The notes beneath the pieces were generated by a model. That model saw only the letters and a list, made by a program, of their open reading frames with translations, did no database searches and was not told the origin of the DNA. 35,371 bases of DNA from a virus. A program made the position numbers and the translations under genes. Location: the IMG/VR virus record IMGVR_UViG_3300010885_010561, positions 1-35,371 of that record; one strand, given 5' to 3'. Positions 1 to 35,371 of this stretch are shown in pieces (position 1 is the first letter of the stretch; each line of letters begins with the position of its first letter).

Positions 1-1
1 C

Positions 2-151
2 GTATTCTTTGTACTAACAACGGGCATCATGTTCTTTGGTGCTCATATGTGGGACGACGCGCCACGCCTAGCCTTAGTGGGTATCGTGGTATTTTCCCTG
101 TTCCTTGGCTTTCACACTAGCCAGTTCTTACAACGCTTTCAAGGAGAGTAA
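2..151 (+). CDS. C-terminal part of a small membrane protein (5' end outside window)
   Basis: An open frame enters from the left edge and stops with TAA at 149-151, giving 49 residues. They form two hydrophobic stretches (VFFVLTTGIMFFGA and LALVGIVVFSLFLGF) separated by a charged turn (HMWDDAPR), so it looks like the end of a protein with at least two membrane helices. The stop lies two bases before the ATG of the next gene, and the last codons contain that gene's ribosome binding site (AAGGAG at 141-146), which suggests coupled translation. The family cannot be named from this fragment. A phage inner-membrane protein is the simplest reading. Confidence 0.6.
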   Translation, partial: VFFVLTTGIMFFGAHMWDDAPRLALVGIVVFSLFLGFHTSQFLQRFQGE

Positions 152-152
152 T

Positions 153-455
153 ATGCTCAGCACTCATTCACGGACAAACACCAGTCACGCTCTCAGCTAT
201 ACATGGATCAGCGACTCAGGTCACGCATGGTTAGAGGTATCGATTGATGAGATAAACATACTGGGTATCGCAGAAGAGATCAGCGAGTATTCGTATATCA
301 ACGGCGAGACGGTATATTTAGAAGAAGACTGCGACGCAGGGTTATTTATAGAAGCTCTCAAAAAGAGATTACCCACGACTGAGCATGTCATGTTCACGGG
401 CAAATACATTAATGGAGACGCACCATGCAGAAAATTCAAGAGATTCGGTCAGTAA
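153..455 (+). CDS. Hypothetical protein, 100 aa
   Basis: I chose ATG 153 because AAGGAG at 141-146 sits six bases upstream. A longer in-frame TTG at 105 would lie inside the preceding gene and has no such site. The protein is mildly acidic and soluble, with a Tyr/Glu-rich centre (EEISEYSYINGETVYLEED) and no membrane segment. The last 31 bases overlap the next small gene in another frame. I do not recognise the family. It sits at the head of a run of tiny plus-strand genes typical of a phage early region. Confidence 0.7.
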   Translation: MLSTHSRTNTSHALSYTWISDSGHAWLEVSIDEINILGIAEEISEYSYINGETVYLEEDCDAGLFIEALKKRLPTTEHVMFTGKYINGDAPCRKFKRFGQ

Positions 456-583
456 GTAGTAAAGACCAAGCGGTTATTGATTTTATGATGTCAGTAACCA
501 AAGACCCTAAACTAGCCAAAGAGTTAGTTCTAAACAGCAAGTTCATCGAGCTTGTGATTCAATATCGAGAGTATTTTATTTAA
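425..583 (+). CDS. Hypothetical protein, 52 aa
   Basis: ATG 425 opens a 52-codon frame ending in TAA 581-583. It starts inside the end of the previous gene in a different frame, with GGAGACG at 414-420 just upstream as a plausible ribosome binding site. The product (starting MQKIQEIRSVSSKD) is predicted to be mostly helical and soluble, ending in Ile/Tyr/Phe-rich residues. No family is recognised. Its short length and tight packing with its neighbours are the only support besides the ribosome binding site. Confidence 0.6.
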   Translation: MQKIQEIRSVSSKDQAVIDFMMSVTKDPKLAKELVLNSKFIELVIQYREYFI

Positions 584-592
584 GGATTTAAT

Positions 593-784
593 ATGAAGAA
601 GTTGAGTATTGATATTGATGCCTTGCTTGCCGAGGCAGTCCAACACATGGAAGACGATGGCGATGTACGATGGCCAATCGGTATGGCCTTGCAGGAAATG
701 TATTGGGACAAAGGTTGGGGCGAGGTGCAAAATAGATTGGTCAAGCTCTACAACGACAAAACCAAAGACAACACTTATTCATAA
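593..784 (+). CDS. Hypothetical protein, 63 aa
   Basis: ATG 593 follows AAGGA at 582-586. The 63-residue product is acidic at the N-terminus (LSIDIDALLAEAVQHMEDDGD) and contains a Trp-rich stretch (VRWPIGMALQEMYWDKGW). It appears to be a small helical soluble protein. A parallel frame starting at 609 is its shadow. It is not recognised. It is one of eight consecutive tiny early genes between 153 and 1543. Confidence 0.65.
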   Translation: MKKLSIDIDALLAEAVQHMEDDGDVRWPIGMALQEMYWDKGWGEVQNRLVKLYNDKTKDNTYS

Positions 785-794
785 GGAGAAGTAA

Positions 795-1019
795 ATGAAC
801 AACGAAATGCCCAATTGGATAGAAGTTAAAGTACCAGTAACTAAAGCCGAAACCTTATCGATTATTGGTAGGCCATGCAAAACCTATGAGCAAGGATGCC
901 CCTCTTGCGATGCTTGGAAATCTTACAACGATCACGGTTTTATTATGGTTCTATTGGATCGTGAAGAGGTAATCAGAAGAGAAGGAGAACCAGTAATATT
1001 TGAGGAGAACCGAGCATGA
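795..1019 (+). CDS. Hypothetical protein with a CPSC motif, 74 aa
   Basis: AAGGAGAAG at 784-792 precedes ATG 795, a strong ribosome binding site. The 74-residue product has an interesting centre: Cys-29, Cys-35 and Cys-38 (GRPCKTYEQGCPSCDAW). Three closely spaced cysteines, two as CxxC, could bind a metal or act in redox chemistry, though a full zinc-knuckle set is not present. The frame ends four bases inside the next gene (ATGA). The function is unknown. Confidence 0.65.
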   Translation: MNNEMPNWIEVKVPVTKAETLSIIGRPCKTYEQGCPSCDAWKSYNDHGFIMVLLDREEVIRREGEPVIFEENRA

Positions 1020-1156
1020 ACAGTGATTTATTAGACGAGTATTGCCGATTAGAGTTTGGGCACATCGACTGGGAAGTGACCTACGAAAATGGCAACGCAC
1101 ACATAACCATGTATGCAGAACCAAGACCCGATTACATACCCGAGGAGAATGAATAA
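1016..1156 (+). CDS. Hypothetical protein, 46 aa
   Basis: ATG 1016 overlaps the previous stop as ATGA, and GAGGAGAA just upstream inside the previous gene serves as ribosome binding site. The frame ends with TAA 1154-1156, and the last A of that stop starts the next ATG. The product is 46 residues, very acidic, with a motif FGHIDWEVTYENGNAHITMYAE that looks like two beta strands. The double overlap argues that it is really translated. No family is recognised. Confidence 0.6.
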   Translation: MNSDLLDEYCRLEFGHIDWEVTYENGNAHITMYAEPRPDYIPEENE

Positions 1157-1374
1157 TGAATTGGAATCATAGAATTGTGGACATGCGCCATGAGAACGGT
1201 GGTGACCCTTGGTTTGAAATCAGGGAAGTTTATTATGAAGAGGACGGAGAAGTCTCAGGGCATACACGAATATGTACAGGGGGTGAGACGGTAGAAGGTC
1301 TTATATTCTGTCTTGAGCGTATGCTAGCGGATATTAAAGGTAAGCAAGTAATCAACGGTGAAACATTAACTTAA
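1156..1374 (+). CDS. Hypothetical protein, 72 aa
   Basis: ATG 1156 shares a base with the previous stop (TAATG) and has GAGGAGAA about eight bases upstream. The product is 72 residues. The first half reads as beta strands (WFEIREVYYEEDGEVSGHTR), followed by a helix (VEGLIFCLERMLADIKGK). This strand-then-helix pattern is common in small phage early proteins of unknown role. I do not recognise the family. Confidence 0.7.
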   Translation: MNWNHRIVDMRHENGGDPWFEIREVYYEEDGEVSGHTRICTGGETVEGLIFCLERMLADIKGKQVINGETLT

Positions 1375-1383
1375 TCAAAGGAG
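1371..1383 (+). promoter_or_regulatory. Leader/ribosome-binding motif TTAATCAAAGGAG
   Basis: This is a short form of a leader repeated before several early genes, ending in a GGAG core 7 bases before ATG 1391. It contains the stop codon of the previous gene. Compare 1544-1560, 2561-2580, 4761-4775 and 5717-5733. Confidence 0.5.
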
Positions 1384-1390
1384 AATACAG

Positions 1391-1543
1391 ATGGTAACTG
1401 AAGAAATGATTGAAGCATGGATTGGTTCAGACAACATGGGAGTTGAGGACTTTTTAGAATTACTCAGAGACATTATCAACGGGGAGTACACAGTCGAGTC
1501 TTTTAAAAAGGATGTTCTCGAATTCCACGAGGCAAACAAGTAA
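1391..1543 (+). CDS. Hypothetical acidic protein, 50 aa
   Basis: ATG 1391 follows AAAGGAG at 1377-1383. The 50-residue product is acidic and helical (MVTEEMIEAWIGSDNMGVED at the start, then FLELLRDIINGEYTVESFKK). It has no cysteine cluster or membrane segment. It is the last tiny gene before the ATPase module. No family is recognised. Confidence 0.65.
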   Translation: MVTEEMIEAWIGSDNMGVEDFLELLRDIINGEYTVESFKKDVLEFHEANK

Positions 1544-1560
1544 TTAATCAATCAAAGGAG
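1544..1560 (+). promoter_or_regulatory. Leader motif TTAATCAATCAAAGGAG before the ATPase gene
   Basis: This is a 17-base leader ending in AAAGGAG, six bases before ATG 1567. The part upstream of the Shine-Dalgarno core (TTAATCAAT) recurs before other early genes, so it may be more than a ribosome binding site. Confidence 0.5.
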
Positions 1561-1566
1561 TAAGCT

Positions 1567-2562
1567 ATGAAATACAACAACATCAAGACATCAATTGTCG
1601 AGCAATTCAAAGTACCCAACGGCAACAAGATCGTGCCGTTCATCTTAGGTGCACCAGGGGGTGGCAAGTCAGCTTGTGCCCGTGAGATTATGGAGCAACT
1701 GGATTTAGATCTTGTCGTAGAATTTACGGCGTCTCTTCGTGATCCAGTCGATGTTATGGGTACACCGAACAATCGTGACCAAGCGTATACCAAGTGGGTT
1801 CCGCCTGAGGAATTCTATAACTTGCAGACTGGGCGTGTGGGTCTGATCTTGGAAGAGTTGTCAGATGCACCGATACCCATGCAGAATGCGCTCTGTGGTG
1901 TAATCTATGACAAACGAGCTGGTGCTATTCAACTGTCCAAGGATCTGTTCATCATAGCCACGGGTAATCGTACCGAGGACAAGTCTGGTGCTAATCGTAT
2001 TACGAGTAAGCTAGCTAATCGTACCAGACGGTTCGACTTCACCGAGAACATCGATGACTGGACTACATGGGCATTGGACAATGATATCAACGAGGTATTG
2101 ATTCAGTTCTTGAGGTTCAGACCCAATCTGCTCAGCGACTTCGATGCCAATCGGTTCGCTAATCCAACGCCAAGATCATGGGAGCGTGTCAACCTTATCC
2201 CTGCATCATTACCCGATCAGTTGTTCTTTGACAATTGTGCTGGTGAGGTCGGTGAGGGTGCTAGTGCAGAGTACACGGGGTTCAAGCGTATCTATGAAGC
2301 TCTCCCCAACATGGACGCCTTGCTCTTAGACCCTAAGAATGCAGATGTACCGAGCGATCCTGCCGTGTTGTATGCCATCACTGGTGCTCTAGCCCGTAAG
2401 GCTACCAAGGATAACTTCGACAGGGTAACTGCCTATACCAATAGGTTGACGCCTGAGTTCGGTGTGATGTGTGTCAAGGATGCGATCAAGTTGCAACCGA
2501 CGATCAAGACTAGCCGTTCATTCATCGAGTGGGCGACTAAGAATGCAGAAGTGTTAATGTAA
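1567..2562 (+). CDS. MoxR-type AAA+ ATPase
   Basis: This 331-residue protein has the AAA+ core. Walker A GAPGGGKS is at residues 28-35, Walker B LILEEL at 93-98, a sensor-1 Asn in ATGN at 131-134, and a KLANRTRRF segment near 148-156 that supplies arginine-finger candidates. The length and the motif DPVDVMGTP after the first strand fit the MoxR/CobS/CbbQ branch. Such ATPases usually work with a VWA protein to remodel or activate a target, often a metalloenzyme. Two genes downstream lies exactly such a VWA protein, and the spacing (23 bp and 12 bp gaps) implies one operon. The start is set by AAAGGAG at 1554-1560. The cellular target in this phage is unknown. Confidence 0.88.
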   Translation: MKYNNIKTSIVEQFKVPNGNKIVPFILGAPGGGKSACAREIMEQLDLDLVVEFTASLRDPVDVMGTPNNRDQAYTKWVPPEEFYNLQTGRVGLILEELSDAPIPMQNALCGVIYDKRAGAIQLSKDLFIIATGNRTEDKSGANRITSKLANRTRRFDFTENIDDWTTWALDNDINEVLIQFLRFRPNLLSDFDANRFANPTPRSWERVNLIPASLPDQLFFDNCAGEVGEGASAEYTGFKRIYEALPNMDALLLDPKNADVPSDPAVLYAITGALARKATKDNFDRVTAYTNRLTPEFGVMCVKDAIKLQPTIKTSRSFIEWATKNAEVLM

Positions 2563-2580
2563 ATCAATCAAAGAAAGGAA
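2561..2580 (+). promoter_or_regulatory. Leader motif AAATCAATCAAAGAAAGGAA
   Basis: This variant of the recurring early leader sits between the ATPase gene and the next gene, ending with AAAGGAA about five bases before ATG 2586. The shared core is ATCAAT followed by an A/G-rich stretch. Confidence 0.45.
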
Positions 2581-2585
2581 ATCAT

Positions 2586-3461
2586 ATGCAGTACACAAGA
2601 CTAGCAGACAAGGTGGTATTGGTTAAGCTCACGCAAAGAAAGGCAGCACTCACTCGGCGAGATCGGGTGCTAACCAATTCGGTTCAAGCTCAATACAACG
2701 ATAGCTCACTCACGGTATTGACCAAGCTATTCAGGGACAAGAACGCACCAGTGTATAAGATCATGACCAAGTACAACGAGGTCTATTCGTATCACAAGCA
2801 AAACACTATCCCCTATGTCGATGCAGGCCCTAGGATGTTACCGTCTACGATGTACTTTGAGTATATGCAAGAGATGAAGCAACGAGTGGCCGTGGTCGAT
2901 AAGCTCATCGATCACTACATGCCATCATACGATGCTCTTGTACAGGCAGACATTATGTACAGGAACACGGGTCAAGCCAGCGGCCGTGCAAGCGTCGATG
3001 AATATCCATCAGCGGATCAATTCAGGCAGTCTATGTCGAATGATATACGGATGCAACCGATGCCCGATGCAAGTCACTTCCTGTTCGATATATCGGACGA
3101 GGACTTGGAAGCGTTCCGTAGGTCAGAGCAAGAAGCGTTAACGCTAGCCAATAACGATACGGTCAATCGTATGTTGAAACCCTTGGTTGAGTTGACTAAG
3201 AAGTTGAATGAGTTTACTGGAGATAAGGGACAGCGATTCCATAATTCATTGGTTGAGAATGTAATCGATGGGTGTAAGACAGCGCGTAAGCTAGCGCTCG
3301 ATCCTACCCCTGAGTTACTGGATCAGATCAACGAGTTGGAAAGTATGGCGGTTAAGTATCTGTCTAATGTTGAGATGATTAAGGCAAGCCCGTTCGTAAG
3401 GGACGATGCCAAGGCCAAGCTCAAAGAGATGACAGACAAGATGTCAGCGTTTGGATTTTAA
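2586..3461 (+). CDS. DUF3150-like protein, middle gene of ATPase/VWA module
   Basis: This is a 291-residue, mostly helical soluble protein. A segment near residues 75-115 (TIPYVDAGPRMLPSTMYFEY, then a long charged helix) resembles the DUF3150 family as I remember it. DUF3150 proteins are often encoded between a MoxR-like ATPase and a CobT-like VWA protein, and that is the position here. The C-terminal third is Lys/Glu-rich and may form coiled coil. I infer that it is the adaptor or target-recognition part of the module. AAAGGAA at 2575-2580 supports ATG 2586. The family assignment is tentative. The operon link is visible in the spacing. Confidence 0.6.
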   Translation: MQYTRLADKVVLVKLTQRKAALTRRDRVLTNSVQAQYNDSSLTVLTKLFRDKNAPVYKIMTKYNEVYSYHKQNTIPYVDAGPRMLPSTMYFEYMQEMKQRVAVVDKLIDHYMPSYDALVQADIMYRNTGQASGRASVDEYPSADQFRQSMSNDIRMQPMPDASHFLFDISDEDLEAFRRSEQEALTLANNDTVNRMLKPLVELTKKLNEFTGDKGQRFHNSLVENVIDGCKTARKLALDPTPELLDQINELESMAVKYLSNVEMIKASPFVRDDAKAKLKEMTDKMSAFGF

Positions 3462-3473
3462 CAAGGAGATAAT

Positions 3474-4583
3474 ATGATAACTAATTTAGACAAGGCGAAG
3501 GTAGCGATCGTTACCCAGTATCCTTTCTTTGCGAATCTATTGATGAAGCGTAAGCTAATCGTAGATCGTACGATACCAACGGCGGGGGTCGATCAGCGTG
3601 GGCAGATCTATTACAACCCTGAATTCTTTGACAAGCTCAGTGTCGATGAGCTAGTGTTCGTGTTGTGCCATGAGCTAGGCCATGTCATCGGTCAGCATGC
3701 GTCAAGGCGTGGTACTAGGAATGCTAAGAATTGGAACATAGCAGGTGATGCTTGGATCAATGACATGCTCAAGGATGCCAAGATCGGACAATTCATCAAT
3801 GGATGCGTTGATATGGCAGGGTCTAAGGATCGTACCGTAGACAGTATCTATGATGAGTTGCCTCCGCCCGAAGACGGAGATGGTCAGGGCCCAGGCGGGA
3901 CAGGCGATGACTTACTCGATAGAGGTGCTCCTCTAAGCCAAGAGGAAGCAGACAAGATCGATGCCGAGACTAGGGTTGACATAGCACAAGCGGCTCAGTC
4001 AGCCAAGGCACAGGGTAAGTTTGACGGCAAGCTAGCCGAGATCGTAGCCGAGTTGATCGAAGTCAAGACACCATGGTATGACATACTAGAGCGTTACATG
4101 GTAGCCTTTACCAAGGGAGACTATTCATGGAAGCGCCCTAACAAGCGGTTCGATGTGTACTTACCTAGCGTAGGTCAGATAGCAAGCATGGGTGAGGTGG
4201 TTATCCAGATCGATGTGTCAGGATCAATCAGCGAGACTGAGTTGAATTATTACAACGGTCATCTTGCACGCATCGTTGAGCAATGCCAGCCAGAGAGGGT
4301 GCATGTCTTGTACACCGACACTAATGTATGTAAGCATGAAGTATTCGAGCAAGGCGAGGAATTCAAACTAGAGTTCTACTCAGGTGGTGGTACGGATATG
4401 GAAGCAGGCTTTGACTTTATTGCAGAGCAAGGTATTGATCCCGAGGTATTCATCTGCCTCACAGACGGGTATACTGACTTCAATATGGAGAAAGCACCTT
4501 CATATCCAGTCGTATGGTGTATCAGTTCGACAGTCGATGCACCGTACGGAGATGTTATCCACTTTGAATTGGAGTACGCATGA
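3474..4583 (+). CDS. Metallopeptidase-like (HELGH) plus von Willebrand A domain protein (DUF2201-type)
   Basis: The 369-residue protein has two recognisable parts. The N-terminal domain carries HELGHVIGQH at residues 66-75, a zincin-type HExxH with a further His. This matches the putative metallopeptidase domain found in DUF2201 proteins. An acidic, Gly/Pro-rich linker (PPPEDGDGQGPGG) follows near residue 130. The C-terminal domain is a VWA fold with an intact MIDAS site: DVSGS at about 247-251, GGGTDM near 303-308 and LTDG near 330. VWA domains bind partner proteins through a metal ion. With the upstream MoxR ATPase it forms the usual ATPase/VWA pair. AAGGAG at 3464-3469 marks ATG 3474. Whether the peptidase is active cannot be judged from sequence. 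Confidence 0.85.
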   Translation: MITNLDKAKVAIVTQYPFFANLLMKRKLIVDRTIPTAGVDQRGQIYYNPEFFDKLSVDELVFVLCHELGHVIGQHASRRGTRNAKNWNIAGDAWINDMLKDAKIGQFINGCVDMAGSKDRTVDSIYDELPPPEDGDGQGPGGTGDDLLDRGAPLSQEEADKIDAETRVDIAQAAQSAKAQGKFDGKLAEIVAELIEVKTPWYDILERYMVAFTKGDYSWKRPNKRFDVYLPSVGQIASMGEVVIQIDVSGSISETELNYYNGHLARIVEQCQPERVHVLYTDTNVCKHEVFEQGEEFKLEFYSGGGTDMEAGFDFIAEQGIDPEVFICLTDGYTDFNMEKAPSYPVVWCISSTVDAPYGDVIHFELEYA

Positions 4584-4732
4584 GCACCGACAACAAACCC
4601 GCTATGTCCGCATTGATGGACAGTTACAAGAAACTATTACAGCATTGTTATGATGCACTAGCACCCGATGCAGACCCACAAGATCGGGAAACTTTGAGAG
4701 AATCCTTGGCTGAATTCATAGCCAAAGAGTGA
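4580..4732 (+). CDS. Hypothetical protein, 50 aa
   Basis: ATG 4580 overlaps the VWA gene stop (ATGA), so translation is probably coupled. Upstream GGAG (4571-4574) inside that gene can act as ribosome binding site. The 50-residue product is helical and acidic (LMDSYKKLLQHCYDALAPDA, then ETLRESLAEFIAKE). It ends just before a hairpin terminator, making it the last gene of the ATPase/VWA operon. No family is recognised. Confidence 0.65.
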   Translation: MSTDNKPAMSALMDSYKKLLQHCYDALAPDADPQDRETLRESLAEFIAKE

Positions 4733-4738
4733 GAGAGC

Positions 4739-4763
4739 GCCCCCTCAGGGGGGCATTTATTTA
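4739..4763 (+). terminator. Rho-independent-like terminator after the ATPase/VWA operon
   Basis: GCCCCC (4739-4744) pairs with GGGGGC (4749-4754) around a TCAG loop, followed by ATTTATTTAAT. The stem is strong. The T-rich tail is short and interrupted, so termination may be partial. It separates the ATPase/VWA operon from the gene at 4784. Confidence 0.65.
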
Positions 4764-4775
4764 ATCAATGAAAGG
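4761..4775 (+). promoter_or_regulatory. Leader motif TTAATCAATGAAAGG
   Basis: The recurring early leader directly follows the terminator hairpin and ends with AAAGG eight bases before ATG 4784. Its first bases overlap the T-rich tail of the terminator. Confidence 0.5.
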
Positions 4776-4783
4776 CAAACAAA

Positions 4784-5446
4784 ATGGCAACAGTGTATAT
4801 ATCTAAAGACTTACTTGCTAGAGTTAGTGGCAAGATTGGCAAGTTGAAGAATCACGAGAAAACAGAGGCAGTTCCTAATTACTCATACAAAATAATCGGG
4901 GTTGATGCGTCTGACTTATTTAATAAGATTCAATTTAAAGATAAACCTGAATTACTTGAGCTTATACCTAAGTCATGGTTATCGAGTCCCGAGCATGCAA
5001 ATATAGAGGTGCACACTACCAAGGATGGTGTATTGCATAAATTAGAATTGCGTGTAGAGGGAATGAAGTCTTATTTTGAGCGTCCGACTAAGGATTACTA
5101 TAATATATTACCCAATAAGTGTACTAAGGAATTCTTAGAAGCTAACTCTTATCTTACTGGGGCATACGAGCTTCTTCAGAAGACTGAACAGGCTATTACT
5201 CTTAAAGAGATTGATCTAAAATGGCAGAAGACTTTGGAACAAGTAAATCTGTTCTTGAGCAAATGCAAATCTCTTAACGAGGCAATCAAGTTATGGCCAC
5301 AAGTTGCGCTATACATTGAGGACGAGGATATGGAGAGGTTCAATAAGAAAGTTGAACGCAAAGCACGCGAGGATGTATTAGAGAACATCGATACAGACGA
5401 GCTTACAGCAGTGGCTATTGCGGCTAAGCTATCAGGGGCTTTTTAA
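4784..5446 (+). CDS. Hypothetical phage protein, 220 aa
   Basis: This is a 220-residue soluble protein. The N-terminus (MATVYISKDLLARVSGKIGK) is helical and basic. The centre has beta-strand character (ANIEVHTTKDGVLHKLELRV). The C-terminal third is a long helix pair with a sequence VNLFLSKCKSLNEAIKLWP. That Trp-Pro helix resembles a pattern I recall from phage proteins assigned to Nmad5 (a predicted nucleotide-modification-associated domain), but I cannot confirm it. AAAGG at 4771-4775 marks the start. It is isolated between a terminator and a small membrane protein gene. Confidence 0.65.
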   Translation: MATVYISKDLLARVSGKIGKLKNHEKTEAVPNYSYKIIGVDASDLFNKIQFKDKPELLELIPKSWLSSPEHANIEVHTTKDGVLHKLELRVEGMKSYFERPTKDYYNILPNKCTKEFLEANSYLTGAYELLQKTEQAITLKEIDLKWQKTLEQVNLFLSKCKSLNEAIKLWPQVALYIEDEDMERFNKKVERKAREDVLENIDTDELTAVAIAAKLSGAF

Positions 5447-5470
5447 TCAGCACTCACAATCGGAGGCCAA

Positions 5471-5683
5471 ATGAGAACACCACCGTTCAAAACTAAAAGT
5501 GGATTGGAGATAGGCATTGCCTATACTCCTCCTAACACAACAGAGTTTGATGAGTATGATGAACAGGTACAACGCGGACTATTGGGGATAAAGAAACCAT
5601 GGTACAAATGCTTCGGTCTGGTCTGTTCTTATTTGGTTTTAATCCTAGTTATTTATGGGGTAATTAGGGTTTTCACCTATTGA
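5471..5683 (+). CDS. Small single-pass membrane protein, 70 aa
   Basis: ATG 5471 follows a strong CGGAGG at 5461-5466. About 45 polar residues precede one C-terminal membrane helix (LVCSYLVLILVIYGVIRVF), ending with TY. The polar part includes a Pro/Thr-rich stretch (YTPPNTTEFDEYDEQ). The topology would place the N-terminus in the cytoplasm if the basic KKPWYK before the helix follows the positive-inside rule. The function is unknown. Confidence 0.65.
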   Translation: MRTPPFKTKSGLEIGIAYTPPNTTEFDEYDEQVQRGLLGIKKPWYKCFGLVCSYLVLILVIYGVIRVFTY

Positions 5684-5706
5684 TGTGTGTAGGATGTGTG
5701 TATAAT
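5680..5706 (+). promoter_or_regulatory. Candidate sigma70-type promoter
   Basis: A perfect -10 hexamer TATAAT lies at 5701-5706. A TTGATG at 5680-5685 could serve as -35, but the spacer is only 15 bases, shorter than the usual 16-18. It lies in a 56-bp gap before the gene at 5740. It is the clearest promoter-like site I found in the plus-strand block. Confidence 0.4.
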
Positions 5707-5716
5707 TAACAGTAAC

Positions 5717-5733
5717 TTAATCAATGACAGGAG
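5717..5733 (+). promoter_or_regulatory. Leader motif TTAATCAATGACAGGAG
   Basis: The recurring early leader begins about ten bases after the candidate -10 box and ends in AGGAG, six bases before ATG 5740. This places it at the expected 5' end of the transcript. Confidence 0.5.
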
Positions 5734-5739
5734 TTTAAT

Positions 5740-6555
5740 ATGCGCTTTCAAGTAGCTAAAAATCGATTTCATAATAAAAGAATAGTTTATCCCGAGAAAG
5801 GCAGAGCCCTTGGTAACGGTACTTACTTAAGAAAAATCAACGACACCAAGTACGAAGTATGGATGGCCTTTTCCATGTGGACTCAGAACGAAAATCAAGA
5901 TTGGATACGATCTTCTAAAGAGGTATCTTTGTTTACGATAGAGCCCTATGGAGACGAAACTTTATTAACCATAACGAACACTAAATACGACGACCTCACG
6001 GCGTCTTTCCGTTTGAGGAAATGGACAGGAGTTTCAACTGTTATTTGCGCTAAAGAATTACGGTTCTTTACTAAAGATGGATACCAAGAAGCAGTTTATT
6101 CACTGCCCGTAATGACCGAAGGCTTACAGTTCATCGTGGATAACTTGGGAAAAACACGCCTCAAAGAAGGACAGGCCTTACTCACATCAGTAAGGTTTAT
6201 TAATAAAGAAAAAGCTAAACCAGTTAACGATAACTATAAAAAGTTACTTAAGTTTGGTCAAATGTTAACAGCCCTAGAATCCGTTACCTATGAAGATGCT
6301 AGGCATAAAAAATCTGAACCTTATCTAAGTGAAGTCAAACGGGTATTGAGCGGTGAGATAGAGCCAACATTTACTAGTGTCTGTGATCTTGTTTGGTCAG
6401 ACTTACGGTACAACGAAAGAAACGAGTCCGACAGACACCCGAATGCTCACCCCGTAAACAACCAACGCGCTAAATTTGTAAGGGGATTAGTCTCCCTAAA
6501 GAAATTCTTATACAAAGAAATTGGTGTTTATCAATCTAAGGAATATAAAGCATGA
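5740..6555 (+). CDS. Hypothetical protein, 271 aa
   Basis: This is a 271-residue basic protein preceded by the candidate promoter and the leader motif. The N-terminal half is rich in beta strands and aromatic residues (TYLRKINDTKYEVWMAFSMW). The C-terminal half is helical and Lys/Arg/Glu-rich, ending with FVRGLVSLKKFLYKEIGVY. There is no membrane segment and no recognised motif. The base composition is low in GC compared with the ATPase/VWA genes (38 of 120 bases at 6181-6300 by hand count). It overlaps the next gene by ATGA. The family is unknown. Confidence 0.7.
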   Translation: MRFQVAKNRFHNKRIVYPEKGRALGNGTYLRKINDTKYEVWMAFSMWTQNENQDWIRSSKEVSLFTIEPYGDETLLTITNTKYDDLTASFRLRKWTGVSTVICAKELRFFTKDGYQEAVYSLPVMTEGLQFIVDNLGKTRLKEGQALLTSVRFINKEKAKPVNDNYKKLLKFGQMLTALESVTYEDARHKKSEPYLSEVKRVLSGEIEPTFTSVCDLVWSDLRYNERNESDRHPNAHPVNNQRAKFVRGLVSLKKFLYKEIGVYQSKEYKA

Positions 6556-6737
6556 CAGAAGCTAAAAAAAGATTCAAAGGTAAGCGTGTTACTTTGTATG
6601 TTCCCCCTGAGATCGACGATATCAGAACAAGAATACAAGACAACATAGGAGTTCCCATGACTTACCCTCAAGTGTTTGCATTCCTTGTTCACTTCTACAA
6701 CAAGCATGCTAGCGAACCACGGACACAATGGAGATAA
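6552..6737 (+). CDS. Possible ribbon-helix-helix DNA-binding protein, 61 aa
   Basis: ATG 6552 overlaps the previous stop (ATGA). The 61-residue basic product begins MTEAKKRFKGKRVTLYVPPE. A basic N-terminus, then a strand ending in a PP/EI turn, then two helices fits the ribbon-helix-helix fold of small regulators. The second helix region is PQVFAFLVHFYNKH. I infer a transcriptional regulator or DNA-binding accessory protein. The match is to the fold pattern only, not to a named family. Confidence 0.6.
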   Translation: MTEAKKRFKGKRVTLYVPPEIDDIRTRIQDNIGVPMTYPQVFAFLVHFYNKHASEPRTQWR

Positions 6738-6739
6738 CC

Positions 6740-6880
6740 ATGACTGATGATGAAATCATAGAGCAGATACTCGCTAATAATTGGTGGCCTTTTGATTGCG
6801 TTGATCCCAAGATACTTCAACAGGCCATGCGTAAAAGCAAGCAAGATCAATTGAATGAAGTAGGGGAGGCGTTGTTATGA
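6740..6880 (+). CDS. Hypothetical protein, 46 aa
   Basis: ATG 6740 has GGAG at 6730-6733, six bases upstream. The 46-residue acidic product contains an aromatic motif (NNWWPFDCVDP) between two helices. It ends with an ATGA overlap onto the next gene. It belongs to the chain of coupled tiny genes from 6552 to 8139. It is not recognised. Confidence 0.6.
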   Translation: MTDDEIIEQILANNWWPFDCVDPKILQQAMRKSKQDQLNEVGEALL

Positions 6881-7035
6881 ATAAATTTATGGTTCAAAAT
6901 GAATTCGGTGTATGGGTACTCGATATCTTTGCGCTGTGGCTAGACACTCACAATCTCGGTGACATTGACAATCCGAACCCAATACACAATGTCGTGCCAA
7001 TAGATATATTTTTGATTGGAGTAAGCAATGACTGA
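6877..7035 (+). CDS. Hypothetical protein, 52 aa
   Basis: ATG 6877 overlaps the previous TGA (ATGA), with GGGGAGG at 6862-6868 as ribosome binding site. The product is 52 residues, hydrophobic-aromatic at the N-terminus (FGVWVLDIFALWLDTHNLGD) and then Asn/Pro-rich. The frame runs eight bases into the next gene. No family is recognised. Confidence 0.55.
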   Translation: MNKFMVQNEFGVWVLDIFALWLDTHNLGDIDNPNPIHNVVPIDIFLIGVSND

Positions 7036-7240
7036 CACAACAGGATGGCGTAAGAGACAAATGAAATTAATTGATTTGCACTGGAGCTACATTAAAGGCG
7101 AAGGCCGTGTTAAATACACCAAGGAATTTGATGAAACGGATAATATTGTGAAACTTGATATGTTGCAGGATGTCATTGCCGACTTAAAAGACAAATACAA
7201 TTCTTTGCTATCTCAACCTACCTCTGAGAAGAACACATGA
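7028..7240 (+). CDS. Hypothetical protein, 70 aa
   Basis: ATG 7028 follows TTGGAG at 7016-7021 and overlaps the end of the preceding frame. The 70-residue product is charged and helical, with a likely coiled-coil-forming C-terminal helix (LDMLQDVIADLKDKYNSLLS). The stop overlaps the next ATG (ATGA). The function is unknown. Confidence 0.65.
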   Translation: MTDTTGWRKRQMKLIDLHWSYIKGEGRVKYTKEFDETDNIVKLDMLQDVIADLKDKYNSLLSQPTSEKNT

Positions 7241-7350
7241 ACACATTCTTAAATATATTAACTTGGTTTTTTATATTTACTGGCGTACTAGGCATAGGCA
7301 TTCTAGTATGGTTCATCATGTGGACTATCACAGAAGGGGTTGATCCGTGA
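7237..7350 (+). CDS. Tiny membrane protein, 37 aa
   Basis: ATG 7237 overlaps the previous TGA, and its own stop overlaps the next start (GTGA). Nearly all of its 37 residues form one membrane helix (WFFIFTGVLGIGILVWFIMW) with short polar ends. Overlaps at both ends suggest coupled translation. It could be an accessory membrane factor of infection. Nothing in the sequence defines the role. Confidence 0.6.
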   Translation: MNTFLNILTWFFIFTGVLGIGILVWFIMWTITEGVDP

Positions 7351-7541
7351 AGACAGTACATGCTCATCGGTTTGTTATCATAAAAAAAGGAGGGCAGTAT
7401 GTAAAACCTTTTCTTGATGACTCACCATATTTATTTTTTAAAACTAAACGAGACGCAGAACGAGCGTGCACATTTGATATGCCAAAAGATTACACAGTCA
7501 TTCGCGTGAGGGTAACGGTAGAGCCCGTTAAGTCTTTATGA
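7347..7541 (+). CDS. Hypothetical basic protein, 64 aa
   Basis: This frame starts with GTG at 7347, overlapping the previous TGA, with AGAAGGGG upstream at 7332-7339. The 64-residue product is basic and beta-rich (TVHAHRFVIIKKGGQYVKPF, later YTVIRVRVTVEPVK), with a charged helix (KTKRDAERACTF) between. The pattern of strands, helix and strand suggests a small compact fold. It is not recognised. The stop overlaps the next ATG. Confidence 0.6.
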   Translation: MKTVHAHRFVIIKKGGQYVKPFLDDSPYLFFKTKRDAERACTFDMPKDYTVIRVRVTVEPVKSL

Positions 7542-7756
7542 TTCCACAACCACAATATCAGCACTTACTTGATAGACTTATTCGTATAGAAACGCGTCAA
7601 GTAAAAATTATGGAAGCATTACGAATCGACCCATACACGGGACTACCAACAAGAAAGGAAAACTATGAAAGCGGACGAGACACAAATCGGGGGGACTCAC
7701 TACAAGGACATGACGATCCAACCTTGGACAGTTTTAGAAAACGTCCTAACTACTGA
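7538..7756 (+). CDS. Hypothetical protein, 72 aa, overlapping the DUF3310 gene
   Basis: ATG 7538 overlaps the previous stop (ATGA). The first 45 residues look natural, with a helical segment (YQHLLDRLIRIETRQVKIME) that could form coiled coil. The last 30 codons lie inside the DUF3310 gene in another frame and give a low-complexity polar tail. The long overlap (92 bp) lowers confidence, but there is no other frame covering 7542-7664, so the gene probably exists. Confidence 0.5.
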   Translation: MIPQPQYQHLLDRLIRIETRQVKIMEALRIDPYTGLPTRKENYESGRDTNRGDSLQGHDDPTLDSFRKRPNY

Positions 7757-7907
7757 TGAGTTTATTGGATTCTTGAAGGGTAACATCATCAAGTATGCCA
7801 TGCGTCAAGGTAGAAAAGATTCAGACGATGGCGGTAAGGCACTGCACTATTTGCAGAAACTAAAGGAGCTACAAGATGTCAATTTCAACAGCAACTGGAA
7901 TACTTAA
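7665..7907 (+). CDS. DUF3310 family protein
   Basis: This 80-residue protein has the hallmarks of DUF3310: GGTHYKDMTIQPW at residues 9-21, then a helix with GFLKGNIIKYAMRQGRKD, and a final helix KALHYLQKLKEL. The family is widespread in phages of many hosts, usually near nucleotide or replication genes. Some members are loosely annotated as nucleotide kinase, but no P-loop is present here. AAAGGA at 7655-7660 supports ATG 7665. The biochemical role is not known. Confidence 0.88.
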   Translation: MKADETQIGGTHYKDMTIQPWTVLENVLTTDEFIGFLKGNIIKYAMRQGRKDSDDGGKALHYLQKLKELQDVNFNSNWNT

Positions 7908-8139
7908 TTCACAAGCAAGCATCCCCTTAGGCCAAGCACAAAAGCAATGGGCAACACAGGAGTTTGCATCTGATACGGTGTTTTCGGGGTATGTGCGTGT
8001 GGACAAACTACTCAACGGATATGTCGTTCACTTCTCAAAGAATGAAGGATCGATTACACAAAAGTATGTGGCGCTAACCATAAAAGAAGTCAACGAGATC
8101 ATCACATCAGAGATGGTTAAATTTAAATTGGAGAGTTAA
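7876..8139 (+). CDS. Hypothetical protein, 87 aa
   Basis: ATG 7876 lies inside the end of the DUF3310 gene and has AAAGGAG at 7863-7869. The 87-residue product is mixed alpha/beta with a beta-rich middle (VFSGYVRVDKLLNGYVVHFS) and a C-terminal helix (IKEVNEIITSEMVKFK). Its stop TAA is immediately followed by the polymerase start. No family is recognised. Its position suggests a replication-linked accessory protein, which is inference only. Confidence 0.65.
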   Translation: MSISTATGILNSQASIPLGQAQKQWATQEFASDTVFSGYVRVDKLLNGYVVHFSKNEGSITQKYVALTIKEVNEIITSEMVKFKLES

Positions 8140-10020
8140 TTGACACCCGTATACATTGACTTTGAAACGTACTACTCAGCTACGCATTCTCTAACCAAGA
8201 TGTCGGCAACAGAGTATGTTATGCACCCTGAGACTGAGTTGATCTCATGCGCTTACAAGATAGGCGATGAAGAAACTATCGTGGTCTTTGGTGAAGATAA
8301 GGTTAAGGAAACCTTACAGGCAATTGATTGGTCAGATAAGATGGCCATTGGACATAACATGTCAGGGTTTGATTCGTGCATCATGGCATGGAGGATTAAT
8401 TTAAAACCTGCGATGTGGGGCTGTACTCAGGCTATGGCAACTAGCAAGTACAAAAAGACTTGTGGAGTAAGCTTGAAAGCACTAGCTCATGAGCTGAGCT
8501 TGGGCGCGAAAATGGATTTACTTACTAAGGGTAAACACCTAAGTGATCTGACTACTGCTGATATAAATCAGCTACGAGATTACAACAAGATGGATGTTGA
8601 CCTGTGTGCTAAGTTGTTCAAGGCGTTAGCCAAGGGATTCCCTAAACAGGAGATGCTACTCATAGACATGACAACGAGGATGCTTGTTGAGCCTAAACTT
8701 GAGTTGGACTTTGCCATGGTAGATCAAGCCCTGATCGATGTGAAGGAAGAAAAGAAACAATCCCTCATCGACTTGGCGACCATATTAGAAGTATCAGGAG
8801 ACGAAGATCGAATCAAACTTGAGCTTGCGAGTTCATTAAAGTTCGGTACTTTACTGCAATCTTTGGGCGTGGATGTGCCTCAAAAACCCTCACCAACTAA
8901 CCCTGAGAAGATGACTCATGCTCTGGCCAAGACAGACGAAGGCTTCCTCCAATTGCTCGATCATGCAAACCCACTTGTCTCTGCGGCGGCGCGGGCTCGC
9001 CTTGAAGTAAAGTCTACCATACTAGAAACGCGTCTAGAAGCATTTGTACGAGCGGCCAGGGCCGTGGGCGGTAAGCTACCCGTACCACTAAAGTACTGCG
9101 GTGCGGATACTACAGGTCGATGGTCAGGCGAACAGTACAACATGCAGAACCTACCTAGGGTAAACCCGAAGTTATCAAAGCCTAGCGATGCGTTGAGGAT
9201 GAGTCTGCGTGCCCCGAAGGGTAAGATGATTATTGTGGCTGATCTGTCGGGTATTGAGTTGCGTGTCAATCATTATCTGTGGAAGGTACAAGCATCGATG
9301 GACATGTACGCTGCCGATCCCGAAGCTGACTTGTACAAAGCGTTTGCGTCTGCAAGGTATAAGATCGATCCAGAACAGGTGACAAAGGATCAACGGCAAC
9401 TAGCCAAGGTAGCTCAGTTAGGCCTAGGATTTGGGGCTGGTGCACCTACATTTAAGAAGGTGGCTAAGCTCATGGGTGGGCTAGAGTTGAGCGATGAAGA
9501 GTCTCTTGCCATCGTTACCGACTGGCGTCAAACGTACTCAGATATTGTGGACGGGTGGAAACTGTTTCAGCACTCATTAACCGACATGATGCAAGGAACG
9601 GAGAAAGCAATTGACCCATGGGGTTTGTGCGTAACGGAACATAGGGCTGTAAGACTACCATCAGGCAGGAGTATCTATTACCCTGAGTTGCGAAAAGAAA
9701 ACACCAATGGTAAGTACGATTACTTCTATGGTGCAGGCCGACATAAAGCAAAGATTTACGCTGGAAAGGGCGTAGAGAATTTAGTTCAAGCCTTGGCAAG
9801 AGATGTGATCGCTGACAATTCAATTGAGTTCAAGAGATTAACTAAGCTTTCACCAACGCTCATGGTGCATGACGAACTGGTCTATGTAGTGCCTGAAAAT
9901 TACGCAGAAACCTTGCTCAAGTTACTACATAAAATTATGCGTACACCGCCTAAATGGTGGCCTGAATTAGTGACATGGTCAGAGGGTGATATGGCTGAAT
10001 GTTATGGCGATGCTAAATGA
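8140..10020 (+). CDS. polA: Family A DNA polymerase with 3'-5' exonuclease
   Basis: This 626-residue replicative polymerase has a DEDDy proofreading domain and a Pol I-type core. Exonuclease motifs: D7/E9 in YIDFETY, N73/D78 in GHNMSGFD, and Y148-D152 in YNKMD. Polymerase motifs: A with D368, S370, E373, R375 (ADLSGIELR); B with R419 and K423; C with H577-D578-E579 (VHDE). The O-helix reads RQLAKVAQLGLGFG, placing Leu (427) where E. coli Pol I has Phe762 and Phe (431) where it has Tyr766. There is no 5'-nuclease domain. The start is TTG at 8140, directly after the previous TAA, supported by GGAG at 8130-8133. It would copy the phage genome with the downstream PrimPol-helicase. Confidence 0.95.
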   Translation: MTPVYIDFETYYSATHSLTKMSATEYVMHPETELISCAYKIGDEETIVVFGEDKVKETLQAIDWSDKMAIGHNMSGFDSCIMAWRINLKPAMWGCTQAMATSKYKKTCGVSLKALAHELSLGAKMDLLTKGKHLSDLTTADINQLRDYNKMDVDLCAKLFKALAKGFPKQEMLLIDMTTRMLVEPKLELDFAMVDQALIDVKEEKKQSLIDLATILEVSGDEDRIKLELASSLKFGTLLQSLGVDVPQKPSPTNPEKMTHALAKTDEGFLQLLDHANPLVSAAARARLEVKSTILETRLEAFVRAARAVGGKLPVPLKYCGADTTGRWSGEQYNMQNLPRVNPKLSKPSDALRMSLRAPKGKMIIVADLSGIELRVNHYLWKVQASMDMYAADPEADLYKAFASARYKIDPEQVTKDQRQLAKVAQLGLGFGAGAPTFKKVAKLMGGLELSDEESLAIVTDWRQTYSDIVDGWKLFQHSLTDMMQGTEKAIDPWGLCVTEHRAVRLPSGRSIYYPELRKENTNGKYDYFYGAGRHKAKIYAGKGVENLVQALARDVIADNSIEFKRLTKLSPTLMVHDELVYVVPENYAETLLKLLHKIMRTPPKWWPELVTWSEGDMAECYGDAK

Positions 10021-10109
10021 TATTGACAAACGGTTTTGATGAGACTATATTGGAGTTTCACCCGAAGCGAATCATGACTTTGGGACGTTATTCTATGGAG
10101 AAACAATGA
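10017..10109 (+). CDS. Tiny coupled ORF, 30 aa
   Basis: ATG 10017 overlaps the polymerase TGA, and its own TGA (10107-10109) overlaps the next ATG at 10106, so ATGA junctions occur at both ends. The product is MILTNGFDETILEF followed by a short basic stretch. At 30 residues it is near the limit of belief, but it exactly fills the space between two certain genes in a way that would carry ribosomes across. It may be a real small protein or only a translational bridge. Confidence 0.45.
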   Translation: MILTNGFDETILEFHPKRIMTLGRYSMEKQ

Positions 10110-10759
10110 AGCCGTGGTCATACAGCAATATCGATTCATTCGAGACATGCCCTAAAAAGTTCTATCACACAAAGGTTGCTAAAGATGTAGCAGAGCCTCC
10201 TAACGAGTATAGTGCGTGGGGTACAAGAGTTCATACAGCATGCGAGAATTTCGTTCTCAAAGGCGATCCATTGCCTGAAGGTATGGATCAATGGCAACCT
10301 ATACTTAACAAGCTTACAGCGTTGAAGGGTGAGAAGATAGCAGAGAAACAATTTGCCATCGATAAAAACTTTGAGCCTACTGAATGGTCAACGTCATGGA
10401 GTCGTGGTCTTGCCGACTTGTTAGTTATCAATGGAGATAAAGCATTAGTCGCTGATTACAAAACAGGTAAGCGCAAACTTACCGAGCAGTTGGAGTTGTA
10501 CGCGGGCTATACATTTGCTTACTACCCTGAAGTCAATACGGTAACGACAATGTTTATTTGGCTGAAAGAAAAGAAAATTGATAAAGCCACTATTGAAAGA
10601 GAAGATTTACACACCATATGGCAACCTCTACTTCCAAGAGTTAAGAAGTTAGAAGACGCTTACGAGAATGACAAGTGGCCTGAGAAATCATCAGGCTTGT
10701 GCAAAGCATGGTGTCCAGTAATCACATGCAAGTACAACGGTAAACGAGAGTATCTATGA
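10106..10759 (+). CDS. PD-(D/E)XK nuclease, Cas4/RecB-like, probable Fe-S protein
   Basis: This is a 217-residue protein of the PD-(D/E)XK superfamily. It starts WSYSNIDSFETCPKKFY, the usual opening of Cas4/AddB-type nucleases. It has GTRVHTACE at 39-47 (family His and Glu), D104 in GLADLLV, and D117-Y118-K119 in VADYKTGK as the catalytic D/xxK part. Cys15 with Cys199, Cys203 and Cys208 near the C-terminus could bind a 4Fe-4S cluster, as in Cas4. In phages such proteins act as exonucleases in recombination or DNA processing. The ATG overlaps the preceding tiny ORF, and the stop overlaps the next gene. Confidence 0.88.
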   Translation: MKPWSYSNIDSFETCPKKFYHTKVAKDVAEPPNEYSAWGTRVHTACENFVLKGDPLPEGMDQWQPILNKLTALKGEKIAEKQFAIDKNFEPTEWSTSWSRGLADLLVINGDKALVADYKTGKRKLTEQLELYAGYTFAYYPEVNTVTTMFIWLKEKKIDKATIEREDLHTIWQPLLPRVKKLEDAYENDKWPEKSSGLCKAWCPVITCKYNGKREYL

Positions 10760-11052
10760 CCCCCGAAGCAAAGGTAAAAAAACATGTCAGAGAATTCCTC
10801 AAAACAAAAAACATATGGTACTTCCAACCTGTATCCAATGGCATGGGCAGAGTCGGTATCCCTGATTTTATTTGTTGCTTCAAAGGACATTTCATTGGCA
10901 TCGAGACGAAAGCTATTGGCAAAAGAAATAACACAACCGAAAATCAAAAACAAGTAATGCAAGAGATTACTGAACACGGAGGAAATTGTATCGTGGTCGA
11001 TGATGTAACACAGCTTCACGACTTTTTTGAAAACATAGTATGGAGATTATGA
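10756..11052 (+). CDS. VRR-NUC domain nuclease
   Basis: This 98-residue protein is a stand-alone VRR-NUC domain of the PD-(D/E)XK clan. Catalytic motifs are visible as GIPDF at 34-38 (Asp37), then E50-T51-K52 in GIETKA, and Gln64 in the following helix. The length is normal for phage members. VRR-NUC proteins cut branched or flap DNA and are thought to resolve replication or recombination intermediates. The gene is joined by ATGA overlaps to the Cas4-like gene upstream and the HNH-like gene downstream, forming a nuclease cluster. Confidence 0.9.
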   Translation: MTPEAKVKKHVREFLKTKNIWYFQPVSNGMGRVGIPDFICCFKGHFIGIETKAIGKRNNTTENQKQVMQEITEHGGNCIVVDDVTQLHDFFENIVWRL

Positions 11053-11318
11053 TGACGAAATCAACACCTCAAAAATTGAAATATCAAAAAGCGTACAACG
11101 CAAAACCTGAGGAGGTAGCAAAACGTGTCAAGAACAACGCCGCAAGAAGAGATGCAATCAAGCGAGGCACAGCAAGCGTCGGTGATGGAAAAGATGTTGC
11201 ACATCTCAAGTCATTGGCTAATGGTGGGACTAACTCCAAAGGAAACACGAAAGTGGAATCTCGCTCTACGAATAGAGGATGGCGTGCAGGTTCAGGAAGC
11301 TACAACCCTGATAAGTAA
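11052..11318 (+). CDS. HNH-nuclease-like small protein, 88 aa
   Basis: Three in-frame ATGs exist at 11040, 11049 and 11052. GGAG at 11042-11045 is six bases from 11052, which decides the start. The product is basic. Residues around 48-75 read GDGKDVAHLKSLANGG, then NSKGN, then STNRG. This resembles small phage HNH proteins whose motif normally reads DVDH...GG.N...N..NR. Here the residue before the His is Ala instead of Asp, so metal binding may be weakened. The HNH call is by resemblance. It is also compatible with a non-catalytic DNA-binding relic. Confidence 0.65.
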   Translation: MTKSTPQKLKYQKAYNAKPEEVAKRVKNNAARRDAIKRGTASVGDGKDVAHLKSLANGGTNSKGNTKVESRSTNRGWRAGSGSYNPDK

Positions 11319-12884
11319 ATGAGAATACACAAAGGAAAGAAAGCTGTTGTACTCAAACTCAAAAATCCAAACAGAGTCACAACGGTAATACCAACTGCGG
11401 TTAAGGTCGATGAACATACGGTAGCAATACCCCATCGGCCTGACGAAACAAGAGTACTAAGAAGTCTAGGCTTTGAAGTACCTGACCCAATGCCACTTCA
11501 TTATGAATGGCCAAAGGTGCAAGGCAAGCACACGCCGTTCGAGGCGCAGATCGCTACTGCCTCATTCTTATCTATGTACAGTCGTGCATTTTGCTTGAAC
11601 GATATGGGCACAGGTAAAACCAATTCTGCTCTATGGGCATTTGATTATCTGCGTAAACACAAATCAGTTAAGCGTATGTTAGTCGTGTGTCCGCTGTCTA
11701 CCATGGAAAGAACATGGGCTGATTCGGTGTTCGGTACTTTCCCTCATCTTGAAGCTAGAGTTCTTTATGGTACGCGAGAGCGACGTCGTAGAATTCTGGA
11801 GGAGGAAGCGGATGTCTACATCATCAACATCGATGGTGTAAGCACTATAAAAGATCTGCTGGCGAAGAGGCCTGACATTGATCTCATAGTCGTTGACGAG
11901 TTAGCCCTTGCGCGTAACCAAGGCACGGATAGATGGAAGACGCTAAACATTATATGTAATAAGCAAGTGCCTAGACGAGTGTGGGGTATGACCGGATCGC
12001 CTACACCAAACGCACCGACAGACGCATGGGCACAATGCCGATTGATTACACCTGATAACAAAACTGTACCGATGTACTTTGGTAAATTCAGAGACTTGGT
12101 TATGCGTCAGCTTACTCAATTCAAATGGATACCACGGCAAGAGGCCAACGATATTATCTATGACATGATGCAACCAAGCATTAGGTATTCATTAGACGAT
12201 TGTATTGACCTACCCGAACAGACATTCATTACACGCACAGTAGAGATGACAACAGAGCAAAAGAAAGCCTACAAGGACATGTTGTCCAAGTTGTCTACTG
12301 AGTATCACGGCGGTCATATTCTTGCTGTCAACGAGGCTGTAAAGGCCAACAAACTCATACAAATTGCATGCGGTGTAGCATACGGATTGAACCATCAAGA
12401 AGTATTGATTCCAAGCAAACCAAGGGTTGACGCCTTACAAGAATTGATTGACGAATCACAAGGCAAAGTGATTGTGTTTGTACCATTGACGGCCGCACTT
12501 GAAGCCCTTGCTGAGGAGCTGACCACGCGAGGTTACTCAGTTGAAATTGTTAATGGAGACACCAAAAAGTCAGACAGAGATCGTATATTTTCTAGCTTTC
12601 AGAAGACAGAATACCCGAGGGTTTTAGTCGCCAATGCGGCAACAATGTCACACGGGCTTACCCTAACTGCCGCAACAACAATCGTTTGGTATGCGCCAGT
12701 TCACAGCAATGAGATTTATGAGCAAGCATGCGCCCGAGTGCGACGGCCAGGGCAGACGAGAACGACAGTGATCGCTCACATCTCGGGTTCAGAAGTTGAA
12801 AAAAGAGTGTACCAACGTTTAGAGACAAAACAATCTATGCAAGGTATTTTGTTAGACATGATGAAAGAGAGGCCAATTTCATAA
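11319..12884 (+). CDS. SNF2/DEAD-like superfamily 2 DNA helicase
   Basis: This 521-residue protein has both RecA-like domains. Walker A DMGTGKT is at 95-101, motif II VVDEL near 191-195 (D193, E194), and motif III GMTGSP near 225-230. The helicase C domain runs from KVIVFVPLTAALEALAEEL to motif V (ATMSHGLTLTAA) and motif VI (QACARVRRPGQT, near 469-480). The arrangement is that of phage SNF2-type helicases, which remodel replication forks or recombination intermediates and translocate on double-stranded DNA. The start directly follows the previous stop (TAAATG). It sits among replication genes. Confidence 0.92.
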   Translation: MRIHKGKKAVVLKLKNPNRVTTVIPTAVKVDEHTVAIPHRPDETRVLRSLGFEVPDPMPLHYEWPKVQGKHTPFEAQIATASFLSMYSRAFCLNDMGTGKTNSALWAFDYLRKHKSVKRMLVVCPLSTMERTWADSVFGTFPHLEARVLYGTRERRRRILEEEADVYIINIDGVSTIKDLLAKRPDIDLIVVDELALARNQGTDRWKTLNIICNKQVPRRVWGMTGSPTPNAPTDAWAQCRLITPDNKTVPMYFGKFRDLVMRQLTQFKWIPRQEANDIIYDMMQPSIRYSLDDCIDLPEQTFITRTVEMTTEQKKAYKDMLSKLSTEYHGGHILAVNEAVKANKLIQIACGVAYGLNHQEVLIPSKPRVDALQELIDESQGKVIVFVPLTAALEALAEELTTRGYSVEIVNGDTKKSDRDRIFSSFQKTEYPRVLVANAATMSHGLTLTAATTIVWYAPVHSNEIYEQACARVRRPGQTRTTVIAHISGSEVEKRVYQRLETKQSMQGILLDMMKERPIS

Positions 12885-12943
12885 ACCCTTATTTACAAAT
12901 CAATTTAATTAAATTACAGTAACTCCCCCACAAAGGAAAATGA
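12885..12943 (+). promoter_or_regulatory. AT-rich intergenic gap with weak promoter-like elements
   Basis: This 59-bp spacer is very A/T-rich (ATTTACAAAT, then TTAATTAAATT). TTTACA at 12892-12897 resembles a -35 box, but no -10 at good spacing follows. ACAGTAACT at 12916-12924 also occurs just downstream of the TATAAT at 5701. It ends with AAAGGA at 12933-12938 for the gene at 12944. A promoter is possible but not shown. Confidence 0.3.
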
Positions 12944-13327
12944 ATGAAAATATCAGATGCAGTAGAAATCTACATCAAACTCCGTGATAAGAAAGCTCAA
13001 TTAAAATCAGAGTTTCAAGAAGCGGTTGCACCAGTTCAAGTAAAGATGGATAAACTCGAAGCCAAATTTCTTGAGATCATGAACACAACAGGAGTCGATT
13101 CTCTTAAAACAGAACACGGCACTGCTTACTCTAGCACTAGATCGTCTGCATCGGTAGCTGATAAAGATGCCTTTTTTACTTTCGTAAAAGAAAATAATGA
13201 ATGGCCATTGATAGAAGTCCGTGCATCGTCGACTGCTGTAAAAGAATTCGCTGAAGCTAACGAAGGCGAGTTACCCCCAGGAATCAACTACAACGTTGAA
13301 CGTACAATAAACATCCGCAGATCATAA
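12944..13327 (+). CDS. Conserved-type phage protein with coiled-coil N-terminus, 127 aa
   Basis: This is a 127-residue acidic protein. Residues 1-45 form a long charged helix likely to be coiled coil (KLRDKKAQLKSEFQEAVAPV). The second half contains DSLKTEHGTAYSSTRSSASV, then DKDAFFTFVKENNEWPLIEV, and a final PPGINYNVERTINIRR. I recall this layout from small phage proteins encoded directly upstream of the ssDNA-binding-like protein, as here. The biochemical role is unknown. A partner of the following protein is plausible. AAAGGA at 12933-12938 supports the start. Confidence 0.7.
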   Translation: MKISDAVEIYIKLRDKKAQLKSEFQEAVAPVQVKMDKLEAKFLEIMNTTGVDSLKTEHGTAYSSTRSSASVADKDAFFTFVKENNEWPLIEVRASSTAVKEFAEANEGELPPGINYNVERTINIRRS

Positions 13328-13337
13328 GGAAAACATC

Positions 13338-14252
13338 ATGCGAATTATCCCATTCGACAGTGGCAACTTGCCCTCCCATGTGCGTACAAGAACAGAAGGC
13401 AGAAACGCTTCTATCTTAAGTGGCTTAGGTGGTGGAGGTGGATACCCAGTTATCTCAATCAAAAATAAAGTATTTGCCGTAGTCAAAAACGGTGAGCGTA
13501 CTATTCTCAAGAACCCTAAAGACCCTGACAGTGCCGCAACAAGCATTGAGGTAGTTATTGTGAACGCTAACAAAGGCTTGGCCAAAGTGTTCTACATCAA
13601 AGATTATGATCCTGAGTCAAGCGAGAAGCAAAAGCCTGACTGCTACTCAACCGATGGCGTAGCTCCTGCAAACGATGCACAGAACGCACAGTCCAAGAAG
13701 TGCGCTACATGTATGCACAACCAATACGGTTCTGCTAAGCAAGGCAAAGGTAAAGCTTGCTCTGACACTAAGCGTTTAGCAATTGCGGCTGTAGATCAAA
13801 TCAATGAGCCTATGCTCCTGCGTATTCCTCCTGCATCATTGAAAACACTTGGCGACTACATTAAGTTCTTAGATAACCGTGATGCTGATTTCGATCAAGT
13901 CGTTACTAAAATATCTTTTGAAGCTGATTCATCAAAGCTTGCATTTAAACCTCTTGGGTTCTTAGATGATAAGACCGCCCGTGGTGTTAAGGAAATGGCT
14001 GATACCGATTTAGTCCGTGACATTGTTGGTGGAAGCATGGTTGGCGTACACGAAGACTTAGCTGTTGCCGATCAAAAGGCCATTCTAAAAGAGATAGAAG
14101 AAGACGAAGAGATTCCAAAGCCAGTAAAGAAGATTGTCGCTGAGCCCGTTGATGAAGACGAAGCTCCTAAAAAGAAACCAGTTGCGGCTAAGAAGAAACC
14201 TCCTATTGAAGAAGAGGAATTTGATTTAGACGGAATTAACTTTGACGATTAA
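13338..14252 (+). CDS. Probable ssDNA-binding protein with zinc site and acidic tail, 304 aa
   Basis: This 304-residue protein has a Gly-rich loop (LSGLGGGGGYP, near 28-37) and beta-rich N-terminal half. Four cysteines could bind zinc (C102, then KKCATC with C122 and C125, and C141). A helical middle follows, then a Lys/Pro/Glu linker, and a strongly acidic end EEEEFDLDGINFDD. An acidic C-terminal tail on a flexible linker is the signature of SSB, T7 gp2.5 and T4 gp32, where it recruits partners. I recall relatives in phages encoded among replication genes but without proven function. AAGGAAAA at 13327-13334 supports the start. The assignment is inference from architecture. Confidence 0.65.
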   Translation: MRIIPFDSGNLPSHVRTRTEGRNASILSGLGGGGGYPVISIKNKVFAVVKNGERTILKNPKDPDSAATSIEVVIVNANKGLAKVFYIKDYDPESSEKQKPDCYSTDGVAPANDAQNAQSKKCATCMHNQYGSAKQGKGKACSDTKRLAIAAVDQINEPMLLRIPPASLKTLGDYIKFLDNRDADFDQVVTKISFEADSSKLAFKPLGFLDDKTARGVKEMADTDLVRDIVGGSMVGVHEDLAVADQKAILKEIEEDEEIPKPVKKIVAEPVDEDEAPKKKPVAAKKKPPIEEEEFDLDGINFDD

Positions 14253-14257
14253 TCACA

Positions 14258-14272
14258 GGGGGCACTGCCCCC
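14258..14272 (+). terminator. Hairpin after the ssDNA-binding-like gene
   Basis: GGGGGC (14258-14263) and GCCCCC (14267-14272) form a perfect six-base stem with an ACT loop, right after the stop at 14250-14252. Only TT follows, so this is a weak terminator at best. It may instead protect the upstream mRNA or reduce downstream expression. Confidence 0.5.
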
Positions 14273-14287
14273 TTACTGGAGTTTTAA

Positions 14288-14539
14288 ATGCAGATACAAA
14301 TAGACGCACGGAAAGTATCAGGAGTTGTCAAAGAAACTAACGACATGCTGTTACAACATCCATTCAATCCTGCCGAGATCATCATCGGTTTGTCAGAGTT
14401 GATTGGTAGAATCATTGTTCAATACGGTACAACATCCATACAGATGGATGAGCTAAAAGAAGTGGTGGTTAATCACATTAACCGAACGACTAGCATTGGA
14501 GCGCATGCGAATGGTAAAGGCCCACTAGAAAGGGTTTAA
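14288..14539 (+). CDS. Hypothetical protein, 83 aa
   Basis: ATG 14288 follows TGGAG at 14277-14281. The 83-residue product is helical and neutral, with a segment PAEIIIGLSELIGRIIVQYG that is amphipathic rather than membrane-spanning, and ends with HANGKGPLERV. Its stop lies one base before the primase gene. No family is recognised. It may act with the primase-helicase, judging only by position. Confidence 0.65.
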   Translation: MQIQIDARKVSGVVKETNDMLLQHPFNPAEIIIGLSELIGRIIVQYGTTSIQMDELKEVVVNHINRTTSIGAHANGKGPLERV

Positions 14540-14540
14540 C

Positions 14541-17501
14541 ATGGACGCACTAGAGTTCTTTAGGCTAATCACGCCTGAGCACGGAATTCATTATCTTGCT
14601 TGCTTTAAGACGGGGTATAAAATCCCCACACATGCTGCATACACAGACTTGGCGACTATGGTTGCGGACGCAAGACAGTTTGCGCGCAGTAGCGAGTTAC
14701 AGGTTTACCATGCGTGTGCGTCGTACTTAAAGCCTTGTATTGAATTGGAAGACGGCAAAAAGAAATACAGAGTTGATGACAACTGGGATAGGGCTAGATC
14801 TTTTTGGATAGACATAGACTGCGGTCAAGAAAAGTTTGATGCAGGAAAAGGATACCTAACTAAGAGAGATGCCACGCAAGCTATCTTTGGTTTTTGTGAC
14901 ACGATTGGATGGCCAAAGCCTTTAGTTGTTTCTTCAGGTAATGGCATACACGCTTACTGGCCGTTAACAAAAGATATAAAGTCCGAAGCATGGGTTGCTG
15001 TAGCTACGATACTCAAGGCGACGCTTGCTCATCAAAAAGTATTAGCAGACCCAAGTCGTACATCGGACTTTGCATCAATACTCAGAACACCTGAAACTTT
15101 TAATCGTAAGAACGGTGAGCGTAAAGAAGTTAAAGTATTAGTTAGTGGTTCGGTGACTGATCCATCTGAGCTTGCCGTAGCGTTACAACGATTCGTAAAA
15201 GAAAACAAAGTACCGTTATTGCGCGAAGTAAAAAAGAAAAGCCTTAAACGAAGTCGTAACGCAGACATGCTTGCAGGAATGTTTCCCGTTATGCAAAGCT
15301 CTTTGGACGAAGCGGCTAACAAGTGTGCTCAGCTTGGAGCGTTCCGAGATAGTCAAGGTTCAGGAAACTACGAAGTTTTTAGAGGCGTTGTAGGCGTTGC
15401 TAAATTCTGTAGTGATGGCGAAGCATTGATGCCATTATGGGTTGAGAAAAGGATGGAAGGGCATGACCAAGACGACTGGCAAAATAAATGGGACTCATGG
15501 GAGAAAGACCCAACAAGCTGTGACCATTTCATCAGGAATAATCCTGATACATGCGAAGGCTGTGAATTTAAAGGCAAGATCAAAGGCCCTATTGCTCTTG
15601 GCCGAATCATACCTATCTCAGTTGAAACAATCGAAGAAGTAACGACCGAAGAGGGTGAGGCAACAACTACGGTGATACCTCCACTCCCAAACGGATACCA
15701 GTGGGATGGTAATTTGATGGCGAGATTACTGCCTGATAAGGATGGGGTTCTACACCCACTGGCTTTTAGTTACAATCTTTTTTATCCAACCTCTAGAATC
15801 AAATCAGAGGACGGTACGTTTAGGTACGGTATACGTTTACATCTACCGGATAAGCGCATAAGAGACTTTGAAATCCCAGGAGATTCAGTTGCATCAAATA
15901 CAGATATGCTCCGTGCAATGGCTAAGTACGAACTGACTCAGAGTAATCACAAAGACGCAGGAAATCACATGGCCGCATACTTACGAGATCAACTACAGGC
16001 ACTAAAGACTCAAGTCGAGGAAGTCAGTACCATGACTGCCTATGGATGGAAGAACGATCAAACAGCGTTTCTCTTGGGAGATACGTTATATGGGTGCGAT
16101 GGTACAGAGCGTAGAGTATTGCTAGGAGGTAGTGCTAAACACTTTGCCAAGAACTTTACACCCAAAGGTAGTTTGCAGAAGTACTCAAGTGCAATTAACT
16201 TTTTATACAACCGTAAGCAGAGTGAGATGTACCAATACATTATCTGTGCAGGGTGGGGTTCGTTATTAACTCCGTTGTGCGAAGACTTGTATAAAGGATT
16301 ACTGCTTGCGATTCAAGGCGGAAAGACAGGACAAGGTAAGACTACAGCATGCCATGCGGCTATGTATGCGTTTGGCTACGCACCAAGGATGACTCTTAAC
16401 TCTAAGGACGGCGCAACGCACAACGCCTTGTATGCGTTTCTTGGAGCGTTTAATAACCTGCCGATTCTCTTTGATGAGTTGACAAACATGGAGCCACAGT
16501 TATTTAGTGACTTGGCTTATGGAGTATCGAACGGTAAGGAGAAAGAACGCTTGCAATCAAGAGGCGGTACGGTAGGTTTTGCCAATTCATCAGAGTGGGG
16601 ATGCAGTCCTTATGTCACAGGCAACAGAGACTTCCATGGATTACTTGCGGCAACACAAGCTAACTCACAGGCAGAAGCCGTTCGTCTAATTCAAATCAAC
16701 GCAGATAGATTTCCTAGAGTACCAATTCTTGAAAACGCAGTAGAAGAACATTCTTTAGTAGCAGAAGCAATGAAAACCATGCAAGAGAATTCCGGTATGG
16801 CCGGAGCCGCTATGGTTAAGTACGTAGTCACTAACTACAAAACTGTAATGAACGAGTTAAGGCAAGTGGCCATGGATATGTCCGAGGTACTGCCTGATGC
16901 CAAATATCGCTTTTATAGAGCGCACTCAGCTTGCACATTGGTAATGGCGCGTATAGCGAAAGATTTGGGCATCGTGGACTTTGATCTTGATGGAATTAAA
17001 ACTTTTACTTACACGCTAGTCGGTAATCTTGCAAATACCGTGATGATAACTAACTCCGTGACCGAGGAAGAAGCTTTCAATCGCATGATGAGCAGCGTAG
17101 CTAGTCGTATCCTTGTGACAAATGAGTATAGAGATAAGCGTGATGGTCGAGGCCCTGAGTCGCCACGCAATCGCATCATAGGTGAAATTGCAGGTAGATA
17201 CATCCTTGGCAGTAATAACGAAAAAACCCTCGCTGGCAATATGGCTATTTCTCAAAAGGAAATCAGGGATTGGTGTATTAAAAACCGTTATGACTACAAC
17301 GTCATGCTTGATAAGCTTGACACGGACGGGGTGCTATTAAAGAAAGGTGAGAAATTTACATTGACACGCGGGACTGACTACCCAACGGTACAGCAACGGT
17401 GTATAGTAGTAGACATGCACAAGCTAGATATTGATGGCGTTGTGTCCACGTTGACTTTAGTTGCAAATGAAGTTGACAGAGAAACCGCTGTGGGGTTATG
17501 A
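14541..17501 (+). CDS. PrimPol primase-polymerase fused to DUF927-like helicase
   Basis: This is a 986-residue replication protein. Residues 1-200 are an archaeo-eukaryotic primase domain: motif I WIDID at 89-93, motif II SSGNGIHAYW at 131-140, motif III LRTPETFNRK at 181-190. A zinc knuckle follows near 326-341 (CDHFIRNNPDTCEGC, three Cys plus a His). The C-terminal half fits DUF927-type ATPases, with Walker A GGKTGQGKTT near 593-602 and Walker B ILFDEL near 641-646. The protein should both prime and unwind at the phage origin and replaces separate primase and DnaB-type helicase genes, neither of which is present. The start ATG follows GAAAGGG at 14529-14535. Confidence 0.9.
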   Translation: MDALEFFRLITPEHGIHYLACFKTGYKIPTHAAYTDLATMVADARQFARSSELQVYHACASYLKPCIELEDGKKKYRVDDNWDRARSFWIDIDCGQEKFDAGKGYLTKRDATQAIFGFCDTIGWPKPLVVSSGNGIHAYWPLTKDIKSEAWVAVATILKATLAHQKVLADPSRTSDFASILRTPETFNRKNGERKEVKVLVSGSVTDPSELAVALQRFVKENKVPLLREVKKKSLKRSRNADMLAGMFPVMQSSLDEAANKCAQLGAFRDSQGSGNYEVFRGVVGVAKFCSDGEALMPLWVEKRMEGHDQDDWQNKWDSWEKDPTSCDHFIRNNPDTCEGCEFKGKIKGPIALGRIIPISVETIEEVTTEEGEATTTVIPPLPNGYQWDGNLMARLLPDKDGVLHPLAFSYNLFYPTSRIKSEDGTFRYGIRLHLPDKRIRDFEIPGDSVASNTDMLRAMAKYELTQSNHKDAGNHMAAYLRDQLQALKTQVEEVSTMTAYGWKNDQTAFLLGDTLYGCDGTERRVLLGGSAKHFAKNFTPKGSLQKYSSAINFLYNRKQSEMYQYIICAGWGSLLTPLCEDLYKGLLLAIQGGKTGQGKTTACHAAMYAFGYAPRMTLNSKDGATHNALYAFLGAFNNLPILFDELTNMEPQLFSDLAYGVSNGKEKERLQSRGGTVGFANSSEWGCSPYVTGNRDFHGLLAATQANSQAEAVRLIQINADRFPRVPILENAVEEHSLVAEAMKTMQENSGMAGAAMVKYVVTNYKTVMNELRQVAMDMSEVLPDAKYRFYRAHSACTLVMARIAKDLGIVDFDLDGIKTFTYTLVGNLANTVMITNSVTEEEAFNRMMSSVASRILVTNEYRDKRDGRGPESPRNRIIGEIAGRYILGSNNEKTLAGNMAISQKEIRDWCIKNRYDYNVMLDKLDTDGVLLKKGEKFTLTRGTDYPTVQQRCIVVDMHKLDIDGVVSTLTLVANEVDRETAVGL

Positions 17502-17508
17502 TTCTCCC

Positions 17509-17524
17509 GACAACCGCAGTTGTC
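17509..17524 (+). terminator. First of two hairpins in the convergent gap
   Basis: GACAAC (17509-17514) pairs perfectly with GTTGTC (17519-17524) around a CGCA tetraloop. T-rich TGTTTCTCCTTTTG follows, consistent with partial termination of plus-strand transcripts eight bases after the primase stop. Confidence 0.5.
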
Positions 17525-17546
17525 TGTTTCTCCTTTTGTGGATTTA

Positions 17547-17576
17547 GCCCCCGACTAATCATCGGGGGCATTTTTT
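17547..17576 (+). terminator. Strong Rho-independent terminator at the convergent junction
   Basis: GCCCCCGA (17547-17554) pairs with TCGGGGGC (17562-17569) around a seven-base loop, followed by ATTTTTT. This is the best terminator in the window and ends the early operon. On the minus strand the hairpin is followed by TAAATCC, without a T tract, so late transcripts may not stop well here. Its T tract touches the stop codon of the last minus-strand gene. Confidence 0.85.
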
Positions 17577-17826
17577 ACTTCTTCAGCGTTGCTGCGTTAG
17601 TCTTTGGGTTGTACTTGAAGTCACTAGCAGAACGACCACTGGCTTTAGCTGCACGGTCTTTGGCTCGACCGTCGTTACCTAAGGCTTGACGGGACTCACC
17701 CTTGGCGGTGAGCTTACCGCTCTTCAAATCCCCACGTTTAGTCATGATGGCAATAGCCATGCCTTTGGCGTTCTTGTTGCCCTGTGAAGCAAGTTGTCTT
17801 GTCAAACGAGTTTCAAGTTTGGACAT
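17575..17826 (-). CDS. Small basic protein, 83 aa (basic cluster 5)
   Basis: This is the last gene of the late block. The 83-residue product is strongly basic and Ala/Lys/Gly-rich, with no hydrophobic core strong enough for a membrane helix. Recognisable parts are NAKGMAIAIMTKRGDLKSGK, then TAKGESRQALGNDGRAKDRA and a C-terminal ASDFKYNPKTNAATLKK. I recall close relatives from other phage genomes, always unannotated. The start overlaps the stop of the previous basic gene. I infer a DNA- or RNA-binding or virion-packaged protein from charge and position. Confidence 0.75.
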   Translation of the reverse strand: MSKLETRLTRQLASQGNKNAKGMAIAIMTKRGDLKSGKLTAKGESRQALGNDGRAKDRAAKASGRSASDFKYNPKTNAATLKK

Positions 17827-18059
17827 TATCTAAACCCTGCCGTTTTCTTGGCAATACCTTTAGGCTGTGCAACAAATTGTTTACCTGCCGCTTTACCTGC
17901 ACGTTTAGCTTTTGTAGTTGCCGCGTACTCGGACGAAGATAAAGATTTGATAGCTGCTTCGGGTAGATACCGTTCTCCAGTTTTACTGGATGGTTTTCCA
18001 CTCTTGGTACGCCACTTCTGATCGCCCCAATTTTTAAGAGATTCTTGTGGTGCTTTCAA
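17826..18059 (-). CDS. Small basic protein, 77 aa (basic cluster 4)
   Basis: This is a 77-residue very basic protein. It contains W-x-x-QKWRTKSGKPS, then TGERYLPEAAIKSLSSSEYA, and a tail GKQFVAQPKGIAKKTAGFR. The KWRTKSG/ERYLP/EYAATT pattern recurs in small phage and giant-virus proteins (I associate it with DUF5872, without certainty). Its ATG overlaps the end of the next gene upstream, so the five basic genes form one tight transcript. The role is unknown. Nucleic-acid binding is inferred from composition. Confidence 0.75.
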   Translation of the reverse strand: MKAPQESLKNWGDQKWRTKSGKPSSKTGERYLPEAAIKSLSSSEYAATTKAKRAGKAAGKQFVAQPKGIAKKTAGFR

Positions 18060-18247
18060 TCTCTATAGCCCCCACCTGAAGCCTTGTACTTCTTAGCGAC
18101 AAGCTGTGCTTTACGGGCTGACCATTGACCTGCGCCTGTACCTTGTGTAGCGGCAGCTTTTACCTTAGACACAATTTTCTTTCTCAGTTCTGGTTTGGTG
18201 TAATTGCCTGCCGCATTAACAGTTGATTTGCTTTGAGGTTTTTTCAT
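18056..18247 (-). CDS. Small basic protein, 63 aa (basic cluster 3)
   Basis: This is a 63-residue protein with about a quarter Lys/Arg. It shows YTKPELRKKIVSKVKAAATQ, then GTGAGQWSARKAQLVAKKYK and an SGGGYRD end. The GQWSARKAQ...KYK..GGGY motif is one I have seen in many phage genomes as an unannotated small protein. Two short helices split by a Gly/Trp turn are likely. It overlaps both neighbours by four bases (ATGA). Function is not known. Confidence 0.75.
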   Translation of the reverse strand: MKKPQSKSTVNAAGNYTKPELRKKIVSKVKAAATQGTGAGQWSARKAQLVAKKYKASGGGYRD

Positions 18248-18426
18248 TTTTTCTTAAACCCTTTTAAGGTTTCAGCAAGGCGAGCTTCTTTGCCCAACTT
18301 ACCCGATGCCTTTGCGGCAGTCGCTAATTTACCTGATGGAATTTTCTTCCCTTCGGGTACACCTAGAGCACGGTGCAACGCACCTTTATTTTTAGTTGCT
18401 CCAGCAATCCAATTTTTAGTAGCCAT
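18244..18426 (-). CDS. Small basic protein, 60 aa (basic cluster 2)
   Basis: This is a 60-residue strongly basic protein: KNWIAGATKNKGALHRALGV, then PEGKKIPSGKLATAAKASGK and a helix LGKEARLAETLKGFKKK. It is a pattern familiar from other phages (KGALHRxLGVPxGxKIP). Its stop overlaps the next ATG. Like its neighbours it lacks membrane or secretion signals. I infer a packaged or nucleic-acid-associated protein. Confidence 0.75.
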   Translation of the reverse strand: MATKNWIAGATKNKGALHRALGVPEGKKIPSGKLATAAKASGKLGKEARLAETLKGFKKK

Positions 18427-18427
18427 G

Positions 18428-18673
18428 TTAGCAGTTCCAAGCTCTGAGAGATTTATTAATCCTTGAGTTAGGATCTTTTGCCGTCTTGTCGGATGTTAGC
18501 TTTTCTTTCATTCCAGTCATTCGCGCACAGAATGAGTCTTTCCTCGATCCACCCTTGGGTTGGGGAGGCTTTAAATTCATCCCCTCTTTCTTTGCAGATG
18601 CCCGACCCTTGGCGTTCAGACCGCCGTTCGGATTCTTTCCTTCTTTCCTTTGCCATGCTGGTGTTGTAGCCAT
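18428..18673 (-). CDS. Small basic protein, DUF6321-like, 81 aa (basic cluster 1)
   Basis: Two adjacent ATGs occur at 18676 and 18673. AAGGA in the upstream sequence is five bases from the second, so 18673 is preferred. The 81-residue product has the pattern PAWQRKEGKNPNGGLNAKGR, then PQPKGGSRKDSFCARMTGMK and a C-terminal SLRAW. I associate this Gly/Lys-rich pattern with DUF6321, a phage and environmental family. It directly follows the giant ejection protein gene and opens the basic cluster. The role is unknown. Confidence 0.75.
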   Translation of the reverse strand: MATTPAWQRKEGKNPNGGLNAKGRASAKKEGMNLKPPQPKGGSRKDSFCARMTGMKEKLTSDKTAKDPNSRINKSLRAWNC

Positions 18674-18681
18674 CATCTTCC

Positions 18682-21600
18682 TTAGACATTTGTTAACTGC
18701 TCAACATATCGTTTGTTAGACTTGTTATAAGGAATTCCTTCCATAACATTTTTCTCTCTAGAGCGTTGCTGTTGGGCAGCTTTAAACAACGCACCTATAC
18801 TTTGACGTTTAAATCCCATCTCAACTCTTTTATCTTGTAAACGTTTCCACTTGTCTATAGTTTCTTCAGTAGACTCGCCGTTCTTTTTGGCTTGTAAAAA
18901 CTCATTACGAATCCTATCACCTTGCTCATTAAAGTGCTGTTCGGTTTGATACTTTCTTTCACTACGCTGAGATTGTAGAGCTTTCTTAGTTGTCGTCAAG
19001 CCAATAGCTGTAGCAAAAGTATCTAAGGCATCAATCTCATCGGATGGCAATATAATATCACCATTACGTCTAGTTACTCCGCTAGTTTGCTCACGGTAAG
19101 CTTTCATGCCATTAGCAATACCTGTGGGCATTAATGTTTCTATGCCACGATAATACTCACCTTTAGCTATTTGACCAAGACCGTCAAAGACTTTAGTACC
19201 TACAGCGCCTGATGCGCCAAGCAATAATCCAACGGCAATTTCATTAAACCCTTTACGAGACAACTCTACATCTGAATAAGGAACAATAGAAAATACATTG
19301 CCCATACCAAGCTTGGCTGATAGATCAATACCTGCAAGGTTAGGCGCACCGCGTAAAAGCAGGTTAGAGAGATCTTCATCCCCGATCATATCTCTCAATG
19401 TATTTTCTAAATCAAAAGGCTCATCTTCAGGTTCTTGCCATAAACGACCAAGATTGCTGAGTAAGAATGACAACAAGGCAAATCCAGGAAGTCCAACAGC
19501 ACCTGCCATAACAGCGGTGTGGCCTAAAGTAAATGCCAGTGCTTTTCTTGCCCCCGCTCTAACTTCTGCGCTTTCGCCTTTAACAGAGTTCTTGACAAGA
19601 TTGACTAACAGTGTACCTTGGATAAGTTGAAACTTACGAAACTGTAAAGCCACTTTACCTAGGTTTGTATTAAAAGCTCTTGGTGCATTAATTGATGTGT
19701 AATCGCCGTGTGTGCGTTCAATAATTCTATCGGCGTAGTCAATTGCGGTATTCACATTACCAGTTTTAGCAAGCTCCATACGATAAGCTGCCATAGCAGT
19801 TGTTACACGATTAATGGCTTCAAGTTTTTCTGATGCAGACCGAATAATATTGTCGACTTTGTTCCATGCCTTAGATGCAACGCCAGTAGAAGTTAATTGA
19901 ACACGGCCAAGTTCAGCATCCATGGAAATTTGAATTCTTCCACGGTCAGACAAAACTTCCAACATCTTTCTTACATCAGCAGGAAACTTACTAAAATCAA
20001 TATCGCCATTAGCTTTTTCTTTGGCAAACAACGCACCAACATCTGTGTAAGCCTTTGACAATGCCGTAGCCGCCTTTAAGTAATTGTGATGTTCTGTCAT
20101 GACTGGCAAAGACAACATGAACGGCTGAGTCAAGTTTTGCAAATAATAGACTGGGCTAGTAGCCAACATCCAAATAGATGTTGCGCGGTTAATCAATCCA
20201 ACCGTCCAATTGTTTTGATGGAACTCCATGGACTCGCCATGCCTCTTTTGAATCTCATTAAATGTCTTAGACGCTTCAAGTTGCTGAGATGACTTTAAAC
20301 CTTTCATCTGTTGGCGCATTTTATTAAGCACCAAGTTTGTCTCAGAGTTATGCTTAGACGCCGCTAAGAAGTGAGCATCGGATCGAGCTTGTGTTGCAAA
20401 CGAACGCAACATGTCAATGTTACCTGCAATCCCCTTACGGGCTAGTTCAGATTTGCGTGCACTATTCTCGGCCAAAGAAGTAAGAAACATATCCAAGACC
20501 ATGTCTTGTGTTTTCTTGATTGCGGCTTTTTCAGCGGCGCTATGGGTATTCTCTAGTTCAGCGTTAAGGGTAATTTTTAATTTAGACAACGCAAGCATTG
20601 TTCCACCGTAGAGGCTATCTCTTACGGCTTCTTTTTCACGACCGTAGACATCGCTGTACTGGTTAGACTCATTTAAATCTCTAATCATTTTTAGAGCGGC
20701 CGCATTGTCTTCAGCAAAATCTACAAAATAATGAGTCTCATCTTTCTCAAGCTCTTTCATCCGTTTGGTATCGTTGGCTTTTTTAGCTTGCTCATATTCC
20801 TTAGACATAGCCACAACCACATAATCACCAAAACGTTTTAGGGGCGCGTAAGGAGAGTTTTCATTTAAACGAAACAGACGACCGTACTCTTTTAATTTAG
20901 ATGCTTTAGCGGCTTGGAGTTTAGCTACTCTTGCCAAATCTTTATCTGACTGAGCATCCGCAATTAAACCATCGTACTCAAGGTTAGCCGCATCAGTAGC
21001 CGCATTCTTCTTTTTCTGAAGCATGTCATGGCCGTGTTTTAAGGTTGCTTCAATCCAAGCTTTAGATTCTTTAGATAATGGAGCATACCGTGCACGCATA
21101 GCTGGGTCTATGGCAACTTGCGTTTTGATCCAATCAGGTTGAAAACCCCACTTTGCTAAACGAGTTGAATCGCGTAAAAAAGTATGTGCTAATGGCAGTT
21201 CAGTTGGATTAATATTATCAGATAAATCTATTACTTTTCTTGCTTGAACTTCTAGTTTATTCATGAGTGCTGAACGCTGCTGATACAAACGCATCAAGTT
21301 TTTAGCTTCAGTTAACCCTTGAGAAATAGCTTTCCTTAGTACATCCGATGTAAATGCAATCTTATTTAAAGCAGTGCTAGTTGTAGCTTTTAAAGATTCG
21401 GTAATCGATTGAACTTGCGGAGAGTTTAAGATGCCTTGCGCTGCGGCTGTGTTGCCACGGCTTTGCCTAGCACCATTTGTTCCAGTTTCGGCCCTATTTT
21501 GAACCTGTCTTGGCTGAGCACCTTTTGCTTCGGTTGCGGTTGTTTCTTTTGAGGCTCTAATTTGTTCATGTGTTTTCTCCATAAAAGCCGCAGTTAGCGG

Positions 21601-24600
21601 CAAGTTTTCTCTTAAAAATTGCATACCTTTTGGCAAACTTGAAAATGCAAATAGCTGAGCAAAAATTTCGGTTCTAGCGTCGTCTGCCGTCAGGCCTTTG
21701 TTATCAATCAACGGATAATATAGTAACTGTGAAAGAGCTGTGTCTTCGTTAGAATGATTTATAACTTCGGCAACTACAGTTCCTTTAGGTGCAGCTTTAA
21801 CAACTCCATTTTTTAAAATTAAATTAAATTCTGGCTCACCTGAAAAATCCCCACCGTTAAAAACATTATCCGCTGAGTGGCCGATCTCATGTAAAGCAGC
21901 TACGGCCATTAAAGCTTCGCTACCATCTAATGTATCTTGACTAAAAACAATCGATGGCTCACCATCAATCATAATAAAAAGAGCATCCCATGCAACTGGT
22001 TCACTGGTAACAAACCAGTTTTTAATTCCGTTAATTGTATGAGCAAGGCCGTTAGCATTTAGATATTTAGCCGCCCTCATAAAGCCAGCGTTTTTACTTA
22101 GCGCCGCTAAATTAGTGGGAACAGCTTTAAAAGAAGTTTTGTCGTTATCGACCAGTTGTATTGGTTTAGTTCTAGATTGAAATCCTAGGTTACCATCTAT
22201 TTCTTTTTCCGAGTCAGTGTCTTCTTCGTCGTTACCTTGTTCGGTAGCGCTTTGATATTTGGCAGATGATAATGGCAATTTAATGCCTGGGGTTAAGTCT
22301 CCTTCGCCCACCGTTTCGCCATTTCCGGTTTCTGACTGTACATCCACTTTTCTTGTGCTTTGCTTTTGAACGGCATTTTTCTTTCCTTTTAACGCAGTTT
22401 CGTAATCGGTAAGAGCTTTAACTAGTTTTGTTTGCAAACCTTCAATTTGAGTAGTCAAGTCCGCACCAGTCGTAGAGGCAACCTCTTGCAAAGCTTCAAT
22501 CTGATCCATCAAAGAACTTATGGTGTTAGCAAAAGCTTCATCTTTAGCATTAGCAGTATCACCAATGCCTTCTTTGGCATTACCTTGTTTGTATAAATCG
22601 TTTTCAACACCAAATCCAATGTTTTCGCCTTCACCTGTACTAACACCTTGAGCGGCCAAAGCTTTTTGTACAACACCTGTTTCTTGCTCACCAGTTAAAC
22701 TTGTATTGGCATTATTGCTAACTTCAAAAAGACCGCGAACACTATTGGGGTCTAAGCCCATGGCTTGGGCGGCGTTAATTAAAGCAACCGTGTCACCAAT
22801 CTTTTCAACGGATTTAACTCCAATACCAAACTGCTGACCAATCCGAGCTTTTACCAAACCTTTTGAATTGTGCGGTGCGTTCTTCAACGCCTCAATATAA
22901 GCTAGAGCAATTGCAGTATCTCTTGCGGGATCTTTAGACTTTTCAAACCTTTTAGCTAATATAGCCTTAACAGTATCTTGTCTGTGTTGCTCAGTTTCTT
23001 CAAGCCGCAATCCAGTTTCTTCATCGTTTTCAGCTTGGAGTTCGGAAGCGTTGCCTGTAGCTTGAGCAATTTCTAGTTGATCTTCTGTGCTGAGTCCTGG
23101 TGCTGCTGCCTGGGGAGGTACGTTGTCTTGTACCGTAGCATCTGCGGTGTAAGCTTGTGCAGGTTGCAGCCCGGCGACATTAACTACTCGTTTTCTACGG
23201 ACTACAGGGGTAACTGGTTGACTGGCTCCGCCTGAAAGAAGTGAAACTTCTCCACTATTGGCATTAGGGAGTACGGCAGTAGAATTATTGGTTCCTCCGA
23301 CAATAGCATTTGATCCTGAAGCAGCCAAGCCTCCTGCTGTGTCAGGGCTCCCTGTAGGCACGCTTGGATTAATGGACTCGGCAGGTATAGTTGGTGCGCT
23401 GACATCGGCTTCCTTTTTAACACGGCGAGGTTGTTTTGCTTCGGCTAGTTTTGCGGCTTGATCTGCCTTAGCGGCCACATCGGCTTCAACCTGATCCAGC
23501 ATTTTCTTAACCGCTCCATAGCGATTTTTTTTAATTTGATCCACAGTCTCATTAAACTGATCCTGCGTTATAGATTCCTCTCCTAGCAATTTAAGAGCGC
23601 GAGTTAAGTTTTCTACTCGCTGGCCAACTACCGTGCCTTTTTTATTTGTCAATGATATACCAACAACATCAGCGGCTTTTTGAACTTCATCAGATATTTC
23701 TGTTGTAGTAGCTGGGGCGGCAGTCGTTTGTTTGGGAGGAGCATACCCTCTTGTGGCTACTTCTCCCATGGTAAGCTCACGCTCAATACCATTTTCATCG
23801 GAGGCAAACTGACCCGATGGTTCATTCATGGCAGCCATAATATCGGCTTGCCTAGATTTCAAAGCGTTTTGGTTAAGCGGTGCGGACACACCAGTCTGCT
23901 GATTAATCCAAGATTGCAAAGGCACATTAGGGTTTAAACCCAGCAGTGGTTGGTTTTGATCGTCAGCGGACGTTTGATCGGTATCAGGGCGCAGTAAGTT
24001 AGACGGCACTCTAGGACGGTTTAAAAGGGAATTACCTGCTCCACCTAAACCACCAAGGAAACCACCGTATGTAGCGGCTCCAACAACCCCTTTCATGGGG
24101 TCAATAGTAGGATCATACTGACGCGCGGCAAGATTAGCTGATAATTGGGTAATACCCTCCTCGCCAAACTCTTGTCCAAACTCGGTTGCGCCTGTGCGTA
24201 GAATACCGTGCTGGGCGGCTTTACCTGCGGCTCGATTTGCGATGTTACCTGTAAGACCTGTTGCACCAAACGCACCGCCAATCAACGCTGGAAGGGCAGA
24301 GGCTTCACGAGCAGCTTGTCTAGCAAGAACTTCTTTTTGGTCATCAGGAATATTAGGACTATTCATGACCATTTCATAGGCATTAGAGGCGGCATCTCCA
24401 CCGCCTGCCGCCGCACCAAGAGCACCTCCAACACCTCGACCAGCGTAAGTAGCACCCTTTGCACCAAGACCTGCTAACTGTGCGCCTTTAACTCCAAGTT
24501 TAACTGCACGACCAAACGGGCCCACGTTACCTATGATTTCAGCGGCAGTTTGAATTGGGTTTTGAACAATAAACTTACCAACACCTTTGACGGCTTCCAT

Positions 24601-24930
24601 ACCGCCTTCATCCATAGCTTGGTTTAATTCGGCACGATTTTGTTTAACTATGTCACTATAGTTTTGTTCGCCCTCGTTAATAACATACTGCAAGCCTCTA
24701 GACACAGGATTGTCAACGGATACAAAATCACTAACCGCTTTTCCAAGTCCCAGTCCAGCGTTAACGCCAGTAATGACGGCATCGTTGGCTATAGATAAAG
24801 GAGCTAAAATTCCACGGCTTGCTGGTTTTGGACGTTTGTATGTGCCCCCTGCGTATTCAATCCAAGGATTATCATTATTTGCGGCATCAGGGGATACTGA
24901 TGTTGTATATGCGTCCCATACACCAGCCAT
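18682..24930 (-). CDS. Giant polyvalent ejection protein with metallopeptidase motif and LPD38-like domain
   Basis: This is 2082 residues. Residues 1-310 contain several Gly/Ala-rich hydrophobic stretches (GVGGALGAAAGGGDAA, LPALIGGAFGATGLTG) suited to membrane insertion. About 330-950 is a long Gln/Ala/Thr-rich, low-complexity and helical part. A zincin site HEIGH is at 1014-1018 with a likely third ligand Glu1088 in ARTEIFAQLF. Long charged helices follow to about 1550. The C-terminal 500 residues resemble LPD38 of polyvalent proteins (ATSPVYYLQNLTQPF near 1590), with hydrophobic segments near 1800 (HTAVMAGAVGLPGFALLSFL). Known polyvalent proteins are packed in virions and enter the host with the DNA. 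Here it probably helps form the ejection channel and may cleave host or cell-wall targets. Confidence 0.8.
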   Translation of the reverse strand: MAGVWDAYTTSVSPDAANNDNPWIEYAGGTYKRPKPASRGILAPLSIANDAVITGVNAGLGLGKAVSDFVSVDNPVSRGLQYVINEGEQNYSDIVKQNRAELNQAMDEGGMEAVKGVGKFIVQNPIQTAAEIIGNVGPFGRAVKLGVKGAQLAGLGAKGATYAGRGVGGALGAAAGGGDAASNAYEMVMNSPNIPDDQKEVLARQAAREASALPALIGGAFGATGLTGNIANRAAGKAAQHGILRTGATEFGQEFGEEGITQLSANLAARQYDPTIDPMKGVVGAATYGGFLGGLGGAGNSLLNRPRVPSNLLRPDTDQTSADDQNQPLLGLNPNVPLQSWINQQTGVSAPLNQNALKSRQADIMAAMNEPSGQFASDENGIERELTMGEVATRGYAPPKQTTAAPATTTEISDEVQKAADVVGISLTNKKGTVVGQRVENLTRALKLLGEESITQDQFNETVDQIKKNRYGAVKKMLDQVEADVAAKADQAAKLAEAKQPRRVKKEADVSAPTIPAESINPSVPTGSPDTAGGLAASGSNAIVGGTNNSTAVLPNANSGEVSLLSGGASQPVTPVVRRKRVVNVAGLQPAQAYTADATVQDNVPPQAAAPGLSTEDQLEIAQATGNASELQAENDEETGLRLEETEQHRQDTVKAILAKRFEKSKDPARDTAIALAYIEALKNAPHNSKGLVKARIGQQFGIGVKSVEKIGDTVALINAAQAMGLDPNSVRGLFEVSNNANTSLTGEQETGVVQKALAAQGVSTGEGENIGFGVENDLYKQGNAKEGIGDTANAKDEAFANTISSLMDQIEALQEVASTTGADLTTQIEGLQTKLVKALTDYETALKGKKNAVQKQSTRKVDVQSETGNGETVGEGDLTPGIKLPLSSAKYQSATEQGNDEEDTDSEKEIDGNLGFQSRTKPIQLVDNDKTSFKAVPTNLAALSKNAGFMRAAKYLNANGLAHTINGIKNWFVTSEPVAWDALFIMIDGEPSIVFSQDTLDGSEALMAVAALHEIGHSADNVFNGGDFSGEPEFNLILKNGVVKAAPKGTVVAEVINHSNEDTALSQLLYYPLIDNKGLTADDARTEIFAQLFAFSSLPKGMQFLRENLPLTAAFMEKTHEQIRASKETTATEAKGAQPRQVQNRAETGTNGARQSRGNTAAAQGILNSPQVQSITESLKATTSTALNKIAFTSDVLRKAISQGLTEAKNLMRLYQQRSALMNKLEVQARKVIDLSDNINPTELPLAHTFLRDSTRLAKWGFQPDWIKTQVAIDPAMRARYAPLSKESKAWIEATLKHGHDMLQKKKNAATDAANLEYDGLIADAQSDKDLARVAKLQAAKASKLKEYGRLFRLNENSPYAPLKRFGDYVVVAMSKEYEQAKKANDTKRMKELEKDETHYFVDFAEDNAAALKMIRDLNESNQYSDVYGREKEAVRDSLYGGTMLALSKLKITLNAELENTHSAAEKAAIKKTQDMVLDMFLTSLAENSARKSELARKGIAGNIDMLRSFATQARSDAHFLAASKHNSETNLVLNKMRQQMKGLKSSQQLEASKTFNEIQKRHGESMEFHQNNWTVGLINRATSIWMLATSPVYYLQNLTQPFMLSLPVMTEHHNYLKAATALSKAYTDVGALFAKEKANGDIDFSKFPADVRKMLEVLSDRGRIQISMDAELGRVQLTSTGVASKAWNKVDNIIRSASEKLEAINRVTTAMAAYRMELAKTGNVNTAIDYADRIIERTHGDYTSINAPRAFNTNLGKVALQFRKFQLIQGTLLVNLVKNSVKGESAEVRAGARKALAFTLGHTAVMAGAVGLPGFALLSFLLSNLGRLWQEPEDEPFDLENTLRDMIGDEDLSNLLLRGAPNLAGIDLSAKLGMGNVFSIVPYSDVELSRKGFNEIAVGLLLGASGAVGTKVFDGLGQIAKGEYYRGIETLMPTGIANGMKAYREQTSGVTRRNGDIILPSDEIDALDTFATAIGLTTTKKALQSQRSERKYQTEQHFNEQGDRIRNEFLQAKKNGESTEETIDKWKRLQDKRVEMGFKRQSIGALFKAAQQQRSREKNVMEGIPYNKSNKRYVEQLTNV

Positions 24931-24940
24931 GGTTAACCTC

Positions 24941-26269
24941 TTATTTTGTTTTTAAATACGGAAGGGTTGAAGGATCAACTGGACTATTGGGGAACGTTTT
25001 ATTAAATTCTTCAACATCTGATAGGGTAATTGGACGAACTTTTTTAGTCTTTGGATCAATTAATTTACCAGATTGTATAGCGCTGAGAGCAGTTTCGGGA
25101 GCTTTTCCTTTTTGATGAATGTCTGTCAAATGCTCAAATTTATTTACCGTTACGGGCGTCTGGATATCAGTATTAGTATCTTTAACTACAACGGTATTAA
25201 GAGCTTTTCCGCTAGGGTGTACAGCCAGTTGGTTAGCAGTTTTTTCAAGTTCTTTCCTAGGAGTCTTGGGATCGTCTAACTGCTTTTGAAATTTATCAGC
25301 CAAATCTGCAAAAGAAGTTAGTTCTTTTAACTGAGCTTCCTGTAGCGGAGTCATCATACCATGCGCGCTTTTTGCAATTTCTGCGGCTTTAATGTGCGCG
25401 GCATTGGCTGCTTGGGCAACTTCTTGATAAACACCGCCTTTCTTATGAAAGTTAGCTTGCGTTTCTGCGTTTTTCTCAGCAGCGTTAGCAGTTCTTTCAG
25501 TAGCCCCAACTTTTCTTTCTTCCAAGCCGTGCTTCATAAAATCACGAAAGTTCTCAGGACTAAGATAACCAAGTTCATGTTGAGCTAAACCAGTTAAATG
25601 TTTAGCAGCAAGGTTCTGGAGATCGGTTGTAGGAACAGCATGAGATTCAACAAGTTTGCCATTCTTATCTAATACATGGAAAGCTGTAGTGCCATTAGGT
25701 AGGGGCACGCCTTGACCTACTTTATAGCCATCAGGAACGTTAGCGTTATAAGCTGGAATACCTTGATTATTTAAATAATCTAAAGCACCAGTAGGCGTAG
25801 ACAACCTTTCAAACTGAGGACGATATTTCTCAAAGACTGCTTGTTCTTTAGCTTGTTTGCCTAATGCCGTAGACGCTTGTTGAAGTTGAAGGCCATATTG
25901 TTGCTGTTTTAAGTCAGGCGAAGCCAAATATTTAGCTGCCATTTCTGACATGATTTCGTGTTGTGGCCGAGAAATACCTGCTTTAACCCCAGGCATTAAA
26001 TTGCCATTATCATCTCTTACGGGGGTATTACGAGCGTGTTCAGCTTCATAACCTTCACCATATTGGTCAGGAGTACTGGTACGCTTAATACCACGAATTT
26101 CGTTGGCAACACGATCTTCCTCAGCTTGCTGTGCTAACAGACGAGCGTTCTGAGTCTTTTGAAAAGCTTGCTGTTCTTCAAGAGCTTTTTGTTGTCTTTG
26201 AAGATTAAGGTCTTGGATACCTTGCGATACGCCTTGACCAATACCGCCGAGAGCAGAGGCTAAACTCAT
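24941..26269 (-). CDS. Probable internal virion protein, 442 aa
   Basis: This is a 442-residue protein with an N-terminal Gln/Glu-rich coiled-coil helix (NLQRQQKALEEQQAFQKTQN), a middle region with a small beta-rich domain (GQGVPLPNGTTAFHVLDKNG), and helical Ala/Glu/Lys-rich stretches (EKNAETQANFHKKGG). Its position directly upstream of the giant ejection protein and after another internal-virion-like gene matches the order of podovirus ejection proteins (T7 gp14-gp15-gp16 style). There is no enzyme motif. The short spacing (10 bp) to the giant gene suggests co-expression. AAGGAGT upstream supports the start. Confidence 0.6.
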   Translation of the reverse strand: MSLASALGGIGQGVSQGIQDLNLQRQQKALEEQQAFQKTQNARLLAQQAEEDRVANEIRGIKRTSTPDQYGEGYEAEHARNTPVRDDNGNLMPGVKAGISRPQHEIMSEMAAKYLASPDLKQQQYGLQLQQASTALGKQAKEQAVFEKYRPQFERLSTPTGALDYLNNQGIPAYNANVPDGYKVGQGVPLPNGTTAFHVLDKNGKLVESHAVPTTDLQNLAAKHLTGLAQHELGYLSPENFRDFMKHGLEERKVGATERTANAAEKNAETQANFHKKGGVYQEVAQAANAAHIKAAEIAKSAHGMMTPLQEAQLKELTSFADLADKFQKQLDDPKTPRKELEKTANQLAVHPSGKALNTVVVKDTNTDIQTPVTVNKFEHLTDIHQKGKAPETALSAIQSGKLIDPKTKKVRPITLSDVEEFNKTFPNSPVDPSTLPYLKTK

Positions 26270-26279
26270 GGATTACTCC

Positions 26280-26540
26280 TTAGATTTCTATTTGGACATC
26301 GTCCACATCAGTTTCTGATTTCTTTTTACGCTTTGGCGGCTCTTCCGTTATGGCTACAACTTCTTCGACAGTAACTTCAGGAATAGGCTCATTGGCTAAT
26401 AATAAACCAGCAGGAGTTAAAAACGCTTGGCCATCAGAACCAACTTCGCTTAAGTATTGTTTTTTACCATCGACAACACCGATCAAACGGCCGCCAACAA
26501 TTTCTCCGCCTACTTTTTCTGCTAATTCATAAATGTTCAT
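26280..26540 (-). CDS. Small acidic protein, 86 aa
   Basis: This is an 86-residue protein. The first 50 residues look like a compact beta domain (EIVGGRLIGVVDGKKQYLSE). The rest is an acidic Val/Glu stretch (PIPEVTVEEVVAITEEPPKR), a basic KKKSE patch, and an acidic end DVDDVQIEI. The ATG overlaps the preceding stop by four bases. It sits between two internal-virion-like genes. It may be a scaffold or assembly factor, or a minor virion component, which is inference from position only. Confidence 0.65.
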   Translation of the reverse strand: MNIYELAEKVGGEIVGGRLIGVVDGKKQYLSEVGSDGQAFLTPAGLLLANEPIPEVTVEEVVAITEEPPKRKKKSETDVDDVQIEI

Positions 26541-27715
26541 GCGTGACTCCTAATTCCTAAATGTTTTTCAAAAGCAAGACCATCCTGCCTCATCTTTTCC
26601 AACTTATCCAAACCGTACTTTTTAACTGTGCCGACTGGCATAACAAACTCTCCGTTAGAGAGCATCGCTGGAATCAAATCATCTTTGGGGCCGCCTTTGC
26701 CGTGGACTGCACCGCCATGAATACCGTTTCTTGGATGGCCGGATAAAGGATGCGCTTGACCTCCGTCAGCAAGTAACATCATCATAGCGTCTATAACTTC
26801 TGGAGCAACCGTTGCAGCAGATTCTTCGGCAACAGGAACAGCCGCAGCAGCCGTTGGGTAAACATTCATACCTGCATCAAGAGCGGCATTACTAGAACCA
26901 CCAGCGCCGAGGGCTTTATCAACCGCACCAGTTGCTTTTAAACGATTAAGAGCCGCTGCTCCACTAAGGCCGTTCATGGCAATTTGAGCTGGGGCTGAAG
27001 CACCGCCACCACTTGGAGGAGGGGCAACTTGCATATTTTTCATGGCTCCAACGATACCTCCAGGGGCATACCCAGTAGGAGCTTTTTCTAATCCACCGCC
27101 ATGAAATACAAATCCACCGCCTTCAAAACGATGAACAGGAGTAATTAGCCCGCCATTAGCGGCTCTCATCAAACCGTATAAATCAATCCCACCGCGAGTA
27201 ATACCACCAAGGCCAGCAGCTTCTTGTGCCATAGCTGTATTTGAGATAGTGCCTGCACTAGAAAGAGTATTTCCAGCTCCGCTAAGTGCAGTAGTCGCTT
27301 GCCCAGGAAGTCCCAGTCCCATACTAGTTACATCGGAATTCATGGCAAATCCACGATTTTGAACTTGGTTTCGAGCATTGGTCATGCCGCTTGCGCCGCC
27401 AGCATAGGCTTTTAAACCCAAATTGGTTTTGGCTCGCATGCTAGATTGTTGAGAAGGATCAACACCATAAGAAGCTAAATTGGTATCAATATCATTAAGA
27501 GTATGGCCGAATGAAGATTCGGCATCGGCACGGGCAGTTCCGGCCATTTTATTTTGATTAGCAAGAGATCCGTAATCTTGAGCTTGCCCGCGTAGTCTAT
27601 CAAGGTCGGCAAATGTTTTTTGTGATTGACCCGCCAAGACATCAGCGTTTGCGGCTTGCTTGGTGTATAGGTCATTAAGACCTGAATAGTATTGACTTCC
27701 GCCTCCTCCACCCAT
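26537..27715 (-). CDS. Probable internal virion / DNA-transfer protein, 392 aa
   Basis: This 392-residue protein is Gly/Ala-rich and starts MGGGGGSQYYSGL. The N-terminal half is helical (DLDRLRGQAQDYGSLANQNK). The middle has hydrophobic Gly/Ala stretches. The C-terminal part has GGAVHGKGGPKDDLIPAMLS followed by NGEFVMPVGTVKKYG. That last motif is common in phage structural or tape-measure-like proteins as a conserved domain near the C-terminus. In gene order it takes the place of a short-tail phage's first ejection protein. AGGAGAA just upstream supports the start. Confidence 0.65.
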   Translation of the reverse strand: MGGGGGSQYYSGLNDLYTKQAANADVLAGQSQKTFADLDRLRGQAQDYGSLANQNKMAGTARADAESSFGHTLNDIDTNLASYGVDPSQQSSMRAKTNLGLKAYAGGASGMTNARNQVQNRGFAMNSDVTSMGLGLPGQATTALSGAGNTLSSAGTISNTAMAQEAAGLGGITRGGIDLYGLMRAANGGLITPVHRFEGGGFVFHGGGLEKAPTGYAPGGIVGAMKNMQVAPPPSGGGASAPAQIAMNGLSGAAALNRLKATGAVDKALGAGGSSNAALDAGMNVYPTAAAAVPVAEESAATVAPEVIDAMMMLLADGGQAHPLSGHPRNGIHGGAVHGKGGPKDDLIPAMLSNGEFVMPVGTVKKYGLDKLEKMRQDGLAFEKHLGIRSHA

Positions 27716-27716
27716 A

Positions 27717-28148
27717 TTATTCTCCTAACGGTCTTTCGACCACAGTATAAACCTCTTTGGCCTCTGGAGCCACTCTACGCGCATAGCGTTTCATGGAAGG
27801 CCGAACCATTGCTCGAATAGACGACGCGCCAACACACAACGCCAATCTTTCTAAATCTTTCCAGCAAGAATTCATAACTTTGTCAAACCCGCTTCCCCCC
27901 ATGGCCAGTACATGTAAGATTGTTTTTCTAGGGTACACCACGACTTCAAATACAATGGCTAAATCAATATGTTTTCTATGGCTCATGACAGCAACAAATG
28001 CTTTTTCATTTTGAACCATACTCAAAATGTCTTCAATCAAAAACTCACCGTGGGCAAACTTTTCAGCAGGAGCCAGTAAAGCGTACAGGTCAGGCCAAAG
28101 TATCTCAACGGATGCGGGTTGCAAAACAGTGAGCTGGTACTCGTTCAT
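27717..28148 (-). CDS. GNAT-like acetyltransferase-fold phage protein, 143 aa
   Basis: This 143-residue protein shows strand-helix alternation of the GNAT type: FVAVMSHRKHIDLAIVFEVV, then YPRKTILHVLAMGGSG (strand with a Gly-rich loop in the acetyl-CoA position), helix DKVMNSCWKDLERLALCVGA, strand SSIRAMVRP and a final helix/strand. Podoviruses often encode such a protein next to internal virion genes (compare T7 gp13 region), where enzymatic activity is not established. The match is by fold pattern. The classical Q/RxxGxG/A is not clear. Confidence 0.55.
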   Translation of the reverse strand: MNEYQLTVLQPASVEILWPDLYALLAPAEKFAHGEFLIEDILSMVQNEKAFVAVMSHRKHIDLAIVFEVVVYPRKTILHVLAMGGSGFDKVMNSCWKDLERLALCVGASSIRAMVRPSMKRYARRVAPEAKEVYTVVERPLGE

Positions 28149-28160
28149 ATGCCAATCGTA

Positions 28161-28310
28161 TCATGATTCTGCTGGTTTGTCTTGTTTTTCCAACTTCTCA
28201 TAGTTCTCGTTAAACGCAAAAGCAATACCGTTTGCCAACTCATTGGTAAGCCGATTACCAAGATTATTAGCTAGGATTTGAGCCAAAATATTTAAAACTT
28301 GCTCACGCAT
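28161..28310 (-). CDS. Hypothetical protein, 49 aa
   Basis: The frame opens at 28391, but AAAGGA five bases before ATG 28310 marks the real start, overlapping the previous stop by eight bases. The 49-residue product is an amphipathic helix pair (REQVLNILAQILANNLGNRL, then ELANGIAFAFNENYEKLE). There is no clear membrane span. Its function is unknown. It belongs to the structural block. Confidence 0.6.
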   Translation of the reverse strand: MREQVLNILAQILANNLGNRLTNELANGIAFAFNENYEKLEKQDKPAES

Positions 28311-28578
28311 TGGTGTTCCTTTGTAAATCAACATAGTGCCATAAATCGTCGTTCCTGTAGGTTCCTGTAGGCTTGTCTGGACACCAATCAAGAGGGGGGC
28401 CGTTTAGATCAATATAATCTTGACCCATAATAACAAAAGTTTCAAAGTGTTGATTAAGCACCCAATTGCCGTTTTCTAGTTTTTTACCAACTAAGAACCT
28501 TACAAAGATTCCCGGATTCTCTTCTATGCTATTAATGTCTTCAGTGACTGACGCAGTAGGAATTGTGATTGTTCTCAT
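28303..28578 (-). CDS. Hypothetical protein, 91 aa
   Basis: ATG 28578 shares a base with the stop of the tail fibre gene (TAATG). An upstream GTG at 28590 is an alternative that adds four residues. The product has beta strands (RTITIPTASVTEDINSIEEN, FVRFLVGKKLENGNWVLNQH) and a conserved-looking end (PPLDWCPDKPTGTY, then DLWHYVD). It follows a fibre gene and may be a fibre-associated or chaperone protein. The DNA here contains a 10-bp tandem duplication. The family is not named. Confidence 0.65.
   Translation of the reverse strand: MRTITIPTASVTEDINSIEENPGIFVRFLVGKKLENGNWVLNQHFETFVIMGQDYIDLNGPPLDWCPDKPTGTYRNDDLWHYVDLQRNTNA
28351..28370. repeat. Tandem 10-bp duplication GTTCCTGTAG x2
   Basis: GTTCCTGTAG at 28351-28360 is repeated exactly at 28361-28370 inside the coding region of the 91-residue protein. 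Because the unit is 10 bp, loss or gain would shift the frame. The protein reads naturally through both copies. Confidence 0.8.
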
Positions 28579-29639
28579 TATGATGCCCACACAGGAATTT
28601 GATACGATACACCGTTAATATAAAACTCAAGCCATTGGTTGTTTCCAGAAGTTCCGCCGGGTTTATTCCCTCCCACAAAACTTGCTGTACTTGCTCCAGT
28701 TGTTGGGCCTTGGTAAAAATACAAAGTCGCGGAGGAAGCTGCGCCAATCATAATGTAAGAATAATTGGCATATAAATTTGTTACGAAAGCATTGCTGGAT
28801 ATAACAAATTTGCCATCAGAAGACAAAGCATTACCGCCATAAACACCCGCCGCTCTAACTCCGTAAGCAGAACTTGATGTAACGTTTCCATAAATTCCAT
28901 TTCCAGTACTAGTGTTTACCCCATAAATAGCTGGCCCACCAGCAGAATTGGTACTTGATAACGCTCCTAAAAGAGAATCAGCTCCATTTAATCGTACATT
29001 GGCAAAAGCCCCCGATACTCCGGAAATGCTAAATATTGGGTTACTTCCACTATCGTAAACCCTAAAATAATTATTACTTGCTTCATTCAACGTAACTAAA
29101 TTACCGTAAATACTTGAGGAAACTCTACCATTAAAAGTTCCAGTCGAGCCAGTAATATTCCCAGCAAAATTAGCGTCTCCAGTCGTAGAGTCAATAGTAA
29201 AAGTCGTAGTTGTAGAGTTGCGGCCAACAATCCCCTTACTGGTAAAAGCAACTCCTTGCCCTGTGGCAGTACCGTCAACGGCAATAGTCATACCACTGGT
29301 TTTAAATCCACCATAAGTAGTAAAGTCAATTGGGCCACTAAGAATATCTGCCGCCGCTTTATTTAATTTAGCCGCAAACAATGCCGCTGAGTCGGCAATC
29401 ATATTATTTTTTGTATAAGACGCCGCAAAGTTTGTGTTGTTATTAATAACCGAACCAGGATTTTGACCAAAAGAATTTAACCCGCCCCTAGCCGCAGAAA
29501 CGGAAGTAGTCGCAACATTACCCGTAGCGGCAAACTTTTCAATAGCCACTTGAATATTTTGAGACAAAGCATCCAAGACTGCTCTAGTCTGAGCGTCCGT
29601 CACAGAACTTGTCGGGGGTACTGGCAGAAAATCAGGCAT
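28578..29639 (-). CDS. Tail fibre/spike-like protein, 353 aa
   Basis: This is a 353-residue protein of low charge, rich in Ser, Thr, Asn and Gly. The N-terminal 60 residues have a Pro-rich start and a helix (TDAQTRAVLDALSQNIQVAI). The rest is repetitive beta structure (TFTIDSTTGDANFAGNITGS, GNGIYGNVTSSSAYGVRAAG), as in trimeric phage fibres. The end (LEFYINGVSYQIPVWAS) is compact. I infer a receptor-binding or collar fibre. The start overlaps the end of the neighbouring tail protein gene. Enzyme motifs are absent. Confidence 0.7.
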   Translation of the reverse strand: MPDFLPVPPTSSVTDAQTRAVLDALSQNIQVAIEKFAATGNVATTSVSAARGGLNSFGQNPGSVINNNTNFAASYTKNNMIADSAALFAAKLNKAAADILSGPIDFTTYGGFKTSGMTIAVDGTATGQGVAFTSKGIVGRNSTTTTFTIDSTTGDANFAGNITGSTGTFNGRVSSSIYGNLVTLNEASNNYFRVYDSGSNPIFSISGVSGAFANVRLNGADSLLGALSSTNSAGGPAIYGVNTSTGNGIYGNVTSSSAYGVRAAGVYGGNALSSDGKFVISSNAFVTNLYANYSYIMIGAASSATLYFYQGPTTGASTASFVGGNKPGGTSGNNQWLEFYINGVSYQIPVWAS

Positions 29640-31701
29640 CTTTGAGTTCTTTCATATCCGTGGCCAAAGTCACATACTGAATTAAATTTTGAGATTGCAG
29701 ACGTACCGACCATCTTAGGGCAAACCCTGGGGTCACCGTTGCCCCGTTAAGACCAGTAGCTGGAATACGGTAGTAACCAGTAGTGGCCGCAGTAAATTGA
29801 TAGTACTGAACTCCGTCAGCATAAAGTGTTACCGTTACCGAAGCCGTAGCCCGTACATACATTGCACCAAACGATGTATAGCTAGGGAACACAAAATCTT
29901 TACTCTGCCAATCTAGCGTGTAATACCCGCTATTTCTAAAACGATAGATGTAACCACCAACTGAGTAATACAACGTATCTTGCACAGGCAAATAGAACAT
30001 GCCATCAAATTGCTGATTAAATTGTGTGTATGTTCCTGCGGCTTCGTCTAAGCGAATAATGAACCCAAGAGCAGACGCACTATCAACCAGTACCAAAAAT
30101 CCATCATGGTAGGCCATGCGGGCAGTACTTCCAGGGGTCAATATACTAGAGTAACGGCTCCTCCAATCTTCCCTAGAAAACAACTGCTGGCTCATATTAA
30201 GAGACGCCGTTGATCCAGATACGGTAACAATACCGTCCTGAGACGCGTAAGCTACAGCACCTTCAATATTAAGAATTAACTTGGGATCAAGACCAGCTTG
30301 AGGAATTGGAAGCCTCTGCTGTTGCATATTGGCGGGTTGACTTCCCATAAGCAAGTATGCTCCTGCCGCAGTAGTGACTACTAAAGATTGAGAAGCCGTA
30401 CAAATAGCTCTGATTGCATTAGGAAATGTCTGTTGGTACGGCCAAGCATGCGGTCTATAAGGTTCTGTAAGATATAAAGTGTTACCCTTAAACGCGGCAA
30501 ACACACCGTTAGGCAAAGCTACCAAGTTCTGCATGCCTGACTCAGGCGGATAAAACTCATTTGATATAAGCACTGAGCCCACATCACTTGCCTTATGAGT
30601 AGAGTCAAGAAATTCTAAAGTTCCAGTAATGGTTGTAGCTTGAGAGGCTACCACAACATTAAAATAATCTGGAGCCGTACCAAAGGTTCTATAAATTTTT
30701 GTTGCGTTGTATGGCCTGTATCCTGTGAAATCTGGTGTTTTAGTATTAATAATAACCTGCTGCATGTAAGTTACATCAATAACATCAGCCCCCGCAGGAG
30801 CAGATTCTTCACCAAATGTATTAGTCACCGTATATGTATAAGCACGGGTTTCCATCACTCCCCATACAAAACTAAGCTTACCATCAGTGGTCAAAGCTAT
30901 TTCAACACCTCCTGGAAAAACAAGATTTTGAGTTGGAGTCGTTGCCCCAGAAGATACGGTCACATCAAAAAAAGTAATATTTGGAGTTACCGAAGTATCT
31001 TTGATCGTAATATGCGCCACAAGACTGGCATCATCTGGAGTACCACTAGGAGAACCTGTAGGAGCAACAGTAGTACTTGCCCCGCCAGAAGTGGAAGTCG
31101 TAGTAGCCGTTTGACCATCGTTGTATGGAGTTCTTGCAGGTACAGTAAAGCTGTACGATTTCCAATCTGTTACGCTAGTAAGCGTAACCCCTGTTTGTTT
31201 TTGGTACTGAACCCCGTTTGATTCCCACCAAATATCAACATTGACGCTGATGGTTGGGTAATCTGGTAATGATGTTCTTTCTTTAATCCGTAGTTTAACT
31301 TTGTACGGGTCTGGGTCACCCGCAGCGGTTGGAGTTGGAACGCCAACTAACCATGATGAACTTGGTGGGCCACCAGAAGAAGTTGCCGTACTATACTGCG
31401 CCACCTGCATGCCAGAAGAGTTTAGATAATATACACGACCGTAAGTCTCCCCAATGACTGGGCTTTTATATGCGGCTGTTTCTGTAGTCCATGTAAAGAA
31501 GTTTGTTCCTTCTTCTGTATAAATTCCCTTGATGGGGCTAGGAAACGCCGTGCCATTAAGAACAGTACCTAGCTTTAACGGCCTTAAATCTTTTTGAGCA
31601 AAGTCACAGTTAAATACCGCTTGTCCGTTTTCAGTCGGCAGTAGATATGGCGGTAGATTGGGAATCTCACCAGAAAAAGCTTTAAGAGTAATTGCGGCCA
31701 T
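29632..31701 (-). CDS. Tail/stabilisation protein of a short-tailed phage, 689 aa
   Basis: This is a 689-residue beta-rich protein. The N-terminus (NGQAVFNCDFAQKDLRPLKL) and the middle (GNTLYLTEPYRPHAWPYQQT, then IRAICTASQSLVVTTAAGAY) resemble head-completion or tubular tail proteins of podoviruses that form a beta-propeller-like ring. A Thr/Ser/Gly-rich linker lies near 197-222, and an inserted domain (about 120-260) looks Ig- or CBM-like. The last part is a beta sandwich. I could not settle between a P22 gp10-like stabilisation protein and a T7 gp12-like nozzle. Either fits the adjacent fibre and ejection genes. Confidence 0.6.
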   Translation of the reverse strand: MAAITLKAFSGEIPNLPPYLLPTENGQAVFNCDFAQKDLRPLKLGTVLNGTAFPSPIKGIYTEEGTNFFTWTTETAAYKSPVIGETYGRVYYLNSSGMQVAQYSTATSSGGPPSSSWLVGVPTPTAAGDPDPYKVKLRIKERTSLPDYPTISVNVDIWWESNGVQYQKQTGVTLTSVTDWKSYSFTVPARTPYNDGQTATTTSTSGGASTTVAPTGSPSGTPDDASLVAHITIKDTSVTPNITFFDVTVSSGATTPTQNLVFPGGVEIALTTDGKLSFVWGVMETRAYTYTVTNTFGEESAPAGADVIDVTYMQQVIINTKTPDFTGYRPYNATKIYRTFGTAPDYFNVVVASQATTITGTLEFLDSTHKASDVGSVLISNEFYPPESGMQNLVALPNGVFAAFKGNTLYLTEPYRPHAWPYQQTFPNAIRAICTASQSLVVTTAAGAYLLMGSQPANMQQQRLPIPQAGLDPKLILNIEGAVAYASQDGIVTVSGSTASLNMSQQLFSREDWRSRYSSILTPGSTARMAYHDGFLVLVDSASALGFIIRLDEAAGTYTQFNQQFDGMFYLPVQDTLYYSVGGYIYRFRNSGYYTLDWQSKDFVFPSYTSFGAMYVRATASVTVTLYADGVQYYQFTAATTGYYRIPATGLNGATVTPGFALRWSVRLQSQNLIQYVTLATDMKELKDA

Positions 31702-32300
31702 TATGCACCTGTAAAAACAGCGTATGCTTGATTGGTCAAGTGTACTCGTTCTTGCAGTCCAAATAAACCCCCATTGATACGCTTACACAACCCAGCATCA
31801 TCTCCAGCCAAAGCAAATTGACCGCATTTGTGAGTAGACCAAAACCAGCCAGCACTCATAGCGGCGTACATCGCAGCCTTAACCAAATCAGGATTCATCA
31901 CAAAGTCCTGTCCCAACGCCTGCCCGCAATGCCAGTACGAGTCATGTCCAGTCAACTGGATACATCCTCGGCCTCTAAAACGATACCCATCCCCTGACGC
32001 TTCATCCCTATTTCCCATACGATTTGCATAGACACTATTGGCAATCTTTTGAGGATTTCGTTCGTATTGTTTAGCAAAGTCTAAAGTAGGAAATCGTTTC
32101 GGCCAAAGTTTGCACAGGGTTTCGGCACGGTAGTTTAAGTTTTCTTCTAGAGTACGAAAATTACCGCATTCATGAGAACACTGACCCACAAACGCCGCTT
32201 GTTCTTTTGGCGAGAAAATCTTAAATTGCTTAAACGTAGCATCTAAGGCATCAACCCACTCAGGGCCAATATGTAAACGTTGGAGTTGTTCAGCGTTCAT
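31701..32300 (-). CDS. Endolysin, GH19 chitinase-like lysozyme
   Basis: This is a 199-residue endolysin. The GH19 signature is clear: SHECGNF near 42-48 with catalytic Glu44, a second acidic candidate in LEENLNY, then NSVYANRMGN and FRGRGCIQLTGHDSY. Such enzymes cleave the glycan strands of peptidoglycan at the end of infection. No signal peptide is visible, so it should need a holin to cross the inner membrane. The gene lies immediately after the spanin pair and overlaps the i-spanin by 11 bases. The start has no longer in-frame alternative of merit. Confidence 0.93.
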   Translation of the reverse strand: MNAEQLQRLHIGPEWVDALDATFKQFKIFSPKEQAAFVGQCSHECGNFRTLEENLNYRAETLCKLWPKRFPTLDFAKQYERNPQKIANSVYANRMGNRDEASGDGYRFRGRGCIQLTGHDSYWHCGQALGQDFVMNPDLVKAAMYAAMSAGWFWSTHKCGQFALAGDDAGLCKRINGGLFGLQERVHLTNQAYAVFTGA

Positions 32301-32865
32301 TGAATCTATTCCTTACTTCGTTGTACTGGGCGACGCAGGCGTTTCGTTCTTCGATGGCGTTGTCGGCTTCGATGAAGAGGGCGTTAGTAGCTTTAAGAAA
32401 CGCTCGTTCAGGTTCGCTGGCTTGGTTTCCATTTCCAGAGGAGGAATCTGTGGCGGTTTGTACACCACAGGAGGAGGGGACGCGCAGCTCGCCAGAATCA
32501 ATGCGAGCATCAATACTAGCTTGTTTGGCCATGTTGTCATCTTTAGCTTTCCTTAAATTAGATTGCAGCTTAGCAATCTGTTCTTGCGTCTTTAGCTCTT
32601 TGTCCCGAGCTTCTGCATTAAGTCTTGCAATTTCTGCTTGATCTTCGAGTACGCGCCTTTGATAGCCGTTATGATCTGAGACATAGTAAGTACCTCCAAA
32701 TATAAATAGGACGCCTGCTACCTGCATAGCTAGCGCATAAGAGCCAAGCATAGGGATTAGCTTAGCCAGATAACTTAATAAATATAACCCAAAGCCGCCA
32801 AGAAGAACAGCTAAAGCGATGTAATAAAACAAATCGCTAAAGAATGTCCAGACCATGCCAAGCAT
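32290..32865 (-). CDS. Rz: Rz-like i-spanin with extended membrane N-terminus, 191 aa
   Basis: This is a 191-residue i-spanin. Residues 14-36 (YYIALAVLLGGFGLYLLSYL) and 42-62 (SYALAMQVAGVLFIFGGTYY) are two hydrophobic segments. A periplasmic coiled coil follows at about 72-120 (EIARLNAEARDKELKTQEQI), then RVPSSC and a C-terminal helix ending EERNACVAQYNEVRNRF. The last part is typical of lambda-type Rz. Most i-spanins have one N-terminal membrane helix, so the extra segment is unusual. The o-spanin is encoded inside this gene in another frame. Together they fuse inner and outer membranes at lysis. Confidence 0.85.
   Translation of the reverse strand: MLGMVWTFFSDLFYYIALAVLLGGFGLYLLSYLAKLIPMLGSYALAMQVAGVLFIFGGTYYVSDHNGYQRRVLEDQAEIARLNAEARDKELKTQEQIAKLQSNLRKAKDDNMAKQASIDARIDSGELRVPSSCGVQTATDSSSGNGNQASEPERAFLKATNALFIEADNAIEERNACVAQYNEVRNRFNER
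32313..32540 (-). CDS. Rz1: Rz1-like o-spanin lipoprotein, embedded in Rz
   Basis: This 75-residue frame lies wholly inside the i-spanin gene. The N-terminal signal (MTTWPNKLVLMLALILASC) ends in the lipobox LASC with Cys19. The next residues A-S favour outer-membrane sorting. The mature part is Pro-rich (SPPPVVYKPPQIPPLEMETK) and Ser/Thr/Pro-rich to the end, as in Rz1. Nesting inside Rz and the proline-rich lipoprotein together make the assignment firm. It partners the i-spanin across the periplasm. Confidence 0.9.
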   Translation of the reverse strand: MTTWPNKLVLMLALILASCASPPPVVYKPPQIPPLEMETKPANLNERFLKLLTPSSSKPTTPSKNETPASPSTTK

Positions 32866-33419
32866 TATTCTTCCTTTACTGCTTCTCTTGCAGTAGCTTG
32901 GTGTTCACGATCTGAGTCTGCTTCCAAAGTTGGAGGAGTAGTAGGCGGAGGTGGGGGTGTCCATGACTCATCTAGAGCAGGATTGGTAAAGTTAGGCATC
33001 GCCCCAAACGGTTGACCCGAACTTTGGATAGGGGAAAACCCCATAGAACCCTGCATACCTTGAGCTGGATAGCAAGGCTGTCCCATCATGCCCATCATAG
33101 GAGGCGTAGGGTTGGTTGCTTGTTTGATGCCCGCTAGAGTGCCAGCTACACCGCCTACAGCCCTTTTCCCTACAATGCCACCAATCCCACCTACAATAAG
33201 TAATACTATATCATTAAGCATTTTAGTATACGCTTGGTCAATTGGAGCCATCGATTTAATAGGTTGCACCACAAACGTTACTGAGTAAAGCAACGCAATG
33301 ACAATCCCAAAAAGAATCATCGTAATTGCAATAACCACAAACGCCCAAATACGAACTTCAATTTCGTCTGGGGTAAAACGGGTTTCAGGGTTTGACTGGA
33401 GCGGGTTGGGAAGATTCAA
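32865..33419 (-). CDS. Membrane protein with two helices, holin candidate, 184 aa
   Basis: This is a 184-residue protein. A first membrane helix lies near 28-49 (WAFVVIAITMILFGIVIALL), and a second near 70-90 (MLNDIVLLIVGGIGGIVGKR, Gly-rich). A soluble Met/Pro/Gly-rich tail follows (PPMMGMMGQPCYPAQGMQ), then PPPPPTTPP and an acidic end. Two membrane segments immediately before spanin and endolysin genes make it a holin candidate, although the long tail is unusual. Its stop and the next ATG share a base. Confidence 0.6.
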   Translation of the reverse strand: MNLPNPLQSNPETRFTPDEIEVRIWAFVVIAITMILFGIVIALLYSVTFVVQPIKSMAPIDQAYTKMLNDIVLLIVGGIGGIVGKRAVGGVAGTLAGIKQATNPTPPMMGMMGQPCYPAQGMQGSMGFSPIQSSGQPFGAMPNFTNPALDESWTPPPPPTTPPTLEADSDREHQATAREAVKEE

Positions 33420-33591
33420 TTTGTTTCTCCAATACTGGTGCTACAAGGTATTCAGGACATGTTTGACTAAACAAGCATTTGGGCTTTTGACATTCTTTAT
33501 CTTGAAAGTTATCAAAATCTTGACATTTGTATCTATATCGATCATCGCATGCACACAAAAGCAAAAAAACTAAACATATAAGACGCTTCAT
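33385..33591 (-). CDS. Cys-rich lipoprotein, 68 aa, inner-membrane type
   Basis: This is a 68-residue protein with a clear lipoprotein signal: MKRLICLVFLLLCAC, lipobox ending at Cys15. The following residues are Asp-Asp. In Enterobacteria an Asp at the +2 position retains lipoproteins in the inner membrane, so it is unlikely to be a second o-spanin. The mature part has four cysteines (C23, C34, C39, C45), suitable for disulfides in the periplasm, and a Pro-rich end. I recall similar CDDRYRY...-type lipoproteins in other phages, with no known role. The ATG overlaps the previous gene's stop. Confidence 0.75.
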   Translation of the reverse strand: MKRLICLVFLLLCACDDRYRYKCQDFDNFQDKECQKPKCLFSQTCPEYLVAPVLEKQIESSQPAPVKP

Positions 33592-33830
33592 TTTTCATCC
33601 AATTTCTTAATAAGTTTTTGAACCTTAATGTCAGTCTGCCTTATATCCATATACATCCACATTAAAACAGGCATGAAGAACAAGATGATGCACAGCAAAA
33701 TTACAATCACAATCACGTAGAAGGTATCATCGCTAGAAGAGTCATCCAAGTCCACAGGATCACTAGGGTAGTTGCCACCCCTATTTGAATTCTGAACTGA
33801 ATTTTGTTGATAACCTGTTTTCGTTGCCAT
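33588..33830 (-). CDS. Single-pass membrane protein, 80 aa
   Basis: This is an 80-residue protein. A polar Asn/Ser/Asp-rich N-terminus (PSDPVDLDDSSSDD) is followed by one membrane segment (VIVIVILLCIILFFMPVLMW) and a charged helix (KVQKLIKKLDEK). It starts inside the 3' end of the 231-residue gene (118-bp overlap). AAGG about eight bases upstream of ATG 33830 supports it. It lies in the lysis region, but its role (holin, antiholin or other) is open. Confidence 0.65.
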   Translation of the reverse strand: MATKTGYQQNSVQNSNRGGNYPSDPVDLDDSSSDDTFYVIVIVILLCIILFFMPVLMWMYMDIRQTDIKVQKLIKKLDEK

Positions 33831-34432
33831 GCCAATGCCTTCTTTTTGTCCGATGCCTCTTTCCGTGCAAGTTGCTGTTGGTTGGCAATATGTCCTATCA
33901 TCTTGTTTACTCGGCTATACAAATCCTTAAATTCAGGAGGAACATGGTACACCATGTACTCTCGCAGCTCCTCGTTTAACTTCTCCATCTGCAAGTCAGC
34001 AATGACTAACTTGATTGCAATGTCTTGTCCTTCTTCATCTCCTACCTTTGTTGCTGTTTCTTCTTGTTCTTTGATGTACGACTTTAAACCGTTATAAGCA
34101 TGAAAGAACTTTGTTAACGCATCTGCAACATCGGCATAAATTTTATTTTCGTCAAATTCTGGAGGTGGAGCTTTCTTAACTTTCTTGGCTGGTACTGCAA
34201 CGGCTGGCTTAGCTTCTGTTGCTTTCTTTCCTGTCTTACCACCAAACAAACCTTTGAAAAAAGCCCAGACACCTTTTGCATCTGATTGTACAGATTTAAC
34301 GTCTTTAATGACACCATCAATTTCTTTCTTGGCATCGACAACAAACTGCCGACCCTCTTTGTACATTTCACAACTTTGCTTGACCAGCTTAAAGGCTCCA
34401 GAAGCCAAAGCAACAAGGGTAAAAGGATCAAT
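33713..34432 (-). CDS. Phage membrane-anchored protein, 239 aa, probable ATT start
   Basis: The obvious start is TTG at 34408, but it has no ribosome binding site. Eight codons upstream is ATT (34432-34430), the first sense codon but one after the stop at 34436-34438, with GGAG eight bases ahead of it, giving an N-terminus (M)DPFTLVALASGAFKLVKQS. I take that as the likely start. The protein has long charged helices (FDENKIYADVADALTKFFHA), a Lys/Pro linker, and one C-terminal membrane helix (IGVATTLVILWTWMTLLAMI). It may be a virion or lysis-linked protein. The family is unknown. Confidence 0.65.
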   Translation of the reverse strand: MDPFTLVALASGAFKLVKQSCEMYKEGRQFVVDAKKEIDGVIKDVKSVQSDAKGVWAFFKGLFGGKTGKKATEAKPAVAVPAKKVKKAPPPEFDENKIYADVADALTKFFHAYNGLKSYIKEQEETATKVGDEEGQDIAIKLVIADLQMEKLNEELREYMVYHVPPEFKDLYSRVNKMIGHIANQQQLARKEASDKKKALAWQRKQVINKIQFRIQIGVATTLVILWTWMTLLAMIPST

Positions 34433-34435
34433 TTC

Positions 34436-34630
34436 TTAGACTCCAAAAAACTTTTTAAAGAATTCTGCTGCAACACCTGGGCCAAGAAGGACAAGGAGCA
34501 TAACTCCGTAGAGCAAATACTCAATCTTAGCCATGCGCTTTTCTCCATTTTTAAGGGACTCAGCTATATGGGTATATCGCTCTTCACAAACAGCAACGTG
34601 AACAGCTAGATCTTTATCTGTGTCAGTCAT
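34436..34630 (-). CDS. XhlA-like / holin-type small membrane protein, 64 aa
   Basis: This is a 64-residue protein with a soluble, charged N-terminal helix (HVAVCEERYTHIAESLKNGE, then KRMAKIE) and one C-terminal membrane segment (YLLYGVMLLVLLGPGVAAEF), ending FKKFFGV. An N-terminal coiled-coil helix plus a single membrane helix matches XhlA-type haemolysin/holin accessory proteins. The ATG overlaps the upstream gene's stop. It is the first gene of the putative lysis region in transcription order. The XhlA call is by topology. Confidence 0.65.
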   Translation of the reverse strand: MTDTDKDLAVHVAVCEERYTHIAESLKNGEKRMAKIEYLLYGVMLLVLLGPGVAAEFFKKFFGV

Positions 34631-34836
34631 TTAAGTTCTCCCAAAAATGTTGTTATCTGTTCAGCAGTCATGTCGTTGCCTTCTGCGTCTTTTAAAGATG
34701 CTCCTTCTGCCAAGTCTTTTTTGAATTGTTGGTAGTCGGTGTTGTCAGGGGCATAAGGTACAAAAGCGTTATCAGTTAACCGATAAATTGCACTTGTTTT
34801 AATGTTGCCTTGAATGTCTTTGAATTGTTGATACAT
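34627..34836 (-). CDS. Small tail-fibre-associated protein, 69 aa
   Basis: This is a 69-residue acidic protein. It begins with a beta-rich domain (YQQFKDIQGNIKTSAIYRLT, then AFVPYAPDNTDYQQFKKDLA), and the end is EGASLKDAEGNDMTAEQITT. Small proteins beginning with a similar KDxxGN...IPxDxxNxxYQxF pattern often sit beside tail fibre genes in phages, where they may be fibre domains or assembly factors. It directly follows the fibre gene whose C-terminus begins the window's minus strand. The role is inferred. Confidence 0.65.
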   Translation of the reverse strand: MYQQFKDIQGNIKTSAIYRLTDNAFVPYAPDNTDYQQFKKDLAEGASLKDAEGNDMTAEQITTFLGELK

Positions 34837-34838
34837 TT

Positions 34839-35371
34839 TTATAACTCCGCACTCACGCCAAAATGTGCTTCTATTGCTGCTGTAGCCGCGACAGAAGAAC
34901 CACTAACATAAAAAAGCACAGCATTTTGGGATACATTTGCTTGTGCGCTTGGATGACTAGCCCCACTAGTTTGATAAATATTATTACTAGCAGAACTTGA
35001 ACCTGTACTAGGGTTATAAAGTGTTGCAGTTGGAGCCGTTCTCATTACAACAGGCATATTCCAACCTATTGGCAAATATGATGTTGTTGCTTGAGAAATA
35101 GTTTCGATAGTTGCAGTAAGAGGGGCAGATGTTGATCCTAAACCTGAACCGGGTGGGTAAGTTGTTTGAAAATATCTCTGACACAAAATCAACTCACGCC
35201 CATAGTCTCTGAAATCAAAACTTGTGGCTTGTGTACCTACTTCTAGTTGTACTCCTGTGACATACCATGTTGCACCGCTTGTTCCTACTACGCTGACTGC
35301 TCCTGTGGCTGATAGATAATTTCCTGTAGCCCAAGTTCCACTTGTAGCACTATAAGATGTACCTGTACCAA
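34839..35371 (-). CDS. Tail fibre protein, C-terminal part (5' end outside window)
   Basis: The open frame runs off the right edge and stops at 34839. A frame starting at TTG 35192 would begin inside the conserved motif, so it is not the true start. The 177 visible residues contain a Gly/Thr/Ser-rich beta part, then TWYVTGVQLEVGTQATSFDF and RDYGRELILCQRYF. The GVQLExGxxATxFxxR...ELxLCQRYF pattern is a widely recurring C-terminal signature of phage fibre proteins. A final beta domain follows. It is the likely receptor-binding part. Confidence 0.85.
   Translation of the reverse strand, partial: GTGTSYSATSGTWATGNYLSATGAVSVVGTSGATWYVTGVQLEVGTQATSFDFRDYGRELILCQRYFQTTYPPGSGLGSTSAPLTATIETISQATTSYLPIGWNMPVVMRTAPTATLYNPSTGSSSASNNIYQTSGASHPSAQANVSQNAVLFYVSGSSVAATAAIEAHFGVSAEL

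Follow-up and report, generated by a model that had tools for sequence, protein, structure and literature searches.

Three adjacent genes of an uncultivated virus of bacteria probably encode one protein-remodelling machine, composed of a MoxR/midasin-like AAA+ ATPase, a mostly helical DUF3150-like protein and a protein that joins a zincin-like metallopeptidase domain to a VWA domain. The genes occupy 1567-4583 of the IMG/VR virus record IMGVR_UViG_3300010885_010561, which was analysed as a whole (35,371 bases; hereafter the window) and is probably a fragment of a virus genome. Comparison with related loci supports the view, already put forward in a preliminary description of the window, that the three genes form a genuine functional module. 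The ATPase-VWA pair is known from gp24/gp25 of phage N4 and from jumbo phages; the third linked partner and the occurrence of the triad on plasmids go beyond it. We tentatively propose that the triad is one AAA+ machine with a DUF3150 adaptor, and that it acts in the replication or establishment phase and not chiefly on the virion.

Gene layout and genomic setting

The plus strand of the left half of the window carries small genes, then the module and then the gene for DNA polymerase (8140-10020). An exonuclease-like protein, a helicase and a large primase/helicase-like protein are also encoded on this strand (after the DNA polymerase). Virion and lysis functions are encoded on the minus strand of the right half. 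The open reading frames of the module were exactly as previously described: 1567-2562 (ATPase, 331 aa), 2586-3461 (middle protein, 291 aa) and 3474-4583 (VWA protein, 369 aa), all on the plus strand and separated by 23 and 12 bp. The coupled small gene and the hairpin reported downstream were also found in place. The former (4580-4732, plus strand, 50 aa) overlaps the stop codon of the VWA gene through ATGA, and in most viral relatives a homologue likewise comes after the VWA gene. The latter (4739-4754, plus strand) is a GC-rich hairpin with a T-rich stretch behind it. No terminator-like site within 1-9000 is richer in GC; as a class, such sites were not statistically distinct from chance (10 observed against a shuffle mean of 6.0, sd 2.5). 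In a Nei-Gojobori comparison with the relative L011, in which the VWA protein is 82% identical to that of the window, all four reading frames were under purifying selection (dN/dS 0.07-0.14; 0.07 for the 50-aa gene), with dS of the middle gene close to saturation.

The module is a replication-arm gene set. Each of the 11 long relatives has its VWA gene on the polA strand, 2.7-7.3 kb upstream of polA. A search for terminase (PF03237) in the long relatives found none and, therefore, a homologue of a virion protein was taken for the strand comparison. The module was on the strand opposite this virion gene, together with DNA polymerase, in 11 of 11 long relatives and in the window. The ATPase-VWA pair likewise precedes helicase and polymerase in phages N4, LUZ7 and SBP1.

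Properties of the three proteins

Motifs and profile matches identify the product of the first gene as an AAA+ ATPase of the N4 gp24 family, probably of the helix-2-insert (MoxR/dynein-midasin) clade. It matched phrog_1297 at 1.5e-62, and tblastn aligned it over nearly its full length with proteins of N4-like phages (Schitoviridae), cyanophages and Bacillus phage G at approximately 27-33% identity. When a profile of 11 ATPases was compared with solved structures, midasin was the best match (1.6e-29), far above other AAA proteins. Walker A (GAPGGGKS, 1648-1671), Walker B, sensor 1 and conserved arginines, as expected of a P-loop ATPase, were all present. The P, G, G and K of Walker A, N134 (1966-1968), R152 and R203 (2173-2175) were invariant in 11 phage and plasmid homologues. 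Walker B (1843-1857) reads LILEE in the window and ends in DD or DE in most other homologues. Its role and those of N134 (sensor 1) and R203 (sensor-2-like) are named by analogy with AAA+ proteins.

The third gene encodes a DUF2201 protein of the N4 gp25 family, with an N-terminal zincin-like metallopeptidase domain and a C-terminal VWA domain. DUF2201_N (PF13203) matched at 1.5e-46 (159.7 bits against a cut-off of 23.2), DUF2201 (PF09967) at 4.8e-21 (75.6 bits against 26.4) and phrog_1314 at 6.9e-92. The name "HNH endonuclease" given to the family in PHROG was dropped because these are the Pfam domains of the protein and no HNH model was matched. We compared nine phage and plasmid proteins, mostly 25-34% identical to that of the window and including one closer relative (62%). 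H66, E67 and H70 of the putative zinc-binding and catalytic motif HELGH (3669-3683) were invariant, as were N88, A90, D92 and N96 of a second motif, NxAxDxxxN (residues 88-96, 3735-3761), in which N88, D92 and N96 are candidates for further zincin ligands. The MIDAS was similarly complete, with D247, S249 and S251 of DVSGS (4212-4226), T307 (4392-4394) and D331 (4464-4466) all invariant. HExxH, DVSGS, T307 and D331 were also invariant in 18 relatives. Since these residues are retained across the nine homologues, we argue that both the zincin and MIDAS sites are probably functional. The AlphaFold2 model of this protein was moderate (pLDDT 70.5). In a fold search of the PDB, the VWA half alone matched, to solved VWA domains at Z 11-12; the VWA domain of NorD (9qhe_G) was among the fold matches as a generic match to the fold. 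The N-terminal half had no match in this search; MJ1213 and an M48 peptidase were matched weakly over the zincin-like region. The anatomy given in the preliminary description, a MoxR ATPase beside a protein with an intact HExxH motif and MIDAS, was thus borne out.

The middle protein is predicted to be mostly helical (AlphaFold2 pLDDT 80) and contains two motifs that vary little or not at all among 20 viral relatives, DAGPRxLP (2820-2843) and HFLFDIS (3075-3095). R, L and P of RxLP were retained in plasmid and cyanophage relatives. Its earlier label, "DUF3150-like", holds at the superfamily level through intermediate sequences, and not as membership of the Pfam family: the protein had no significant Pfam or PHROG match, did not reach the cut-off of PF11348 and is not listed among its members, and its direct assignment to DUF3150 failed. 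A profile of seven middle proteins, that of the window included, detected the relative L201 at 2e-29, and L201 matched PF11348 at 4.8e-12. The viral profile also matched plasmid proteins at 73-79 bits; one of these, from Cupriavidus, is annotated as DUF3150 and scored 22.1 bits with PF11348 (cut-off 24.9). Furthermore, a phage protein named DUF3150 was a fold match of the middle protein (E 2e-11, TM 0.68). A protein of mycobacteriophage Dylan from the viral fold search was dropped because it had no profile match and no tie to the triad. The PDB search revealed no relative, with all E values above 0.1; rows of helical bundles at Z 9-12 may reflect only a common arrangement of helices. The Pfam search suggested in the preliminary description was therefore successful for the DUF2201 domains of the VWA protein; however, the AAA_5 score of the ATPase was below threshold and PF11348 did not match.

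Linkage of the three genes in viruses and plasmids

A scan with the VWA protein yielded 54 viral loci and an independent scan with the alignment of middle proteins yielded 80, with contigs shared between the two sets. We tallied 125 middle-gene loci, counting the window, cyanophage MinM2 and overlapping stretches. All three genes were present in 109; in the remaining 16, the available stretch ends where, or close to where, the absent gene would lie. The order ATPase-middle-VWA on one strand was found in every viral locus with enough flank, whether the middle gene or the VWA gene served as anchor (109/109). The module reading had been made conditional on the co-occurrence of the middle protein with the ATPase and VWA genes in other phages, and this neighbourhood survey found the three together in all 109 such loci. 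The distances are not fixed: 9-2062 bp between the ATPase and middle genes and 4-1345 bp between the middle and VWA genes, and other genes may intervene, up to approximately 2 kb. At 80% identity the middle proteins fell into 24 clusters, 23 of which included a complete triad, and the lowest pairwise identity was 38%. The persistence of this linkage amid the gain and loss of other genes strongly indicates a shared function. No provirus was recovered when cellular genomes were scanned with the alignment of viral middle proteins.

Close spacing and the same gene order were found on the Burkholderiales plasmids pBMC401 and pRK1-1, on which all three proteins are homologous to those of the window. 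The triad was complete in 58 of 61 cellular loci; two of the exceptions were at contig ends and the third, L200, had a truncated middle gene. A VirB11 homologue was encoded in 40 of the 61 loci, a VirB4 homologue in 39 and a PRTRC ThiF gene in 16. These loci are mostly from related Burkholderiales and do not represent independent events. Virion genes were not seen in view around the plasmid triads. More distant DUF3150 proteins were found in planctomycetes and deltaproteobacteria, mostly adjoining a different AAA ATPase and no DUF2201-VWA gene; at one such locus, L212, there are also genes for SSB, a PD-(D/E)XK nuclease and a UvrD helicase. The IncC plasmid pAR060302 carries ssb-bet-exo in the same neighbourhood as genes for an AAA protein, a DUF3150 protein and a VWA protein.

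The ATPase family was matched in 758 phage records and the VWA family in 702. The middle protein was undetectable in pair-bearing N4, LUZ7, SBP1, S-TIM66, a jumbo phage, a Rhizobium phage and an Acinetobacter phage-like plasmid. In trees of the ATPase and the VWA protein, triad and pair-only labels clustered, and the deep order was poorly fixed (21/64 support, ATPase; 3 changes, VWA), which is compatible with one origin of the triad and with several.

Proposed function and alternatives

We infer the formation of a complex, its direction of action, cleavage and the client. By analogy with MoxR-VWA systems, the ATPase would form a ring that pulls or remodels a client. The VWA protein would dock on this ring and bind client peptides through its MIDAS, thereby coupling them to the ring; the MIDAS has been described as the client-peptide binding site of MoxR-VWA systems (PMC7159879). 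The zincin-like domain may then cleave the client. The middle protein would be an adaptor or specificity subunit. As the subunit that distinguishes triads from pairs, it is in our view the best candidate for recognising the client. The client may be a DNA-processing or nucleoprotein complex of the element or host, since the triad is common to phages and to plasmids without nearby virion genes, and since DUF3150 loci recur near genes for replication, recombination or transfer. Three points weigh against this proposal. Pair-only phages suggest that the pair can act without the middle protein, the distant DUF3150 proteins that use a different AAA ATPase suggest that an adaptor role is not tied to the ATPase-VWA pair, and adjacency to replication genes may reflect the timing of expression and not the client. 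We also speculate, with less confidence than in the replication-phase machine itself, that phages and conjugative plasmids exchange the triad as a common AAA+ protease-remodeller of mobile DNA, which unfolds or cleaves a DNA-bound complex for replication or establishment, and that N4 gp24/gp25 is its two-subunit version; as a whole, this is rather unlikely.

A role in virion assembly, as a chaperone-protease, has been put forward for the jumbo-phage pair (PMC7824862); for ATV it has been demonstrated in part, p618 binding the VWA protein p892 and virion proteins (PMC4124505). In addition, roseophage RPP1 encodes virion proteins near its gp24/gp25 homologues (PMC4193335), and the pair has structural genes next to it in S-TIM66, an Erwinia jumbo phage and a Rhizobium schitovirus. 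However, the triad is on the strand opposite the virion gene in the window and its long relatives, and the same triad sits on Burkholderiales plasmids, in 39-40 loci beside VirB4/VirB11, which makes a role on the virion alone unlikely for the triad. This setting agrees with the argument against assembly in the preliminary description. An assembly role is thus possible in pair-only phages and less likely for the triad of the window, for which we regard it as improbable. The loading of a metal or cofactor on a metalloenzyme of the element or host appears to be even less probable. Cellular MoxR-VWA pairs of the CobS-CobT or NorQ-NorD type load metals or cofactors into client enzymes, and NorD was among the fold matches, but no conserved metalloenzyme gene was seen beside the triad in the annotated viral and plasmid loci and this role would leave HExxH as an unexplained extra. 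The pair of phage 0305phi8-36 was read as a metalloprotein chaperonin in 2007 (PMC2147016).

Host takeover or counter-defence, which the preliminary description had favoured from the place of the module among early genes, is in our opinion unlikely, although less so than assembly. The machine would dismantle or cleave a host complex, such as RNA polymerase or a defence or recombination complex, at an early stage of infection or of plasmid entry. Phages and plasmids, many of the latter with conjugation genes, face the same host defences and have the triad in common; moreover, the module is on the replication arm and its zincin motif is intact. However, sigma-70-like sites were rarer than in shuffles, and the pair is core in N4-like phages of very different hosts, which suggests housekeeping and not a host-specific weapon (PMC4193335). 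In a search with PADLOC, hits were confined to 26 residues at Walker A, which matched IetA, and a weak match to a homing-endonuclease model; a known anti-phage defence component was therefore rejected, the matches being limited to Walker A or marginal. We thus continue to favour, tentatively, a machine of the replication or establishment phase.

The present results add a third partner, always linked to the pair in one large phage group, to a system whose two-gene version is the core pair of N4-like phages. On plasmids the trio adjoins T4SS genes, with no virion genes in view, and this moves its likely role away from virion assembly. A Burkholderia or Cupriavidus plasmid (trio) and coliphage N4 (pair) are accessible systems for gene-removal tests of a viral MoxR-VWA-metallopeptidase machine. 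A search of mainly open-access literature found no paper on the triad and no mention of DUF3150, which is weak evidence of novelty; the main text of a CRISPRi-ART study mentions neither phage N4 nor MoxR.

Comparison with known systems

Midasin (Rea1/Mdn1) resembles the window ATPase in its AAA+ modules and works with a MIDAS domain. Unlike the window ATPase, it comprises six fused AAA modules with the MIDAS on the same chain, and it acts in eukaryotic ribosome assembly. The jumbo-phage pair has the same two-protein architecture, with an N-terminal metallopeptidase fused to vWA (PMC7824862); however, it lacks a third gene and, in Erwinia phage pEa_SNUABM_47, has structural genes around it. In ATV p618/p892, compared by description, a viral MoxR ATPase is likewise bound by a VWA protein, which stimulates its ATPase activity (PMC4124505), whereas this partner has no peptidase domain (PMC7824862) and the role is in tail development.

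Escherichia phage N4 gp24/gp25 are a homologous ATPase and DUF2201-VWA protein, in the same order and on the same strand, upstream of helicase and DNA polymerase. However, a middle DUF3150-like protein was not detectable in N4, and the identity to the window proteins is 26-27%. These are core genes of unknown function in N4-like phages and, in N4, are middle genes (PMC4193335). The IncC plasmid set similarly combines an AAA ATPase, a DUF3150 protein and a VWA protein bearing HExxH (HEAAH), but its ATPase and VWA protein belong to other families with no significant profile match, and its DUF3150 protein matched the window middle family weakly (E 0.0085, hhalign probability 25%). The triad of Burkholderiales plasmids shares homologous proteins, gene order and spacing with that of the window; it differs in the T4SS or PRTRC genes alongside and in a middle protein that is 22-26% identical.

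Results and Discussion

In the ATPase tree, the triad ATPase of cyanophage MinM2 (locus L001) and that of a Rhodovastum plasmid (L225) were placed together with support of 100/99, and the VWA proteins of the same phage and plasmid were likewise grouped in their own tree (support 90/93). Since MinM2 and the Rhodovastum plasmid pair up for both proteins, these sequence phylogenies suggest that triad genes were exchanged between phage and plasmid.

In many viral relatives, the middle gene and the VWA gene are separated by two recurring small genes, one encoding an apparent membrane protein of approximately 65 aa and the other a product of approximately 180 aa (for example, L015:5256-5992, L020:5256-5992, and L052:5251-5984); neither is present between the middle and VWA genes of the window. 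On the Cupriavidus plasmid pRK1-1, a 519-aa protein with no known Pfam family is encoded upstream of the ATPase gene (L137:5042-6601), and its homologues were found in 47 of the cellular loci, other Burkholderiales loci among them. In Pseudomonas phage LUZ7, the gene immediately upstream of the gp24-like ATPase (L219:3049-3891) scored 16.5 bits (E 2.6e-4), a weak match, against the profile built for the ATPase and is possibly a degenerate paralogue.

Both PHROGs and the RefSeq entries for schitoviruses, N4 gp25 in NC_008720 and many others among them, give the DUF2201 metallopeptidase-VWA family (phrog_1314) the name "HNH endonuclease". Its Pfam matches were DUF2201_N and DUF2201 and did not include any HNH model. 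Within the window, a 127-aa protein encoded on the replication strand (12944-13327) matched, at 5e-29, a PHROG that bears the name "minor head protein", an unexpected place given the replication genes all around; this family is possibly misnamed.

The distant DUF3150 proteins (L201-L218), from planctomycetes and deltaproteobacteria, are mostly partnered with a PF00004 AAA ATPase of approximately 500 aa. In one of these loci, L208, there are additionally ThiF and JAB-like genes reminiscent of a PRTRC cassette.
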